Positions 1 to 64,000 of a stretch of DNA of 64,000 nucleotides are shown here, in pieces. The position numbers and the translations under genes were made by a program. This DNA is from Mangrovicella endophytica (GTDB lineage: Bacteria > Pseudomonadota > Alphaproteobacteria > Rhizobiales > Rhizobiaceae). The stretch is taken from positions 682,001 through 746,000 of the forward strand of contig NZ_PKMZ01000001.1 in assembly GCF_002893625.1 (NCBI RefSeq), in the 5' to 3' direction. The number at the start of each line of letters is the position of its first letter. Within the stretch, counting starts at the first letter, position 1. Under the pieces are notes generated by a model. The model was not told the origin of the DNA. It made no database searches and was given only the letters and a program-made list of their open reading frames with translations.

Positions 1-317
1 TCCGTGAGACTGAACTCCTCGCTGGGAGCGACTGGTGCGGCAGCGGCCGGAAGCGTCTCGGACACGAAGGTGCCGCGGCCGACATGGCGCACGATCAGTC
101 CTTCGTCGACGAGCTGGTTCATGGTCTTGCGCACCGTGTTGCGCGCTGCGTTGAACTGGCTGGACAGCGTGCGCTCGGTGGGGAGGCGGCTTCCGGCCTG
201 AAAGCTCCCGGCCAGGATCGCAGACTTCAGGTCGCCGTAGATTCTCTGTGCGTTTCGTTCCGAGTTGGCGCGGACGCCCGAAGGGAATGCATCGACCTGA
301 CTATGTTCGTCGAGCAT
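1..317 (-). CDS. GntR-family transcriptional regulator, 3' end cut by window edge
   Basis: The reverse complement from the ATG at 317 reads through to the window edge as about 105 residues without a stop. Residues about 20-85 form a winged helix-turn-helix: RIYGDLKSAILAG, then the recognition segment NAARNTVRKTMNQLVDEG, then the wing VGRGTFV. This pattern is diagnostic of the GntR family. The effector-binding domain (FCD or UTRA type) lies outside the window, so the subfamily is not seen. The gene diverges from the ThDP enzyme at 543 across a 225-bp spacer holding an imperfect palindrome, so control of that enzyme and of itself is the obvious inference. Confidence 0.85.
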   Translation of the reverse strand, partial: MLDEHSQVDAFPSGVRANSERNAQRIYGDLKSAILAGSFQAGSRLPTERTLSSQFNAARNTVRKTMNQLVDEGLIVRHVGRGTFVSETLPAAAAPVAPSEEFSLT

Positions 318-366
318 GATCGTGGCTCTTTGGCTGGAAGTGAAACGTTTTTGGGCGAGACGGTAT

Positions 367-380
367 GTCTTGATCAATAC
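367..380. promoter_or_regulatory. Imperfect palindrome in the gntR / ThDP-enzyme divergent spacer
   Basis: GTcTTGATCAAtAC has a perfect TTGATCAA core, and 12 of 14 positions are self-complementary. It lies about 50 bp upstream of the GntR start and 160 bp upstream of the ThDP-enzyme start. GntR proteins commonly bind short GT...AC palindromes, so this is a candidate operator. That role is inferred from position and symmetry only. Confidence 0.4.
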
Positions 381-542
381 ACGGCATTTCCCGCCGCCAC
401 AAACCCGAATGGGCCGTTTCCCTTCGTGTCTGCACCCGCTTGCAGACGATTGGACGCAATTGATTTGGAATTGGCCTAGGGGCCGAACAGGACGGATCGG
501 CGTCAGCTCGGGTAAGCGGGCCGTCCCGACGAGGAGAGATCG

Positions 543-2225
543 ATGGACAGTGCGAACACCAGCCGCCGCGGCGCCGACATTCTGGTTTCCTGCCTTCTCA
601 AGCAGGGTGTCGACCGCATCTTCTGTGTGCCGGGTGAAAGCTACCTGCCTGTTCTCGATGCTCTGCACGACGTGCGCGACGAGATCGATCTTGTTGTCTG
701 CCGCCAGGAGGGTGGGGCTGCGAACATGGCGGACGCCTATGGCAAGCTCACAGGCAGGCCTGGCATCTGCTTCGTCACCCGCGGACCGGGCGCCACCAAC
801 GCGTCGATCGGCATCCACACGGCGTTCCAGGATTCGACGCCGCTGGTGATGTTCGTGGGGCAGGTGGGGCGCGGCATGAAGGATCGCGAGGGCTTTCAGG
901 AGGTCGACTTTGCAGCGATGTTCGCGCCGCTTGCAAAGTGGGCCGCGGAGGTCAACGACCCCAACCGTCTACCGGAATACATCCACCGTGCGTTCCAGAC
1001 CGCGCTCGCCGGCCGGCCGGGTCCCGTCGTCCTGTCACTGCCGGAGGATATCCTGTCCGAGATCGTCGGACCCGAGATCGAGTTGGGCGTCCCGGCTGCA
1101 CGCCTTGAATCGGCCCCCACGCCCGCACAGACCGAGCGTCTGTCGCAGCTTCTCGAAGCGTCCCAGAAGCCGCTGATGATCGTCGGCGGGGGCGGCTGGA
1201 GCGCTGAGGCCGGCCGCCACGTTGTCGCTTTCGCCGAGCGGCATGGCATCCCGGTCGCGACGTCGCTGCGCTGCCAGGACTACGTGCCGAACACGCATCC
1301 GAACCATTGCGGCCATCTCGGTATCGGCGCCGATCCCGCGCTGGTCGCCCGCGTCAAGGAAGCCGATCTCCTGATCGTCCTCGGCGCCCGGCTCGGCGAG
1401 ATGACCACGGCAGGCTACGAGATGCTGCGCCCGCCGCGGCTGACGCAGACGCTGGTCCACATCCACGCGGATCCTGAAGAGCTCGGGCGCGTCTATCAGG
1501 CAGACCTGCCCATGGCGGCAACCGCGGGAGCGGCGGCCGCGGCGCTCGCGGCGCTTCCCGGAGAGGGCGCGGATGCCCGCGCCTCTTGGGTCGCTGCCTG
1601 TCATGCCGACTACAAGCGAACACTGGAGCGACCGAAGAGCAGCGCCAAGCTCGACCTCGCGGACGCCGTATCGCGCCTGAAAGCCCGCCTGCCGGCCGAC
1701 ACGATCGTCACCAATGGCGCCGGCAACTACGCCGGCTGGGTGCACCGCTACTGGCCGTTCGAGACCTACCGCTCGCAGCTCGCCCCGACGTCGGGGGCAA
1801 TGGGCTACGGCGTACCAGCGGCGGTCGCCGCCAAGTTGACCTTCCCGAACCGCGAAGTCGTCGCGTTCGCGGGCGACGGCTGCTTCCTGATGAATGGGCA
1901 GGAGCTCGCCACCGCCGCTCAGTACGATGCGAAGATCCTGTTCGTCGTCGCCAACAACGGCATGTACGGCACAATTCGCATGCACCAGGAGCGCGAGTTT
2001 CCCCGCCGGGTCTACGGTACGGACCTGAAGAATCCCGACTTCGCAGCGTTGGCCAGGGCTTACGGACTGCACGGCGAACGGGTCGAGGACATCGCCGAAT
2101 TCGACGCGGCCCTCGAACGGTCGCTTGCTGCTCCGGGCGCTGCGCTCCTCGAGCTCGTCACCGATCCCGACGTGATCTCCGTACGCACCACGATCGCTGC
2201 GCTTCGCCAACGGGCCCTGGCGTAA
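543..2225 (+). CDS. ThDP-dependent enzyme, acetolactate synthase large-subunit-like
   Basis: The protein has 560 residues, the usual length for a three-domain ThDP enzyme (Pyr, central, PP). The N-terminal domain carries PGESYLP at about 30-36, whose Glu activates the cofactor. The C-terminal domain carries the ThDP/Mg motif starting AGDGCFLMNGQELATA near residue 442 and closing with NNGMYG. These enzymes ligate or decarboxylate 2-keto acids. True biosynthetic acetolactate synthase usually sits beside ilvH, which is absent here, and the divergent GntR gene suggests an inducible catabolic role instead. A purine-rich ribosome site (GAGGAGAG) precedes the ATG. The exact substrate cannot be told from sequence. 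Confidence 0.88.
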   Translation: MDSANTSRRGADILVSCLLKQGVDRIFCVPGESYLPVLDALHDVRDEIDLVVCRQEGGAANMADAYGKLTGRPGICFVTRGPGATNASIGIHTAFQDSTPLVMFVGQVGRGMKDREGFQEVDFAAMFAPLAKWAAEVNDPNRLPEYIHRAFQTALAGRPGPVVLSLPEDILSEIVGPEIELGVPAARLESAPTPAQTERLSQLLEASQKPLMIVGGGGWSAEAGRHVVAFAERHGIPVATSLRCQDYVPNTHPNHCGHLGIGADPALVARVKEADLLIVLGARLGEMTTAGYEMLRPPRLTQTLVHIHADPEELGRVYQADLPMAATAGAAAAALAALPGEGADARASWVAACHADYKRTLERPKSSAKLDLADAVSRLKARLPADTIVTNGAGNYAGWVHRYWPFETYRSQLAPTSGAMGYGVPAAVAAKLTFPNREVVAFAGDGCFLMNGQELATAAQYDAKILFVVANNGMYGTIRMHQEREFPRRVYGTDLKNPDFAALARAYGLHGERVEDIAEFDAALERSLAAPGAALLELVTDPDVISVRTTIAALRQRALA

Positions 2226-2278
2226 CGAGATCGCTCAGCGCCGTACGGGGGTCAGGCGGCTCGACGAGGCGGACCTCC

Positions 2279-3694
2279 TCAAAGGTCGGGAGCCGCGCGC
2301 CGTTGGCGATGTTGTACGGCTCCTGCACCGTCATCCACCCGCGCCTGTGCCCTTCGTATGCGCAGCACATCGGCGACGAAGTTGCGCGATAGGCTGTGGT
2401 AGAGGGCCTGGCTTGAGACGAGGCGCGCGGTGCCAAAGCCCAGCACCGCGGCCAGCATCAGCGGGATGACGTTGCGGTGATCTCCGGTCATCTCGAGGAT
2501 GATGACGAACGCTGTCATCGGCGCTTGGACAACGCCAGCGAAGTAGCCGGCCATGCCGAGCATGGCCGCGAGGCCCGAGCCGGTGCCGAGAAGGAGCCCG
2601 ATCGTTGAGCCGAGGCCGGCCCCGACGGCGAGGGACGGCGCGAAGATGCCCCCGGGGATCCCCGAAACCATCGAGACGAGGCTGGCGGCGAACTTCTCGG
2701 CAAAGAACAGCGGCGGCAGCGGCGTTCCCTCGATGGCACTCCGGGCCTGCTCATAGCCGGTGCCATATGTGGCGCCCCCGGAGAGGAGCCCGATCAGCGC
2801 GACGATCAGGCCGCAGGCCGCCGCCGCGCCCACCGCCCGACGACGAGGCGCGCTCGCCGCCCATCGCTTGATCCGTCGCATTGATCGAAGTGCGGCGGCG
2901 CTGAAGACGGCGCCGAGCGTGCCGCCCACGATCCCGCAGGCGATGACGAGAACCCAGTCCCTCGCGGATGAAACGACGGCATCGCTCTCGCCGAAATAAG
3001 TGTAGTTCCCGGTGAGGCCGAGCGAGGCAAGGCCCGCCAGCACCACGGCCGAGAGGACGAGGCCGTTGGTGCGTGCCTCGTAGGCACGTCCCATCTCCTC
3101 GATGGCAAAGACGATGCCCGCGAGCGGCGTGTTGAAGGCCGCCGCAATGCCGGCTGCCGATCCGGCCAAGATCAGTCCGCGTGCCTGGGCCATGCCGCCG
3201 AAGCGCCCGGCTGCCAGCATGATGGAAGCCCCCACCTGCACCGTCGGACCTTCGCGGCCGATGGAGGCGCCGGACAGCAGGCCTAGGAGTGTCAGGACGA
3301 TCTTGCCGGCCGCGATCCGGAGCGACAGGAGGATGCTGCGATCGGCATCGTCATCGAGATGCCGCGCGGCGATCGCCTGCGGGATGCCGCTGCCTTGGGA
3401 ATTGGGGAAGTAGGTGAGGGCGAGCCAAGCCGAAAGAGCAAACCCGGCGGGCGGCAGGAGAAGCATAGCCGCCAGACCCATGTGTTCCGGAGACCGCAGC
3501 GTGGCGAAGGCGTTCTGCGCAGCGTCGGCGAGGGATGCGAAGGCCACGCTGACGAGGCCGATGGCGAGCGCTCCTGCCCACAGCACCAGGCGCGGCCGCC
3601 AGACCTTGCGGGAGACCCAAACCCGTCGTGATCGCCGCAACATGGGCGCATTGCGGATCCGGACGCGTGTTGCGGATCGGTTGGGCTGGGGCAT
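2279..3694 (-). CDS. ClC-family chloride channel / H+-coupled anion exchanger
   Basis: The protein has 471 residues and many hydrophobic helices. The three ClC selectivity signatures are present in order: GSGIPQ (near residue 103), GREGPTVQVGA (about 145) and GIFAPSLAVGAGLG (about 345). The Glu of GREGP is the external gating glutamate, kept in both exchangers and gated channels. There is no C-terminal CBS domain, as usual in bacterial members. It converges on the ThDP gene with only 53 bp between the stops. The start is the ATG at 3694; no strong ribosome site is visible, and a shorter start at the MLRRSRR methionine (about residue 18) is possible. It probably moves chloride or another small anion across the inner membrane. 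Confidence 0.9.
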   Translation of the reverse strand: MPQPNRSATRVRIRNAPMLRRSRRVWVSRKVWRPRLVLWAGALAIGLVSVAFASLADAAQNAFATLRSPEHMGLAAMLLLPPAGFALSAWLALTYFPNSQGSGIPQAIAARHLDDDADRSILLSLRIAAGKIVLTLLGLLSGASIGREGPTVQVGASIMLAAGRFGGMAQARGLILAGSAAGIAAAFNTPLAGIVFAIEEMGRAYEARTNGLVLSAVVLAGLASLGLTGNYTYFGESDAVVSSARDWVLVIACGIVGGTLGAVFSAAALRSMRRIKRWAASAPRRRAVGAAAACGLIVALIGLLSGGATYGTGYEQARSAIEGTPLPPLFFAEKFAASLVSMVSGIPGGIFAPSLAVGAGLGSTIGLLLGTGSGLAAMLGMAGYFAGVVQAPMTAFVIILEMTGDHRNVIPLMLAAVLGFGTARLVSSQALYHSLSRNFVADVLRIRRAQARVDDGAGAVQHRQRRAAPDL

Positions 3695-4146
3695 GTGTCG
3701 GCTCGCATACTATCGGCGCGGGCGACCTTGGAGAAGGCAGGCCGCCGTGTCGACGGATTTGACAGGCGATCTGCATGTTATCTGCATGGTCGCGCTTTCG
3801 AGCAGATGGGCGCTGGAGGCACCTGGTCGATGTTGAGGTCGGGCGCCCAGGGAGGAGGGACGACGATGCCGTCGAGCCGCCGTGCCACCCAGACGGTCTG
3901 CTAGCGCCCATGATCCGCTATCGAGCGCATTGATCCTCAACGTCCGGACTGGGCCAAACGCAGGACGGTGCCTTGCGCCGCTGACGCCCTCAAGCTGACC
4001 CTCCCGGTCCGGCCCGAAGCGGCCCGACAATTGCTCCAATGATCCGCCGACAAGAAGGCAAGGGTAAGCCCGGCCTGGTGACTGTGTGCGTCCATCACGT
4101 TGACTACCATGGTAGCACGGTATAGCAGTGGCGCAGGGAGGATCTG
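3695..4146. other. Intergenic region between clc and the sugar-acid operon
   Basis: These 452 bp separate the divergently transcribed ClC gene and the SDR-led operon. Short open frames here show no recognisable protein and no ribosome site. The only structure I see is the promoter/palindrome at 4100-4126. Confidence 0.6.
4100..4126 (+). promoter_or_regulatory. Candidate promoter and operator of the SDR-ABC-GntR operon
   Basis: A perfect 12-bp palindrome, CTACCATGGTAG (4104-4115), overlaps the end of a TTGACT -35-like hexamer (4100-4105). TATAGC at 4121-4126 is a possible -10, with a short 15-bp spacer. It lies 20-47 bp before the first ATG of the operon. A repressor bound here would block the promoter, and the GntR protein encoded at the operon's 3' end is the natural candidate. 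The AC...GT arrangement is not the classical GntR operator, so this remains a hypothesis. Confidence 0.4.
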
Positions 4147-4905
4147 ATGCGGGTTGCACTTGTTACTGGCGCCGCCAAGGGCATTGGCGCAGCCGTCGCC
4201 ACACGCCTCGCCGGCGACTTCGACGCGCTGGTGCTGATGGACATCGACGGAGCTGCCCTGCGTGATCATGCCGCGACGCTGCAGGGCCGCGTCGAGGTCG
4301 TCGCCGGCTCAGTCGCAAGCGCTTCCGACTGTGCCCGAGCGGTCGCGGCGGCACAGACGCTCGGCGGCCTCGACGCCCTGTCGCATAACGCCGGGATCCA
4401 GCGCTATGGCACCGTCGAGACCACGCCGGAGACGCTGTGGGACGAGGTGTTCGCGGTCAATCTGAAGGGTGCCTTCCTGATCTCGCAGGCGGCCATGCCG
4501 CTGCTGCGCCAAACCAGGGGCGCCATCGTGCACATGGCGTCGGTACAGGGCTTCGCGGCTCAGGCGGGCGTCGTCGCCTATGCATCCGCAAAGCACGGTA
4601 TGGTCGGTCTAGTGCGCGCGATGGCCGTCGATGCCGCCCCCTATGCCGTGCGCGTCAACGGCGTTGCGCCTGGCTCGGTCGACACGCCGATGCTGCGCAA
4701 TGCCGTGGCGCTCGCCGACGAGCCCGCCGCCGTCTGGGGCGCGATCGATGCGATGCATCCGTTGGGGCGTCCCGCGCAGGCGGCTGAGGTCGCGGAAGTC
4801 GTCGCCTTCCTGCTTTCGCCTGCAGCGTCCTTCGTCACCGGCGAGGTGGTGAAGGTCGACGGCGGCATGATGGCGCGCCTCGGCGGCTCACCCAAGAAGG
4901 AGTAA
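4147..4905 (+). CDS. SDR-family NAD(P)-dependent oxidoreductase
   Basis: This is a classical short-chain dehydrogenase of 252 residues. It shows the Rossmann motif TGAAKGIG at about 7-14, NAG near residue 83, the active-site Ser in MASVQG near 131, and YASAK at about 145-149 supplying the catalytic Tyr and Lys. The C-terminal [12 protein letters not shown] is typical. It opens an operon with an acid-sugar dehydratase-like enzyme and a sugar ABC importer, so a role oxidising a sugar, sugar acid or lactone-derived hydroxyl group in the cytoplasm is likely. The ribosome site is GGGAGG, about 6 bp before the ATG. Confidence 0.92.
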
Positions 4906-4909
4906 GCGT

Positions 4910-6157
4910 TTGACCATCGCCGACATTCGCGCAACGACCGTAACGGTGCCGCTGGAGGCACCGCTCAGGCACTCCATGGGTGCGCATTGGGGCCGCTTCG
5001 TGCGGACCATCGTCGAGATCGTCGACGATGAGGGCCGCTCCGGCTGGGGCGAGCTCGGCGGTGGCGGCGAATCCGCCGAAAACGCCGTGCGGTCGCTGCT
5101 GCCTTACCTCAAGGGTCATGATCCTCTGCAGCTTGAGCAGCTGCGCTGGAAGATCATGAATCCGACCGCCAGCCTCTACAACAACCGCACGCAGCTCCAT
5201 GCGGCCATCGAGATGGCCTGCATGGATCTCGCCGGCAAGCGGCTGGGCGTGCGCGCCTGCGACCTCCTCGGCGGCGCCGTTCGCGAGCGCATTCCCTTCG
5301 CCGCCTACATCTTTTACCGCTACGGCGACGAGGCCACGGGGGCCGGAGGCGAGACCGCGCCGGACGAGATCGTCGCCCATGCGCAGGACCTCAAGCGGCG
5401 CTACGGCTTCACCACGCACAAGCTGAAAGGAGGGCATTTCGCCCCCGATCACGACGTGGAAGTCATGCGGGCGCTGGCGCAGGCCTTTCCCGACGACCTG
5501 CTGCGCCTCGACCCGAATGGGGCGTGGAGCGTCGAGCAGGCGATCCGCGTCGGCCACGCGATCGAGGGTCTAAAGAACGAGTATTTCGAGGATCCGACCT
5601 GGGGTCTGGAGGGCATGCGGCGGGTGCGCCAGTTCGTGCGCATCCCCACCGCGACCAACACCGTTGTGGTCAATTTCGAGCAGCTGGCGCAATCCATCCG
5701 CCACGATCTGGTCGACGTCGTGCTGCTCGACACGACTTTCTGGGGCGGCCTGCGCCAGGCGCATAAGGCCGGGACGGTGCTGGAGACGTTTCAGTATGGC
5801 GCCTCCGTCCACTCGTCGGGCGAGCTCGGCATCCAGCTGGCCTCGATGCTGCATCTTGGTGCCGCTCTGCCCAATCTCGGCTCCGCCGCGGATGCCCATT
5901 ACCATCACCTGACCGACGACATCATCGTTGGCGGCAAGATGGCCTATCGCGACGGCATGATCGACCTGCCGAAGGGTCCAGGCCTCGGGGTGGAGGTCGA
6001 CCGTGCCAAGCTGGCCGAGTATGCAGAGCTCTACAAGGCGGTCGGCGGCTATGCCTATGACCGCGATCCGGGTCGCCCGGGCTGGTTCTCCACCATTCCC
6101 GAGATGCACTATGCCGATCCGGCGCTGAAGACCGCCCATGTCGGCAGCAGGCGCTGA
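4910..6157 (+). CDS. Enolase-superfamily dehydratase, glucarate-dehydratase-like (MR/MLE family)
   Basis: The 415-residue protein matches the mandelate racemase/glucarate dehydratase group. It shows the KxK base pair in HKLKGG (about 171-173), metal ligands in DPNGAW (about 201) and EDP (about 227), an Asp in LLDTTFWGG (about 274), and the His general acid in VHSSGELG (about 301). [10 protein letters not shown] near residue 127 is also typical of this subgroup. Canonical glucarate dehydratase has HSN at the histidine where this protein has HSS, so the substrate may differ. The start is TTG at 4910: an AAGGAG site inside the end of the SDR gene sits 7 bp upstream, and the first downstream ATG would delete the first beta strand. 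It likely dehydrates an acid sugar to a 2-keto-3-deoxy acid. Confidence 0.85.
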
Positions 6158-6159
6158 CC

Positions 6160-7275
6160 ATGGCGACGGTGGCACTTCGGGATCTCGTCAAGCTCTATGG
6201 CCGCCATCCAGCGGTGCGCGGCATCGACCTCGAGATCGCCGATCGCGAATTCGTCGTCTTCGTCGGTCCGTCGGGCTGCGGCAAGTCGACAACGCTGCGC
6301 ATGATCGCCGGACTGGAGACGATTTCGCATGGCGAGCTCCTGATCGACGGGCGCGTCGTCAATGACGAGCCGTCGCGCGAGCGCGGCGTCGCGATGGTCT
6401 TCCAGACCTATGCGCTCTATCCGCATATGACGGTCCGCCAGAACATGTCGTTTGGCTTGAAGCTGGCCGGCTTGCCGAAGGCGGAGATCGAAAGTCGCGT
6501 CGCCAGGGCGGTCGAGGTGCTGGAACTCGGGCCTTACCTCGATCGGCGCCCGTCCCAGCTCTCCGGTGGCCAGCGCCAGCGCGTCGCCATGGGGCGCGCC
6601 ATCGTGCGCGAGCCCAGGGTCTTCCTCTTCGACGAGCCGCTGTCCAATCTCGACGCCAAGCTGCGCAACCAGATGCGCATCGAGATCAAGCGCCTGCAGA
6701 AGGCCCTCAACGTCACCACGATCTACGTGACCCACGACCAGGTCGAGGCGATGACCCTGGCCGACCGCATCGTCGTGATGAAGGACGGGCATATCGCCCA
6801 GGTCGGCTCGCCGACGGAGCTCTACGACAATCCCGCCGACCAGTTCGTTGCAGGCTTCATCGGCGCTCCCGCCATGAATTTCTTTCCCGGCGAGATCGAG
6901 CGGGACGCGACCGGCGGCTTGCGCATGCGCACCGCGGCGTTCTCGGCGCCGCTCGCCGAGGGCCGCTTCGTGCCGCTCGAGCCGGGCAGGCGGATCACCG
7001 CCGGGCTGCGTCCTGACGACCTCGTGCCGGTGGGTCACGGCATGCCGCCGCGCCGACCTCTCGAGCTGGAAGGCAGCGTCGTGCTTTCGGAGATGTTGGG
7101 CGGTGAAAGCCTTGTGATGGTGCGCCTCGGCGATCAGGAGGCCATCGCCAGGATGGCACAGCCGCGCCCCGTCGTCACGGACGAGCGCCTGCCGCTGATG
7201 CTCGACACCGAGAGGCTTCACCTCTTCGATGCCGCGACCGGCCAGAGCTTACGGCTCGGCTCCGCGGCTCGCTGA
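6160..7275 (+). CDS. ABC transporter ATP-binding protein, UgpC/MalK type
   Basis: The protein has 371 residues. Walker A is GPSGCGKST (36-44), the signature [14 protein letters not shown] lies near 134, Walker B FLFDEP is followed by LSNLDAKLR, and the switch histidine is in [15 protein letters not shown]. The roughly 130-residue C-terminal extension is the TOBE/regulatory domain of carbohydrate (CUT1) importers. The gene starts 2 bp after the dehydratase stop. It powers import through the two permeases encoded at 8647-10487. Confidence 0.95.
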
Positions 7276-7308
7276 CAAAGCAGGGCAACGACACAACGGG
7301 AGGAGAGA

Positions 7309-8547
7309 ATGAGTTTCGCAATTTGGATGAAGTCGATAGCCGCCGGCGCGGCGCTAACGCTCGCGTCGGCCGCCTGGGCGGAGGATGTGCCGCTCTATCA
7401 CGACAAGGGCTTCTGGTCGCAGCAGTTCCAGGCGGTCGGCGATGCTGCCAAGGAGAAGACCGGCGTGCGCATCGTCCAGACATCCTATGCACCGCCGGAG
7501 CAGTACAAGGCCTTCGTGCAGTCGTCGATCGCCTCGGGCAATCCGCCGGACCTCTTCACCTGGTGGACGGGTGCGAGCTTCAAGGAGCTGATCGCCACCG
7601 GCAAGATCGCCGTCCTCGACGACGTCTGGGACGAGATGGTCAAGTCCGGCCAGTACGAGGAAAGCACGAGAGACCTGTTCAAGGTCGACGGCAAGACCTA
7701 CGCCGTCCCGTTCTCGATGTCGCGCTGGGTGGTCCTCTACAACAAGAAGATGTTCGCCGACAACGGCCTGTCTGAGCCCAAGAGCTGGGGTGACATGATG
7801 GCGGCGGCCGACAAGCTGAAGGCTGCAGGGATCACGCCGTTCAACGCGAGCGTGCAGGAAGGCTGGCGCGGATTCATCTGGTTCGAGGAGCTGATGATCC
7901 GCACCAATCCCGCCGCCTACAAGGGTCTGCACGACGGCACCGTCGGCTATGACGACCCGGCTGTGCGCAAGGCATTCCAGATCTGGTCGGACATGTACGC
8001 CAAGGGCTACTTCACCGACCCGCGCTCCAACGAGGAAGCGCAGGATTTCGCGCGCGGCAAGGCCGCTATGTACCTCATCGGCGAGTGGGCCGAAGGGCTG
8101 GTCGATACCGCCGGGCTGAAGCCCGACACCGGCTTCGGCGCCTTCATCATGCCGAACGTCGATGCCGGGTTGCCATCCTCCGTGATCGTCGAGGCCGGCC
8201 CGATCGTCGTGTCGACCGCTGGGAAGGAGAAGAAGGACGTCATGACCGCGGTCAACTTCTGGACCTCGGTCGACGGCGCCAATGTCTGGGCCAAGTCGTC
8301 CGGAAACTTCGAAGGCAACGTCAAGGCCGACGCCCCCAACCCGACAGTCGCCAAGATCACGGCCGACATGATGGCCGACAAGGCCGTCCTGATGGAGCGC
8401 TGGTGGGAAGCGGTGCCGCCCGATCTGCAGGGCGAGCTGGTCGCCGAGCTGAACGGTTTTATGGTCGATCCGACCATGCAAAATGCCGAGGCCGTGATGG
8501 GCCGCATGCAGGCTCTCAACGCCGACTACTGGGAATCCAGGAAGTAA
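7309..8547 (+). CDS. Sugar ABC transporter substrate-binding protein (family 1)
   Basis: The 412-residue protein begins with a Sec signal peptide: a charged MK at about 7-8, a hydrophobic core, and a likely cut after AWA at residue 24. The mature part matches family 1 solute-binding proteins of carbohydrate importers, for example NPPDLFTWW near residue 80 and MYLIGEW near residue 255. It binds the substrate in the periplasm and hands it to the permeases. A GGGAGGAG ribosome site precedes the ATG. The neighbouring sugar-acid enzymes suggest an acidic sugar or oligosaccharide as ligand. Confidence 0.93.
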   Translation: MSFAIWMKSIAAGAALTLASAAWAEDVPLYHDKGFWSQQFQAVGDAAKEKTGVRIVQTSYAPPEQYKAFVQSSIASGNPPDLFTWWTGASFKELIATGKIAVLDDVWDEMVKSGQYEESTRDLFKVDGKTYAVPFSMSRWVVLYNKKMFADNGLSEPKSWGDMMAAADKLKAAGITPFNASVQEGWRGFIWFEELMIRTNPAAYKGLHDGTVGYDDPAVRKAFQIWSDMYAKGYFTDPRSNEEAQDFARGKAAMYLIGEWAEGLVDTAGLKPDTGFGAFIMPNVDAGLPSSVIVEAGPIVVSTAGKEKKDVMTAVNFWTSVDGANVWAKSSGNFEGNVKADAPNPTVAKITADMMADKAVLMERWWEAVPPDLQGELVAELNGFMVDPTMQNAEAVMGRMQALNADYWESRK

Positions 8548-8554
8548 GACGGTC

Positions 8555-8589
8555 ATGGACCCGGAACGGTGATGCCGTTCCGGGTCCAT
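8555..8589 (+). other. Intercistronic stem-loop after the binding-protein gene
   Basis: ATGGACCCGGAACGG (8555-8569) and CCGTTCCGGGTCCAT (8575-8589) form a perfect 15-bp stem around a 5-nt TGATG loop. It begins 8 bp after the stop codon and is not followed by a T-run, so it is not a standard terminator. Stem-loops in this position, between a binding-protein gene and its permease genes, are known to protect the upstream mRNA and give the excess of binding protein that importers need. Confidence 0.75.
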
Positions 8590-8646
8590 CCTGCACGCCC
8601 GTTTGAAGGCGGCCGGACCCGGCAGGATCAGGAATGTGAGCACGCC

Positions 8647-9609
8647 ATGAGCATGAACCAGACATCGATCGAAGCGGATCGGACGCTGCTTGCGCGCATC
8701 GGCGTTGACCAGGTCGCAGCGCGCGAGCGCAGGGGCAGGCGGCGCAACTTCTGGACGGCGTTCGCCTTCATGGCGCCGGCGCTCGCCCTGGTCGGCGGGC
8801 TGCTGCTCTACCCGGTCGCGTTCAACATCTACCTGTCGTTCACGGACTGGCGAAAGTTCAGCGGGCTGGATACGTTCGCGGGATTCAAGAATTACGAGCG
8901 GCTGTTCGGTCAGGTCTATTTCATGGATGCTGCCGTCAACACGCTGATCTGGGTCGTCGCATCCTTGATCTTTCCGGTCGGTCTCGGCCTCGCCATGGCC
9001 ATCCTGCTGCGGGGCATCCGGTTCGAGGGCGTATTCAAGAACCTGATCTTCCTGCCGCGTGTTCTGGCGCCCACCGCCGTCGGCGTGATCTGGTACTATG
9101 TCTACGCCCCGGGCGGCCTGATCAACCACCTCCTTTCCGTCGTTAGCGGCCATCCCGTCACGATCGGCTGGCTGTATCAGTCCGACACCGTGACCCCGGC
9201 CATCATCGCCACCCATGTCTGGCAGACGGTCGGCATCGTCATGGTCCTTCTTCTGCTCGGCCTTTCGGCGATCCCGAAGGATCCCGTCGAGGCGGCGCAG
9301 ATGGACGGCGCCAAGCCTTGGCAGACCTATCGGCACGTGATCCTTCCGATGCTGACGCCGACGCTCGTGGTGGTCAGCATCATCTCGGTGCTGGCCGGCT
9401 TCACCGCGTTCGACCTCCTCTGGGTCATGGGCGCGGGCTATTCCGGGCAGCGCACGCTCTCGCTGGTCGTCTACATGTATTTCGAGGCCTTCCAGAAGGG
9501 CGGCTGGGCCTTCGGAGGTGCCATTGCCGTAGTGATCGGTGCTCTCGTGCTGCTGGTGACCTGGATCCAGGCCGCGCTGCAGGCGAAGGCCGAGCGGATG
9601 GTGCGCTGA
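8647..9609 (+). CDS. Sugar ABC transporter permease, MalF/UgpA type
   Basis: The inner-membrane permease has 320 residues and six predicted helices after an N-terminal cytoplasmic stretch of about 35 residues. The ATPase-contact EAA loop is EAAQMDGAKPWQTYRHVILP at about 215-234. I place the start at the ATG at 8647. A longer frame reaching 8569 would read through the 3' arm of the stem-loop and add a non-conserved, arginine-rich leader. The stop overlaps the next start (TGATG), which indicates translational coupling of the two permeases. Confidence 0.92.
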   Translation: MSMNQTSIEADRTLLARIGVDQVAARERRGRRRNFWTAFAFMAPALALVGGLLLYPVAFNIYLSFTDWRKFSGLDTFAGFKNYERLFGQVYFMDAAVNTLIWVVASLIFPVGLGLAMAILLRGIRFEGVFKNLIFLPRVLAPTAVGVIWYYVYAPGGLINHLLSVVSGHPVTIGWLYQSDTVTPAIIATHVWQTVGIVMVLLLLGLSAIPKDPVEAAQMDGAKPWQTYRHVILPMLTPTLVVVSIISVLAGFTAFDLLWVMGAGYSGQRTLSLVVYMYFEAFQKGGWAFGGAIAVVIGALVLLVTWIQAALQAKAERMVR

Positions 9610-10487
9610 TGGCGACCGCGCTCGACCACCTTGACTACGACGCCATCGAACGGCGCGAGCGCCGGCGCGTCCGAGGCGGCTGGGGCGCGGTGACGCTCGC
9701 CGCGCTCGTCAGCCTGATCTGGCTGGCGCCGTTCTATTACCTGCTGGTCTCGGTCTTCAAATCGAGTGCCGAATACGGCAGCGGCAATCCGCTCGCGCTG
9801 CCTCATGGCTTCGCGCCGATCCTCGACAACGCTGCCCGCGTCTGGGTGGACGCCCAGCTCGGCGTCGCGCTGTTCAACTCCGCGACCTATGGCCTGATCG
9901 GCGCGAGCGTGGCGGTTCTCGTCGCAGCCATGGCCGCATTTGGTCTGACCCGGATCGACTTTCCCAGGCGGACAGGGTGGTTCATGCTGATCTTCGCCGG
10001 CACGGTCTTTCCGTTCCAGATGTATCTGATCCCGCTGTTCTTCACCTACCAGCAGATCGGCATCCTCAACACGCGCTTCGGGATGATCCTGTTCTATTGC
10101 GCGATCTGCGTGCCGTTCCCCGTGCTAGTGCTGCGCAACTTCATGGGGCAGCTCAATCGCGAGATGGACGAGGCGGCGCGGATGGATGGGGCAAGCGACT
10201 GGCGGGTCTTCGTCTCGATCGTCCTCCCCAACTGCAAGAGCCCGATGCTGGCGCTGTTCCTCCTGCAGTTCACATGGATCTGGAACGATCTCCTCTTTTC
10301 CACCGTGCTCGGCAATTCGCCGCAGATCCGTTCCGTGATGAATGCGCTGCAGGTTTTCCAGGGCGCCTATGCCTCTGTCGGTCCCAACATCTCTCTGACG
10401 GGCGCTCTCATCGCCTCGCTGCCGACGGTCGCGCTGTTTCTCCTGCTGCGTCGCCACTTCATGGCCGGGCTCGGCGTGTCGGCATGA
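9609..10487 (+). CDS. Sugar ABC transporter permease, MalG/UgpE type
   Basis: The second permease of the importer has 292 residues. Its EAA loop is EAARMDGASDWRVFVSIVLP near residue 188. Helices near 35-55, 100-120, 135-155 and towards the C-terminus fit the six-helix MalG fold. The start ATG overlaps the previous TGA by one base, and its own stop overlaps the GntR start (ATGA). It pairs with the preceding permease to form the transmembrane channel. Confidence 0.93.
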   Translation: MATALDHLDYDAIERRERRRVRGGWGAVTLAALVSLIWLAPFYYLLVSVFKSSAEYGSGNPLALPHGFAPILDNAARVWVDAQLGVALFNSATYGLIGASVAVLVAAMAAFGLTRIDFPRRTGWFMLIFAGTVFPFQMYLIPLFFTYQQIGILNTRFGMILFYCAICVPFPVLVLRNFMGQLNREMDEAARMDGASDWRVFVSIVLPNCKSPMLALFLLQFTWIWNDLLFSTVLGNSPQIRSVMNALQVFQGAYASVGPNISLTGALIASLPTVALFLLLRRHFMAGLGVSA

Positions 10488-11266
10488 GCAGGACGCAGCG
10501 CGCTCCAAGCACTGGCGGCAGTGCCTGGCCGGACCCTCTTTCGCCCGACGCCCTGCCGACTCGCAGCGGCGTCGCCGCGACACAGCGTGTGTTCGCCATC
10601 CTGCTGCAGCGCATCCTGACCTTTGATCTGAAGCCCTTCGACGAGATCTCGGAGGGCGGACTGGCCGAGCAGATGGGGGTCAGCCGCACACCCGTGCGCG
10701 AAGCCTTGGCGCGTTTGGCCAAGCTGCAGCTCGTGGATATCTTTCCCCAGCGCGGGACTGTCGTCGCACCGCTGCGGGTGCGGGATTTGAAGCGTTCCCA
10801 GTTCCTGCGCGAGAGCCTCGAATGGGGCCTGTTGCGCCGCGCTCTGCGCGCGCCGATGCGCCTTGCGCTGGTCCATGCGCTGAACGACGAGATCGCCGTG
10901 CAGCGAACGCTGGCCGGCATCGGCGACGAGGCGCGCTTCTATGCGTCGGACGAGCTCTTTCACCGCCGTATCGCCAGCGCGGCGGGCCTGCCCGACATCT
11001 GGCCCGACATATCGGACGCCAAGCTTCATATGGACCGCTTCCGCCACCTGATGCTGGCCTCCGTGGAGACCCTTCCGGTCATCGTCGAGCAGCATGAGTG
11101 TATCGTTGCCGCACTGGAAGCTGCCGACCGAGACGCGGCAGAATCCGCGCTGAAGACGCATCTGCGCCGCATCTTCGCGTTCCTGGGACCTGCTTACGAA
11201 GCCCATCCCGACTACTTCCAGAAGGCTGAGTTCGAACTGGTCGGGCCAGCATGGTTCGATGATTGA
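10484..11266 (+). CDS. GntR-family regulator (FadR/FCD type), operon's own regulator
   Basis: The protein has 260 residues. The winged helix-turn-helix occupies about 30-95, with the segment EQMGVSRTPVREALARLAKLQLV and the wing PQRGTVV. The remainder is an all-helical FCD-like ligand domain with the expected Asp/His-rich metal or carboxylate site (FHRRIASAAG and the C-terminal HLRRIF). It is the last gene of the operon (ATGA overlap), so it is made with the transporter it probably controls. FCD regulators respond to organic or sugar acids, which fits the encoded pathway. The palindrome at 4104-4115 is a candidate target. Confidence 0.9.
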   Translation: MSRTQRAPSTGGSAWPDPLSPDALPTRSGVAATQRVFAILLQRILTFDLKPFDEISEGGLAEQMGVSRTPVREALARLAKLQLVDIFPQRGTVVAPLRVRDLKRSQFLRESLEWGLLRRALRAPMRLALVHALNDEIAVQRTLAGIGDEARFYASDELFHRRIASAAGLPDIWPDISDAKLHMDRFRHLMLASVETLPVIVEQHECIVAALEAADRDAAESALKTHLRRIFAFLGPAYEAHPDYFQKAEFELVGPAWFDD

Positions 11267-11681
11267 GCGCCGCTCTGCGCATGAACCGGGAGGGGCGACC
11301 TTGCTTCCGAACTGGCAACCGTGCCGGGCCCCGGGATCGCAGTGGGTGAGGACGGCCTCACAGGCGGCAGCAGGCTCGTCTGCGCTGGTCGGCCGCCGCA
11401 CGACCTATGTCTTAGCAGACGCAGACGAACGGTCTGGAGGCTGCCGGATCAGAACGGCTGAACAGAGGGCACGTGGAAGCCGAAATCATACAGCCTTCAG
11501 ACGATATCCGACCGTTGACCCACTGGAGTTCAACCCTTACTGGTTGAATCGGCAAGGCATATACGTGTCTTCAGAAGGGTCGCTCTGCCAAGAGGTCGGG
11601 CTCGGTTGGGACAGAGAGACCTGTGCGTCGCAGCTCGTGAGGCGCTTATAGGCGTAGCATCTGAAGTCGTGTGATCGACGC
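11267..11681. other. Intergenic region without a recognisable gene
   Basis: In these 415 bp one open frame (11259-11651, plus strand) could encode about 130 residues, but it has no ribosome site, no recognisable domain, and its sequence looks non-coding. A small GTGAGG/CCTCAC inverted repeat occurs near 11345-11361. The promoter of the following operon must lie here, but I cannot place it. Confidence 0.5.
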
Positions 11682-12431
11682 ATGAACTTGGCCTTGGTTC
11701 TGCTTTCCAGCTTCAGCCTCGTTCAGGCCGTCGACATAGCAGGCAGTGCCGCCGCACAGACACAGGCGACGCAGGAACAGCGAGAGGGCGCGTTAACGCC
11801 GCCGCGTGGCGAAGATGCCGCGGCCTATCGGAAAACGGCTTCTGGCGCAGGTCTGCAGGACGACCTCATCTATCTTCCACCCGGCACTCCGCTGGATGCT
11901 GAGGTCGATGAGGAGCCGGAAACTCCGGATATGTCCGACTTCGCTGGTGAGACGCCCGTCGCGATGCAGGCCGCGGCATGGGCGATCCTCGCCGCCATTC
12001 TGGCGCTGCTGCTGTTCCTGGCCATCCGCTACCGGCGCCTGCTCGTCGAACTCTTCAGCGGCGGCAACGATCGGCGCATCGGGACTGCGGTCGATAGCCT
12101 CGAGGTCGAAGACGGGGGAACCCGCGAGATCGACCACGACCTCCTCGCGCGGCTGCGCGCCGAGCCCGATCCGCGCGTCGGCGTCCGCATCCTGCTGAAG
12201 CGCTTCCTTGCCCTGGCGGCGCGCGAGAACGACATTGTGCTCCGTCGCAGCCTGACGACCCGGGAGCTCATGCGCCTGCTGCCGGGCGGCTGGCGCCATC
12301 GCAGCGATCTGGAACAACTGGCCAGCCGGGTCGAGCTCACCGTCTTCGGCGGGCGGGAGATGAGCCGGCAAGCCTATCAGGAATGCCTCGACCTCGCTGC
12401 GCCGCTGCTGTTTCGGGTCGAGCCTGCATGA
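11682..12431 (+). CDS. DUF4129 domain membrane protein, first gene of the MoxR operon
   Basis: The protein has 249 residues. An N-terminal hydrophobic segment (LALVLLSSFSLVQAV) looks like a signal peptide, and a second helix lies at about 97-118 (AAAWAILAAILALLLFLAI). The C-terminal cytoplasmic part (about 165-245), with RRSLTTRELMRLLP and YQECLDLA, fits DUF4129, a small domain found beside MoxR/DUF58 genes. Its function is unknown. The stop overlaps the next start (ATGA). No strong ribosome site is visible before the ATG, so the start is moderately certain. Confidence 0.75.
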   Translation: MNLALVLLSSFSLVQAVDIAGSAAAQTQATQEQREGALTPPRGEDAAAYRKTASGAGLQDDLIYLPPGTPLDAEVDEEPETPDMSDFAGETPVAMQAAAWAILAAILALLLFLAIRYRRLLVELFSGGNDRRIGTAVDSLEVEDGGTREIDHDLLARLRAEPDPRVGVRILLKRFLALAARENDIVLRRSLTTRELMRLLPGGWRHRSDLEQLASRVELTVFGGREMSRQAYQECLDLAAPLLFRVEPA

Positions 12432-13777
12432 GCCAGACGTCACGCCCCGGGCGGTCCGGTCCGATCCTCGCGCTCTTCGGCGCACTCCTGCTGGTTGGCA
12501 CGCTCTTCTTCCTGTTCAGCCGCTCGTATCCGCTGGAGCGCAGCGCCATCGGCTTCGAGGGTCTGGGCACCTGGCTCTCGCGCAGCGGCTTCGACGTGAA
12601 GCGCTTCCCACCGGCGACGGACGATCCGAACGCCTGGAACACGCTGCGCATTCTGCCCCTCTACGACAATGACATGAGCGATACGCTCGAGCCCGCTGCG
12701 GACGAGGACGAGACCCGCAGCCGGCTCGGGGCGCTGTCGCCGCGCGAGATGAGCGAGGCCGCCTTCGAGGAGCGCGTGGCGGCGGGGATGACGCTTGTCA
12801 TCCTGCCGAAATGGCGAGGTGGGATCGTCGATCGCGGACGTGCCCATCCCGACCTCCTCGTGCCGCTCGATGCCATCAAGCTTTTCGGACTGTCCAATGT
12901 CCTCGTGCGACCGGATGGCGACCCCTTCCGGACATCGACCATCAAGGACCTTGCCGGCGATGCCCGGCCCGGCAGCGTCACGCTTTACGCACCGCAGGCG
13001 CTGGGGCCCGACTTCGACGCGTACTGCGAACCGACCTGGCAGGCGGAGGGCATCGGGACGCTCCTCGCCTGGTGCGATTCGCCGTCCGGCCAGGACAACA
13101 GTTTCTTCGTCCTGTCCGATCCGGACATTCTCGACAATCATGGGCTCACGCTGGGGAGCAACGCGAAAGTCGCGCTGGCCATGGTGCGCCTCATCGCGCC
13201 GGGCTCACCCATCTATGTCGATCCTGGCGGCAACACGGTACCGGGATCGGCGGGCGATCTCCTGGCGGAAAACGAGGAGAGCTTCGCCGATCCATCCCGC
13301 TTTTTCCGCTATCCTTTTTCCCTCGTCTGGCTTGGCGTCGCTGCGATGCTGCTGCTGGCTCTCTGGCGCGGCAATGTCCGCTTCGGGGTCGCCCGGCGGC
13401 CACGTCTCTTCAGCGGCTTCCAGTCGAAGCGGGACACGATCCGTGCGTCCGGCCGCCTGATGCGCCTGGCCGGCGACGATGCCGAGCTGGTCCGCGCCTA
13501 TGCCGTCGCCCGCATGGAAGCCCTCTCGGACATGCTGCTCGGCCGGCAGGCGCGCAACGCCGCTGCGGGCGATCCGGCCAGCGCGGTGCTGCGCTTCCTG
13601 CGCCACCGCGCGCCCGAGCTTGGGGCGCGGATCGACCGCGCTTATCACGACCTGACCATCGGAGCGGCAGAGAAGCGGCAGTATTTCGCCGCACTCGCTC
13701 CGTTCGAAGCCGTTCTTCAGGAGATACTCAATGAATTTGGACGAGCTCCGCACCCTTCACGACGCGATCGCCGCTGA
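12428..13777 (+). CDS. DUF4350 domain membrane protein
   Basis: The protein has 449 residues. One helix near 13-30 (ILALFGALLLVGTLFFLF) is followed by a large extracytoplasmic domain with the DUF4350 pattern (GLGTWLSRSGFDVKRF near 45; FRYPFSLVWLG near 295). A second helix at about 297-315 leads into a cytoplasmic C-terminal region. DUF4350 proteins occur almost always in MoxR-DUF58-DUF4129 clusters, and their activity is unknown. The start overlaps the DUF4129 stop by 4 bp. The 3' end overlaps the MoxR gene by 47 bp. Confidence 0.85.
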   Translation: MSQTSRPGRSGPILALFGALLLVGTLFFLFSRSYPLERSAIGFEGLGTWLSRSGFDVKRFPPATDDPNAWNTLRILPLYDNDMSDTLEPAADEDETRSRLGALSPREMSEAAFEERVAAGMTLVILPKWRGGIVDRGRAHPDLLVPLDAIKLFGLSNVLVRPDGDPFRTSTIKDLAGDARPGSVTLYAPQALGPDFDAYCEPTWQAEGIGTLLAWCDSPSGQDNSFFVLSDPDILDNHGLTLGSNAKVALAMVRLIAPGSPIYVDPGGNTVPGSAGDLLAENEESFADPSRFFRYPFSLVWLGVAAMLLLALWRGNVRFGVARRPRLFSGFQSKRDTIRASGRLMRLAGDDAELVRAYAVARMEALSDMLLGRQARNAAAGDPASAVLRFLRHRAPELGARIDRAYHDLTIGAAEKRQYFAALAPFEAVLQEILNEFGRAPHPSRRDRR

Positions 13778-14687
13778 GATCGAAAAGGCCGTGCAGGGGC
13801 AGGAGGAGATCGTGGAGCTTCTCCTCGTCTCGCTCTTCGCCAGGGGCCACTGCCTGATCGAAGGCCCTCCGGGAACCGCCAAGACGCTGCTGGCCCAGAG
13901 CCTGTCTGCGACCCTGCCGCTGCGCTTCAACCGCATCCAGTTCACGCCCGATCTGATGCCGGGCGATGTGATCGGCTCCAACATCTTCAACTTCCAGACC
14001 CACGCGTTCGAGCTGGTGAAGGGGCCGATCTTCTGCGACGTGCTGCTCGCCGACGAGATCAACCGCGCCCCGCCGAAGACGCAGGCTGCGCTGCTGCAGG
14101 TGATGAACGAGCACCGCGTCACCATCGACGGCACCGATCACGCCGTCGGTGACGTCTTCTTCGTGGTCGCGACGCAGAACCCGATCGAACAGCAGGGCAC
14201 CTATCCATTGCCCGAAGCGCAGCTCGACCGCTTCCTGTTCAAGCTCGTCGTCGATTTCCCCGACGCCGACGCCGAGTTCTCGATCCTCCAGCGCCATGCC
14301 GGTCAGCCGCTCGACCACGATGCACGCAAGGCTGCGATCCAGCCGGTGGCGGGGTTGGAGGAGTTGCGGGCCGGCCAGCGTCTCGTCGACAGCATCCGGC
14401 TGGATGACAGCATCCTGCGCTATGTCCTGGATGCCGCGCGCGCCACGCGCAGCCATGTCGACATCGCCTTCGGCGTCTCCACCCGCGCCGCCGATGCCCT
14501 CTGTGGCGCGGTGCGTGCGCTGGCCGCCTTGTCCGGCCGCGACTACGCCATTCCGGACGACGTGAAGCGCCTGTTCGTCCCGACCTTCCGGCACCGCATC
14601 ATTCTCAGCCCCTCGGCCGAGATCGAGGGCCGCGAGGCGGTCTCTGTGCTCGAGGGTCTCCTCGCAACGATAGAAGCGCCGCGCTGA
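13731..14687 (+). CDS. MoxR-family AAA+ ATPase
   Basis: The 318-residue protein is of standard MoxR length. Walker A is GPPGTAKT (about 45-52), Walker B LLADEINRAPPKTQAALL lies near 105, sensor 1 is in VVATQNPIEQQGTYPLPEAQLDRF, and a C-terminal lid domain follows. MoxR ATPases act as chaperone-like factors that remodel or activate partner proteins, usually ones with von Willebrand A-like or DUF58 domains, as encoded next. The ATG lies inside the DUF4350 gene, with an AGGAGA ribosome site about 7 bp upstream, so the 47-bp overlap appears real. Confidence 0.95.
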   Translation: MNLDELRTLHDAIAAEIEKAVQGQEEIVELLLVSLFARGHCLIEGPPGTAKTLLAQSLSATLPLRFNRIQFTPDLMPGDVIGSNIFNFQTHAFELVKGPIFCDVLLADEINRAPPKTQAALLQVMNEHRVTIDGTDHAVGDVFFVVATQNPIEQQGTYPLPEAQLDRFLFKLVVDFPDADAEFSILQRHAGQPLDHDARKAAIQPVAGLEELRAGQRLVDSIRLDDSILRYVLDAARATRSHVDIAFGVSTRAADALCGAVRALAALSGRDYAIPDDVKRLFVPTFRHRIILSPSAEIEGREAVSVLEGLLATIEAPR

Positions 14688-16015
14688 TGATACGGCCCTC
14701 GCGGCGGCTTCTTCTGGTGGCGGCTCTCGTCACCGCGGCTTCGGTTGCCGTGGTCGTGACGCCGTACCTGCCGCCGCAGACCTTGTTCCTGCCTTGGGGC
14801 ATGCTTCTGGCCGCGATGGTCCTCGACTGGTCGATCTCGCCCGGCAGCCGCCGCTTGCAGCTGGGCGAGCCCGGCTCGCGCGAGATCTTCGCCGGCGAGA
14901 GCGCGCACCTGACCTTCGCGCTGTCGAGGGCCGATGGCGCACGGGCACGAAGCGCCGAAGCTCGCATCGGCTGGCCGGAGGGGATCGAAGGACCGGACGC
15001 CTTCAGCTTCCGTCCCGACCCGGTCGCAGGCCCGAAGGCTGGCGCGGCGACGGCCGAGATCACCGTTCGAGCGGTTCGACGCGGCCTGCATCCCTTGAGC
15101 GAGATCGCGATCCTGCGGCCGAGCCGCCTCGGACTTCTCGATCTCCTGTCGAGCCACACGTTGGAAAGCATCGTGCGCGTGGTGCCGAACATGCGCGCCA
15201 TAACCTCCGGTGAGGTGGATCTTCATATCGCCGCGGCGACCTTCGGCTCCAAGACGGCGGCGACCCGAGGGGAGGGCGCCGAGTTCCACCAGCTTCGCGA
15301 CTTCGTTTCGGGCATGGATGCGCGCGCGATCGACTACAAGCGCTCGGCGCGCCATGGCGCGCTCCTCGTGCGCGAGATGCGGGCCGAGCAGAACCACAGC
15401 ATCGTGCTCGCGCTCGACAACGGTCACCTCATGCGTGAGGAGATCGACGGCCTTCCGAAGATCGACCACATGCTGGCGGCCGCGCTCGCCCTCGGCTGGG
15501 CGGCGCTCGGCGGCGGCGATCTCGTCGGGCTCTATGCCTTCGACGCCCGGCCGCGCCTGTTCCTGCCGCCGGACCGCGGCCGGCGCACCTTTGCGCAGCT
15601 CCGCTCCCGTACCGCCGAACTGGAATACCGCTCGGTCGAGTCGAACCCGACACTGGCCTTGTCGCATCTCCAGACGCAGCTGCGCCGGCGCAGCCTCGTC
15701 GTCCTCTTCGCCGACTTCGTCGACACGACCACCGCCGAGCTCCTGGTGGAGAATGTCGCGGTGATCCGGCGCCACCACCTCGTCGTGTTCGTCAGCATCG
15801 CTGATCCGCTGCTCGGCACCTATCTCGCCCGTCCGTCGCAACGCCTCGGCGACGTCGCCGAAACTGTGGTTGCGGCGGATCTCCAGGCCGAGCGGCGGCA
15901 CGTCCTCGACCGGCTGCGGCGCCTCGGCGTCCATGTTGTGGAGGCGGCGCCCGGTCAGCTCGTGGCACCATTGCTCACGACCTATCTCGCGGTAAAGGCG
16001 CGCGGACTGCTATGA
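14687..16015 (+). CDS. DUF58 domain protein, MoxR partner
   Basis: The protein has 442 residues. Two N-terminal helices (about 8-25 and 30-48) anchor it in the membrane. The diagnostic DUF58 block near residue 200 reads FHQLRDFVSGMDARAIDYKR, followed by SARHGALLVREM. The C-terminal half is von Willebrand-A-like (LALDNGHLM; LVVLFADFVD). DUF58 proteins are thought to be MoxR substrates involved in surface or secreted-protein maturation. The TGA/ATG one-base overlap with the MoxR gene indicates tight coupling. Confidence 0.93.
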   Translation: MIRPSRRLLLVAALVTAASVAVVVTPYLPPQTLFLPWGMLLAAMVLDWSISPGSRRLQLGEPGSREIFAGESAHLTFALSRADGARARSAEARIGWPEGIEGPDAFSFRPDPVAGPKAGAATAEITVRAVRRGLHPLSEIAILRPSRLGLLDLLSSHTLESIVRVVPNMRAITSGEVDLHIAAATFGSKTAATRGEGAEFHQLRDFVSGMDARAIDYKRSARHGALLVREMRAEQNHSIVLALDNGHLMREEIDGLPKIDHMLAAALALGWAALGGGDLVGLYAFDARPRLFLPPDRGRRTFAQLRSRTAELEYRSVESNPTLALSHLQTQLRRRSLVVLFADFVDTTTAELLVENVAVIRRHHLVVFVSIADPLLGTYLARPSQRLGDVAETVVAADLQAERRHVLDRLRRLGVHVVEAAPGQLVAPLLTTYLAVKARGLL

Positions 16016-17049
16016 GCACCGCGCCGAACCTGCTGCGGTCCAGCCGCTTCCGCGCCGAGCGCGAGGCCGATTGGCGGCGACTCGAAGAGCTGATCGTCGC
16101 CGCCGAGAAGCGCGGTGTCGGCTCGCTCGGCTTCCGTCAGGCACAGGAGCTGGTGGCGCTCTATCGCCAGGCCGCCGCAGCGCTCTCGGTGGCGCGCGAG
16201 ATCTCGCTGGATGTTGGCCCCGTCGCCTATCTGGAGAGCCTCAGCGCCCGCGCCTACCTCATCGTCTACGCGCCGCGCGTCAGCCTTGGCGGCGTCCTGT
16301 CGCGCTTCTTCGCCCAGGGCGCTCCACAGGCGATGCGGCGCTCGGGCCTCGCAGTCGCAGTCGCGTTCATCGGGCTGATCTTTGGGGGTCTCCTTGCCTT
16401 TGCGGCCGTCTCGGCCGACCCCACCTGGTACCATTCGCTCGTGCCGGCGGAACTCGCCGGCGGCCGCGGCCCGGAGGCCGCTGCCGAGACCTTGCGGCGG
16501 GCCCTTTATGACGAGGATCCCGGTTCGCTCGGCACGCTCGGCGCCTTTGCCACCTCGCTCTTCTCGCACAACACGCAAGTCGCCCTGTTTTCCTTCGCAC
16601 TCGGAGTCGTGGTCTGCGTGCCCACCATGCTGCTGTCGGTCTACAACGGTGCGGTCATGGGTGCCTTCTTCGCGATCCATGCGCAGAAGGGTCTCGCCTT
16701 CGACCTTTTCGCATGGCTGTCGATCCATGGCGTGACGGAGCTTTCGGCCATTGCCATCGCGATGGCCGGCGGGTTGAAGCTCGGCCATGCGGTGCTGTTT
16801 CCGGGCTTCGAAACGCGCGGTGAGGCACTGCGTCATGCAGCGCGAGACGCGACCAAGCTCGCCGTCGTTGCAGCCCTGATGCTGTTCGCCGCGGGGGTGC
16901 TGGAGGGCTTCGGCCGCCAGCTGGTAACGAACCCCTATGCCCGCCTTGCGGTCGGCTGGGGCGTCGGCCTTCTCTGGCTGTCGTGGTTCGTCCTTGCCGG
17001 GCGCGGCGAAGCGGAGGGTGATCGCGATGGACCGGGTGAGGCGCCATGA
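16012..17049 (+). CDS. SpoIIM-like stage II sporulation M family membrane protein
   Basis: The protein has 345 residues. A soluble helical N-terminus (RSSRFRAEREADWRRLEELI) is followed by about six helices with the family pattern (FSHNTQVALFSFALGV near residue 185; HGVTELSAIAIAMAGGLKLG near 240). Despite the name, proteins of this family in Gram-negative bacteria are not tied to sporulation. They sit in MoxR-RDD operons, where an envelope role is suspected. ATGA overlaps exist at both ends. Confidence 0.9.
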   Translation: MSTAPNLLRSSRFRAEREADWRRLEELIVAAEKRGVGSLGFRQAQELVALYRQAAAALSVAREISLDVGPVAYLESLSARAYLIVYAPRVSLGGVLSRFFAQGAPQAMRRSGLAVAVAFIGLIFGGLLAFAAVSADPTWYHSLVPAELAGGRGPEAAAETLRRALYDEDPGSLGTLGAFATSLFSHNTQVALFSFALGVVVCVPTMLLSVYNGAVMGAFFAIHAQKGLAFDLFAWLSIHGVTELSAIAIAMAGGLKLGHAVLFPGFETRGEALRHAARDATKLAVVAALMLFAAGVLEGFGRQLVTNPYARLAVGWGVGLLWLSWFVLAGRGEAEGDRDGPGEAP

Positions 17050-18080
17050 GCATCACGGCGCCAGAGCCCGTTGCGCCACCTCGCCGCCCGGGGCGCCGCA
17101 TGAGCCGCGCAGCCCAGCGCAGTCGTTCGCTCGTTCTCGTGCCGCCGGAAGGCGTGCCGCTGCACCTTTCGATCCCGACGCTCGGCGCGCGCATCGGCGC
17201 CCAGATCATTGATCTCATCATCACCGGGCTTCTGACCGCAGCTCTCGTCTACGCCCTGGTTTTCGTCGAGGTCATTCCGGGCGAGGCGGTGGTGGCGCTG
17301 ACATCGCTCGTCTCGCTGCTGGCGGGAACGCCGCTCTACATCCTGTTCGAGCTCCTGATGAACGGGCGCACGCCCGGCAAGCGCCTGCTTGGCATCCGCG
17401 TCGTCTCACTGGATGGAACCGGCCTCACCACGCATCAGGTGGTGGTGCGCAACCTCCTGAAGGAGGTGGAGGTGCTCGTCCCGATCCAGGTGCTGCCGGC
17501 GGTCTTTGTCGGCTCGCCGCTCGCCTTCGTGGTCCTCGCCTGGACGATTGCGGTCGTGGTCGTCGTCTGGCGCAGCCGCGCTCATCAGCGCATCGGCGAC
17601 TTCGCGGCCAATACGGTCGTCGTGGAGCAGCCCTCGGCCGAGCTGCAGCCCGATCTCGCAATGGTCAGCGAGACTGCCGCGGAGGAAGCCGTCGTGGAAA
17701 CGGCGGAGCGGTACGTCTTCACCACCGGCCAGCTCGACCTCTACGGCGCCTACGAACTGCAGGTCCTGGAAAAGCTGCTGCGCACTAAGACACCCGCGCC
17801 GGGTGAGCCGCCTTCGCAGGCGCTTCTCGACGTCACCGCCAGCATTCGCCGCAAGATCGAGTATCCCGATCCGGTGCCGGACGCAGAGGCGGCGGATTTC
17901 CTGCTCGCCTTCTACCGCGCCCAGCGCGCCTTCCTTGAGCAGAAGAAGCTCTTCGGCGAAGCGCGCGACGACAAGTTCCACCGGGATGCAGCGGCTGGAG
18001 AAGCAGCCGGCGCCCCGATCCGTCCGGGTGCTGCGACCGATCCCGTCATATCAAACGCAGATAAGGAAAGGCAGAGATGA
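17046..18080 (+). CDS. RDD-family membrane protein
   Basis: The protein has 344 residues. The RDD domain occupies about 40-190: LGARIGAQIIDLIITGLL contains the Arg and Asp, NGRTPGKRLLGIRVV is the central loop, and the closing motif is RIGDFAANTVVV. The remaining roughly 150 residues form an uncommon soluble C-terminal extension rich in acidic residues and predicted helices (about 215-310), ending in a low-complexity tail. RDD proteins are thought to be small-ion transporters or scaffolds. Overlaps of 4 bp with both neighbours place it firmly in the operon. Confidence 0.9.
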   Translation: MSITAPEPVAPPRRPGRRMSRAAQRSRSLVLVPPEGVPLHLSIPTLGARIGAQIIDLIITGLLTAALVYALVFVEVIPGEAVVALTSLVSLLAGTPLYILFELLMNGRTPGKRLLGIRVVSLDGTGLTTHQVVVRNLLKEVEVLVPIQVLPAVFVGSPLAFVVLAWTIAVVVVVWRSRAHQRIGDFAANTVVVEQPSAELQPDLAMVSETAAEEAVVETAERYVFTTGQLDLYGAYELQVLEKLLRTKTPAPGEPPSQALLDVTASIRRKIEYPDPVPDAEAADFLLAFYRAQRAFLEQKKLFGEARDDKFHRDAAAGEAAGAPIRPGAATDPVISNADKERQR

Positions 18081-18904
18081 CGATCGTTGATACCGCCGCG
18101 CCTCTCGACGCGCGGCCGCGTCCGCCCCTCGGCGTGCGGGTCCTCATGGAGCGGACGTTCCAGCTCCTGAAGGCCGCCTTCCTTCCACTGGTCGGCACGT
18201 GTCTGGTCTACTTCGTGCTGGTGCAGATCGGCACCATCTTCGTGACGCCGCAACTACTCGGTCTGGGCATCCAGCCGATGCCCGTGGATGACGCAATCAG
18301 TACCGGCGCGACTCCCATTCAGATTGTGATCGGCGCAGCAGGCTTCCTGGTCGCCTTCCTCGTCTTCTCCGTCTTCTACGGCGCAATGCTGGACATCGCG
18401 CTGAAACGTGACGCCGGCGAGCCCGCCAATTTCGGATCCGCCGTGGGCAAGGGCTTTCGCTTCACGGTTCCGATGTTTCTCGCGTTCATCGTCCTCGCCA
18501 TTCTGATCGCTCTTGGCCTTATGGCATTTGTCGTGCCGGGCATCTGGCTCATCGGCGTCTACGGTCTCGTTCCCGTCGTGATGATCGCCGAGAACCGCGC
18601 GCGGGGCGTGCTCGGCCGTACTCGCAAGCTGACCAAGGACTATCGCTGGCCGCTCATTGGCTTCTTCGCGCTGCTCTATGTGGCGCTCTTCGTCATCAGC
18701 TTTCTCGTCGGTGTGATCGCGGCGCTCATCACTCCCAATCTGACCAACATGACGCAGATCATTATTCGCAGCCTCCTGATCGATGCGCCGGTCGGCGCCA
18801 TCACGACGGCCCTCCTCATTGCAGGCTTCGCTGTAGCCTATCGCCGCATGATCGAGATCAAGGAAGGCGACGGGACCGACGCGCTCCGCACGGTGTTCGA
18901 GTGA
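18077..18904 (+). CDS. Multi-pass membrane protein, paralogue A
   Basis: The 275-residue protein has about six hydrophobic helices and no enzyme motif. The C-terminal half carries GRTRKLTKDYRWPLIGFF near residue 176 and ends IKEGDGTDALRTVFE. Both blocks recur in the next gene, so the two are tandem paralogues. The N-terminal cytoplasmic lead (GVRVLMERTFQLLKAAFLP) resembles the entry of glycerophosphodiesterase-associated membrane domains, but I do not assign a family. It overlaps the RDD gene by 4 bp. Confidence 0.8.
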   Translation: MTIVDTAAPLDARPRPPLGVRVLMERTFQLLKAAFLPLVGTCLVYFVLVQIGTIFVTPQLLGLGIQPMPVDDAISTGATPIQIVIGAAGFLVAFLVFSVFYGAMLDIALKRDAGEPANFGSAVGKGFRFTVPMFLAFIVLAILIALGLMAFVVPGIWLIGVYGLVPVVMIAENRARGVLGRTRKLTKDYRWPLIGFFALLYVALFVISFLVGVIAALITPNLTNMTQIIIRSLLIDAPVGAITTALLIAGFAVAYRRMIEIKEGDGTDALRTVFE

Positions 18905-18932
18905 CCGGGACTGCCAGAGGAGAGGGTGCGAC

Positions 18933-19727
18933 ATGACGATCGCCGATACATCGCTGCCTGGCGCCCGCGTGCGCTTCGGCGTCTTCGCCCGGCTCAGAGA
19001 GGTCTTCGCCCTCGTTTTCAGGCGCCGCCCGGGCATCTTTATCGGATTCAGCCTGCTCCTGTTCCTCGGCCTTCCCATGGCTCTCGGCGCGGCGGCCATC
19101 GGTGTGCTGGAATTCTCCGACCCGGAGCAGGCACTGTCCAACACGAACACCGAAGGGACGATCGCCGCGATCGGCGGCTTTCTGGCGCTGGTCATCTGGC
19201 TTGTCGGCGCGGGCGTCCTGACGCTCGCCGGCTGCGACGAGATGGCGGGCCAGAGGCGCAGTCTCGGGACCTATTTCCGCCAGACCATCAGGCGGCTGCA
19301 CGTCATCTTCATCCTCGGTCTGCTCGCCTCGTTGGCGGTGATGGCCGGCTTCTTCCTGATCGGCTTCGTCGGCCTGTGGGCTGCGGCGGTCTACAGCGTT
19401 TTCATGCCGGCACTTCTTTGGGAGGGGGCCGGCTGGGGCGCCCTTGGCCGCAGCCGCCGGCTGACGAAGGAATACCGATGGCCGATCATGGGCCTGATCT
19501 TCCTGATCTATCTCGCCTTCATCGCGCTCTTTGTGCTCGTTTCGCTCACCATCGGCACGGTGCCGGAAGAGAACGAGACCGCCTTCATCATCGCCAGCCT
19601 TATTCCGATCGTGCTGCAGGTCCTGTTCATCCCGATCTTCTGCGCCCTGCCGCCGGTCGTGCATGCACGGCTGAGGAGCCTCAAGGAGGGTGACTCCAGC
19701 GCTGAGCTCCGGTCGGTGTTCGAGTAG
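18933..19727 (+). CDS. Multi-pass membrane protein, paralogue B
   Basis: The 264-residue protein shares its layout with the preceding gene. It has GRSRRLTKEYRWPIMGLIF near residue 171 and the tail LKEGDSSAELRSVFE, matching the blocks of paralogue A. It has about six helices and no catalytic motif. A GAGGAGAGGG ribosome site precedes the ATG after a 28-bp gap. It is the last gene of the MoxR operon, and a stem-loop lies 120 bp downstream. Function is unknown; a heteromeric membrane complex with paralogue A is a reasonable inference. Confidence 0.8.
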   Translation: MTIADTSLPGARVRFGVFARLREVFALVFRRRPGIFIGFSLLLFLGLPMALGAAAIGVLEFSDPEQALSNTNTEGTIAAIGGFLALVIWLVGAGVLTLAGCDEMAGQRRSLGTYFRQTIRRLHVIFILGLLASLAVMAGFFLIGFVGLWAAAVYSVFMPALLWEGAGWGALGRSRRLTKEYRWPIMGLIFLIYLAFIALFVLVSLTIGTVPEENETAFIIASLIPIVLQVLFIPIFCALPPVVHARLRSLKEGDSSAELRSVFE

Positions 19728-19847
19728 AGCCTTGACCCCTTAGCGGCGGCTGCTCCGGGTCGTCGCTCAAGGTCGTCGTGCTTCTGGCGGGCGTATCGGC
19801 GTGGTGCGGCGGTCAACGAGTGGACCAGCTAAAAGCCCTAAGCCCAG

Positions 19848-19876
19848 GCATCCGCCCCGAGCGGGAGGGCGGATGC
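19848..19876. terminator. Stem-loop between convergent MoxR operon and tetR
   Basis: GCATCCGCCC and GGGCGGATGC form a perfect 10-bp GC-rich stem with a 9-nt loop. It lies between the 3' ends of two convergent genes. The flank on the minus-strand side contains a T-rich patch (CTTAGGGCTTTTAG); the plus-strand side has only two Ts. It probably ends tetR transcription and perhaps both units. Confidence 0.5.
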
Positions 19877-19909
19877 TTGCCGATCCGATCTCTTGATATG
19901 GTGGCGCTC

Positions 19910-20515
19910 TCACTGCGTTCCGCGGATCGTTCCCGCGACGATGACGTCGACGAAATCACCGATCTCGACAGCAAGCCTTTCTCCCGAAACGCCGACGAAG
20001 CGTTCCTCGACCGAGGTCGAGACGATCCCGTGGATCGCGCCGAACATGGTGCGAGCGCGAAGCGCGAGCATCTCCTCCGGCCAGTCGGGCCTGAGCGCAC
20101 GCAAGGGCTCGACAATATGCAGCAGGAGTTCCCCCTGCTCGGCGAGATGCCAATCCGGCATCGGGCGTCCCGACGCGTATCGGTATTCGAACAGGGCCGA
20201 CCATAGCGAGCGATTGGCCTGCGCGAAGGCGAGGTATGTTAAGGCGAGCGCCCTCAGGGCCCGTCCCGGTTCGCGCTCGCCCGCCACACCCTCACTGAGT
20301 TCGGCGCGCAGACGCGCCAGCGTGCGCGAGTTGACGTGGACCACCACGTCGTCGAGGTCGCTAAAGACGTTGTAAAGGCCGCCGAGCGCGGCTCCGGCAT
20401 CGGCCATGACGTCCCGTGCCCGCAGCGTCGCCGCGCCGCCCGCGACGATGCGCGCCTCGGCGGCCGCGAGGATACGATCCTTAAGCGCTTGGCGCCGGTC
20501 AACTGGGTTCACCAT
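19910..20515 (-). CDS. TetR/AcrR-family transcriptional repressor
   Basis: The protein has 201 residues. An N-terminal helix-turn-helix at about 12-58 (ILAAAEARIVAGGAATLRAR, then ALGGLYNVFSDLDDVV) is followed by an all-helical ligand domain. It diverges from the pspA-yiaA-acyltransferase operon. Three copies of TGAAC-N3-GTTCA fill the 96-bp spacer, the nearest starting 15 bp before its ATG, so autorepression and control of the divergent operon are very likely. The ligand may be a lipid or membrane-active molecule, given the target genes; that is inference. Confidence 0.93.
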   Translation of the reverse strand: MVNPVDRRQALKDRILAAAEARIVAGGAATLRARDVMADAGAALGGLYNVFSDLDDVVVHVNSRTLARLRAELSEGVAGEREPGRALRALALTYLAFAQANRSLWSALFEYRYASGRPMPDWHLAEQGELLLHIVEPLRALRPDWPEEMLALRARTMFGAIHGIVSTSVEERFVGVSGERLAVEIGDFVDVIVAGTIRGTQ

Positions 20516-20527
20516 CCGTACCTCACG

Positions 20528-20595
20528 AATGAACGACGTTCATTTTCGCCTTGAACCATGTTCATGCCTGTGCTCTAGATGTTGAACAACGTTCA
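20528..20595. promoter_or_regulatory. Three TGAAC-N3-GTTCA operators between tetR and pspA
   Basis: The inverted repeats are TGAAC-GAC-GTTCA (20530-20542, extended to 17 bp as AATGAACG-A-CGTTCATT at 20528-20544), TGAAC-CAT-GTTCA (20552-20564) and TGAAC-AAC-GTTCA (20583-20595). Their centres are 22 and 31 bp apart, that is about two and three helical turns. The third copy ends 16 bp before the pspA ATG. This is the size and symmetry expected for TetR dimers, and the array covers both divergent promoters. Confidence 0.88.
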
Positions 20596-20611
20596 TAGCG
20601 AGGTAAGTCGC

Positions 20612-21301
20612 ATGTGGAAACAGTTCATCGCCCTGGCTCGAGGGCAGCGATACGAGGCGGCCACTGCCGTTCTCGACTCGAGCGCGCATGTAATCCTGCG
20701 CCAGCAGATCCGCGATGTCGCGGCGACGCTGGAGCGCGCCCGTCTCGCCGTCGCTGTCGTGGTGGCGCAGGAGCGGGAGGAGGAGCGGCGCTCCGCGGCG
20801 CTCACCTCTCGGATCGCGGATCTCGAGGAGCGGGCGGTCGCGGCCCTCGACGGAGGGCAGGCCGCTCTCGCGCGCGAAGCGGCCGAAGCGATCGCCCGGC
20901 TCGAAACGGAGCGAGCGTCGGCCGACGAGGCTAGGACGGCGCACGCGGGCGAGATCGCCCGGCTGCGCCTGCTGGTCGCGGATGCCGAAGGGCGTCTCCT
21001 GGCCCTGCGCCGTGGCCAGCGCCTCGCGGAAGCGACGGGGCGCGTCGGACGTCTGCGCCATACCGAGACCGGCGAGGTGACGGCCAGCCTTCGCGACGCG
21101 GAGGCCACGCTGCGGCGGCTGCGCGAGCGGCAGGGCGAGGCCGAGGCGATCGATCGCGCGTTGGACGAGATGGCCGCCGAGGCCGATCCGGCCGCGCTCT
21201 CGCGCAGGCTTGCCGAGGCCGGCTGCGGCGCTCCGCTCCCCCATAGCACTGACGCCGTGCTGAAGCGCCTCGACGAGCGCCGTCGCTCGACCGGCGCCTG
21301 A
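20612..21301 (+). CDS. PspA/IM30-family phage-shock-like protein
   Basis: The 229-residue protein is almost entirely alpha-helical coiled coil, rich in Ala, Arg and Glu. The opening MWKQFIALARGQRYEAATAV followed by ILRQQIRDVAATLERAR matches the membrane-binding helix and first helices of alphaproteobacterial PspA. Such proteins polymerise on damaged inner membrane and protect it. I use the ATG at 20612 because a GAGG site sits 8 bp upstream; an ATG at 20579 would place coding sequence over the third operator. The gene is first in an operon repressed by the divergent TetR. Confidence 0.85.
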   Translation: MWKQFIALARGQRYEAATAVLDSSAHVILRQQIRDVAATLERARLAVAVVVAQEREEERRSAALTSRIADLEERAVAALDGGQAALAREAAEAIARLETERASADEARTAHAGEIARLRLLVADAEGRLLALRRGQRLAEATGRVGRLRHTETGEVTASLRDAEATLRRLRERQGEAEAIDRALDEMAAEADPAALSRRLAEAGCGAPLPHSTDAVLKRLDERRRSTGA

Positions 21302-21347
21302 TCGCCCCATCCCGATAGACCCAAACAGAACCCGGAGTAACAAGGCC

Positions 21348-21629
21348 ATGAGTGAGACCTATACCCCTAAGCAGTCATCCGCCTGGAAGAGCTTCACCAT
21401 CGTCAGCTTCATCGTTGCCGCCACGATGATGGCGGGCGGTATCTGGTCGCTGGAAGCGAGCTTCGCCGCCAAGGGCTTCTACGCCATGGCGTCGCTGATG
21501 CTCGTCCACACTGCCATCTCCGTCACCAAGATGATGCGCGACGAGGAAGAAGCGTCCCGCTTCCATAACCGCCTGGAGGAAGCGCGCACCGAACGGCTGC
21601 TGATGGGCGTGGAGCGCCGCGCCGATTGA
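21348..21629 (+). CDS. YiaA/YiaB-family small inner-membrane protein
   Basis: The 93-residue protein has two hydrophobic segments at about 16-35 (FTIVSFIVAATMMAGGIWSL) and 40-58 (KGFYAMASLMLVHTAISV), then a charged tail. The spacing and the SAWKSFTIVSF opening fit the YiaAB domain. Its biochemical role is not known. It lies 46 bp after pspA, with GGAG upstream of the ATG, in the same TetR-controlled unit, which links it to membrane stress or lipid repair. Confidence 0.88.
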   Translation: MSETYTPKQSSAWKSFTIVSFIVAATMMAGGIWSLEASFAAKGFYAMASLMLVHTAISVTKMMRDEEEASRFHNRLEEARTERLLMGVERRAD

Positions 21630-21718
21630 CGCGACGAACGCCAACCCCGCGTCCACGGGTCGGCGTCCGGCCACAGGCGTCAGCTTTTCCCGGTCACATC
21701 ATGCGAAAGGGGTTTGGG

Positions 21719-24700
21719 ATGAACTCCCCCCTCATGCTTTCCGCGCGCTTCGCGCCCCTGTTCTGGACGCAATTCCTGACGGCGTTCAACGACAACCTCC
21801 TGAAGAACGCGTTGGTCTTCCTGATCCTCTCGCGGGTCTCGACGGAGGGGGCGGCCTCTCTCGTGGCCCTCTCTGGCGCCGTCTTCATCCTGCCCTTCCT
21901 TCTCCTGTCGGGACTCGGCGGCGAACTGGCGGACCGCTACGACAAGGCGCTCGTGGCGCGGCGCCTGAAGCTGGCGGAGATCGCGGTCGCCTTACTCGGC
22001 GCCGTTGCGCTCACACTGGGTTCGATCCCGCTGATGATGGCCGCGCTGGCCGGCTTCGGCGTCGGTTCGGCGCTGTTCGGCCCGGTCAAGTACGGCATCC
22101 TGCCCGACCATCTGTCCGTTGCCGAACTGCCAGCCGCAAACGCCTGGGCGGAAGGGGCGACCTTCGCCGCTATCCTCGGCGGCACGTTGCTGGCGGGGCT
22201 TATGGCCGGCGGCTCGCCGCTCGTTCCAGGTCTTGCCATGCTTGCCCTGGCGCTGGCCGGCTGGCTCGCCGCGCGCCGCATTCCCGCCACCGACCCGGCC
22301 GCTCCCGCGCTGCGCATCGAGCGCAACGTCCTGCGCTCCACGATCGGGCTGGTCTCGACGCTTCGCGGCGATGCCCGCTTGATGCGCGCCGCGCTGATGG
22401 TGTCGTGGTTCTGGGCCGTGGGCGCCGTCCTCCTGTCCCTCCTGCCGCTGATCGTGACGAGCGAGCTCGGCGGCAGCGAGCGCACCGTGTCCTTCGCGCT
22501 GGCCCTCTTTGCCGTCGCCGTGGCGCTCGGATCGGCGATTGCCGCCTGGCTCTGCCGCGGCCGCATCGTACTTCTGCCTGCGCCCGTCGCGACGCTGGCG
22601 ATTGCCGCCTTCTCGTTCGACCTTGCCTTCGCCCTCCGCGGCGAGCCCAACGACGTCCGGGCCTTCGCCGATCTTGTCGCCATCGCCTTCTCCAGCGCTT
22701 TTCTGGTGGTGCCGACCTTCGCAGCGATCCAGGCGTGGGCGCCTGAGGAGGGCCGTGCGCGCACGGTCGCCGGCGTCAACGCCTTGAGCGCCGGCTTCAT
22801 GGCGGCAGCCGGCATCGCGCTGGCGGCGGTCCAGGCCGCGGGCGCCTCGCTCGGCCTCGTTCTGGGCATGCTCGCCGCCCTCAACCTCGCCGCCGCGATC
22901 CTGATGGCGCGCGGGCTGCCGACGAATCCGCGGCGCGATCTCGTGTCGATCGTCTTCCGCGTCTTCCATCGGCTGGAGGTCGAGGGTCTGGAGAACCTGG
23001 AAAGGGCCGGTCCGACGCCGATCCTCGCACTGAACCACGTCAGCCTGCTCGACGCACCGCTGGTGCTCGCGCTGACCGATCGCGATCCGGTCTTCGCGGT
23101 GGACCACACGATCGCGGCCCGTGCCTGGATGAAGCCCTTCCTGCACTTCGTGCGGGCCATGCCGCTCGATCCCGCGCGCCCGATCTCGACGCGCACGCTG
23201 ATCAAGGCGGTAGAGGGCGGCGAGCCGCTCGTGATCTTCCCGGAAGGGCGTCTCACCGTGACGGGGCGCCTGATGAAGATCTATGACGGCGCCGCCATGG
23301 TGGCCGCACGCACTGGCGCCCCTGTGGTGCCGATCCGCATCGACGGGCTGGAGCGCTCGTTCTTCTCGCGCCTCGGCGACCGGCAGGTGCGGCGCACGCT
23401 GTTTCCCAAGGTGCGCGTCACGATCTTGCCGCCCAAACGTATCGCAGCCGAGGAGGGGGGCACCGCCCGCCAGCGCCGCGCTCGCGCCGGCGCCAGGCTC
23501 TATGGCATCATGTCTGACCTCATGCTGCGCACCGAGCGCACGGACGCGACTGTCCTGGAGACGATCATCCGAAACGCCCGGCGCGACGGCCTGAAGCGCC
23601 TCGCCCTGGAAGATCCGGTGTCGGGCGCAATGAGCTTTGGCACCTTGCTGACGGCCGCCCGAGTTCTGGGCGAGCGCTTCGCGTCGATGTTCCCGGATGA
23701 GCGCCATCTCGGCCTCATGCTGCCGAACAGCAACGGCACCGCGGCAACCTTTCTCGGCCTCGTCTCGGCCGGCAAGGTGCCCGCGATGATCAACTTCACC
23801 GCCGGCGCCGGCAACATCCGCGCGGCCTGCCACGCGGCGGAAGCGCGCACGATCCTCTGCTCGCGCGCCTTCGTGGAGCGGGCGAAGCTCCAGCCGCTCG
23901 TGGACGACCTGTCGCGCGACATCGCCTTCGTCTGGCTGGAGGACGTGCGCGCGGGGCTTACAAGCCGCGCAAAGCTGCGCGGCCTCCTGAACCGGACCCG
24001 CCCGGTCGTGCGGCGCGACGCGGACGATCCGGCTGCGATCCTGTTCACATCGGGCTCGGAGGGCACGCCCAAGGGCGTCGTGCTCAGCCACCGCAACATT
24101 CTCGTCAACATCGCTCAGATCGGTGCGCGGATCGACTTCAACGGCCGTGACAAGGTTTTCAACGTTCTGCCGATGTTCCACTCGTTCGGCTTAAGCGCGG
24201 CGACGCTCCTGCCGCTCGTATCCGGCGTGCCGGTCTATCTCTACCCGTCGCCGCTGCACTACCGGATCGTGCCGGAGCTGATCTATGGCTCGAACGCCAC
24301 GATCCTGTTCGGCACCGACACGTTCCTGGCGGGCTACGCCCGCACGGCGCATGCCTACGACTTCCGTTCGCTGCGCTACGTCTTCGCGGGCGCCGAGCCG
24401 GTCAGGGCCGCGACGCGCCAAACCTGGCAGGACCGCTTCGGCGTCAGGCTGTTCGAAGGCTATGGCGTCACCGAGGCGGCGCCGGTGCTGGCGCTCAACA
24501 CCGCCATGCACAACCGGCCGGGCACGGTCGGGCGCCTTCTGCCCGGCATCGAGCATCGGCTGGAGCCGGTGAACGGCGTCTCACAGGGCGGGCGGCTCTT
24601 CGTGCGCGGCGGCAATGTCATGCTCGGCTATCTTAGGGCCGAGCGGCCAGGCGTCGTCGAGCCGCTGGCCGGCGGGTGGCACGATACGGGCGACATCGTC

Positions 24701-25078
24701 TCGATCGACGCGGACGGCTTCATGCGCATCGAGGGCCGTGCCAAGCGCTTTGCCAAGATCGGCGGCGAAATGATCTCGCTGGCCGCCGTCGAGGCGCTGG
24801 CCGCCGAACTGTGGCCGGACGCGCCGTCCGCGGTTCTGTCCGTGCCGGACGCCCGCAAGGGGGAGCGCCTCGTCCTCCTGACGCAAGAAGCGCAGGCCTC
24901 GCGCCTCGATTTTGCGCGCTTTGCCCGGTCACGCGGCGCGAGCGATCTGTCCGTGCCGGCAGAGGTCGTCACCGTCGAGCGCCTGCCGCTGCTGGGAACG
25001 GGAAAGTTGGACTATGCCGCACTGCCGGCGCTGTTGGCGCGGCTTGAACCGCTTCGCGGAGAGAAGGCGCTGGCTTGA
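21719..25078 (+). CDS. Fused lysophospholipid transporter - PlsC acyltransferase - acyl-ACP ligase
   Basis: The 1119-residue protein has three parts. Residues about 1-400 form an MFS transporter of LplT type (FNDNLLKNALVF; KYGILPDHL). About 415-600 is a PlsC acyltransferase with LNHVSLLDAP (NHX4D) and FPEGRLT. About 640-1110 is an AMP-forming acyl ligase with FTSGSEGTPKGVVLSHRN near 777, GYGVTEAAPV near 915 and DTGD near 985. The three activities would flip, reacylate and supply acyl chains to lysophospholipids at the inner membrane. The start is the ATG at 21719, with AAAGGGG 6 bp upstream; the open frame reaches back to 21626. Domain order agrees with single-chain Aas-LplT fusions. Confidence 0.93.
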   Translation: MNSPLMLSARFAPLFWTQFLTAFNDNLLKNALVFLILSRVSTEGAASLVALSGAVFILPFLLLSGLGGELADRYDKALVARRLKLAEIAVALLGAVALTLGSIPLMMAALAGFGVGSALFGPVKYGILPDHLSVAELPAANAWAEGATFAAILGGTLLAGLMAGGSPLVPGLAMLALALAGWLAARRIPATDPAAPALRIERNVLRSTIGLVSTLRGDARLMRAALMVSWFWAVGAVLLSLLPLIVTSELGGSERTVSFALALFAVAVALGSAIAAWLCRGRIVLLPAPVATLAIAAFSFDLAFALRGEPNDVRAFADLVAIAFSSAFLVVPTFAAIQAWAPEEGRARTVAGVNALSAGFMAAAGIALAAVQAAGASLGLVLGMLAALNLAAAILMARGLPTNPRRDLVSIVFRVFHRLEVEGLENLERAGPTPILALNHVSLLDAPLVLALTDRDPVFAVDHTIAARAWMKPFLHFVRAMPLDPARPISTRTLIKAVEGGEPLVIFPEGRLTVTGRLMKIYDGAAMVAARTGAPVVPIRIDGLERSFFSRLGDRQVRRTLFPKVRVTILPPKRIAAEEGGTARQRRARAGARLYGIMSDLMLRTERTDATVLETIIRNARRDGLKRLALEDPVSGAMSFGTLLTAARVLGERFASMFPDERHLGLMLPNSNGTAATFLGLVSAGKVPAMINFTAGAGNIRAACHAAEARTILCSRAFVERAKLQPLVDDLSRDIAFVWLEDVRAGLTSRAKLRGLLNRTRPVVRRDADDPAAILFTSGSEGTPKGVVLSHRNILVNIAQIGARIDFNGRDKVFNVLPMFHSFGLSAATLLPLVSGVPVYLYPSPLHYRIVPELIYGSNATILFGTDTFLAGYARTAHAYDFRSLRYVFAGAEPVRAATRQTWQDRFGVRLFEGYGVTEAAPVLALNTAMHNRPGTVGRLLPGIEHRLEPVNGVSQGGRLFVRGGNVMLGYLRAERPGVVEPLAGGWHDTGDIVSIDADGFMRIEGRAKRFAKIGGEMISLAAVEALAAELWPDAPSAVLSVPDARKGERLVLLTQEAQASRLDFARFARSRGASDLSVPAEVVTVERLPLLGTGKLDYAALPALLARLEPLRGEKALA

Positions 25079-25192
25079 CGGGTGTCCCCGTTCGGCGGCA
25101 CCCCCAAAGAGGGCGGCATGCGCCGATTACCTTTGAAGGCGCGTTGCGCGATGAGCTTCTGGCAAGCGTTGGACCGCGCGAACTTTGGACGG

Positions 25193-25873
25193 TCACCCCC
25201 GATGCGGGCTCAGGGTCAGGCCCCATCGGATGGCAGCGCCGCGCAGGGCGAACCCGGCAACCGCCCCGGAAGCAGCCGGCCAGGGCGCGGCGATGCCGAT
25301 GCTGGAGAGGGCGACGAAGAGCCCCGCCGCCAGCACCGCGGCGGTGATGTAGAGCTCGGGCCTGAGGATGATCGAGGGAACCCCGGCGGCAATGTCGCGG
25401 AACACACCACCCGCGCAGGCCGTCACGACGCCCATCGTCGCCGCCGGCAGTGGAGAAATCCCGAGATGAAGCGCCTTCGCGGCCCCGAACACCGCATAAG
25501 CCGCCAGCCCGCCGGCATCGAGCCATTCCAGGGCTCGTTCTGGCCACCATCGTTTCGGCACCACCCAGGAGGCGAACGCCACGGCCAGGCACAGGATGAT
25601 AGGCGTGGGGTCGCGCATCCAGAAGACCGGTGCGCCGATGAGAAGGTCGCGCAGGGTTCCGCCGCCGACCGCCGTCACCAAGGCGAAGAAGCAGATGCCG
25701 ATGAGGTCGAGGCGCATGCGGACTCCCGCCAGTGCCCCGGAGGCCGCAAACACGGTCAGCCCGATGACGTCCAGCCATGGCGAGAGGATGGGTGAGGGGA
25801 ACGGCAGGACCTGGTCTCGCGGTTCAGGGCGCCGCGGCGCCGTATAGCCTGCTGTAGGGCGTTTTCCCGGCAT
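25193..25873 (-). CDS. TRIC/UPF0126-family membrane channel
   Basis: The 226-residue protein has seven hydrophobic segments arranged as two three-helix repeats. The family signatures WLDVIGLTVFAASGALAG, TAVGGGTLRDLLIGAPVFWMRDP and CAGGVFRDIAAGVPSIIL are all present. The two GG(T/V)xRD loops correspond to the repeated ion-conducting helices of trimeric intracellular cation channels. I chose the ATG at 25873; the frame stays open to 26197, but that extra 100 residues is non-conserved and low-complexity. It converges on the acyltransferase fusion with a 114-bp gap. Confidence 0.88.
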   Translation of the reverse strand: MPGKRPTAGYTAPRRPEPRDQVLPFPSPILSPWLDVIGLTVFAASGALAGVRMRLDLIGICFFALVTAVGGGTLRDLLIGAPVFWMRDPTPIILCLAVAFASWVVPKRWWPERALEWLDAGGLAAYAVFGAAKALHLGISPLPAATMGVVTACAGGVFRDIAAGVPSIILRPELYITAAVLAAGLFVALSSIGIAAPWPAASGAVAGFALRGAAIRWGLTLSPHRG

Positions 25874-26193
25874 GGTCCACGACCGCGTTCCGCGGGTCGC
25901 AAGGCTGGCGGTCTGATCGCGTCGGTTGGCGGCTCCGGTCCTTTCGTCGAAGCCGATCGCAGGCGCCGGCACCGCTGACGCTAAAGGCAGACGCGCGGAC
26001 GGATCATGAGCCGCCGGGCATCCAGGTTGTCTTGCTCGTTCAGGCTGAAAGCCGGTGGATCCTCGGCTTCGAGAGCCGGCGAACAGACCTCGACGGATTG
26101 CGGTCAGGGCCACGGTGACGTGATCGTTCCTCCCGTTGATCCTCGCTGGAGAGGCAGCCGAAGCTCGCGAGGCGCGACTGCCTTTGCCGAACC

Positions 26194-27054
26194 TCAAGCC
26201 TCGAGGAAGAGATCGTCCTCCGCCGCTAGGCGACGGTTCAGTTCCACCAGGGCTCCCGAACGGATGGCGGCATAGATCAGCGTCTGGTCCCCAGGGACGG
26301 CGCAGACGAGATCGCGCGGATCCTCCGCTCGCCTGAAGCGCCCGAGCGCTGGCATCAGGTCGGCGGGCGGATACTTCCAGAGATAGTCGCAGCTCACATC
26401 CTGGCTTCGGCCATCGACCGAAAAGGTGATCGACGCCCTTCCTTGCTTGCCCTCCGGCGGCAGCGTCACCACGACATCGTGCGGTTGCACTGCATGGCCA
26501 AGCGCGGCGAGCGCGGAGGCTGTGATCTCGGCAAGGAGCGGGGCGTCGTATTCGGTGTGAGCTGGCACGAATGTCAGGCGCCCAATGCGGCGATATTCCT
26601 CGTCGTGAAGCGCCGCAAACGAAGCGAGGGCCTCGTGAGCGCCGATGGGCTGGCCGGGATCGGCTCGCTGAGCCGCCCTCCAGAGCGACCGTGCATCGAC
26701 CTCTCCGGTTTCCAGGCTGCCGACGGCCTCGAGCGCGGCGATGGTGGTCTCGAGGATGCGGAGTTCGTCCGGCGACGGATCGACGGTGGGGGCGTCCTCC
26801 TCCGCCTCGTGCTCGATTGTCTGCTCGTGCTCGATTGTCTGATGCAGCTCAGGTGTCGCGGAACCGTCGACTTCCCGCCGCGGCGCCCGAATGTCCGGCT
26901 TCACGATGCCGATGCACGCGAGGACCACGAAGGCGACACAGGCGGCGAGGCACGCCCAACCAATGAAGTCGAAGGGTCGGCGGAAGATGACGAGTGCGAT
27001 TGCGGCCAGAGCGAAGAACGCCATGCCCGCCCAAAGCTCACGGTTCGAGGGCAT
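26194..27054 (-). CDS. Unrecognised membrane-anchored protein with soluble C-terminal domain
   Basis: The protein has 286 residues. Two helices (about 8-25 and 29-50) are followed by an acidic linker with a duplicated EHEQTI block (residues about 72-83), then a soluble domain of about 190 residues with strands such as HDVVVTLPPEG and ITFSVDGRSQDVSCDYLWKYPP near 215. The soluble part looks structured and may belong to an uncharacterised family; I recognise no enzyme motif. A possible minus-strand pair with the TRIC gene is separated by 320 bp. Confidence 0.7.
   Translation of the reverse strand: MPSNRELWAGMAFFALAAIALVIFRRPFDFIGWACLAACVAFVVLACIGIVKPDIRAPRREVDGSATPELHQTIEHEQTIEHEAEEDAPTVDPSPDELRILETTIAALEAVGSLETGEVDARSLWRAAQRADPGQPIGAHEALASFAALHDEEYRRIGRLTFVPAHTEYDAPLLAEITASALAALGHAVQPHDVVVTLPPEGKQGRASITFSVDGRSQDVSCDYLWKYPPADLMPALGRFRRAEDPRDLVCAVPGDQTLIYAAIRSGALVELNRRLAAEDDLFLEA
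26806..26841 (-). repeat. Perfect 18-bp in-frame tandem duplication
   Basis: CTCGTGCTCGATTGTCTG occurs twice back to back (26806-26823, 26824-26841). In the minus-strand gene it encodes the repeated hexapeptide QTIEHE in the acidic linker. It is a recent in-frame slippage product, since both copies are identical. Confidence 0.9.
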
Positions 27055-27303
27055 GGAGGCCTTTATGCGTTGGCAATCCGGTCAAGCCCTGCGCAGGTCG
27101 TTCCAGGGCGCCGGCAGCTTCGGCGCGAGATTGGCCGCCGAGACGCCCGGCGTCAACGGCAGGCGCGTCGTCGGCAGCAGCTTGGCCGACCTCGTCCCAT
27201 TGCCACACCAGCGGCGGGGGCTGACCGATGGTCAAGCGCTGAATTCGCATTTTGGTCGTCATCCGGCTGCACTACTTTCGCCAGTCAAACGAAGGAGACG
27301 CCG

Positions 27304-28614
27304 ATGACGCTGCACCTCCTGTCACGCCAGAGTCGGGTCGCACGACGCGTGGCGGCTCTGCTGCTCGTCGCGTCGGGAGCGTTGATCCCGGCAAATGCCG
27401 TGGCCGAGACCATGACGATCGGCTCGATGAGCTTCGATGTTCCGCACGCAAGCTCCGGATGGAAGCCCCAAAAGCTCAAGGACGGCCTCATCTTCCAGAA
27501 GGAGTTCCCGAAGACGGAGGACAATCGCCGCAAGGGCGCCGCGATGATCCAGGTGATCGGCCCCTTTGCCGGCACCTCCGGCTCCTTCGACAGGGGCTTC
27601 GATACGGTGGTGGGCCTCATCAAGGGCATGCCGTCGGAGGACGTCACCACCAGGTCGGAGGGTACGACGGTCAACGGCCACAGGATTCGGCACGAGTACC
27701 GCTGCTGCGGCCGCCTGAACGAGCTGTCGGCGGGACAGCGCGTCGTCGGTGTGGCTTCCCAGGGCAAGCAGGCCTTCTTCGCGCTGCTCGACCTCCAGCT
27801 TCGCGGCGACGCGCAGGATAGCGCCGAGGCCGACTTCGCCGCGCTCGTTCGCTCGGTGAAGCTGGAGGAGGGTGACCGCGCCTTCGAACTCGTCCCGAAA
27901 GGCGGCGATGGTGGCCTCGACGGCGTCTATACCCACCTCGACACCGGTGTGCGGCCCAACGCCTTCGGCGGGATGGACTTCTACTCCGATAGCGAGATCA
28001 CCGTGTTCGACCCGTCCGGCCTCTATGCGACGGAATTGCCCGCAGACGGCGACATCTCCGGGCATTGCCGGAAGGAGCCGCGGGACTGCGGTATCTACGC
28101 GCTCAAGGTCGGCGGGCTGTTCTCCGGCGGGGACAAGATCGAGATGCGGTCGGTGGACGACGACTTCGGAACGCTCGCGGCCGAGACGAGACCCTTCAAG
28201 CGGAGCGATGATGGGCTGACGATCGCTGACGCCAGCTACAACCGCGTGCCGCCGTTTCCCGAAGGCACGTCCTTCGAGGGGCAGTGGCGCTACTTCTTCG
28301 CGTCTTCCGGCATGACCGCGACCAGCTCTGCTGGGGTGAGTTCGGAGCGGTTCCTGACGCTGAGCCGGGACGGAACGTTTCATCGGACAGGCTCGAGCGG
28401 CGCGATGTCGAGCAACGAGACGGGTGGATCGAGCGTCGGCGTTGCCTCCAGCGGGGAACGGCCGGCGGAAAGCGGCCGCTACCGGGTCGAGGGCTACACG
28501 CTGGAGCTCGTCGGCGACGACGGGAAGACCGAGCGCCACTCGATCTTCGCACCCGACAAAGGTTCCGACAGCCTGCTTGTGATCGACGGGTCGAACTACC
28601 TGAAGCAGGACTGA
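27304..28614 (+). CDS. Secreted protein of unknown function
   Basis: The 436-residue protein has a clear signal peptide: RQSRVARRVAALLLVASGAL, then likely cleavage after AVAE near residue 31. The N-terminal third (FDVPHASSGWKPQ; GAAMIQVIGPF) resembles small exported lipid- or stress-related domains. The C-terminal two-thirds is beta-rich with many Gly/Ser (SASSGMTATSSAGV; EGYTLELVGDDGKTERHSIF), suggesting a lipocalin- or beta-sandwich-like fold. No catalytic motif is seen. AAGGAG lies 7 bp before the ATG. A longer upstream open frame lacks a start signal and was dropped. Confidence 0.75.
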   Translation: MTLHLLSRQSRVARRVAALLLVASGALIPANAVAETMTIGSMSFDVPHASSGWKPQKLKDGLIFQKEFPKTEDNRRKGAAMIQVIGPFAGTSGSFDRGFDTVVGLIKGMPSEDVTTRSEGTTVNGHRIRHEYRCCGRLNELSAGQRVVGVASQGKQAFFALLDLQLRGDAQDSAEADFAALVRSVKLEEGDRAFELVPKGGDGGLDGVYTHLDTGVRPNAFGGMDFYSDSEITVFDPSGLYATELPADGDISGHCRKEPRDCGIYALKVGGLFSGGDKIEMRSVDDDFGTLAAETRPFKRSDDGLTIADASYNRVPPFPEGTSFEGQWRYFFASSGMTATSSAGVSSERFLTLSRDGTFHRTGSSGAMSSNETGGSSVGVASSGERPAESGRYRVEGYTLELVGDDGKTERHSIFAPDKGSDSLLVIDGSNYLKQD

Positions 28615-28622
28615 GGTGGCAC

Positions 28623-29564
28623 TCAGCGCTTGGCCGCGCTGCGCCTCCCCAGCGCCGTCTTGGCGGCGGATGCGTCCCACGGATCGTCGCTGTCCAATCT
28701 GCCGACTTCGTCCTCGCGCAGCGGCGTCGCCTCGATCAGGCTCACCGGCCCGAACGGCAGCCCCTCGATCGACCGAGAGTCCATGTGGAGGGCCATCCAC
28801 GTCATCGGCAGGCAGGCCTCATCGAGCCGGCAGAACAGGATCGCGCCATTGGTCTGAACGTCCCGCAGGACGCGATAGCCATCCGCAACCAGATCGCCCA
28901 CTCCGATCAGGACGCGTGCCCAGAGAGCGATCGTCCTTTCGTCCGCGGCGAGCGGGTTGCCGACGCCGCCGAGGCGCATGAAGACCTCGCACTCGACCCC
29001 GTTCTCCCGCGTCGTCACGCCTGCCCAAGGGGTCGACAAGCCATCGGTTGCCAGCAGCACCTGATCGTTGGTTCGGACCTGCAGGATCCGGCGATGGGGC
29101 TGGAACCACTTCGTCTGGCCGTGGATGTTCGCCTCGGCGCGCTCGCTGGCGAAATCCGGGTCGACTGCGCCGACGGTGTTCCAGAAGCTTCGCCGTGCCT
29201 CTGCCACGATATCGTAGACGGGATCATCAGGCCCGCGCGGCACGAGTGCAGGCTCGAATGCCGTCGTCACATCGACCTTGCCGCGTTGCCAGGGAAGCTT
29301 TGCCTTGGTCCACCGGATCGTCACGGTGTTGAAGGGTGTCGCAGCGCTTGCGGCAAGCCGGTCGACCACCTCCTCGATGATGTCGAGCCTCGACTCGTCC
29401 CCGGATGTCATCGCGCCGCTGCGGTCATAGTAGCTGCCGGTGCGGCTGGCGTGGCCCGCTTGCATGGTGGTCGCCGTCCATTCAGCTCGGACGGCGCCGG
29501 CGGGTGCCTTGTCCAATACGGCGCCCAGATCGCGTTGGGCATCATCGACCGAATAGCTCGCCAC
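28623..29564 (-). CDS. Hypothetical protein
   Basis: The 313-residue soluble protein has no signal peptide and no family that I recognise. The central part (KAKLPWQRGKVDVTTAFEP; HRRILQVRTNDQVLLATDG) looks well folded, and the tail is disordered (KTALGRRSAAKR). I start it at GTG 29564, where AAGGAG is spaced 6 bp away; the open frame extends to a GTG at 29618 without a ribosome site. It converges on the secreted-protein gene with an 8-bp gap. Codon usage is like its neighbours, so it appears real. Confidence 0.65.
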   Translation of the reverse strand: MASYSVDDAQRDLGAVLDKAPAGAVRAEWTATTMQAGHASRTGSYYDRSGAMTSGDESRLDIIEEVVDRLAASAATPFNTVTIRWTKAKLPWQRGKVDVTTAFEPALVPRGPDDPVYDIVAEARRSFWNTVGAVDPDFASERAEANIHGQTKWFQPHRRILQVRTNDQVLLATDGLSTPWAGVTTRENGVECEVFMRLGGVGNPLAADERTIALWARVLIGVGDLVADGYRVLRDVQTNGAILFCRLDEACLPMTWMALHMDSRSIEGLPFGPVSLIEATPLREDEVGRLDSDDPWDASAAKTALGRRSAAKR

Positions 29565-30037
29565 CGCCTTCTCCTTCCTTTGCCGTGCCTGCCCGGCCGC
29601 GGTTTCGATGCACTTCACGGTGCAGCGTCGGCTGCGGGTAGTGAGCGGACGGTCCGCTTCTGCGTCAGATTAGATAAGCGTCCCAACAAGAGATGTGTTG
29701 AACGACGGCTTCGGGGGACGCGCAAGAGGCGACGGAACGGCAATGAAGGGGCGAAAGGTGACTGTCCGGCTAGAGCTTTGTCGTTCAGAAGCGGCCGCCG
29801 GCGTTTGGTATTCCTCGACGAGGCTGCGGCGGGCTTCGCCCGGCAGGCTTCCGGTCGCGCCCGCGGCAAGATCATCGTTCGCGTATAAGACGTTATAGTG
29901 AACACCGAATGCTCTGCTGTAAGCTATCCAGTTGAGATGACGGCGGACATCGAACGGAGCGCTGCGCGGTGCGGACATTCGGACGGGCGGCTGCCCACTG
30001 CGCTCGCGAGCAGCCGGGTAGCCGCCGAGGCCAGTCG
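29565..30037. other. Intergenic region without a recognisable gene
   Basis: In these 473 bp between two minus-strand genes, several frames are open but none has a ribosome site or a recognisable product. I see no strong stem-loop. It must hold the promoter of the hypothetical gene and the terminator of the seven-gene Opp operon. Confidence 0.5.
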
Positions 30038-30931
30038 TCAGTCTCTCGCCGTTTGCAGTGTAGGATCGAGACGATCGCGCAGCCAGTCGCCGAGAAGGCT
30101 CACCGAGAGCGTCGTCAGGAAGATGGCGATGCCGGCCGGGATCGCCATCCACCATGCGGTCGCGATGTAGTTGCGGCCTTCGCCCAGCATCAGGCCGAGG
30201 CTCGTCTGCGGTGGCTGAACGCCAAGGCCAAGGAAGCTCAGCGAGGTCTCCAGCAGGATGATCTCGGGGAAGTTGAGCGTCACCTGTACGACGAGGACGC
30301 TCAAGATGTTCGGCAGAACGTGGCGGATGTAGATCCGAACGGGATGGACGCCGAGGGTCCGGATGGCGAAGGCATAGCCTTGCGCGTTAGCCTGCAGCAC
30401 GAGGCCGCGGGTCAGGCGTGCATAGACCTCCCAGCCGTAGAAGCCGACGACGACCAGGAACAGCTCAAAGCTGTTGCCGAAGAAGGCGAGGATCGCCAGC
30501 GCGATGATCAGGAACGGCATCGAGGCCTGAAAATCGACCAGCAGCATGATGGCCTCTTCCACCCAGCCACGGAAATGCGCGGCCAGAAACCCGAGCAGCG
30601 TGCCAATCACCGAGCCTATCAACGTGCCGCAGAATGCAATGAGAATGCTGGCCCGCACGGCGTAGATCAGCCGCGACAGGACGTCCCGGCCAAGCCCGTC
30701 CGTGCCCAACAGGAAGGCCGGGTCGCCTCCGAGGAGGGCGGGCGGCTTGAGGCGCTGGAGAAGGCTCTGCTCGGCATAGCCGTAGGGTGCGATCAGGTCG
30801 GCGCCGAGCGCGAGAAGCAGGACGAGGACGAGCCAGGCGACGCACAGGCCGATCACCAGAGGCAAGCGCCGCCGGCGAGGCCGGGCAGGCATGTCGGTTC
30901 CCACTGTGACTGGACAGGTGATCACGCTCAT
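30038..30931 (-). CDS. Opp/Dpp-type ABC permease (DppC-like), last gene of phosphodiester operon
   Basis: The permease has 297 residues. The N-terminal helix at about 26-47 precedes an extracytoplasmic loop with FLLGTDGLGRDVLSRLIY, a hallmark of DppC/OppC. The inner-membrane EAA-type loop is near residue 210, and LLETSLSFLGLGVQPP is conserved near 235. It pairs with the DppB-like permease encoded just upstream (ATGA overlap). It is the last gene of a seven-gene minus-strand operon that also encodes two phosphate-ester hydrolases. Confidence 0.93.
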   Translation of the reverse strand: MSVITCPVTVGTDMPARPRRRRLPLVIGLCVAWLVLVLLLALGADLIAPYGYAEQSLLQRLKPPALLGGDPAFLLGTDGLGRDVLSRLIYAVRASILIAFCGTLIGSVIGTLLGFLAAHFRGWVEEAIMLLVDFQASMPFLIIALAILAFFGNSFELFLVVVGFYGWEVYARLTRGLVLQANAQGYAFAIRTLGVHPVRIYIRHVLPNILSVLVVQVTLNFPEIILLETSLSFLGLGVQPPQTSLGLMLGEGRNYIATAWWMAIPAGIAIFLTTLSVSLLGDWLRDRLDPTLQTARD

Positions 30932-31866
30932 GCGGAGACCTCCCTTCGAGCGGAGCCGATACGCGGATCGAGCCAGCCATAGAGGATGTCGACCAGGAAG
31001 TTCACGGCGACCATGGTGAAAGCGATCAGCAGAACGACCGTCTGCACGACTGCGAGATCCCGGAACGCGACCGCATTGACCAGGAGTTGACCGACGCCCG
31101 GCCAGGCGAAGACCGACTCGACCACCACGGCGCCGCCAATAAGAGCGCCGATGCGAAGGCCGATCACGGTGACGATCGGGATCCCCGCGTTCGGCAGGGC
31201 ATGGCTCATGAGTCTGCGGCGGAAGGGCACGCCCTTGGCGCGGGCGGTGCGCATGAAGGGCTGGTGCAGCACTTCCAGAAGCGAGGAGCGGGTGAAGCGG
31301 GCCACCGTCGCGGCGTAACTGGTGCCGAGCGTCACGGCGGGCATGATCAGGTGCTTGACGCTTCCGGTCCCGGAACTCGGCAGGACCCGCCAGGTCATGG
31401 CAAAGAGCAGGATTAGCAGGATTCCGAGGAAGAAGTTGGGCATGGAGTGACCGAGGATGGTGAAGGCCATCGTCACATGATCCGTGCCCGACCCACGCTT
31501 GAGGGCGGCGAGAGTGCCTGCACCAAGGCCGAGGGCAAGTGTAAGGAGGAGCGCCGTCAGGCCGAGTTCGAGCGTCAGCGGTACGCGCTCCAGCACTACG
31601 TCCAGAGCCGGTCGGTCGTCGCGGAACGAGAAGCCGAGATTGCCGCTGAGGATCCCTGAGACATAGCGCAGGTACTGTTCCGGGAGCGGGCGGTCGAGGC
31701 CCCACATCTCGCGGTACTGCGTGATCACGGCAGCCGGCACGTCGTCCGGCAGCATCTGCGCGACCGGGTCGCCGGACATCCTGAGAACGACGAAAACGAA
31801 GGTGACGGCCAGGAAGAGCGTCAGGATGGCGCGAAACAGCTTCGTCAGGACGAATTGTGGGCTCAT
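30928..31866 (-). CDS. Opp/Dpp-type ABC permease (DppB-like)
   Basis: The permease has 312 residues. It opens with a helix at about 9-29 (LTLFLAVTFVFVVLRMSGDP) and carries the ATPase-contact region RFTRSSLLEVLHQPFMRTAR near 195 and the C-terminal VNFLVDILYGWLDPRI typical of DppB/OppB. I start it at the ATG at 31866, which overlaps the preceding phosphatase stop by 4 bp; an upstream extension is arginine-rich and not conserved. Confidence 0.93.
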   Translation of the reverse strand: MSPQFVLTKLFRAILTLFLAVTFVFVVLRMSGDPVAQMLPDDVPAAVITQYREMWGLDRPLPEQYLRYVSGILSGNLGFSFRDDRPALDVVLERVPLTLELGLTALLLTLALGLGAGTLAALKRGSGTDHVTMAFTILGHSMPNFFLGILLILLFAMTWRVLPSSGTGSVKHLIMPAVTLGTSYAATVARFTRSSLLEVLHQPFMRTARAKGVPFRRRLMSHALPNAGIPIVTVIGLRIGALIGGAVVVESVFAWPGVGQLLVNAVAFRDLAVVQTVVLLIAFTMVAVNFLVDILYGWLDPRIGSARREVSA

Positions 31867-33287
31867 GTCGGAAGCACTCCTCCGCTCGACCAGCCGAAGT
31901 CGGTGATCGCGCGCCCTTCGACGATCCATTGCTCGACGCCCTGCCGATGGCCGCCGATCGCCGCCGTCAGGGTGCGGCGCTCCACGCGCGGCGTGGCGGC
32001 CTCTCCGTCAGACAGCGCCTCGCGCAAGGTCCGGCCGCTGGTGCCCTCGGTCGGAAGACCGAGGACCGTCAGGATCGTCGGTGCGATGTCCGGGAGCCAG
32101 CATGGCGTCTCGGACCGCTTGCCGCGGCAGAATGCCGGCCCTGACGCGGCGAGGACGGTGGAGAGTTCGCCTCGTGTCAGGCCGCCATGCATGCCGCCGC
32201 CGGCTGCGATGCCGCCAACGAACAGGCAGGACTCCGTCGAACCGGGTCCGGGCTCGCCACCGGCGCGAAGCGTGAAGGAGACCGGCGCCGAACGAGCATG
32301 GCCGCCGCCCAGGGCAGCGGCCGGGATCGCGCCGGCGACGCTCTCCTCCGGAGCGTCAGGCAGATTGACGAAGACGAGCCCGCACCAGGGCTCCTTCGTC
32401 AGCCGTTCCACGGCAGCGGCGACGGTTTCGCGCGTCGGGTCCGGCAGATGGACGCCGGAGAAGTAGCCCGGCGCAAGATGATCGGCGAAGTCCGGCAGCG
32501 CTGTCTTCAGATCGATCTGGCGGCTGCCGGTGATCTGGCCATGGTCGGACATGACGATGATGTTGTCCGGCCCGTCGCCTGCCTCGGACCAGTCGAGAAT
32601 GCGGCCGAAGGCGTCGTCGCAGCCGCGCTGGGCGGCGATCGTCTCCGGCGCATCGATGCCGAAGCCATGCGAGGTGATGTCCGGGTCCGACATCCAGAGG
32701 ATCGCAAGATCCGGACGATGCCGCGGATAGACGAGGTCGGTCAGGACCCGAGCGGCGTAGTCGATCTGCGCCGTATTCGGCCTGGCAGCGGCCGGCACCG
32801 GACCCAGCCGCTCGGCGGCTTCAGCCATCAGAGCCGGAGAGCCGACGCCCTCGTGAACCGAGAAGACGGGCTGCTCGTGCCGGGCCGCACCATAGCTCAT
32901 CATGAAGGTCGCACCGGGCGTCGCAGTGCTGACGATGGCAAACCGCCGGCCTGCGCGGCCAAGCCGCTGTCCAAGGCTCTCGCGATCGATGAGGAGGCCT
33001 TGAGCATCGGCGCGCAGCAGGTTCTCGCGCTTGGCCGTGTTGAAGAGGCCGTCCGGCAGCACGTCCCGGTTGAAGAACTGGTTGGCGACCAGCCCGTGCT
33101 CACCCGGCCAGCAGCCGGTGACGGTGCTCGTCGTGGCAACGCGGGTTTCGCTCGGGAAGACGCTCCGGCTGTTGATCATGTCGACGCCTCCGGCCATGAA
33201 GCGCGAAAGGTTCGGCATGCGGTCGGGCGTGACGCGGTCGCGTCTCAGCCCATCGAAGCAGACCAGAAGGATCGAACCCGTCCTCAT
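31863..33287 (-). CDS. Alkaline-phosphatase-superfamily phosphodiesterase/phosphatase (NPP-like)
   Basis: The 474-residue protein has no signal peptide, so it is probably cytoplasmic. It has the type I phosphodiesterase/nucleotide pyrophosphatase layout: FDGLRRD (about 10-16, first metal Asp), SVFPSETRVATTSTVTG near 42-58 (nucleophile Thr), DPDITSHGFG near 200 (metal Asp/His) and MSDHGQITG near 247 (metal Asp-His). A final metal His may be in GGGHARSAP or in a later segment. It lies between a glycerophosphodiesterase gene and a permease gene with ATGA overlaps on both sides, so it should act on something the transporter brings in, such as a phosphomonoester or phosphodiester. Confidence 0.88.
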   Translation of the reverse strand: MRTGSILLVCFDGLRRDRVTPDRMPNLSRFMAGGVDMINSRSVFPSETRVATTSTVTGCWPGEHGLVANQFFNRDVLPDGLFNTAKRENLLRADAQGLLIDRESLGQRLGRAGRRFAIVSTATPGATFMMSYGAARHEQPVFSVHEGVGSPALMAEAAERLGPVPAAARPNTAQIDYAARVLTDLVYPRHRPDLAILWMSDPDITSHGFGIDAPETIAAQRGCDDAFGRILDWSEAGDGPDNIIVMSDHGQITGSRQIDLKTALPDFADHLAPGYFSGVHLPDPTRETVAAAVERLTKEPWCGLVFVNLPDAPEESVAGAIPAAALGGGHARSAPVSFTLRAGGEPGPGSTESCLFVGGIAAGGGMHGGLTRGELSTVLAASGPAFCRGKRSETPCWLPDIAPTILTVLGLPTEGTSGRTLREALSDGEAATPRVERRTLTAAIGGHRQGVEQWIVEGRAITDFGWSSGGVLPT

Positions 33288-34027
33288 GCGGCGCTGTCCG
33301 ACGGCACGTTCGACAGCGTGTCCCGCGCGGCGACCGGATCGTTGACCAGAAAGCCACTGACGCCGTGTGCGGCCATGCGGCGCAAAGACAACGGGTCGAA
33401 GTCTCCGACACGACGGTCGGTACCGTGATGCCCGACGGTCGCCCAGACCGGCCGTTGCCGCCGACGGAGAGTGCCGAGCCGCTCGGCCGTTGCGTCGACC
33501 TCCCATAGCCTCAGGATGTCGCCGCCGGCGGCAAAGAAGGGTTCTGCGTCGTCGGCATCCCGGAGAAGCCCGAGGATGCGGGCATCCGTGCGCGTCCGCA
33601 CATGCCGGACCGACGCGATGTCGTGCAGGCCATAGGTGACATCGGCACGGCCAGATGCCTGTGCGGCAGTAACGAGGAGGTCGAGCACCTGCGGCCGCTC
33701 GTCCTTGACGTCGAAGAGGATCGCCTGCGTTTCGGGCAGGACGCTGAACAGGAGCGACAGGGGCGGGGCCGCGGCGGCACCGTCGACGACGATGGCGGCG
33801 AGCTCCTGCGCGTCCATGGCTGCGATCGCCTCCGGCCGCTCCGCCAGGCGCATGAGATCGCCGTCGTGGCAGCACACGAGCGTGCCGTCTCGGGTCATGC
33901 GGATGTCGACCTCGACGAGATCGGCGCCGGCTTCAGTCGCTGCCAGCCAGGCGGCGGGCGAGTTTTCGCGGCATCGAGCCGAAAAGCCACGATGCGCGAT
34001 GATCGACGGCGGGGTGTTCTGAACCAA
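33284..34027 (-). CDS. Glycerophosphodiester phosphodiesterase (GDPD family)
   Basis: The protein has 247 residues, the length of a single TIM-barrel GDPD domain. The catalytic pattern is present: IIAHRGFSARCRENS at about 9-23, EVDIRMTRDGTLVCCHD near 38-54, and FDVKDER near 103. These enzymes split glycerophosphodiesters to glycerol-3-phosphate and an alcohol such as choline. No signal peptide is present, so hydrolysis is cytoplasmic. It is 12 bp downstream of the ATPase gene and overlaps the phosphatase gene by 4 bp. Confidence 0.93.
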   Translation of the reverse strand: MVQNTPPSIIAHRGFSARCRENSPAAWLAATEAGADLVEVDIRMTRDGTLVCCHDGDLMRLAERPEAIAAMDAQELAAIVVDGAAAAPPLSLLFSVLPETQAILFDVKDERPQVLDLLVTAAQASGRADVTYGLHDIASVRHVRTRTDARILGLLRDADDAEPFFAAGGDILRLWEVDATAERLGTLRRRQRPVWATVGHHGTDRRVGDFDPLSLRRMAAHGVSGFLVNDPVAARDTLSNVPSDSAA

Positions 34028-34039
34028 GACTACTCTTTC

Positions 34040-34867
34040 CTAGGCTGCCTGACGGGCCGCATCGCGGGCCCGTCTTGCGGCGGGCGTCGCCGCCGGAAGG
34101 GCCGCGATGAGCGAACGCGTGTAGGGATCCTGCGGCCGTGCGAAGACCTCGCTTGCGGGCCCCGTCTCGACGATCCGACCGCGCTGCATCACGGCGATGC
34201 GGTGGCTGACATGCCGCACGACACCGAGATCGTGCGAGATGAACAGGTAGGCGACACCGAGTTCAGCCTGCAGATCCTTGAGAAGGTTCAGGATCTGAGC
34301 CTGGACCGAAACGTCGAGCGCGCTGACCGCTTCATCGCAGACGATCACTTCCGGAGACAGGACGAGCGCCCGCGCGATCACCGCGCGCTGCAACTGACCG
34401 CCCGAGAGCTGATGCGGAAAACGCGTGCCGAGTCCGGTCAGGCCGACGCGGGAGAGGATCGCTTCGGTGCGATCGACACCGCGCTCGAGCGCCTCTATGC
34501 CGTGGGCTGCCAGTACACCGCGAATCTGCGCAGCGATCGTCAGACGCGGATCGAGCGCCTGCGAGGGGTTCTGGAAGACGACTTGTACCCGCCTGCGCTG
34601 GCGCCGCCACGCGGCCGTATCGATCGGCGCGTAGCGCTGCCCTTGGAAAGTGACCATGCCACTGCTCGGCGCTTCGATTCCTGCCGCGATGCGCCCGAGG
34701 GTCGACTTGCCGCTGCCGCTTTCGCCGACGATCCCGAGGACTTCCCCCGCCGCCAGCGTCAGATCGACGCCGTCGACGGCGCGGATCGCAGCCCCGCGAC
34801 CGAGCCACTGGCGCTTGCCGCCGTAGTGGCGGGTCACGTCGCGAAGCTCCAGCACCGCCGCGGTCAC
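34040..34867 (-). CDS. Opp/Dpp-type ABC ATPase (DppF-like)
   Basis: The ATPase has 275 residues. Walker A is GESGSGKST near 45, the signature LSGGQLQRAVIARAL near 150, Walker [13 protein letters not shown], and the H-loop FISHDLGVVRHVSH. I choose GTG 34867 as start because it forms the GTGA overlap with the stop of the preceding ATPase gene. The longer frame to 34963 adds unconserved residues that read across that gene. It works as a heterodimer with the DppD-like ATPase. Confidence 0.92.
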   Translation of the reverse strand: MTAAVLELRDVTRHYGGKRQWLGRGAAIRAVDGVDLTLAAGEVLGIVGESGSGKSTLGRIAAGIEAPSSGMVTFQGQRYAPIDTAAWRRQRRRVQVVFQNPSQALDPRLTIAAQIRGVLAAHGIEALERGVDRTEAILSRVGLTGLGTRFPHQLSGGQLQRAVIARALVLSPEVIVCDEAVSALDVSVQAQILNLLKDLQAELGVAYLFISHDLGVVRHVSHRIAVMQRGRIVETGPASEVFARPQDPYTRSLIAALPAATPAARRARDAARQAA

Positions 34868-35910
34868 TGAGCCCGTCCAGGGAAATGGCACGCGACCCGC
34901 TGCGAACTCCCAATAGGCCGCAGGTCCGGCGTGATCGCGCACCGTTGCGAGGCCCTTGGGCACCGCGTGCGGAAGGCGCAGCCCAGAGGCCGGGCCGATG
35001 GCCTCGGTACCGTTCCACCGATAGCCGCGAGCCGCCCGTCCGTCGCCGAAAGGGCATGCAAGCGGCAGTCCATGAGCCCTTGCGTGTAAGGATGCGACGG
35101 ATGATCGAAGATGTCGTCGACGGATCCGGTCTCGACGATCCGGCCCGAATACATGACCGCGACGCGGTCGGCGATTTCCGCGACCACGGAAAGGTCGTGC
35201 GTGACGAAGATCATCGCCGTGCCGGTTTCCTCCTGCAGGCGCCGCATCAGCGTCAGGATCTGCGCTTGCGTCGTCACGTCTAGCGCCGTTGTCGCTTCAT
35301 CGGACACGATCAGCCGCGGCCGGCAGGCGAGCGCCATGGCGATCATCACCCGCTGGCACATGCCGCCGGACAACTGGTGTGGAAAGGCGCCGGCGCGGGC
35401 TTCCGGATCCGCGATGCCGACCTTGTCGACGAGTTCGACCGCGCGGCGTGCGGCCACCTTGGACGACAGACCCTCATGGATGACGAGCGCCTCGGCGACC
35501 TGCCAGCCGACACGCTGGACCGGGTTCAGCGAAGCCACCGGGTCCTGGAAGATCATCGTCATGTCGCGGCCGCGCATCTGGCGCAGGTCCCGCTCGTCCA
35601 GTTCGCCGAGGTCCCTTCCTAGAAAGCGGATGCGTCCGGCCTTGCGGCGGACCGGTTCCGCCAGCAGTCCCATCGCGGCGAGGCAGGTCAGGCTCTTGCC
35701 GCAGCCGCTTTCGCCGACGAGGCAGAGCGTCTCGCCGGGGGCGACGGTGAGCGAGGCGTCGATCACGAGATCGACCGCGTCGGAGCCGACGGTCAGGCCT
35801 TCGAGCGAAAGCACCGGAGGCATCGCATCGGCGGCCCTGTCGGCGCCAAAGGGCAGAACGGTTGAGGCGCCGGCAGAGCCGGCGCCACTCGTTGGGACGA
35901 AGGACGGCAT
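34864..35910 (-). CDS. Opp/Dpp-type ABC ATPase (DppD-like)
   Basis: The ATPase has 348 residues. After a variable N-terminal tail of about 30 residues it has Walker [11 protein letters not shown] near 68, the signature [15 protein letters not shown] near 168, Walker B LIVSDEATTALD, and a C-terminal oligopeptide-transporter domain with three cysteines (C-x6-C and a later CAI) in the last 45 residues, typical of the OppD/DppD iron-sulphur-like region. The start is the ATG at 35910 (one-base overlap with the upstream stop) or the GTG at 35913 (GTGA overlap); I cannot separate these. Confidence 0.92.
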   Translation of the reverse strand: MPSFVPTSGAGSAGASTVLPFGADRAADAMPPVLSLEGLTVGSDAVDLVIDASLTVAPGETLCLVGESGCGKSLTCLAAMGLLAEPVRRKAGRIRFLGRDLGELDERDLRQMRGRDMTMIFQDPVASLNPVQRVGWQVAEALVIHEGLSSKVAARRAVELVDKVGIADPEARAGAFPHQLSGGMCQRVMIAMALACRPRLIVSDEATTALDVTTQAQILTLMRRLQEETGTAMIFVTHDLSVVAEIADRVAVMYSGRIVETGSVDDIFDHPSHPYTQGLMDCRLHALSATDGRLAAIGGTVPRPSARPLGCAFRTRCPRASQRCAITPDLRPIGSSQRVACHFPGRAQ

Positions 35911-37478
35911 CACGAGCCGTGCGCCTCGTCCTTCAGGTTATCGGGGCGCAGATCCATGTAGTAGAAGGTATAGGGCTGCCACTTCAGGGACTTGCGTGCG
36001 CCATAGGTTTCCAGGGGCTGATAGAGGATCGTGCCGGGAGCGTCGTCCTCCCACAGATCCATCAGCTCGACGGCCAGCTTGTAGCGTGCGCCGTGATCCA
36101 GCGTCGTTTCCAGCTTCTGGCCAACCTCGTTGAACGCCGTCGGCGCCCAGCTCTCCCACGTCTTCTGAGCGGAGCCGTAAGGGCCCCAAGTGTTCCAGAG
36201 ACCGCCGACCGGATCAGGATAGCGGGTCGAATTCGACCAGTTGCGGACCATCAGCTGGTCGTTGGGCAGCGAGTCGAGATCCTCGACCACGTTGAGGGTG
36301 GCGTTGATGCCGACCGCCTTCCACATCTCCAGGATCGCCTGCGCCGCGGGGAGGGCATTCAGGTAGTAGTTCGGCTCGGTCGAATAGATGATCGGCTCAC
36401 CCTTGTAGCCGGCCTCCTGCAGGAGCTGCTTGGCCTTCTCCGGGTCATAACCGAGGGCGGGGCGGTCCGCCTGATACATGTCGCCGTATTCGGGGTACTG
36501 ATGGCCGTTCGGCACGACCGCCTTGCCCTCCCAGAGTGCGTCAACCAGAAGCTTGCGGTCGATGGCGAGGTTCATCGCCTGGCGGATCCGCTTGTCCTGC
36601 AGCACGGGGTTGTGGGTGTTGTAGACAAGGACATGCGCGTTCGCGAGCACGACGCTGCGGGTCTCGACATCGTCATAGGCGTCGATCTGGGCGATCTGGT
36701 CCGGCGCGACATTGGTGATGATGTCGAACTCGCCGCTGACGAGACCGGCGATGCGGGCAGCCGGCTCCGGGACCTTCCGGAAGGTGACGGTCGCCGCCGT
36801 GGGCTTGCCGCCCCAGTAGCCGTCGAAAGCCTTCAGCTTGACGTACTGGTCGGCCCGGTAATCGTCGAGCATGTAGGGTCCGGTGCCCACCGGGAACTGA
36901 GCGAAGCCCTTGTCCTTGGCCTTCGCCTGCCAATCGTCCTTGTCGACGATCCATGACGCCCAGGAGGCGAGGCGCTGCTCAAGCAGCGGATCCGGCGCCT
37001 TGGTGATGAAGCGGACGGTAAAGTCGTCCACCTTCTCGACGCGGTCGAGCACGCCGAAATAGGCGCGGCCCTGCGGCAGCGGCGAGTCCTTGCCGATCAG
37101 ACGTTCCGGCGAGAAGGTGAAGATCACGTCATCGGCGTTGAAGGCGGCGCCGTTCTGGAATGTCACGCCCTGACGCAGCTGCAGTTCGAGCGTCGTGTCG
37201 TCAACCCGCTTCCAGCTTGTCGCGAGCGAGGGGACGAGTTCTGAACCGCTGCCGCCTTCTGCCGACAGGAAGTTCCGGCGGATCAGCGTGTCGAAGACGG
37301 AGTAGGTGATGCGCGTACCGACGTTCGAGAGCTCCTTGGCGGGTTCGAGCGTCGGCGGGTTGTCGGCGACGGCCACAATGAGGTCAGGCCTGTCGGCTGC
37401 GCCTGCGGGCGCTGCGGCAAGGCTGCCAAGGACTGCGGCCCCTGCGACGATGATGGTTTTCGTGGTCCAGTCGAACAT
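35910..37478 (-). CDS. Opp/Dpp-type substrate-binding protein (family 5), first gene of phosphodiester operon
   Basis: The 522-residue protein has a signal peptide (TIIVAGAAVLGSLAAAPAG, cut after AGA near residue 27). The mature protein has the family 5 pattern: TLEPAKELSNVGTRITYSVFDTLI near 45, LELQLRQGVTFQNGAAFNADDVIF near 112 and GTGPYMLDDYRA near 200. It captures the solute in the periplasm. Although this family binds peptides, several members bind nickel, sugars or glycerophospho compounds, and the two hydrolase genes in the operon make a phosphodiester the most plausible ligand. Confidence 0.92.
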   Translation of the reverse strand: MFDWTTKTIIVAGAAVLGSLAAAPAGAADRPDLIVAVADNPPTLEPAKELSNVGTRITYSVFDTLIRRNFLSAEGGSGSELVPSLATSWKRVDDTTLELQLRQGVTFQNGAAFNADDVIFTFSPERLIGKDSPLPQGRAYFGVLDRVEKVDDFTVRFITKAPDPLLEQRLASWASWIVDKDDWQAKAKDKGFAQFPVGTGPYMLDDYRADQYVKLKAFDGYWGGKPTAATVTFRKVPEPAARIAGLVSGEFDIITNVAPDQIAQIDAYDDVETRSVVLANAHVLVYNTHNPVLQDKRIRQAMNLAIDRKLLVDALWEGKAVVPNGHQYPEYGDMYQADRPALGYDPEKAKQLLQEAGYKGEPIIYSTEPNYYLNALPAAQAILEMWKAVGINATLNVVEDLDSLPNDQLMVRNWSNSTRYPDPVGGLWNTWGPYGSAQKTWESWAPTAFNEVGQKLETTLDHGARYKLAVELMDLWEDDAPGTILYQPLETYGARKSLKWQPYTFYYMDLRPDNLKDEAHGS

Positions 37479-37949
37479 GTCGGCTCCGCACCCATATTGA
37501 GATGAGGAGGGGCCTAACGCGCCAGCAAGACGCCCCGGTTACAGCTCTGCGACATCTCCATGACCATCGATTCACAATGGCCGACGGCGACTCCACCCTT
37601 TACGAGTCCGCCACGAGTAACCTCTACGTCGCCGAAAATCGGGGAGTGATCTGGCCGGCATTCTCCCAGACCGCGAGGACAAAGATCCCGCTCAATAAGT
37701 CCCTGAGCTCATCGGCTGGCAGCAGCGGCGGTTGGAAATGGGGCCTGGCTGGGCCGAGACGAAGCCGACATCGGTCAGTATCGACCGACGGGCCGACATT
37801 AACTGCACGGGGGCCCCAACGACTCCTTCGCGCCTGTCGGGCGCAGTGGAAGTTTCAATCATGGGCCGCCGAAAGGACAGACCTGGTGCCGACGCTGCCC
37901 GCGGAGCAAGTGGGTCGCCAAGGCTCCGGCGCCTGGCTACGGCGTGCTC
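37479..37949. other. Intergenic region between alcohol dehydrogenase and Opp operon
   Basis: In these 471 bp no frame shows a recognisable product. It should hold the promoter of the seven-gene minus-strand operon, but I could not identify convincing -35/-10 boxes or an operator. A purine-rich GGTGCGGAG lies just before the binding-protein ATG. Confidence 0.5.
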
Positions 37950-38993
37950 TCAAAGCCGCGGATCGATGATGGCGATCCCGTCGGGAGCGCGTTCTCCCAT
38001 CGCGACGAGGGCCGGGACGGCATCCGAGAGCGTGAGCGTCTCGCCGACGAGACGGTCCGGACGCAGCGCGCCCGCGAGGATCATCTCCAGCATCGCGTCG
38101 TACCGCCAAGCCTGCATGCCGTGGCTGCCATAGATTTCGAGCTCGTGCGCAATGACCTGAGCCATCGGGATTTCGGCCCGCGCGTGATCGGCAAGCATCA
38201 GCCCGACCTGCACGTGGCGGCCGCGCCGCCGCAGGTTGGAAACCGAGTTGAAGCAGGTCTCGGGGTGGCCGAGAGCGTCGATCGACAGGTGCGCGCCGCC
38301 GCCGGTGATCTCGCGCACCGCCTCCACCACGGAGACGGCCTCGCGCGCGTTGACGGTGGCGCAGGCGCCCATGGCACGGGCCAGCGCAAGCTTCGGCTCG
38401 GCCACGTCCACGGCGATTACGCGCGCACCCTGAGCGGCGGCAATCATGACCGCCGACAGGCCGACCCCGCCCGCTCCGTGCACTGCCACCCATTCGCCGC
38501 CTCGCACCCGGCCTTGGTCGACCACCGCCCGGAAGGAGGTCGCGAAGCGGCAGCCCAGACTGGCCGCGGTCGCGAAGTCCATGCTCTCGGGCAGTCGGAT
38601 GAGGTTGTGGTCGGCCCTGTTGATGGCGACGAACTCGGCGAATGATCCCCAGTGGGTGAAGCCGGGCTGGAACTGCGCCTCGCAGACCTGCTGGTGGCCT
38701 GCATGGCATTCGCGGCATTGTCCGCAGGCGGCGATGAAAGGCACCGTCACCCGCTCTCCTACCCGGAAGCGCCGCACCTCGGATCCGACAGCGGCCACGA
38801 CGCCCGCGAATTCATGTCCGGGGACATGAGGCAGTTGGATGTCCGTGTCATGTCCCATCCAGCCGTGCCAGTCGCTGCGGCACAGCCCCGTTGCCATGAC
38901 CTCGATCACGACGCCGTCCTGGGATGGCGCAGGATCCGGAACGTCGCGGATCCCGGGTGTCTGGCCGAAGGCCTCGAAGAGCATGGCTTTCAT
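37950..38993 (-). CDS. Zinc-dependent alcohol dehydrogenase (MDR family)
   Basis: The 347-residue medium-chain dehydrogenase has catalytic-zinc ligands in [10 protein letters not shown] (Cys 38) and [17 protein letters not shown] (His about 60), structural-zinc cysteines in [15 protein letters not shown] (about 91-105) and the nucleotide-binding [18 protein letters not shown] near 170, with VDVAEPKL favouring NAD over NADP. Such enzymes oxidise alcohols or polyols. It shares orientation with the Opp operon but is 470 bp upstream of it, so it probably has its own promoter. Confidence 0.93.
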
Positions 38994-39805
38994 CTGCGTC
39001 GTCCGGGTTTCGTGTCCGCAGGGGTCGCCGCCCGAGCGGTGAGCGCGACCAATTGCTGTTTCGAGCAGGCGAGCCGTAAGGAAGCCGGATCTTGACCGAG
39101 AGGTTCGCGGTCGGTCCTCCGCCGATCCCGCTCGAGCCGATCGCTCGAACTACTCGAACTTCGGCGTCAGGAACAGGATTAGCTAGAGCACGATGTCCAT
39201 GGGCTACGGCGTTCTCGTCTCGACAAGGCCGATGAGGAGCGCCTATGCCCGCTCCAGCCGCTGGGCCGAAGGAGTTTCGCCGCCTTCTTCGTGAGCAGCC
39301 GCCAACAAGCTGGTTGGGGACCGGCACCGGACATCCGTTCGAGTCGTACGGCGGCTGCAGCGAGTTATCTCGCCATCTTCCTGGGTGGTCTGAAGGCGCG
39401 TTGAGGAGGGGTTCGTCCCGACCTTTTGTCCACAGGCGTCCGGAGCGTCTCAGAGACTGGAAGTCGCCATCTTTCCTTCGAGGGAGACTGCGACGACAGG
39501 CTACTTTTTCGGCGCGGACGCCGACCGTCTTCGAGAGGAAAGAGCCGACGTCCAAGCCCGGTTCGACGACGGCTTCTGAGCGTCCGCCGCAGTTCAGACA
39601 GCAGTATCGCATGCCATAGGCATCTGGGCTCTCCTTAGAGATTCACGAAATGTTCCCCTCAGAGTTTCCGACCGCCCCGTGAGAGGCGGTCGGAGGGTTT
39701 GGCTGTCGTCTGATAGCCTCAGTTAGTTGAGGCACCGAGACGGCGGCATTGAGTGCGAACTACAAGCGCCCGAGTGCATTCTTCGGGGCCGTGACAACAA
39801 GTCTT
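38994..39805. other. Intergenic region left of the transposon-end repeats
   Basis: In these 812 bp an open frame at 39245-39619 (plus) has no ribosome site and no family. The clearest element is a perfect 10-bp stem TCCGACCGCC (39667-39676) / GGCGGTCGGA (39685-39694) with an 8-nt loop and no T-run. A TGTCGTCTGATAG at 39704 could be an alternative outer end of the transposon. No tRNA that could serve as an attachment site was found. Confidence 0.5.
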
Positions 39806-39924
39806 TGTCGGAGTCACCAAAGTTGTGAAACTCCCGCCTCGCAAGCCGCCGACATCGCTGGCCTTTTCCGGCACCTCAGAGATTTGAAACCAAAGTCGTG
39901 CGAAGCCCGAAACCAAAGTTGTGA
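39806..39924 (+). repeat. Three transposase-binding-site-like repeats at the left end
   Basis: GTCACCAAAGTTGTGA (39813-39828), GAAACCAAAGTCGTGC (39886-39901) and GAAACCAAAGTTGTGA (39909-39924) are direct repeats with starts 73 and 23 bp apart. Tn7-like elements have spaced copies of a roughly 20-bp TnsB site in the left end, and the arrangement here fits. The first copy starts 7 bp inside a TGTCGG terminus. Confidence 0.7.
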
Positions 39925-39963
39925 GCGCCATGTTGCGCACTGAAGGAAAACTTTCCTCGTGAA

Positions 39964-40227
39964 GCGGTTCATACTTAAGGTGCGGGGTTGCCTGATGGCA
40001 TCCCGTAGCTGCAAAACGCTGAACAAGTAAGGGGAGAACCGCTGAGGACGGTTCGTGATGATGCGTCCGCTCAGAGGCGGGTGACCTCGGCTGGCGACTA
40101 CCCCTGTAGCTGACCGATCGTCGCCGTCGTGTCGCTGAAGAGGGGGCTGGCGCAGCGGCCGGCGGCTGGCTCCGGATCGGCTACATGCCGTCGGCCCGAA
40201 GGGTCGCTCGGGGTGCTGGACCCAGAA
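39964..40227 (+). ncRNA. Candidate structured RNA or DNA element, no coding potential
   Basis: This stretch contains several nested inverted repeats: GCGGTTC (39964-39970) with GAACCGC (40036-40042) enclosing a TGCC-TGAT-GGCA hairpin with a GGG/CCC extension (39985-40004); CTGAGGACG (40042-40050) with CGTC-CG-CTCAG (40064-40074); and GGCGA (40093-40097) with TCGCC (40121-40125) around a CTAC/GTAG stem. No frame is open with a start signal. I recognise no Rfam-type family, and the strand is unknown. It lies between the transposon-end repeats and the toxin gene. Confidence 0.3.
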
Positions 40228-40234
40228 ACTAGAA

Positions 40235-40254
40235 GGGCCTCCCGAAGGAGGCCC
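40235..40254 (-). terminator. Rho-independent terminator downstream of the toxin gene
   Basis: Read on the minus strand, GGGCCTCC-TTCG-GGAGGCCC is an 8-bp stem with a UUCG tetraloop, followed by TTCTAGTTTCT. It lies 46 bp after the stop of the minus-strand MazF-like gene, so it is the natural end of that transcript. Confidence 0.82.
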
Positions 40255-40299
40255 CTGGGCGCTAACCGCATCGCTGCGGTCACGCTGTATGGAAGATGA

Positions 40300-40908
40300 T
40301 TACGACGGCGCGTTTCCGGCGTCAAGCGGCCTTCTCTTAGGCAGCGCCGCCCAGAGGCGGTCAAGGACGCGATCGAGATCAGCCTGCGAAATCTTCGGCG
40401 TCCGGAGTTCCTTGGTGACGTTGTCCTTAAAGCGTTGGAGACGCCAATGCGACACGGCGTACAGGTGGTCGGCGATGACCCAGGAATCGTCGTCGGAGTT
40501 GGGGTTCGGATTCTTCGACAGCTTCACTGCGGCGGTCCTGCCTGCGTTTTCCGCCGCCGTCGTTATCGGCAGCACTAGCGAATGCGTCCCAAGCCGATTC
40601 TTGCGCGAGACGACGAGCACGGGCCGCAGTTTGCCGAACTCGGGGTACACCGCGTCCGTGAACCTGCACCAGAACACGTCCATGATGCGCGGTTCGCGTA
40701 TGGCGAGCTTCTGACCTTCACGGACGGCGAAGGATCCGAATTCATCGTAGCACCCATCTACATTCAGCAGCGATCCAATCGATCCTGCCTGGTATTGGGC
40801 GGTTCCGGTGCGCGGTGCCGTCTGCAACTCGCTGACGGCCGCGGCGACGCGTTCCGCCCCTGCCTCGGCAAGCTTGGGTTTCAGGGACAGGATCGGTCGG
40901 TCGTTCAT
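40300..40908 (-). CDS. MazF/PemK-family toxin-like protein with long N-terminal extension
   Basis: The protein has 202 residues. The C-terminal domain (from about residue 76, MDVFWCRFTDAVYPEFGKLRPVLVV at about 76-100) matches the MazF/PemK ribonuclease fold: FGKLRPVLVVS is the first conserved strand block and SLVLPITTA the second. The first 75 residues are not part of the toxin fold and are not recognised. No antitoxin gene of the usual 70-90 residues adjoins it; the extension might serve that role, or the gene may be solitary. A strong terminator follows. It is cargo of the transposon. Confidence 0.75.
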   Translation of the reverse strand: MNDRPILSLKPKLAEAGAERVAAAVSELQTAPRTGTAQYQAGSIGSLLNVDGCYDEFGSFAVREGQKLAIREPRIMDVFWCRFTDAVYPEFGKLRPVLVVSRKNRLGTHSLVLPITTAAENAGRTAAVKLSKNPNPNSDDDSWVIADHLYAVSHWRLQRFKDNVTKELRTPKISQADLDRVLDRLWAALPKRRPLDAGNAPS

Positions 40909-41206
40909 CGATGCGTTCCACGTTCGTTGTTAGGCGGTCTATCCACCCGGGCGGTACCGGAGGCGATGGTCCGACCTTGGAGTGCGGATAGCACGCTCGC
41001 GCTCTCATGTTGCATGGCATGCGGCTCATGCACCGAATGACAGTGACCCTTCATCGGCCAGGGGCAGGGACGCAGACCGTGGCACGATGGGTCGGGAAGC
41101 CATCGCCTCCGGACATGCCGCAAACCTGGACCTCACGTCCCTTTAGACTACCGTCCTCTCCTTCCCGACCACCTACTTGCGGCTTCGTCAGTCTATGGGG
41201 CCGTCC

Positions 41207-43096
41207 CTAGGCTTTCGTCCATGCCGCCGCCCTGTCCACCTGCTGGCGATCGTACGCGAAGCACTTGTGCGTCTGAGGTGTCATCTCCTCGGGTACACCG
41301 TCCTCCCGCAACCGCTTGCGGACCTGTTTGTGATGCAGGCCCGTACGCTGGCACAGCTCGCCAAGCGTCACGTAGCGTCGCAGGAACCGCTCCGCGCTCT
41401 CACGGGTGATGACCGGCACCATGCGCCGGGCTTCGGGACTGAACTGCATCTCCAGCTCGAGCAGGCCCGACGCCAGCAGCGCCTTCGGGCTGTCGCGCCC
41501 GATGCCTGGCAGGAAGTCGAGGATGTCGAGCAAGTTGATGCCGTTCCCGCGTTCCTCGTTCCGGACGAGGGGCAGGAACTCGGCGACGTCGACGAGGAGG
41601 GCATCGAGGCCCACGGCCCCAGCGAGGCGTCCCTTCCACCGGAGTGTCCCGCCGAACACGGGCTCCAAGATCTTGGACATCGTCGCGCCGGTCCGGTGCC
41701 TCGCCTTCAGGACGTTCACCCGGTCGTCGGTCTCGGTGTCCACGGCTTCCGCCCCGGCGAACATCCGCTCCAGCATCTCGTCGACCGCCTGACGCGTGAA
41801 CCTGTGCTTGGCGAACTCGCGGTCGTTCGATCCGGTCACGGTCGGCAGGTGCCCGTCCGCGATGATGGCCCTCAGCCAGATGAGCGGGAAGCCGGTCAGC
41901 TTCTGGACCTTCGGCGTGGACAGTGCACCCTTCAGCTCGCGCACCGTCGCCTCGATCCTCTCCGCGTCGACGGTGACGCGGTGGTCCATGAGGCCGGCGG
42001 CGAGGGCGTCCGCGCCGAGGTTCTCGCGCTCGAAAAGGCGGCGCACGGTGAGGGCATGAGCGCCCGACGCACGGGCCGCGGTCCTGATCGTGTGGACCGC
42101 CTGCCGCTCGACGACGCGCCCGAGGACCTTGGTGCCGGCCTCCAGCGGCATCTCGCGCATCGCGAAGTCCACGACGACGTCGCGGACCGGATCCCAGGCG
42201 GGGTCCCCCGGGTCGCGTTCGAGTACGACGTAGCCGTAGCCGAACGTATCGCGCGGGGCCCAGACACCTCTCGTCCCGGTCTGCGCTGCGTTCAAGCGGG
42301 CGAGCAGCCTCTCCACAGCCGCCGGCCCGCCGGACGCGTGGGCGAAGCCCTCATCGGCCGCCGCCGCCCAGTCGGTCTCCGTCAGCGTGCTCGCCTTGAC
42401 CTTCGGCGGGTGCAGGGCCGAGACCCCCAGGCCCTCGCAGGCGCCGATCGCGACGTAGAGCTCGAGGCCGTCGAGCCAGTTCGAGGCGTCGCGCTCTCCG
42501 CGGAGGCGGTTCAGGAGCCAGCGCTGGAACGGCGAGGACGGGACGGTTGGGCATCCCGCGCGGATTCCGTCGAGGCGCCCGAGGTCCTCCGCCATGGTCC
42601 CGTTGAAGTCCGGGGCCTCGAAGCGCCTGCGCTCGGGCGACGCGTTCGCGAGGAGGATGCCGTGCCGGTCGCAGGAGCGCACGTGCGAGACGATCCATTC
42701 CGTTCTGAGCCATGGCCTTGCGACGACAGGACCCTCGAAAGCCGCGACGTCCTCGGCCACGCAAGCGGGACAGTAGCGGAAGTAGGTCCGGTGGACGGAC
42801 AGCCGGCGCAGGCGTTCGCCGCAGAGGTCGGTGAAGGCCGCGTCCGGGGAGCGGACGGGCGTGGCGCGGACGAGGTCGTCGGCATTCGCTCCTGCGATCT
42901 CGGCGAGGCGCCGCACGGCTGGGGACCGGCCACGATCGATGTCGTTCGGGTAGATCCCCATCTCGCGGAGGAAGTTGGGCATCGGGCGGCCGTTGAGCGC
43001 GGCGACGCGGGACGCGAAGCTGGCCGCGCCCTGCATGGGTTCGGGCGGGTGGGACCAGGCGAGGCGCTGAGTGGGGGAGGAGAGGGCAACCATCAT
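41207..43096 (-). CDS. tniQ: TniQ/TnsD-family target-selection protein
   Basis: The 629-residue protein is long for TniQ and near TnsD length. The N-terminal domain has LAWSHPPEPMQGAASFASRVAALNG and a zinc-binding motif, YCPACVAEDVAAF near residue 107 with a later CDRHG, typical of TniQ. The C-terminal half has helix-turn-helix-like blocks (TLGELCQRTGLHHKQVRKRL near 590) that probably bind target DNA. TniQ/TnsD proteins choose the insertion site and recruit the TniB/TnsC ATPase. The first ATG at 43096 overlaps the tniB stop by 4 bp. Confidence 0.9.
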   Translation of the reverse strand: MMVALSSPTQRLAWSHPPEPMQGAASFASRVAALNGRPMPNFLREMGIYPNDIDRGRSPAVRRLAEIAGANADDLVRATPVRSPDAAFTDLCGERLRRLSVHRTYFRYCPACVAEDVAAFEGPVVARPWLRTEWIVSHVRSCDRHGILLANASPERRRFEAPDFNGTMAEDLGRLDGIRAGCPTVPSSPFQRWLLNRLRGERDASNWLDGLELYVAIGACEGLGVSALHPPKVKASTLTETDWAAAADEGFAHASGGPAAVERLLARLNAAQTGTRGVWAPRDTFGYGYVVLERDPGDPAWDPVRDVVVDFAMREMPLEAGTKVLGRVVERQAVHTIRTAARASGAHALTVRRLFERENLGADALAAGLMDHRVTVDAERIEATVRELKGALSTPKVQKLTGFPLIWLRAIIADGHLPTVTGSNDREFAKHRFTRQAVDEMLERMFAGAEAVDTETDDRVNVLKARHRTGATMSKILEPVFGGTLRWKGRLAGAVGLDALLVDVAEFLPLVRNEERGNGINLLDILDFLPGIGRDSPKALLASGLLELEMQFSPEARRMVPVITRESAERFLRRYVTLGELCQRTGLHHKQVRKRLREDGVPEEMTPQTHKCFAYDRQQVDRAAAWTKA

Positions 43097-44196
43097 TCGG
43101 ACTCCGCGATGAACGAGCCCGGCTCGAGGCGAGCCCAGTCGTGTGCGAGGAACGGGTTCATTTCGTCGAACCCCCTGGCATGCGAGTGCTCGATGTACGC
43201 GGTGGCGAAGTGCTCTCTGGTCAGTTCCGCAGCCTCCTCCACGAGGGCCGCGTGAATGCCCGCGAGGACGACCTGTGCGATTCGCGCGTAACGGTAGGCG
43301 GCGGCGTGCGCAATGCGTTCGGGGATATCGGACGCGACGACCCGCGCGACGTCCAAGTCGACCGCCGATGCCATCTCCCTCAGGATGCGGAGCACGAGAC
43401 CGCGCTCCTCCGGCAAGGTCACGTCGACGAGGGGGAACTGGAAGCCGCGTCGCTCGATCTGCTCGTCGAGGCGGGCGAGATCGGTGGTGTTGGGCATTCC
43501 GGTGAGGAGGAAGCTGACCGGCCAAGTCGGGTTGTTCATGACGCCCTTGAACGCCTTGGCGACCTTCTTGCGCTCCTTGCCCGTCGGGGTCTCCGTGAGG
43601 AGGTGCTGGGGTTCGTCGATGTGAATGAGCATCACCTTGCGCAGGTGGAGCTGCTCGGGAAGCATGTCCCACACCTTGTTCTCCTCGAGGTCCTGGACGA
43701 GCGGATAGCCGGTCCCCCGAAGAATGTTGTGCCCGAGGGTCTTCATGATGACGGGACCCTTGAGGGTGACGGAGACGACGGGGCAGGTCGTTCCCCACGG
43801 CCGGACCTGGGGCTGAAGCTTCGGGTACTGGGCTAGGAGGTGGCGCGCGAGGGCGGTCTTCCCGGCGCCGCTCTCGCCGGTGAGGAAGAAGCAGCGGCCG
43901 TCGTCGCGGTTGCCGTTCCTGCGTGCCGAGACGAGGTGCAGGAACTTGTCGAACTTCTCCTTCAGCAGCTTGTCGCGGCCGCAGGCCACGTAGACGGCCT
44001 TCACCCGCTCGAGGGACCCCACGATCCGGACGGCGTCCTCGCCGAGGCCGGCCACGAAGTCGTCGAGGAATTCGTCGTCTTCCGACGCAGGGCCGGCAAC
44101 GTCCGCGCCGTCGCTGAAAAGCGCGTCGTCCGCCCCCGACGGGTCGTTGTCCGGAACTTGCCGGGGCGACGGATGCTCATGACGCTGGCAGCTCAT
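43093..44196 (-). CDS. tniB: TniB/TnsC-family transposition ATPase
   Basis: The AAA+ protein has 367 residues. Walker A is GESGAGKTALARHL near 108, Walker B MLIHIDEPQHLL near 177, then LLTGMPNTTDLARLDEQIERRGF as sensor 1 and arginine region. It would link the target selector to the transposase and control target immunity. The start is the ATG at 44196, overlapping the transposase stop by 4 bp (ATGA); the frame stays open much further upstream because of GC skew. An acidic N-terminal tail of about 55 residues may be a docking segment. Confidence 0.92.
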   Translation of the reverse strand: MSCQRHEHPSPRQVPDNDPSGADDALFSDGADVAGPASEDDEFLDDFVAGLGEDAVRIVGSLERVKAVYVACGRDKLLKEKFDKFLHLVSARRNGNRDDGRCFFLTGESGAGKTALARHLLAQYPKLQPQVRPWGTTCPVVSVTLKGPVIMKTLGHNILRGTGYPLVQDLEENKVWDMLPEQLHLRKVMLIHIDEPQHLLTETPTGKERKKVAKAFKGVMNNPTWPVSFLLTGMPNTTDLARLDEQIERRGFQFPLVDVTLPEERGLVLRILREMASAVDLDVARVVASDIPERIAHAAAYRYARIAQVVLAGIHAALVEEAAELTREHFATAYIEHSHARGFDEMNPFLAHDWARLEPGSFIAESE

Positions 44197-46400
44197 TCGT
44201 CCTCTCCGTAGGTGTTCATCGAGCCGCCGAACGGCTTCCCCTTGCCCTTGCCGCCGCCGTCCTTGTCGCGCTTCGATGGTCGGGTCCGCGGGTTTTGGTG
44301 GACGACGGTGCCGAAGGAGGCCTCGTCGACGGGCTTGGGCCGGGACGCGCGGACGACCGGCTCCGTCGCCGCCAGCGACTTGCGCTCGGCGTGGTCGACC
44401 ATGGCGTTGAACTGCTTCTCCGTGTAGCCGTAGACGGGGATGCCGCAGCGGCGCATCGCCTCGAAGCCGGCCTCGTAGAAGTGGCGGTCCGCCTCGAGAC
44501 GGATCTCGCGGCCGAGCTCGGCCTCGGCGCGGACGAACTTGAGCACCTCTCTGTTCCCCATGAGGAGCTTGTCGAGCGAGGTCTCGACCTCGTCCGGGAA
44601 CGTGCCCTCGGGCGCGCGGACTTGGATGTAGTCGGTGCCGTCGGGACACCACTCGCACCCCTTCACCTTCTCGGGCAGCTCGATCAGGAGCGACTTGACG
44701 TCGGCCGGGTCGACGACGATGCCGACCTCGGACCGGCCGACGGCCCTGAAAAGTTCCAGGAGGCCGTCGCCCCGGACGAACGGCACGTTCATGAACTCGA
44801 CGCCGGACGGCGAGAGCTTGCGTGTCCGGCGGAAGCCGAAGGCGAGCTTGACCTGCTCCTCGGTCAGGTCGGGAGCCAGGCCCACCCGGGACAGCGAGTT
44901 CCATGCCGCCATGGGCGTGCGCCCCTCGAGCCCCTTGTGGGGACGGTTGTGGTAGCTGTCGACGATGAAGCGCACGAGCAGGGCGTGGAACTCGGCGACG
45001 GTCAGCGACGCCATCTCCTGCGCGGGGTAGTCTCCCTGTTCGACGACGTTGGAGAAGGCGTACCCCGCAAAGCGCCGGCAAAGACGCTTCAGGGTGCGGA
45101 AGAACGCCTCGATCGTCCCGCGCATGCGCGGGTCCTGGTCGGGAACGCTCGTTCCCGCGCGGCACCGCTGGACGGTCGCCTGGAACTCCTCGCCGAAGGC
45201 GGGACCGCCGTCGAAGGCGAAGAACTCGCCGCGCCCGTACATGTGCCAGGTGCTGCGGCACCCGACGGCGGCGGCGAGGGCGGACTTATCGACGAGGGTG
45301 CTGCGCAGGGCCGTGCGCGCCGTCGCCGTGGACGGGGCGCCGGTGAAGAGGTGCAGTCCTACGACGCACCGCGTCGCGACGTCGATGGCCACGGTCACGG
45401 TGCACCTGACCCGGGGCATGCGCTCGCGCGCCGCGGGCGTCATCTTCTTCCAGACCGACGACCCCTCGGCCAGCTTGTGGAGGTCGATGTCCCAGTCATC
45501 CATCTCGATGCGCTGCATCGGGCGCGTGACCATGGTGCCGACCGCGGAGAGCGCGTAGCGGCGCATGGCCCGGTCGAGGCCCTCGCGACCGGCATCGGCG
45601 AGGAATGGGTCGATCTCCCCGATGCGCTTGCGCACAGTCGCCGCGCTGACGCGGAGCCGATCCTCGGGAAGGCGACTCTTGTTGAAGGGTTCGAGCTCTC
45701 CCTCGATGAACTCGCAGATGTCGCTGATCTTCGGTTTCAGCGGCGTGCACCAATGCTCGACCGCGCGTTCCATCGCCTGCCGCACGCGCGGGTCGAGTTG
45801 GTCGCGGTTCCCGCACTTGGCGTAGTTGGGGAGGAAGGAGTCCTCGCGCTCCCTTTTGTCGCGGTAAATCTTCAGCCATTTGTATAGGCCGCTAGCGCTG
45901 GGCCAGTCGAAGGCCTTGCGTTCCCGGTCCGCGAAGACGCGACCGGGCTTGCGGCGCTCGCCGTATTTGTCGAGGTACCAGCGGTCCATCGAGTCCCGCT
46001 CCTCCGCGACGAATGCGGCAAGCTTGTCCGCGCCGACGCCGATCCTCGGCTTGGAGAGATCACGCCTCCGGCGGTGGTAGCGCTGCACCCATTCCAGCTT
46101 CCACGCGGCGTCGCGGCCGTCCTCCTTCGAGCAGCGCGACATGTCGGACGTGTCGTTGCGCACGCGCAGCATCGAGAGGTGCTTCGTCCAGTGCCCCTCG
46201 TCGATGCGCATGCGGGGCGACGGACCGCGCAGCAGTTCCGTGATCTCGTCATCGTCGACCGGGACGTAGTGGTCCTCGAAGACGTAGCCCGTCATGAGCT
46301 GGAGGACGTGCCTTCCCTTGTCGGATTCGACGCAGCGGTGGTGTGCCCCGTCGATGACGATGCGGTCGTGTCGCCCGAACTTGTACGCGCGCCTGGGCAT
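44193..46400 (-). CDS. tniA: TniA/TnsB-family DDE transposase
   Basis: The protein has 735 residues. The retroviral-integrase-like core shows all three catalytic acids: first Asp in RIEMDDWDIDLHKL near 316, second Asp in FFAFDGGPAFGEEF near 411, and Glu in RGTIEAFFRTLKRL near 451. The N-terminal part (about 1-280) carries helix-turn-helix DNA-binding blocks, and the C-terminal part beta-barrel and tail regions as in TnsB. It cuts the 3' ends and joins them to target DNA. AAGGAGG lies 10 bp before the ATG at 46400. Confidence 0.95.
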   Translation of the reverse strand: MPRRAYKFGRHDRIVIDGAHHRCVESDKGRHVLQLMTGYVFEDHYVPVDDDEITELLRGPSPRMRIDEGHWTKHLSMLRVRNDTSDMSRCSKEDGRDAAWKLEWVQRYHRRRRDLSKPRIGVGADKLAAFVAEERDSMDRWYLDKYGERRKPGRVFADRERKAFDWPSASGLYKWLKIYRDKREREDSFLPNYAKCGNRDQLDPRVRQAMERAVEHWCTPLKPKISDICEFIEGELEPFNKSRLPEDRLRVSAATVRKRIGEIDPFLADAGREGLDRAMRRYALSAVGTMVTRPMQRIEMDDWDIDLHKLAEGSSVWKKMTPAARERMPRVRCTVTVAIDVATRCVVGLHLFTGAPSTATARTALRSTLVDKSALAAAVGCRSTWHMYGRGEFFAFDGGPAFGEEFQATVQRCRAGTSVPDQDPRMRGTIEAFFRTLKRLCRRFAGYAFSNVVEQGDYPAQEMASLTVAEFHALLVRFIVDSYHNRPHKGLEGRTPMAAWNSLSRVGLAPDLTEEQVKLAFGFRRTRKLSPSGVEFMNVPFVRGDGLLELFRAVGRSEVGIVVDPADVKSLLIELPEKVKGCEWCPDGTDYIQVRAPEGTFPDEVETSLDKLLMGNREVLKFVRAEAELGREIRLEADRHFYEAGFEAMRRCGIPVYGYTEKQFNAMVDHAERKSLAATEPVVRASRPKPVDEASFGTVVHQNPRTRPSKRDKDGGGKGKGKPFGGSMNTYGEDE

Positions 46401-46462
46401 GTCCCGTGTTCCTCCTTGATTCGGGGCGTCGCCAGCGTGGGCGACGAGTCCTTGAGCCATCG

Positions 46463-47224
46463 TCAAGACGCCACCGGACGCCCGACCCGCGCGCGGGCGT
46501 CGGGCGAGACCGCCACGCCGGGCGCCAGCGACAGGGCGCCGGACTGGAGCAGCGCGACCGCCGCGCGGTAGCCGCGAAAGCCAAGGCCGGATGCGTCCGC
46601 CACGTCGCCGAGCGCGAATCCCTCAGGCATGCCGGGCAGGGCGCGCCGCACCGCTTCGAGGCCCTCGGGGTCGTCGTCGAGGGCGCAGGCGACGATCGCC
46701 CGCGCGTTGGCGATCGTGATGTCGTCGAGGTCGAACTGCGTGACGACGCGGTAGTCGTCCGTGGTGCCCAGGACGGCGTTGCGGCCGATCCCGCCGATCT
46801 TCGCGGGAACCGCCTTGCGCTCCGAGTCCTCGTCGTACTTGCACTCGATGGTCGAAACGACGCCGCTCCACCAGTCGACTTGGTAGTCGGAGTGGTACTC
46901 CGGCGTCCCGCTGTTCGGACATCGGTAGCGGATCAACTGCTGTTCGCGGACCGCCCGAACGTCGGGGCTGGCGACCAGCGAGAAGAGGACGTCCTCCTCG
47001 AGTCCGCTCTCGAACCGGATCACCACCCAGCGGAACGGGTCGACGATCGACCCCGTGCGCGAGCCCCTCTTCTTTGGCCGCGGGATCCGGTGCGCCACGC
47101 TCGGCTCGATCCGCCGCAACGGCTTCCCGGCCCGTCCGTCAGCTCGAAGGTCGGTATGTGCCAGTTCCTCCGGGTGGCATGGCCGCCCACCTCCGCGACG
47201 CGCGAGGCAACGGAGCTGGGGCAT
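46463..47224 (-). CDS. tnsA: TnsA-like endonuclease
   Basis: The protein has 253 residues. The restriction-endonuclease-like core is visible: FESGLEEDVLF (Glu about 73), EYHSDYQVDWW (Asp near 109) and STIECKYDED near 122, with an E-x-K. This arrangement matches TnsA, which cuts the 5' ends so that transposition is cut-and-paste. The C-terminal half (FALGDVADASGLGFRGYRAAV) resembles a winged-helix segment. It lies 62 bp upstream of the transposase gene. The N-terminal start is uncertain, since no ribosome site precedes the 47224 ATG. Confidence 0.8.
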   Translation of the reverse strand: MPQLRCLARRGGGRPCHPEELAHTDLRADGRAGKPLRRIEPSVAHRIPRPKKRGSRTGSIVDPFRWVVIRFESGLEEDVLFSLVASPDVRAVREQQLIRYRCPNSGTPEYHSDYQVDWWSGVVSTIECKYDEDSERKAVPAKIGGIGRNAVLGTTDDYRVVTQFDLDDITIANARAIVACALDDDPEGLEAVRRALPGMPEGFALGDVADASGLGFRGYRAAVALLQSGALSLAPGVAVSPDARARVGRPVAS

Positions 47225-47634
47225 CGGCCGGGCTGGGCCGCCGACAAGAAGGAACGCAGGAGGGGTTGGTGCGTGGACATGGAAGGGCTCCCGGCCTCCG
47301 CCGCCGAAATGGCGACGGGGATCGACACGGCCCTAGGGCGGGCCACCGTCTGCACGCGTCGGTCCGCGGAAGGGGCGACGCGTCAGGCGGCTATGGAGCC
47401 GTGGTGCTTGGCTGGATGGGATCCGGACGGGGAGGGCATGCAGACGTATAGTTTCATCTCGATGCCTCCCTCTCGTTGCTGCGGCGCCGCCGCCTTCGTT
47501 TCCCGATCCGCCTCCCGTCGAACCCGTCGGGGGAAGCGTCCCCGTCGAATCCCGGCGGGGCGGCGGAAACTAGCCGAACCGCGGATCCGCGCCAGGCGAA
47601 TCCGGTCCGCCGCGGCCGGAGATTTCCGACGCCG
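47225..47634. other. Intergenic region between tnsA and the PIN gene
   Basis: These 410 bp hold one short ORF with a good ribosome site (47383-47457, minus) and nothing else that I recognise. Confidence 0.5.
47383..47457 (-). CDS. Short ORF, 24 residues, possible leader peptide
   Basis: ATG at 47457 is preceded by GGGAGG with 7-bp spacing, the best ribosome site nearby. It encodes MKLYVCMPSPSGSHPAKHHG plus four more residues, then stops 158 bp before tnsA. It could be a leader peptide for tnsA or a chance ORF. It is too short to judge by codon use. Confidence 0.3.
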   Translation of the reverse strand: MKLYVCMPSPSGSHPAKHHGSIAA

Positions 47635-48234
47635 TTAAGGAACAGTTGACGCGGCCATCGGGCAGGGGGCGCCGCGGGCGGTTACGCCGACGCGTCGCGC
47701 CCTCCGTCTGCTTGGCCGTTCGGACGGGGCGGGGTCCAGCGCCGCGGCCCAGGATCCGGTCGAGGGATCGAAGACGTCGAGCGACGGACGGCACCGGCCG
47801 ATCTGCGCGAAGGCCCTCCGGTCCAGCGTGGCCACCGCCGCGCCGATCGACAGGGCGGCGGCTGCGATCGCGAGGCGCTCGCTTGGTTGGGGACGGCGGG
47901 ACCAGAGGTTTGGCAAGGCGAGGTGGCGGAGGTCGGGGTCGGCCGCGAGCGCCGCCCGGATCCTTGCGGTCTGCCCATCGACGGGAAGGATCCGGTAGCG
48001 CCGGTTACGGAGCAGGACGTCGAGGCGGCGCTCGAAGTCCGCCGCCCTCGTGTTGCCGTTGCGGCGTGCCAGCTCGACGCCGAGCTGGAGCTCGTAGACG
48101 GCGCCCGCGGGCAAACAGAGGGTTCTTGGCGGCGCGGCGTCCAGCCAGGCGGTGACGGCGGGGTCGGGGCGCGTCGCTGTGAGTTGGGACGCAACCGTGG
48201 TGTCGAGGACGAACAGTCGGGGCAGGGCGCTCAT
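47635..48234 (-). CDS. PIN-domain ribonuclease-like protein
   Basis: The protein has 199 residues. The PIN pattern is present: LFVLDTTVASQL at about 8-19 (first acidic residue), GAVYELQLGVELARR near 43 (Glu), and AAVATLDRRAFAQIG near 131 (distal Asp). The C-terminal tail is long and basic. PIN proteins are metal-dependent RNases, often VapC toxins, but the partner here is not a small DNA-binding antitoxin. It is the TnsA-like protein encoded just upstream, with a 4-bp ATGA overlap. Confidence 0.8.
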   Translation of the reverse strand: MSALPRLFVLDTTVASQLTATRPDPAVTAWLDAAPPRTLCLPAGAVYELQLGVELARRNGNTRAADFERRLDVLLRNRRYRILPVDGQTARIRAALAADPDLRHLALPNLWSRRPQPSERLAIAAAALSIGAAVATLDRRAFAQIGRCRPSLDVFDPSTGSWAAALDPAPSERPSRRRARRVGVTARGAPCPMAASTVP

Positions 48235-49016
48235 GCGGCCAGTCCCCTGACCACGCGAACGGCTCCGGCGGCCGACGGCATGGGTCCCACGCGGGGTACC
48301 GGCATGGTCGTGCGGGTGCGTCGGAACCTCGCCGGCGGGAGGCACGGCGACCATGAGGACGGCCACACGACGAGCCGTGTCTCGGGATCGACGCGCACGC
48401 CGCGCAGCACGACCCGGAGGATGCCCGTGAGGCTTTCCCTCGCGATCCAGTCCCCGTCGACCTCGCGCAGGTCGACGCAGCCCATGCGCGTTGCGAGGTT
48501 ACGCAGGACTCTGGGCCAGGTCCCCGCCGACCCAGCTGGGGCGAGCGCATGGCCTGCACGCTGTTCCGCGTCGGCCGCCTCCAGGACGGCGCGGCGGCGC
48601 AAGGCCGGCCGGAGATCCGTGTCGGTCCAGACCTCGTAACTTGCCCGCCTCGCGAGGCACTCGGCCTCGATGCGCGGCCGAGTGCCACATAGGTACGGAT
48701 CGCGGAGAAGGACGTCCTTGGGCATCGCGTCGACGTAGGTGCGCGAGCCGCAGGGCCAGTGGACGAGGCACAGGGGGATGTGCATCAGCTCGCAGCCGTC
48801 GAGGCCGTCGGTCCACTCGAACGCGTCGGGGCGGAAGTCCACCGAGACGGCGCCGAGCCGCCGGACCAGAAGATGCGCAAGTCCTTGGGCCGCGCCGGCA
48901 CCGAAGGACGCGGCCTTCGCCCAGGCGGGAAGGGGCCTGCGCAATGGGCGCCGGGAGCCGTCGGAGTTGAGGTGACGCGGAACGCGCCTGACGCGCTGCG
49001 GATGGTTGGAAAGCAT
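48231..49016 (-). CDS. Transposon protein with TnsA-like layout lacking visible catalytic residues
   Basis: The protein has 261 residues. The middle resembles TnsA: SVDFRPDAFEW, then HIPLCLVHWPCG where TnsA usually has HTPDFLV, then YVDAMPKD where EVKP is expected, then SYEVWTDTDLRP where TnsA has a VVTDEDI-like strand. If the alignment is right, the metal-binding Asp and the Glu of E-x-K are missing, so it may be a structural rather than catalytic relative. The start is the ATG at 49016, with GGGAG 8 bp upstream. It is the first gene of the transposon operon. The assignment is inference. Confidence 0.55.
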   Translation of the reverse strand: MLSNHPQRVRRVPRHLNSDGSRRPLRRPLPAWAKAASFGAGAAQGLAHLLVRRLGAVSVDFRPDAFEWTDGLDGCELMHIPLCLVHWPCGSRTYVDAMPKDVLLRDPYLCGTRPRIEAECLARRASYEVWTDTDLRPALRRRAVLEAADAEQRAGHALAPAGSAGTWPRVLRNLATRMGCVDLREVDGDWIARESLTGILRVVLRGVRVDPETRLVVWPSSWSPCLPPARFRRTRTTMPVPRVGPMPSAAGAVRVVRGLAA

Positions 49017-49452
49017 GCGGAACTCCCTGAGATAGACGCGAGGGGGCAATGCGTCGACGGTGGCGCCGACGGCGGGCTAGTTTCGGGAATGAGGCGGTAC
49101 GCGATGGTGGCGGGGCGTGACGCCGCCGTTTCCTAGGTGCAGTATGCTCGGGCACGTTCTCCGGAAGCGTACCAAAGCTTGGTGGAAGCGGGTGCTGGAA
49201 CTGCTGCTGGAACGTCTGCGATGCGGGTGAGCGCTGCGGTCGACCGCGGGAATCGACCGCGTATCGTTGTTCGCGACGGCTTCTTCTTGTGGAAATCTTC
49301 TCGTGCCGTTGACGAAAGGAAACAGACTGTCTGGTTTTGAGTCAACAGCGAATAGTTCCGGAACCGCCGAGAATCGTGCGTCCCCGGGGTGGCCCGGGGC
49401 GGCCGTCCGGGGGGCAGGATTCACCGGGACGGCCTGCCGCGGGGCCCGCGCC
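49017..49452. other. Presumed transposon right end and promoter region
   Basis: These 436 bp upstream of the transposon operon include ACCAAAGCTTGGT (near 49171) and GGTTTTGAGTCAACA (49333-49347), weakly similar to the left-end repeats. No convincing coding frame is present. The promoter for the leftward operon should lie here. Confidence 0.4.
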
Positions 49453-49668
49453 ATGCTCGAGATCTCGCAAGTCGAGTTGTGCGCGCGTGCGTCGGTCGGT
49501 CGGAACCTTCTGAACGATTTCGAGACGGGCGCGCGCGTTCCTAGAGCGTCCAACTTGGCCCGCATCCGCGCCGCTCTCGAGGCCGCTGGCGCCCGTTTCG
49601 AGGACTGCGACGACGGGTCGATCTGCGTTCGCGTCGTCCCGCCGGCACCGGGCGTAGCCCAGGGCTGA
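49453..49668 (+). CDS. Small helix-turn-helix (XRE-type) regulator, start uncertain
   Basis: The core is about 71 residues: MLEISQVELCARASVGRNLL, NDFETGARVPRASNLARIRA, then ALEAAGARFEDCDDG. This is the classic XRE fold with recognition helix VGRNLLNDFETG. Similar proteins usually begin about ten residues earlier (here GFTGTACRGARA), and the frame is open to a TTG at 49267, so the true start may lie upstream. It lies between the tentative right end and the ligase remnant; whether it belongs to the transposon is unknown. Confidence 0.65.
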   Translation: MLEISQVELCARASVGRNLLNDFETGARVPRASNLARIRAALEAAGARFEDCDDGSICVRVVPPAPGVAQG

Positions 49669-49749
49669 GCGACCGGCGCTAAGCGAGACGGCGACGGATC
49701 GCGGTCACGAGTTGCGCGGACAGCGAAGCGCGCACCGCTAGTTCTCGTA

Positions 49750-50534
49750 CTAGCTTTCGGGGCCTGCCGTGGGCTGGATAGCTGCTTTTCGATAGCCGAT
49801 GATGGCGAAGCTCTCGCTCTGGACGCATTTGATCTTCAGCCAATCGCCTTGTCGCCCGGAACGGTAGGGACGGTCCCGGTACTTGGAGATGATCCCTTCG
49901 AGCCCGTGCTCGCAGGCGCTGCGCAGTAGAGCCTTGCCGTCAGCGGCGATCTCTTCAGACGGGCGGATTACGCCCTTGCTGCCGACGACGTCCCCAGGAT
50001 ATGCCGCCGCTCCTCGAGCGACATCCGGCTGGAATCGAGCCCATCGAGGTAGAGGATGCCGAAGGCGTAGAGGATTGCTGCTCCGGCGGACTTCCTGCCG
50101 CCGCGGCCGCCAAGGGCCTTTTGAAGCGCACTGGAGTCGGAGCGGCCGAGATCGTCCAAGAGGACGGCTTCACCATCAAGGACGATGGACGAGGTATCCA
50201 ACTCGCGCGCCGCTGCTGCGATTGCAGGAAAGCGTTCAGTCCAGTCGTGACCGCCGCGAGTGAGGATCCGCACTGTTCCGCGATCGACATGGATGGCGAG
50301 ACGGTACCCATCCCACTTGATCTCGAAAGCCCACTCACGCCCGACCGCAGGGACTGAGGCGAGGAGAGCCAGGCACGGCTCGACGCGATTAGGCATCGGG
50401 TCGAGCGGAAGGTGCGGCTGCCTGCGATCGCGCGGTGTGATCTCGCCGCCTCGCAGCGCTGGCGTCGGCTCCGTCTGCAGGTTACTGGAACGCCGGTTCT
50501 TTGCAGGAGGGTTGGCTACGCGACCATTGAGCGC
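49750..50534 (-). pseudogene. ATP-dependent DNA ligase remnant (LigD-like), frameshifted and truncated
   Basis: Two minus-strand frames together give most of a ligase catalytic core. The first, from 50534, includes LPLDPMPNRVEPCLALLA, the active-site EIKWDGYRLAIHV, LDGEAVLL and FGILYLDG. After a shift at the CCCC run 49992-49995 the second frame gives GSKGVIRPSEEI, the motif HGLEGIISKYRD and GDWLKIKC. The protein then ends at 49750 without the OB-fold domain. Adding one base restores the reading frame, but the missing C-terminus and absent start make it a remnant anyway. The full-length relative acts in non-homologous end joining. Confidence 0.88.
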
Positions 50535-50624
50535 CTAAGCCGCTTAAGATGCGGTCACTGCTGTCCGCCTGTTGTACGGAAGATGGTGCCTTGCTCGCTC
50601 GGTGCGCCGCTGTCACTCTGGTGT

Positions 50625-50969
50625 ATGTGCAATCTGGGTCAGGGGGTTTCTGCGATCGTGCTGATACCGAAGGATCCTGTCCAACGATTCCTAGTCGCCT
50701 GGCTCGTCGCCTGCGCTTTGATCGGAGTGTTCGTCAAGCTTGCGACCTTGTCAGCAGTACCGGTGCTCATTGTAATGATGCCTGGAGTAGGTTTGGCGCG
50801 AGCTTTTCTATTCGTCGTGGACCGGATCGGGTACACGGAAACGCTCCTTTCGGCAGCCGAAGCTGACCTTCGCTCCGTTTATGCCGCCTCCGCTGTTATG
50901 GCGGGTATTGGCTTCTGGTGGATCTTGGCCTTCGTCGGAATGACGATGATCTACCGTCGTCGCAGGTGA
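50625..50969 (+). CDS. Small hypothetical membrane protein
   Basis: The 114-residue protein has two or three hydrophobic segments (FLVAWLVACALIGVFVKLAT; ASAVMAGIGFWWILAFVGMT) and a basic tail YRRRR. No family is recognised. The ATG at 50625 has no clear ribosome site, and a GTG at the VLIPKDP valine (about 13 residues further) is an alternative start. The first 11 bases of the coding region equal those of the SRAP gene at 51069. Confidence 0.5.
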   Translation: MCNLGQGVSAIVLIPKDPVQRFLVAWLVACALIGVFVKLATLSAVPVLIVMMPGVGLARAFLFVVDRIGYTETLLSAAEADLRSVYAASAVMAGIGFWWILAFVGMTMIYRRRR

Positions 50970-51068
50970 AGCAGGAGCACCTGCTTAGCTGCGGCCCGAC
51001 GAACCGATGGTCTGGCGCCAGGAAACCGCGAGTTCGACGCCCATTGTATTTCGTGTTCTCCTGCCTGC

Positions 51069-51725
51069 ATGTGCAATCTCTACTCCGTCACCAAAGGCCA
51101 AGCGGCGCTTCTCGCCTTCACGCGGGCGGCTTTCGATCGCACCGGCAACCTGCCGCCGATGCCCGGCATCTTCCCCGACTATCCGGCACCGGTGGTCCGC
51201 AATGGCGAGGGCGGCCGCGAGCTGACGCTGATGCGCTGGGGCATGCCGTCCCCGCAATTCGCGCTGAAGGGCCGCACCACCGATCCGGGTGTGACGAACA
51301 TCCGCAACGTCGCCAGCCCGCACTGGCGGCGCTGGACGGGCCTGGAGCATCGCTGCCTCGTACCGCTGACGAGCTTCAGCGAGTACGACACCATCGACGG
51401 CAAGAAGGTGCCGGTGTGGTTCGCCCTGGACGAGGATCGGCCGCTGGCGGTCTTCGCGGGAATATGGACGAACTGGACGTCGGTGCGAAAGAAGTCAGAG
51501 GGCGAGGTGACGGCGGACCTTTACGGCTTCCTCACGACGGAGCCGAACGCCGAGGTTGGAGCCGTGCATCCGAAGGCGATGCCGGTGATCCTGACCACAG
51601 CCGAAGAGATGGACGTCTGGATGCGCGCGGACTGGAACGAGGCGAAGGCGCTGCAGCGGCCGTTGCCGGACGGCGCGCTGCGGGTGGTAGCTAAGGGTGC
51701 GAGGCAGGACGGTGGAGCCGCTTGA
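51069..51725 (+). CDS. SRAP/YedK-family abasic-site DNA-protein crosslink protein
   Basis: The 218-residue protein fits the SRAP (HMCES/YedK) fold. Cys2 in [10 protein letters not shown] is the residue that crosslinks to abasic sites after Met removal. The family also needs the Asn of VTNIRN near 79, the Glu of TSFSEYD near 105 and the His of [11 protein letters not shown] near 172, all present. It protects abasic sites in single-stranded DNA. Neighbouring DNA-ligase remnants suggest an old repair island. Its stop overlaps the next small gene (TGATG). Confidence 0.93.
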
Positions 51726-51925
51726 TGGGTGACATATTCATGCACCTCAGCCTCTCGATCGCTCTGATAGCCAGCGGGGTCGGCTACTACTTCGACCTCT
51801 ACAGGCGATCGACTCCCTATTGGGAACTGAACCCTAACGAGAAACAGAAGAAAGCGTACTGGATCGTTCTCGCGCTATGGGTGCTCGAGTGCCTCCTGAT
51901 CGCGCTGAACTGGGTACTCCTGTGA
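51725..51925 (+). CDS. Small hypothetical membrane protein, 66 residues
   Basis: ATG at 51725 overlaps the SRAP stop by one base. Two helices are predicted, at about 6-22 (MHLSLSIALIASGVGYY) and 45-64 (YWIVLALWVLECLLIALNWV). No family is recognised; the tight overlap suggests a real, coupled gene. Confidence 0.55.
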   Translation: MGDIFMHLSLSIALIASGVGYYFDLYRRSTPYWELNPNEKQKKAYWIVLALWVLECLLIALNWVLL

Positions 51926-51956
51926 GCTGCCGGCTCGTCGATCGGGCATCGGAACG

Positions 51957-52220
51957 ATGGGCGGCGGCGAGTGGGGGATGCTGATCGCCGCCTCACTCAT
52001 CTTCGGCATCTTCACGGAGCTCTGGCCGATCCCCCTGCTCGCCGGCCTCGTCGGCGAGGTCGCGTACTACGCGTCGTCATCGACTTACCGATGGCAGCTT
52101 AGATCGGCGCCTGGCGCCTGGAGGACGGCGATCGTCTCGGCCGTGATGCTGTCGGCGATCTGCGAAGTTGCGTTTTGGGCCGGATCGGGACTACGTCAGA
52201 TCGCCGAACGGCTCTACTGA
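51957..52220 (+). CDS. Small hypothetical membrane protein, 87 residues
   Basis: The protein has 87 residues with predicted helices at about 7-37 (MLIAASLIFGIFTELWPIPL, then LAGLVGEVAYY) and 58-76 (TAIVSAVMLSAICEVAFWAG). There is no recognisable family and no strong ribosome site. The last 7 bp overlap a minus-strand gene fragment. Confidence 0.5.
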   Translation: MGGGEWGMLIAASLIFGIFTELWPIPLLAGLVGEVAYYASSSTYRWQLRSAPGAWRTAIVSAVMLSAICEVAFWAGSGLRQIAERLY

Positions 52221-52498
52221 CCGGCGGCGCAGCCCCTGGCGAAATCGGCGACAGCCTCACCTGGCACCGTGCTCTGCATGAAGACGGCGGTCTCGTTGAT
52301 GCCGACAATGCTTACATAAGTCGGCGGAACACTGCCGAACCACGCGGCAAGGTCATTCACCCTCGCTGTGCCGAGCTCCGACGAAGCCAGCGTGTCGGGA
52401 CTGTCGGTGCCGACTAGATGCTCGAGAATGGAATGAGGATCGCGTCCGGCAGCGACGATGTCCAGGAAATCCAGTTTGAAGCTCTTGAGAGGGCCTCG
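52214..52498 (-). pseudogene. C-terminal fragment of an unrecognised protein
   Basis: A minus-strand frame of 94 codons to a TAG at 52214 reads like a real protein: LKSFKLDFLDIVAAGRDPHS, then GTARVNDLAAWFGSVPPTYV, then GINETAVFMQSTVPGEAVAD. It has no usable start codon and is cut by a TGA at its 5' end, exactly where the plus-strand AraC-like remnant begins. I do not recognise the family. It is probably the tail of a gene broken by a rearrangement at about 52490. Confidence 0.55.
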
Positions 52499-53051
52499 TC
52501 AGCCTCGACTTCGCCTGGAGCGGTGGCGGGCACTCCGGCCTCGTGGTCGCGGCCGGAAACGTCCTGGCGCTCCTCGTCCTCGGCGCCGCCGCATCGATTG
52601 CGGGAGGCGACGTCGTGACGTCACCCGAACTGGATCGCCGCGAGGCCCCCGTGCCTCGAAGCGCTGCAACGGACGTCGACCGCGTGATCGCTGCCTCGGT
52701 AGAGGACCTGATGCAGAACGGGGAGATATACCGGACGTCGACCTGAACCTCGACAGGATTGCCCGCCGGCTTCGCCGTCCAGCCCGTGATGTCTCTGGTG
52801 CCATCAACCGCACGCGGGGCATGAGCGTGTCGCAGTATGTGAACGGCTATCGGGTGGAGCGCGCCTGCCGGCTGCTCCTGGACACGGCGGACCCGATCAC
52901 GCGGATCATGCTGGACGCCGGATTCGGTACGAAGTCGAATTTCAACCGCGAGTTCCAGAGGGTCACAGGCATGACGCCGAGCGCCTATCGGCGCGCCAAG
53001 GGTAGACCCTCCGGTGTCTCGACGGGAGATGAACCCGACGGCGCCACATAA
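52489..53051 (+). pseudogene. AraC-family regulator remnant with membrane-type N-terminus, frameshifted
   Basis: The first frame, opening at about 52489, gives LDFAWSGGGHSGLVVAAGNV, then LALLVLGAAASIAGG, matching the last helices of AraC regulators with membrane-bound N-termini. It continues to DVDRVIAASVEDLMQNGEIYR. A second frame from 52734 gives DVDLNLDRIARRLRRPARDV, then GMSVSQYVNGYRVERACRLL and TKSNFNREFQRVTGMTPSAY, the AraC DNA-binding domain. One extra G in CCGG at 52731-52734 would join them. The upstream part of the gene is missing, so it is broken in any case. Confidence 0.82.
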
Positions 53052-53237
53052 TCGCATCGGGAGCCCTCTTTCCTCGTGATGCGGCACGTCCAGGAGCGTG
53101 TTCCAGTGGCGCCTTTCCGTTCGACCCGTCGCCGCTACTCCGGTCCTGTCGGAGGCTCCGATGGCGCCCGGATCGGAAAGCTGTCATTCCTGCGATCGTC
53201 GATGCTGACCACATCTGGATCGGAGCAACCCGCTGGC

Positions 53238-54263
53238 ATGCGCCCATCTCAGTATTCAGCCATGCTCGCCCTCGGGTTCGTCGTCGCAACGCCGGCGCTC
53301 GCCAACGACTCCACCGCATCCTTTGCGACAGGAGGCTTGGTGCTGACCAAGACGGACGCCATCGCCATGAGGTCCGAGGACCTGTCGGTATCGACGGACG
53401 CGATCCGGGTCGCCTACGTCTTCCACAACACGAGCGAGAAGCCCGTCACGACCACCGTCGCGTTCCCCGTGCCGAATGTCACGGCCTCGCCCTATATCGA
53501 CATCTCCATTCCTAACGACGACCCGTCGAACCCGCTCGGTTTTGAGACACGCGTCGAGGGCAAGGCGGTCAGGATGGCGCTGGAGGAGAAGGCGACGCTC
53601 GACGGTCGCGACGTGACGGCGCTGCTGAAAGGGCTGGGCGTTCCGCTGGCGCCGCAGGACGAGAAAGCGGGCGAGGCGCTCGACGCCCTGCCGCGGGCGA
53701 AGCAGGATGAGCTGATCAAAGCCGGCCTCGTCGAGCCGGGCGATCCCGAAGCCGCCGACAGCGGCGAGCGCAACCTCCAGGCGCTCTGGAGCTGGAGCGG
53801 CACCTACCACTGGGAGCAGACCTTCGCGCCTGGCCGCGATGTCAAGGTCGAGCACAGTTACACGCCCTCCGTTGGCAGCAGCGTGGCGACTGTTCTCGAC
53901 ATGGAGCCCGACTATCCCGACGATGTGAAGGCGATGCGCGAGCGCTACTGCATCGACGACGCCTTCATGCGGGCGATGAAGAAGCGCAGCGCCGAGTGGC
54001 AAAAGCGGTTTCCGGACCAGGGCTACGCCTTTTCCGAACAGAGCTTCGAATATGTGCTGACGACGGGGGCGAACTGGGCGGAGCCGATCGGCGACTTCAG
54101 GCTCACGGTGGACAAGGGCGCGCCGGAGAACCTCGTCTCCTTTTGCGCCGATGGCGTGAAGAAGACCTCGTCGACCACCTTCGAGGTGCGGCACCAAGCC
54201 TTCGTCCCGAAGCGTGACCTTGCGGTCCTCATCCTTCTGCCGGTGAGTCCGCCACTGCCCTGA
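53238..54263 (+). CDS. Exported DUF4424-family protein
   Basis: The 341-residue protein has a signal peptide (YSAMLALGFVVATPALAND, cut after ALA near residue 20). The mature part is typical of DUF4424: NDSTASFATGGLVLTKTDAI, then FHNTSEKPVTTTVAFPVP, then HWEQTFAPGRDVKVEHSYTPS and a C-terminal Cys pair (RYCIDD, SFCADG). Its function is unknown; it is probably periplasmic. I use the ATG at 53238 directly before the signal sequence; the frame continues upstream without a good start. Confidence 0.85.
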   Translation: MRPSQYSAMLALGFVVATPALANDSTASFATGGLVLTKTDAIAMRSEDLSVSTDAIRVAYVFHNTSEKPVTTTVAFPVPNVTASPYIDISIPNDDPSNPLGFETRVEGKAVRMALEEKATLDGRDVTALLKGLGVPLAPQDEKAGEALDALPRAKQDELIKAGLVEPGDPEAADSGERNLQALWSWSGTYHWEQTFAPGRDVKVEHSYTPSVGSSVATVLDMEPDYPDDVKAMRERYCIDDAFMRAMKKRSAEWQKRFPDQGYAFSEQSFEYVLTTGANWAEPIGDFRLTVDKGAPENLVSFCADGVKKTSSTTFEVRHQAFVPKRDLAVLILLPVSPPLP

Positions 54264-54755
54264 GCGGTTCGGGCCACACGACAATTCAGGGGTACGTCGT
54301 CTTCGGCGACCTCTCGCTCTCGATTTCCTCCCGGAGGTTCTATTCCGAAGATCGGGACGACCGGCAGGTTTCACTGCCATGACTCCTGGACTCGCGGCAT
54401 ACAGACGGGGGAGGGAAGGCATGCGGCGGCGGCTCCGGCGGTTCTCGATCAGTCCTTCGGCCTCGGCGGAATACGCGCGACGGGACCGTTCGACGGCAAA
54501 TGGAGGAGGAGCACTCAGGCATGCTGCGCGGTGGACGCTGAGCCTGACGTCGTCGCGGGCACCCAGGGCACGACGCGAAAACTTTTCCGAACCTTCATCG
54601 AGGCCGCTGTCGACCTGCAGCTTAGCGGGAGCTTCCTGTAAGCTGCTGTGCCTCCACCGAAATCGCGGCGGAGGGACACTGCGTGAGCCGACGGGATAGT
54701 CAAAGCGGCTAGGGACGTTGATGCTGGGGCGAGCACAACGTGCAGAGAGCCTGCG
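54264..54755. other. Intergenic region between DUF4424 gene and lysR
   Basis: In these 492 bp open frames on both strands are short, Arg/Ser-rich and unmatched to any family. I see no terminator or clear promoter. It probably contains the lysR promoter. Confidence 0.5.
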
Positions 54756-55673
54756 ATGAAAGCGGAACCACCTAATCTCACCATCAAGCAGATGCGCGCG
54801 GTCCAGGCCGTCGCCCGCTACTCCAGCTTCGTTGCAGCCTCTGTCGACATGCGGATGTCGCAGCCCGGCATTTCGCGGCTGATCCGGTCGACCGAGGCGG
54901 AGCTCGGCGTCGAGCTCTTCCATCGCAGCACTCGACAGGTGGTGCTGACCTCGGCCGGCCTGCAGTTCCTGCCTGTTATCGACCGGATGCTGGCCGAGTT
55001 CGATCTGGCCGCCGGCAGCTTGGCCTCGCTGCAGCAGCACCATCAGGGGCATGTCATCCTCGCATGCCCCGTCTCCATCGCGAGCAAGATGCTCGCTGAG
55101 ATCGTGCTGCGGTATCGAGCCGACCACTCCGATGTGACGATCGAGATCCGGGAAGCTCTACGGGAGGAGGTCGTCAACCAGATTCGGTTCGGAGTCGCCG
55201 ATTTCGGTCTCGCATCGTTCATGGAGCCCGATGAAGACCTTGCCGTCGAGGCCCTCTGCGAGGTCGCCTATTACGTCATCGTGCCACGCAACCACCGTTT
55301 TGCCGAACGAGAGTCCGTCAGCCTGGTGGAATTGAGGGGCGAGCCGATGGTTTCGCTGCCTCCCACCTCGATCATTCGGCGGACGTTTGACGCGGCCGCG
55401 GCCCGTGGCGGCTTCGGCCTTAGCCATACGATCACAGTCAACTCGCCGGTCTCGGTGTTCAGCCTGGTGGAAGCAGGGGCCGGGATCGCCATCCAAAACG
55501 GGGCGAACGTGCGCTCGCACCTGAATGAGCACGTCGCTGCGCTCCCGCTGGATTCGCCTCGCATAACCTCGTCGATCGCCACCTTTCGACTGCGCTCACG
55601 CATGATGAGCCCTGTCGCAGCATCGTTCATGCGAGTCGTCGAAGCGTTTTTCCGGACCCATCCCTGCACCTGA
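54756..55673 (+). CDS. LysR-family transcriptional regulator
   Basis: The 305-residue protein has an N-terminal helix-turn-helix at about 18-67 (VARYSSFVAASVDMRMSQPG, then SRLIRSTEAELGVELFHRST). A periplasmic-binding-like ligand domain follows from about 95 to 295. It precedes, in the same orientation, the peptide-import operon at 55897-63853 and probably activates it in response to the imported substrate. An inverted repeat, GATAAC-N18-GTTATC, lies in the 223-bp spacer. Confidence 0.93.
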   Translation: MKAEPPNLTIKQMRAVQAVARYSSFVAASVDMRMSQPGISRLIRSTEAELGVELFHRSTRQVVLTSAGLQFLPVIDRMLAEFDLAAGSLASLQQHHQGHVILACPVSIASKMLAEIVLRYRADHSDVTIEIREALREEVVNQIRFGVADFGLASFMEPDEDLAVEALCEVAYYVIVPRNHRFAERESVSLVELRGEPMVSLPPTSIIRRTFDAAAARGGFGLSHTITVNSPVSVFSLVEAGAGIAIQNGANVRSHLNEHVAALPLDSPRITSSIATFRLRSRMMSPVAASFMRVVEAFFRTHPCT

Positions 55674-55752
55674 GCAGAGGGACTGCCCTGGGTCGCTGCA
55701 GAACGCGCTACCGCGCGCCTATACATGCAGCAAGCTGCTCAGATTCAGCTCT

Positions 55753-55797
55753 GATAACAATCGCGCATCAGTCGCCGTTATCCAAAACACTTTGACA
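55753..55797 (+). promoter_or_regulatory. GATAAC-N18-GTTATC repeat and -35-like box before the M20/Opp operon
   Basis: GATAAC (55753-55758) and GTTATC (55777-55782) are perfect inverted half-sites centred about 24 bp upstream of TTGACA (55792-55797). This is the position where LysR activators bind. No good -10 is visible at 17 bp spacing. The start codon at 55897 is 100 bp further. Confidence 0.45.
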
Positions 55798-55896
55798 GGA
55801 GTGGCCGTCCTGCGCTCGCTTGTTGTCGAGCAAAGTTGACGAACACCTTCGAGCCTGCCCGTCACCGGGTGGGGCGGGACAGTATTGGGTAACGAG

Positions 55897-57252
55897 ATGG
55901 CCTCATATCTTGATCAGGACAGCGTCCGCCAAGGGCACCTGGACGAACTTATCGAATTCCTGCGTCTCCCGACGATCTCGGCCCGCAACGACATGTCGGT
56001 GATGGAGCAGGCGGCCGACTGGCTGATGCGGCGGCTGCAGGGTCTTGGGGCTGAGACGCGCCTCCTGGACAGTCCCGGCTTTCCCGTCGTTTACGCCGAG
56101 ATCAAGGGCGACAGCGACCGGACGATTCTCTTCTACAATCACTACGACGTGCAGCCGCCCGAACCGCTAGAGGCTTGGACCTCGGATCCCTTCGAGCCCG
56201 CCGTGCGCGACGGCCGCCTCTATGCCCGGGGCAGCGACGACAACAAGGGCGCGCTGATGTCGCGCATCCACGCTGTCGAGGCGCTCCTCAAGGAGCGTGG
56301 CAGTCTGCCGCTGACGGTGAAGTTCCTGATCGAGGGCGAGGAGGAGTCCGGCTCGCCCAGCCTGCCAGTCGTGGTGGAACGGCACCGCGATCTCCTGAAG
56401 GCCGACGCCTGCATTTGGGAGAACGCCCGCCGCGACGACGCGGGGAGCCCGACCATGACGCTCGGCAACAAGGGCATGTACTCATTCGAGCTGCGGGCGC
56501 GCACGGCCAGCGCGGACTCCCATTCCGGCAAGGCGAACATCTATCCGAACGCAATCTGGCGCCTCGTCTCGGCACTGGCGAGCATGCGAGATCCGAACGG
56601 GCGCGTGCTGATCAAAGGCTTCTACGAATCCGTAACGCCGCTCAGCGCCTCCGACGAGGAGATCTGCCGCTCCACGCCAGCCAACGGCGCGGCGCAGGCC
56701 AGGAAGCTCGGGCTGGAGACACTGGTGCCCGGCAACGACGACTATGCCGTCAACCGGGCGCTGTTCTACACGCCGTCGCTCAACATCCAGGGCATTACCG
56801 GCGGCTACACCGGACCGGGCCACAAGACGGTCAACCCCGCGACGGCCATGGCGAGGCTGGAGTGCCGCCTCGTCAAGGGGCAGGATCCCGACGCTGTCGC
56901 GGAGATGATCTCAAGCCATCTCGTCAGCCACGGCTATCCCGACATTGAACTCGTCAGCAAGAAAGCGGGAGCCTGGCCGAGCTACACGGCGACCGACCAT
57001 CCCTTCGTCCAGATCGTCCAGGCCGCAGGCGCCGAGGTCTACGGCCGGCCCGTGGTGATCCTGCCGAGCTCGCCCGGCACCGGTCCGCGCTTCGTCTTCA
57101 AGCACGTGCCGGAGATGCCGATTGTGGCGCTTGGCGTCGGGCATGCCGACAGCCGGGCCCACGCGCCGGACGAGAACATCGCGGTGGAGGATCAGTTCCT
57201 GACCACCAAGCAGGTCGCCCGGATCATGGAGCTTTACGCCAGCGCCGGTTGA
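55897..57252 (+). CDS. M20-family metallopeptidase / deacylase, first of two
   Basis: The 451-residue protein has the metal-binding residues expected of the M20 di-zinc family: FYNHYDVQPPEPLEAW near 75 (His, Asp), GSDDNKGALMSRI near 111 (bridging Asp) and EGEEESGSPSL near 145 (Glu pair). A dimerisation domain follows at about 190-310 (ADSHSGKANIYPNA). Such enzymes cleave dipeptides or N-acyl amino acids in the cytoplasm. I use the ATG at 55897; a TTG four codons upstream is also in frame. It is the first gene of the peptide operon. Confidence 0.92.
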   Translation: MASYLDQDSVRQGHLDELIEFLRLPTISARNDMSVMEQAADWLMRRLQGLGAETRLLDSPGFPVVYAEIKGDSDRTILFYNHYDVQPPEPLEAWTSDPFEPAVRDGRLYARGSDDNKGALMSRIHAVEALLKERGSLPLTVKFLIEGEEESGSPSLPVVVERHRDLLKADACIWENARRDDAGSPTMTLGNKGMYSFELRARTASADSHSGKANIYPNAIWRLVSALASMRDPNGRVLIKGFYESVTPLSASDEEICRSTPANGAAQARKLGLETLVPGNDDYAVNRALFYTPSLNIQGITGGYTGPGHKTVNPATAMARLECRLVKGQDPDAVAEMISSHLVSHGYPDIELVSKKAGAWPSYTATDHPFVQIVQAAGAEVYGRPVVILPSSPGTGPRFVFKHVPEMPIVALGVGHADSRAHAPDENIAVEDQFLTTKQVARIMELYASAG

Positions 57253-57295
57253 GCCGGCGAACGGCTCCGCGTGTCTTCAACAAGAGGGTAGTGAG

Positions 57296-58831
57296 ATGAG
57301 CATCAGACAGATGTTACGAGCCGGCCTCGTCGCCGGCTGCGCGGCGATGGCGCTCGCGTTTGCCGGGCCCGCATACGCGCAAGAGCGCGAACTCGTCATC
57401 GCGCAGGGGATCGACACCTCGGGCTTCGATCCCCATGCCCACACCACCGCGGCAATCGAGGCGATCCACGTCAACATCTTCGACTACCTCCTCATGCGTG
57501 ACGGCAAGGGCGAACTGCAGCCCGCGCTTGCCACCGAGTGGGAGCAGGTCTCAGACACGGCCATGCGCTTCCGCCTGCGCGAGGGCGTTCTCTTCCATGA
57601 CGGTACGCCCCTGACCGCGGCGGACGTGAAGTTCTCGTTGGAGCGTCCGGCGCTCGACGAGAGCGTGATCCAGCATTCCTTCTACGACACGATCCGCGAG
57701 GTGGAGGTCGTCAACGACCACGAGGTCATCATCCATACCGATGGACCGGACCCGATCCTCCTCAACCGTGTCAGCCGCATCGGCTCCGGCATCGTGCCGA
57801 AGGCCTATGTGGACAAGGTCGGCTGGGACGGCTTCGCCCAGAAGCCGATCGGCACCGGCCCGTTCCGCATGGTCGAGTGGCGCCGCGACGACCGCATCAT
57901 AATGGAAGCCTTCAAGGAGCACTGGCGCGGCGCACCAGCCTGGGACCGGCTCATCCACCGCACCATCCCCGAGGATTCCACGCGCGTCGGCGAGCTGGTC
58001 AGCGGCGGCGTCGACATCGCTACCAACATTCCGAGCCAGGACATCGAACGCGTGAAGGCATCGGGCATCGCGACCACAGCACCCTGGCCGAGCTTTCGTG
58101 TCATGACGCTCTTCGTCAACACCAAGGAAGGCTCCCCGTTGGCCGATCCGAAGGTCCGCGAGGCCGTTGACCTCGCGATCGACAACAAGGCGCTGATCGA
58201 CACCGTCTTCAACGGCCTCGGCACCCCGGTGCGCGCCGCCGTGACCCCCGGCCTCTCCGCGGTGCCGATGGAGTACCACAACACCTTCCTCTACGATCCC
58301 GAGCGTGCGGTCGCGCTGCTCAAGGAGGCTGGCTACGGCCCGAACGAGCTGACGCTCAAGCTGCAGGGCCCGAGCGGGCGCTACCCGCTGGATGTCGAGA
58401 TGCTGGAGATCATCTCGGTGATGCTGAACGCGGTCGGCATCAACACCGAGATCGAGGCGCTGGAATGGAGCTCCTACAACAGCCGCATCTGGGAGCCGAA
58501 CAAGATCGAGCATCTGGCACTAATCGGCCATGCCAACTCCCTTCAGGACGGCTATCACGCGGTGCAGCGGGCGCGTTGCGGACTGGAGTTCAGCAACAAG
58601 ACCGGATGGTGCGACAAGCGTTTCGACGAAGTCGTTGGCCAGTCCGCCGTCACCGTCGACCCTGAGAAACGGTCGGCGCTCCTCGCCGAGGCCTTCAAGC
58701 TCCTGACCGACTCCCGCTCCATCATCTTCCTCATGCAGCTGGAAAACACCATCGGCATCGGCAAGGACGTCGACTGGAGGCCGAGCCCTGACGAACAGCT
58801 CTGGATGTATGCCGCCAAGCCGAAAGGCTGA
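57296..58831 (+). CDS. Opp/Dpp-type substrate-binding protein (family 5)
   Basis: The 511-residue protein has a signal peptide (MLRAGLVAGCAAMALAFAGP, cut after AYA near residue 27). The mature part has GIDTSGFDPHAHTTAAIEAI near 40, LREGVLFHDGTPLTAADVKFSL near 95 and GTGPFRMVEWRRDDRI near 187, all family 5 hallmarks. It binds the peptide-like solute in the periplasm. It lies 43 bp after the M20 gene. Confidence 0.93.
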   Translation: MSIRQMLRAGLVAGCAAMALAFAGPAYAQERELVIAQGIDTSGFDPHAHTTAAIEAIHVNIFDYLLMRDGKGELQPALATEWEQVSDTAMRFRLREGVLFHDGTPLTAADVKFSLERPALDESVIQHSFYDTIREVEVVNDHEVIIHTDGPDPILLNRVSRIGSGIVPKAYVDKVGWDGFAQKPIGTGPFRMVEWRRDDRIIMEAFKEHWRGAPAWDRLIHRTIPEDSTRVGELVSGGVDIATNIPSQDIERVKASGIATTAPWPSFRVMTLFVNTKEGSPLADPKVREAVDLAIDNKALIDTVFNGLGTPVRAAVTPGLSAVPMEYHNTFLYDPERAVALLKEAGYGPNELTLKLQGPSGRYPLDVEMLEIISVMLNAVGINTEIEALEWSSYNSRIWEPNKIEHLALIGHANSLQDGYHAVQRARCGLEFSNKTGWCDKRFDEVVGQSAVTVDPEKRSALLAEAFKLLTDSRSIIFLMQLENTIGIGKDVDWRPSPDEQLWMYAAKPKG

Positions 58832-58874
58832 CGCCGGCTCGACGACGCAGAAGCAGAGAACGGAGATTGTCTAA

Positions 58875-59795
58875 ATGATCGGATACGTCGTTCGGCGCGT
58901 TCTGCAGATGATCCCCGTCCTCTTCGGCATCACGCTGGTCGTCTTCGTGCTGCTGCGCGCCTCGGGCGACCCGGTCAGCCTTATGCTGGGCGAGGAAGCC
59001 TCCGAGGCGCAGATCGCCCAGCTTCGCGAGGCCTACGGGCTCGACCGTCCGCTCTACGAGCAGTACGCGGTCTACATGGGCGATCTCCTGACCGGGGATT
59101 TCGGCCGCTCCATCCGCTACAACAACCAGCCTGCGCTGGAGGTCGTGCTGGAGCGCCTGCCGGCGACGGCGAGCCTTGCCGCGATGGCGCTTGTCTACGC
59201 CATCCTCATCTCACTTCCGGCCGGGATCATCGCGGCACTGTATCGCCGCCGCATCCCCGACCAGATCGCTTCCTTCCTGTCAGTGCTCGGGCAGGCAATG
59301 CCGAATTTCTGGCTCGGAATCATGCTGATCCTCGTCTTCGCGATCTGGTTCGGCTGGTTCCCGGTCTCCGGGCGCGAGGACGCCTATGCGGTCGTGCTGC
59401 CGGGCCTCGCGCTCGGCGCGAGCCTGGCCGCCGTGCTCACTCGACTGCTCCGCTCGTCCATGATCGAGGTACTGAGCCAGGACTACATCCGCACCGCCCG
59501 CGCTAAGGGCATTGGTCCTACGGCCGTGATGCTGCGCCATGCCATACGCAATGCGCTTCTGTCTTACTTGACGGTGATCGGCCTCGAGGCGTCATCGCTG
59601 ATGGCCGGCGCGGTGGTTACCGAGCAGGTCTTCGCCTGGCCCGGCATCGGCCTCTTGGCGATCCAGGCGATCAACTCGCGCGACATGGCCGTGGTGCAGA
59701 CCATCGTCATCCTCGCCGCGCTGATCGTGATGCTGGTCAACCTCCTGGTGGACGTCCTCTACTCCCTCATCGATCCAAGGATCCAGCATGTCTGA
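58875..59795 (+). CDS. Opp/Dpp-type ABC permease (DppB-like)
   Basis: The 306-residue permease has the DppB pattern: MIGYVVRRVLQMIPVLFGIT at the N-terminus, LRASGDPVSLMLGEEASEAQ near 35, TRLLRSSMIEVLSQDYIRTA near 195 and a C-terminal YSLIDPRI. Its stop overlaps the next start by 8 bp. It forms the transmembrane channel with the DppC-like partner. Confidence 0.94.
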   Translation: MIGYVVRRVLQMIPVLFGITLVVFVLLRASGDPVSLMLGEEASEAQIAQLREAYGLDRPLYEQYAVYMGDLLTGDFGRSIRYNNQPALEVVLERLPATASLAAMALVYAILISLPAGIIAALYRRRIPDQIASFLSVLGQAMPNFWLGIMLILVFAIWFGWFPVSGREDAYAVVLPGLALGASLAAVLTRLLRSSMIEVLSQDYIRTARAKGIGPTAVMLRHAIRNALLSYLTVIGLEASSLMAGAVVTEQVFAWPGIGLLAIQAINSRDMAVVQTIVILAALIVMLVNLLVDVLYSLIDPRIQHV

Positions 59796-60678
59796 CCTTG
59801 AGCTCGCCCCGTCGGCAGGCTGGCGCCTCCGGCCGTTCGCCGCGCTCGACCTGCGCCTTTCGCCGCTCGCAGCAGTCGGGATCGTGATCCTCCTGGCTTT
59901 CGTCGCGATGGCGCTCTTCGCCCCGCTGCTCGCGCCTTTCGATCCGGCGATCCCCAGCCTGCGCGCCCGCCTCGCGCCGCCCTCATGGCTGGAGGGCGGT
60001 GTCGCCCAGCATGTGCTCGGCACCGATCATCTTGGCCGGGACATGCTGTCACGGCTGATCTTCGGCAGCCGCATCGCCCTTCTGGTCGGCTTCCTCGGCG
60101 TTGCGGTGGCGCTGATGATCGGCGTCTGCGTCGGCCTCGTCTCGGGCTACTTCGGCGGCAAGCTCGACGCCGCGCTGATGGGCGCAGTTAACACGCTGCT
60201 CGCCATTCCCAATACGCTCCTCTACCTGACGGTGCTCGCCGTCTTCGGCCAGAGCCTGCTGCTCCTCATCCTCATCATCGGCTGCATCAACTGGACCACC
60301 TTCGCGCGGGTCGTGCGAGGCGAGGTCCTGACGATCAAGCGGCGCGAATTTATAGAGGCCAGCCGCACCATCGGGCAGCGGCCGGTCGTGACGATGTTCA
60401 AGCATGTCCTGCCGAACGTCCTCGGTTCGATCATCGTCATCGCCACGATGAACGTCGCCATGCTCATCATCCTCGAGGCCTCGCTCTCTTTTCTCGGCTT
60501 CGGCGTGCAGCCGCCGACCGTCACCTGGGGCAGGATGCTTGCAGATGGACGCGGCTATGTGGCAACGGCCTGGTGGCTCGCGGCCTTTCCGGGTCTCATG
60601 ATCACGCTGCTGACACTGTCGCTTATTTTCATCGGCGACTGGCTGCGCGATCGCTTCGACCCGAGGAGCGACTCGTGA
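59788..60678 (+). CDS. Opp/Dpp-type ABC permease (DppC-like)
   Basis: The 296-residue permease has an N-terminal helix at about 30-50, VLGTDHLGRDMLSRLIFGSR near 75 and the C-terminal ILEASLSFLGFGVQPPTVTW near 235, which are DppC signatures. The ATG lies 8 bp inside the previous gene and the stop overlaps the next start (GTGA), so all three are translationally coupled. Confidence 0.94.
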   Translation: MSDLELAPSAGWRLRPFAALDLRLSPLAAVGIVILLAFVAMALFAPLLAPFDPAIPSLRARLAPPSWLEGGVAQHVLGTDHLGRDMLSRLIFGSRIALLVGFLGVAVALMIGVCVGLVSGYFGGKLDAALMGAVNTLLAIPNTLLYLTVLAVFGQSLLLLILIIGCINWTTFARVVRGEVLTIKRREFIEASRTIGQRPVVTMFKHVLPNVLGSIIVIATMNVAMLIILEASLSFLGFGVQPPTVTWGRMLADGRGYVATAWWLAAFPGLMITLLTLSLIFIGDWLRDRFDPRSDS

Positions 60679-62009
60679 CCGCCTCGACCGCCGACCGCGA
60701 CTTGTCCAACCTTCTGGCGCTGCTGCGCATCCCGAGCCACGCCGGCAATGCCGATGCCAAACGCGCGGCCGCCGAACTCTGCGGATCGCTCCTGCGCGAG
60801 GCCGGTTTCAAGGTTATATTCGCCGGGCCCGCAGAGGCGCCGGCGGTGATCGCCACCCTCGCAGGCGGAGGGCCGGGACGTCTCCTCTTCTACAACCACT
60901 ACGACGTCGTTCCGCCGGGCGAGCGTTCGGCCTGGGCGCACGATCCGTTCGAGCCGCTGATCGAAGGCGACCGCCTGATGGCGCGCGGCGCCTCCGACCA
61001 CAAGGCGAGCTTCATCTCGCGCCTCGCGGCAGTGCGCCGCCTCCAGGCAGCGGGCGGGGCGCCGGTGGGCATCACCTTTCTCGTCGACGGCGAGGAGGAG
61101 ATCGGCAGCCCCTCGTTGGAGCGGATCATCCTCTCGGAACGCGAACGGCTACAGGCCAATGGCGGACTGTACTCGGGAGGTGCCCGCGCCGAGGACGGCA
61201 GCATGGCAATCCGCGCTGGTTGCAAGGGGCGCTGCGGCTTGCGTCTGACCGCAGGGGCAGGGCGGCAGGACAACCATTCAAAATGGGCAGCCGTGCTGCC
61301 GAGCGCCGCCTGGCGCCTCGTCGCGGCTCTCGCGGCCATGCGCGACGAGGCGAGCGGCAAGGTCCTCGTCGAAGGGTTCGAAGACGGCATCCTCGGCCCG
61401 GATGCGGCGGACGAGGCCGCAATGGCCGCACTGGAGTTCGACCGCAGCGCTTTTCTTGACGCGGTCGGCCATGACGCGCTCCGGCCCGAGGCGGAGCCGG
61501 ATCCGATGCGCGCCTCGATGTTCGCGCCGACCTTCAACATTGCCTGGCTCGGCAGCGGCCCGGGCGGCGGCACGGTGTTGCCGGGCTCTGCCAGCGCCTT
61601 GCTCGACATCCGGCTCGTTCCCGGGCAGACGGCGGCAGCCATGGAGGAGCGCGTGCGCGCCCATCTCTCGCGGCACGGTTTCACCGACATCGAGATCAAG
61701 GCGGAAGGCGGAAGCGATCCTGACAAGTGCGACCTCTTCGATCCCGTGATGGTCGCGCTCGATGCCGCCTGCCGCCGGAGCGGTACCCCCTATCACGTCC
61801 ATCCCATGGGTGCCGGCTCCGGCCCCCGCCACCTCTTCCGGCGTCATCTGGGCTACAGCCTTGTCCAGGACCCGGGTTGCTCCTGGCAGGGCTCCAACGA
61901 TCATGCCGCCAACGAGAACATCATGATCCCGCACTTTCATCTGAACCGCGAGATCATCGCCGATTTCCTCCGGCTCTACCGCGCGGCCGGCGCGAGGGCA
62001 GGACGGTGA
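60675..62009 (+). CDS. M20-family metallopeptidase / deacylase, second of two
   Basis: The 444-residue protein starts at GTG 60675, overlapping the permease stop (GTGA). Metal ligands are in [16 protein letters not shown] near 75, [13 protein letters not shown] near 111 and [14 protein letters not shown] near 143. The layout parallels the M20 gene at 55897, so the two are paralogues with probably different acyl or amino-acid specificity. It hydrolyses the imported substrate or its first product in the cytoplasm. Confidence 0.92.
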
Positions 62010-63853
62010 GCGCACCTGCAAAGGATTTGGTCGAGACGCCGGTTCTCGCCGTCGAGGGCCTGTCGACGGCCTTCCGGCAGCAGGACGGTTCGCTCCGCAC
62101 CGTCGTCGAAGACGTCTCGTTCACCATCGGTCCGCGGCGCACGCTGGCGGTCGTCGGCGAGTCCGGCTCCGGCAAGAGCGTGACGGCGCTCTCGATCATG
62201 CGCCTCCTGCCGGGTCGCAAGAGTCGGATCGGCGGCAGCGTGCGGCTCAATGGCGAGGAACTGACCACGCTTCCCATGGATGCGATGCGCCGGATCCGCG
62301 GCAACGACGTCGCGATGATCTTCCAGGAGCCGATGACGAGCCTCAATCCGCTTCTCACCATAGGCTACCAGATTGCGGAGGTTCTGATCCGGCATCGCGG
62401 CATGTCCTTCGCAGCGGCTCGCGCCGAGACGGTGCGACTCCTGGAGAAGGTCCGCATCCCGGAGGCGCGCTCGCGCTTCGACGAGTATCCGCACCGCTTC
62501 TCCGGCGGCATGCGCCAGCGGGTCATGATCGCCATGGCGCTCGCGTGCCGGCCGAAGCTGTTGATTGCCGACGAGCCGACCACCGCGCTGGACGTGACGA
62601 TCCAGGCTCAGACGCTGGACCTCATCAAGTCTCTCCAGGACGAGGAGGGCATGTCGGTTCTGTTCATCACGCACGACATGGGGGTCGTCGCCGAGGTCGC
62701 CGACGAGACGGTGGTGATGTACCAGGGCAAGACGGTTGAGATGGGAGCGACGGCGGACATCTTCGCCAATCCGCGCCATCCCTATACCCGCGCGCTCCTC
62801 TCGGCAGTTCCAAAGCTGGGTTCGATGAAGGGAACGTCGGCCCCGTCGCGTTTCCCGCTGATCGATCCCGCCACCGGCCGTCAGCGCGAGAACCAGTCGC
62901 CGGTCCCGGCCGACTCAGAGATGCGTCCGAGGGCGCAGCCGGTGCTGGAGGTGAAGAACCTCACGACGCGCTTTCCGATCCGCAAGGGCCTGTTCGGCGG
63001 TCTGCGTGGCCGCGTCCATGCGGTCGAGTCGGTCAGCTTTTCCGTTCAACCCGGCGAGACCCTCTCGCTGGTCGGTGAATCCGGCTGCGGAAAATCGACC
63101 ACGGGCCGTTCGATCCTGCGCCTCGTCGATCCGACCGCAGGATCCGTCACCGTCGACGGCAAGGACATCCGGGCGATGAAGCCGGCCGAATTGCGCCGGG
63201 CCCGGCGCGGCATGCAGATGATCTTCCAGGACCCGTTCGCCAGCCTCGACCCGCGCGCGACGGTTGGGTCAGCGATTGCCGAACCCATGCTGACGCATGG
63301 AGCGGCTTCCCGGAGCGGGGTCCGCCAGCGGGTCGTAGAGCTTTTGCACCGGGTGGGGCTCTCGGCGGAGACGGCTCAGCGATTTCCGCACGAGTTCTCT
63401 GGCGGGCAGCGCCAGCGCATCTGCATTGCCCGTGCATTGGCCCTGGAGCCCAAGATCATCATCGCGGATGAGGCGGTGTCGGCACTGGACGTGTCCATCA
63501 AGGCCCAGATCGTGAACTTGATGTTGGATCTCCAGCAGAGCCTCGGCATCGCCTATGTCTTCATCTCGCATGACATGGCGGTGGTGGAGCGGATCAGCCA
63601 CCGCGTCGCCGTCATGTATCTCGGCAGGATCGTGGAGATTGGGCCCCGCGCTGCCGTTTTCGAAAATCCGCAGCACCCCTACACGCGCAAGCTCCTGGCG
63701 GCCGTGCCCGCCGCCGATCCGTCTCGCCGTACGATGCGACGCGCATCCGGCACGGAGGCGGACATCCCGAGCGCTATCCGTCCGGTCGACTACCGCGTGC
63801 CGGAGCTCGCCTTTCGCGAGGTCGGTGAGGGGCACCTCGTTCTCCAGGGGTGA
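62006..63853 (+). CDS. Fused double ABC ATPase of Opp/Dpp type (DppD-DppF fusion)
   Basis: The 615-residue protein has two nucleotide-binding domains. The first has Walker [11 protein letters not shown] near 52, signature [15 protein letters not shown] and Walker [13 protein letters not shown]. The second has Walker [13 protein letters not shown] near 360, signature [15 protein letters not shown] and Walker [13 protein letters not shown]. Both have the H-loop FI(T/S)HDM. One chain replaces the separate DppD and DppF of the other operon in this window. The start is GTG 62006, overlapping the previous stop by 4 bp. It energises import by the two preceding permeases. Confidence 0.95.
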
Positions 63854-64000
63854 GCGCCGCGAGCTTCAACCGTAAGAAGAGATTGCGTCGTGGCGTAGAT
63901 CAACGGGAGGACCACTGTCGAAAGACCATCATCTCGATCTCCGCGACGGCCACGGTGACAGTGCCGCTATCACGCACCAGCCTGCCACAGCTCGCGCAGG
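63850..64000 (+). CDS. Possible further gene of the operon, 3' part outside window
   Basis: GTG at 63850 overlaps the ATPase stop as GTGA, as in the other couplings of this operon. The frame stays open to the window edge for 50 codons and includes the strand-like [20 protein letters not shown]. No family can be named from this much. A second frame from about 63918 is also open after a CGGGAGG site, so the identity is uncertain. Confidence 0.3.

Follow-up and report, generated by a model that had tools for sequence, protein, structure and literature searches.

The control of pspA in bacteria that lack PspF, PspB or PspC is, to our knowledge, poorly understood. In the canonical Psp response of enterobacteria, pspA is under the control of PspF and sigma-54, and PspA works with PspBC. 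The genome of Mangrovicella endophytica raises this question, as profile searches, in which positive controls were detected, found neither PspB nor PspC in this genome and in five relatives. Its single PspA/IM30 gene lies in the window analysed here, a stretch of 64,000 nucleotides of contig NZ_PKMZ01000001.1, and faces a divergent tetR gene across a gap of 96 bp. The reading that we consider best, with a probability of roughly 85%, is that three inverted repeats in this gap are operators of the adjacent TetR protein, which would repress tetR and pspA-yiaA-aas and be released by a ligand under envelope stress, as an alternative to PspF/sigma-54 and PspBC. The features of the locus, in window coordinates, are as follows.

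19910-20515, minus strand: tetR, TetR/AcrR-family protein with a TetR_C_33 (WHG) ligand domain, predicted repressor
20530-20542: O1, candidate operator, TGAACGACGTTCA, 14 bp 5' of the tetR start codon, with the same position and arms in relatives
20552-20564: O2, candidate operator, TGAACCATGTTCA, left arm and preceding T giving TTGAAC, the proposed pspA -35
20583-20595: O3, candidate operator, TGAACAACGTTCA, over the proposed pspA transcription start, directly 5' of the ribosome site
20551-20579, plus strand: proposed pspA promoter, TTGAAC, 17 bp, TCTAGA (weak -10)
20612-21301, plus strand: pspA, PspA/IM30 (ESCRT-III-like) protein
21348-21629, plus strand: yiaA-like gene, two-helix YiaAB-domain inner-membrane protein
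21701 (or 21719)-25078, plus strand: aas fusion, MFS (LplT-like), PlsC-type acyltransferase and acyl-ACP/AMP ligase

The gap is filled by three exact TGAAC-N3-GTTCA dyads, the only ones in the window, of which O1 sits within a 17-bp palindrome (AATGAACGACGTTCATT, 20528-20544). Their centres at 20536, 20558 and 20589 are spaced by 22 and 31 bp; the original prediction had described three matching dyads with these spacings between divergent genes, and all three are present as described. When the gap was shuffled 20,000 times with its dinucleotides preserved, three dyads with the same arms never arose. Base composition predicts 1.2 exact sites for the whole genome, or 2.7e-5 per 100 bp. With two mismatches allowed, matches show no enrichment across the window (15 against 13.3 expected), hence only exact sites were counted. 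A near match at 20499 (TCAACTGGGTTCA), inside tetR, was put down to chance.

The protein encoded by tetR carries PF13305 (TetR_C_33) as its C-terminal ligand domain (41 bits, cut-off 26.8). In its AlphaFold2 model (pLDDT 95.7), helices 4-26, 33-39 and 44-50 form the three-helix DNA-binding domain, with the recognition helix at 44-50. Palindromic dyads beside the regulator's own gene, as looked for in this family, are present as predicted operators. The closest solved TetR structure has a Z score of 22.8; this is 3CJD (YP_510936.1, a TetR protein of Jannaschia sp. CCS1), 37% identical over an alignment of 182 residues, which groups in the regulator tree with co-directional tetR-pspA loci. It is a structural-genomics entry without reported function or ligand, and a literature search with thin coverage of subscription journals found no paper on it. 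The assignment of the other three products to PspA, a YiaA-like protein and a lysophospholipid-recycling fusion, made in the original prediction, holds by domain and equivalog profile scores. PspA matches PF04012 over residues 2-223 (75.2 bits, cut-off 33.9) and stays below the cut-off of the canonical PspA equivalog TIGR02977 (17.8 bits, cut-off 242.95). The YiaA-like protein matches PF05360 (51.7 bits, cut-off 26.6) and does not reach the cut-off of the E. coli YiaA model (34 vs 150). The fusion, 1,125 residues long, matches PRK06814, 'acyl-[ACP]--phospholipid O-acyltransferase', over residues 8-1112 with 1567 bits (cut-off 1349).

A strict consensus promoter scan of the window did not detect the pspA promoter, which we propose, from sequence, to be a putative sigma-70-like one. 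The T before O2 is kept in 82 of 82 loci, giving TTGAAC throughout, and Rhizobium relatives have a CATAAC-like -10 element 17 bp after it. Together, the invariant T and the CATAAC element at 17 bp fix the promoter and thereby place O3 over the start point. As the operators flank the promoter on both sides, TetR might bind the dyads and activate the pspA operon, or regulate it in both directions; we regard this as improbable, since in nearly all loci O2 lies on the -35 and O3 on the start point, which is a geometry of steric repression. In five loci (L194, L217, L218, L223, L226) the middle dyad is missing, with O1 and O3 spaced by 56-57 bp; L194 has TTGACG, a better -35, in place of that dyad.

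To follow the layout beyond this genome, a profile built from ten orthologous regulators was used, which found 192 relatives in named genomes; the best 80 were fetched, and these 80 loci, being the best regulator matches, are heavily weighted to Rhizobium. At a loose cut-off, 127 of 385 genomes of the class had profile matches, and with one divergent member of the family as query 74 of 397 genomes of the order were matched. The nearest named relatives are Antarcticirhabdus (77% identity) and Aureimonas (72%), which places the window in or near the Aurantimonadaceae. The exact triple is kept in 82 of the 86 loci inspected, with invariant arms, an O1-O2 spacing of 21-24 bp (23 bp in 64 loci, 22 bp in 16) and an O2-O3 spacing of 31-36 bp; the central triplet favours purine-N-pyrimidine. 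Each of the 80 loci from named genomes has two or more exact dyads next to tetR, and within 6 kb pspA is found in 77, yiaA in 78 and aas in 71. Eight loci seemed to be free of dyads (L024, L039, L046, L053, L057, L060, L084, L087), which proved to be an artefact of stop-to-stop reading frames; the triple is present.

Gene content varies, mostly between pspA-yiaA-aas and pspA-yiaA, and the same dyads occur at loci with aas only (e.g. L098, L100, L244) or with yiaA-aas (L101, L245). Hence the sites usually follow the regulator, not the target genes. Among distant homologues, some retain between one and three dyads with different genes as neighbours, and the dyad is absent from L170, L174, L177-L179, L184 and L190. 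Four distant regulators (L171, L172, L182, L192) have one exact TGAAC dyad near aas, in divergent or co-directional arrangement, which suggests an old tie to aas. On the 311-kb plasmid pAU20c of Aureimonas sp. AU20 (NZ_CP006370.1, L133), tetR and pspA-yiaA with the triple occur with no adjacent aas fusion.

The residues of the regulator that are expected to read the dyads were located by a gap-free alignment, made by eye, against the known TetR sequence. R34, L44 and Y48 align with R28, Q38 and Y42 of TetR, in which, of all side chains, only those of Arg28 and Gln38 hydrogen-bond operator bases, at +2 and +3 (PMC7102968). All aligned regulators have Arg34, and base pair 2 is likewise constant. 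The co-variation of residue 44 with the half-site was scored wherever symmetric sites were present: Leu44, Val44 and residues other than Asn pair with TGAAC, and Asn44 with TGAGC or AGAGC, i.e. with base pair 3 changed. On the regulator tree, in which L184, L191 and others form long branches, two origins of Asn44 are needed; the second Asn44 clade contains L198, with imperfect GAGC sites only. In the f27 family, loci with an Asn44 regulator often retain TGAAC at the middle site, which may be kept there for its second role as the -35. Paralogues in this family are split, the regulator with Asn44 and TGAGC facing pspA-yiaA and that with Val44 and two TGAAC dyads facing aas. Such a second Val44 regulator, with TGAAC dyads exactly 30 bp apart, was found in the seven f27 genomes whose second locus was read, plus G421 (L185/L186). 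The pair is as expected from a duplication after which the two specificities separated, and illustrates how two TetR circuits may avoid cross-talk. The pairing of Asn44 with GAGC also offers a ready test of TetR recognition.

The proposed link of the TetR protein to the operon thus gains support from phylogenetic footprinting and from regulator-operator co-variation with two independent origins. Judged from sequence comparison, the pairing of regulator and operator appears strongly supported, and a control link between the dyads, tetR and the pspA operon very likely. That the dyads work in RNA, as hairpins of a leader transcript, is suggested by the position of O3 near the pspA start. The arms have just 5 bp, O1 lies outside the pspA transcript, and the three copies are alike and co-vary with a DNA-contacting residue, which makes this reading exceedingly improbable.

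Arms like those of TGAAC-N3-GTTCA are not confined to one TetR family, and the dyads could belong to another, wider regulator, with the neighbouring TetR as a bystander. A genome-wide search for the site, named in the original prediction as the way to define the regulon, bears on this. The 4.43-Mb genome contains five exact dyads, three within 66 bp at the locus and two elsewhere, both in coding sequence, one within an SDR-type gene (L020) and the other within nusG (L021). The five close relatives compared have 1-7 exact copies off the locus, and in the genomes studied in detail this seems to be the only locus that the exact sites serve. With so few exact copies besides the triple in most genomes examined, with sites that usually stay with tetR when the target genes change, and with site and TetR residue 44 changing together twice, a wider regulator is very unlikely. 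Copies with one mismatch number 17 in this genome, in excess of the 5 of a reversed control, and weak extra targets may lie among them. Two genomes have many more exact copies. In Mesobacterium pallidum (G453, genome of L090) there are 69, concentrated on some of the contigs, where the reversed pattern occurs once in the genome; many of the examples fetched (L149, L151-L164) read CTGAAC-N3-GTTCAG and most lie within long reading frames. As their centres differ from the R-N-Y of the operators, a large regulon in this genome was set aside and the copies treated as a different feature. The 22 exact copies in G044, spread over many contigs, are mostly of a single sequence (TGAACCAAGTTCA / TGAACTTGGTTCA) and probably represent a dispersed repeat.

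Published expression data are available for an orthologous locus. In R. tropici CIAT 899, the regulator is encoded at 1469762-1470316 of pRtrCIAT899c, with the triple (L132), and this replicon has a single PspA-family gene, at 1468965-1469636; because it is the sole one there, RTCIAT899_RS28825 was taken to be the orthologous pspA. This gene showed a log2 fold change of 4.87 when cells were grown at pH 4.5 and of 4.42 after 45 min at pH 4.5, and the adjoining RS28820 one of 4.46 at pH 4.5 (PMC5936775), which corresponds to a rise of roughly 20-30-fold for both genes at this pH. The regulators named there as differentially expressed include RS28830 (TetR), the main text giving no value for it (PMC5936775). 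The joint rise of pspA and the next gene with a changed tetR would also fit activation by TetR, the improbable reading considered above. The acid induction, which may be indirect, agrees with a response to stress on the membrane or envelope. The locus also identifies a group of genes that acid induces in root-nodule bacteria. In R. leguminosarum 3841, RL1106, annotated pspA and, judged by its number, likely the pspA of L033, is listed among the genes required for attachment to roots at pH 7.0 (PMC11406972).

Taken as operators of the adjacent repressor, the dyads would be bound by TetR dimers on O1 (beside the tetR start), O2 (on the pspA -35) and O3 (on the pspA start point), and this occupancy would repress tetR itself as well as pspA-yiaA-aas, as the positions and the usual mode of action of TetR proteins suggest. 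Under envelope stress, for which acid is one inducing condition in R. tropici, a ligand would free TetR. PspA might then stabilise the inner membrane, the YiaA-like protein would be made as well, and the fusion would flip and re-acylate lysophospholipids. The functions of PspA and of the fusion, and the role in membrane repair that we infer for the operon, are drawn from family knowledge.

The nature of the ligand allows another reading. DesT, FadR and FasR sense fatty acid or acyl-CoA, and QacR senses foreign amphiphiles. All four are among the structural neighbours of the regulator, and the aas fusion is the only target in several lineages, both of which would agree with a correct pairing and a ligand other than a damage product, either a metabolic fatty acid/acyl-CoA signal or foreign amphiphiles, the operon then serving lipid turnover or xenobiotic defence. 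We regard this as a real possibility that falls short of even odds: neighbours at 12-22% identity cannot tell the ligand, and the presence of PspA in most loci together with acid induction points to membrane stress. The locus most likely encodes a local, autoregulated TetR repressor of a putative PspF-independent membrane-maintenance operon. With aas alone as the target in several lineages, a lipid-derived signal is more attractive than a PspA-specific one, and a shared switch that ties PspA to lysophospholipid recycling suggests what damage is sensed. A bolder and rather doubtful proposal is that TetR is a cytoplasmic sensor of a product of membrane damage, a lysophospholipid or a co-freed fatty acid; that in many alphaproteobacteria such a ligand-gated repressor stands in for PspF/PspBC and ties an ESCRT-III-like membrane stabiliser to the re-acylation of lysophospholipids; and that the change from Leu/Val44 to Asn44 is a natural specificity switch which lets paralogues part.

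The proposed circuit shares with TetR/tetO and with QacR-type repressors a divergent repressor gene and 13-bp inverted repeats over both promoters, autoregulation being predicted here, and with TetR/tetO also, by alignment, the base-contact residues corresponding to R28, Q38 and Y42. It differs in having three spaced operators where tetO has two, and membrane-maintenance genes as targets where TetR and QacR-type repressors control an efflux pump. With the canonical Psp system it has a stress-induced PspA/IM30 protein in common, as seen from the R. tropici orthologue, but a sigma-70-like promoter with TetR-type sites takes the place of the sigma-54 promoter, and the operon adds the YiaA-like protein and the Aas fusion. 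The same three activities are present, by domain content and a PRK06814 equivalog match, as in E. coli lplT-aas, here combined in a single fusion whose gene is linked to pspA-yiaA and placed behind TetR-type operators. The terms 'TetR', 'YiaAB' and 'acyltransferase' are all missing from the main text of PMC11237479, a survey of PspA partners published in 2024, and a search of the literature outside RegPrecise, with thin coverage of subscription journals, found no paper on an association of PspA, YiaA and TetR. The layout, conserved in many alphaproteobacteria, is apparently undescribed as a switch for membrane maintenance, and its operators, promoter geometry and specificity residue would give one concrete, widely conserved answer to how pspA is controlled. 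Directly downstream of tetR, two neighbouring genes (18077-18904 and 18933-19727) encode membrane proteins that are similar to each other.
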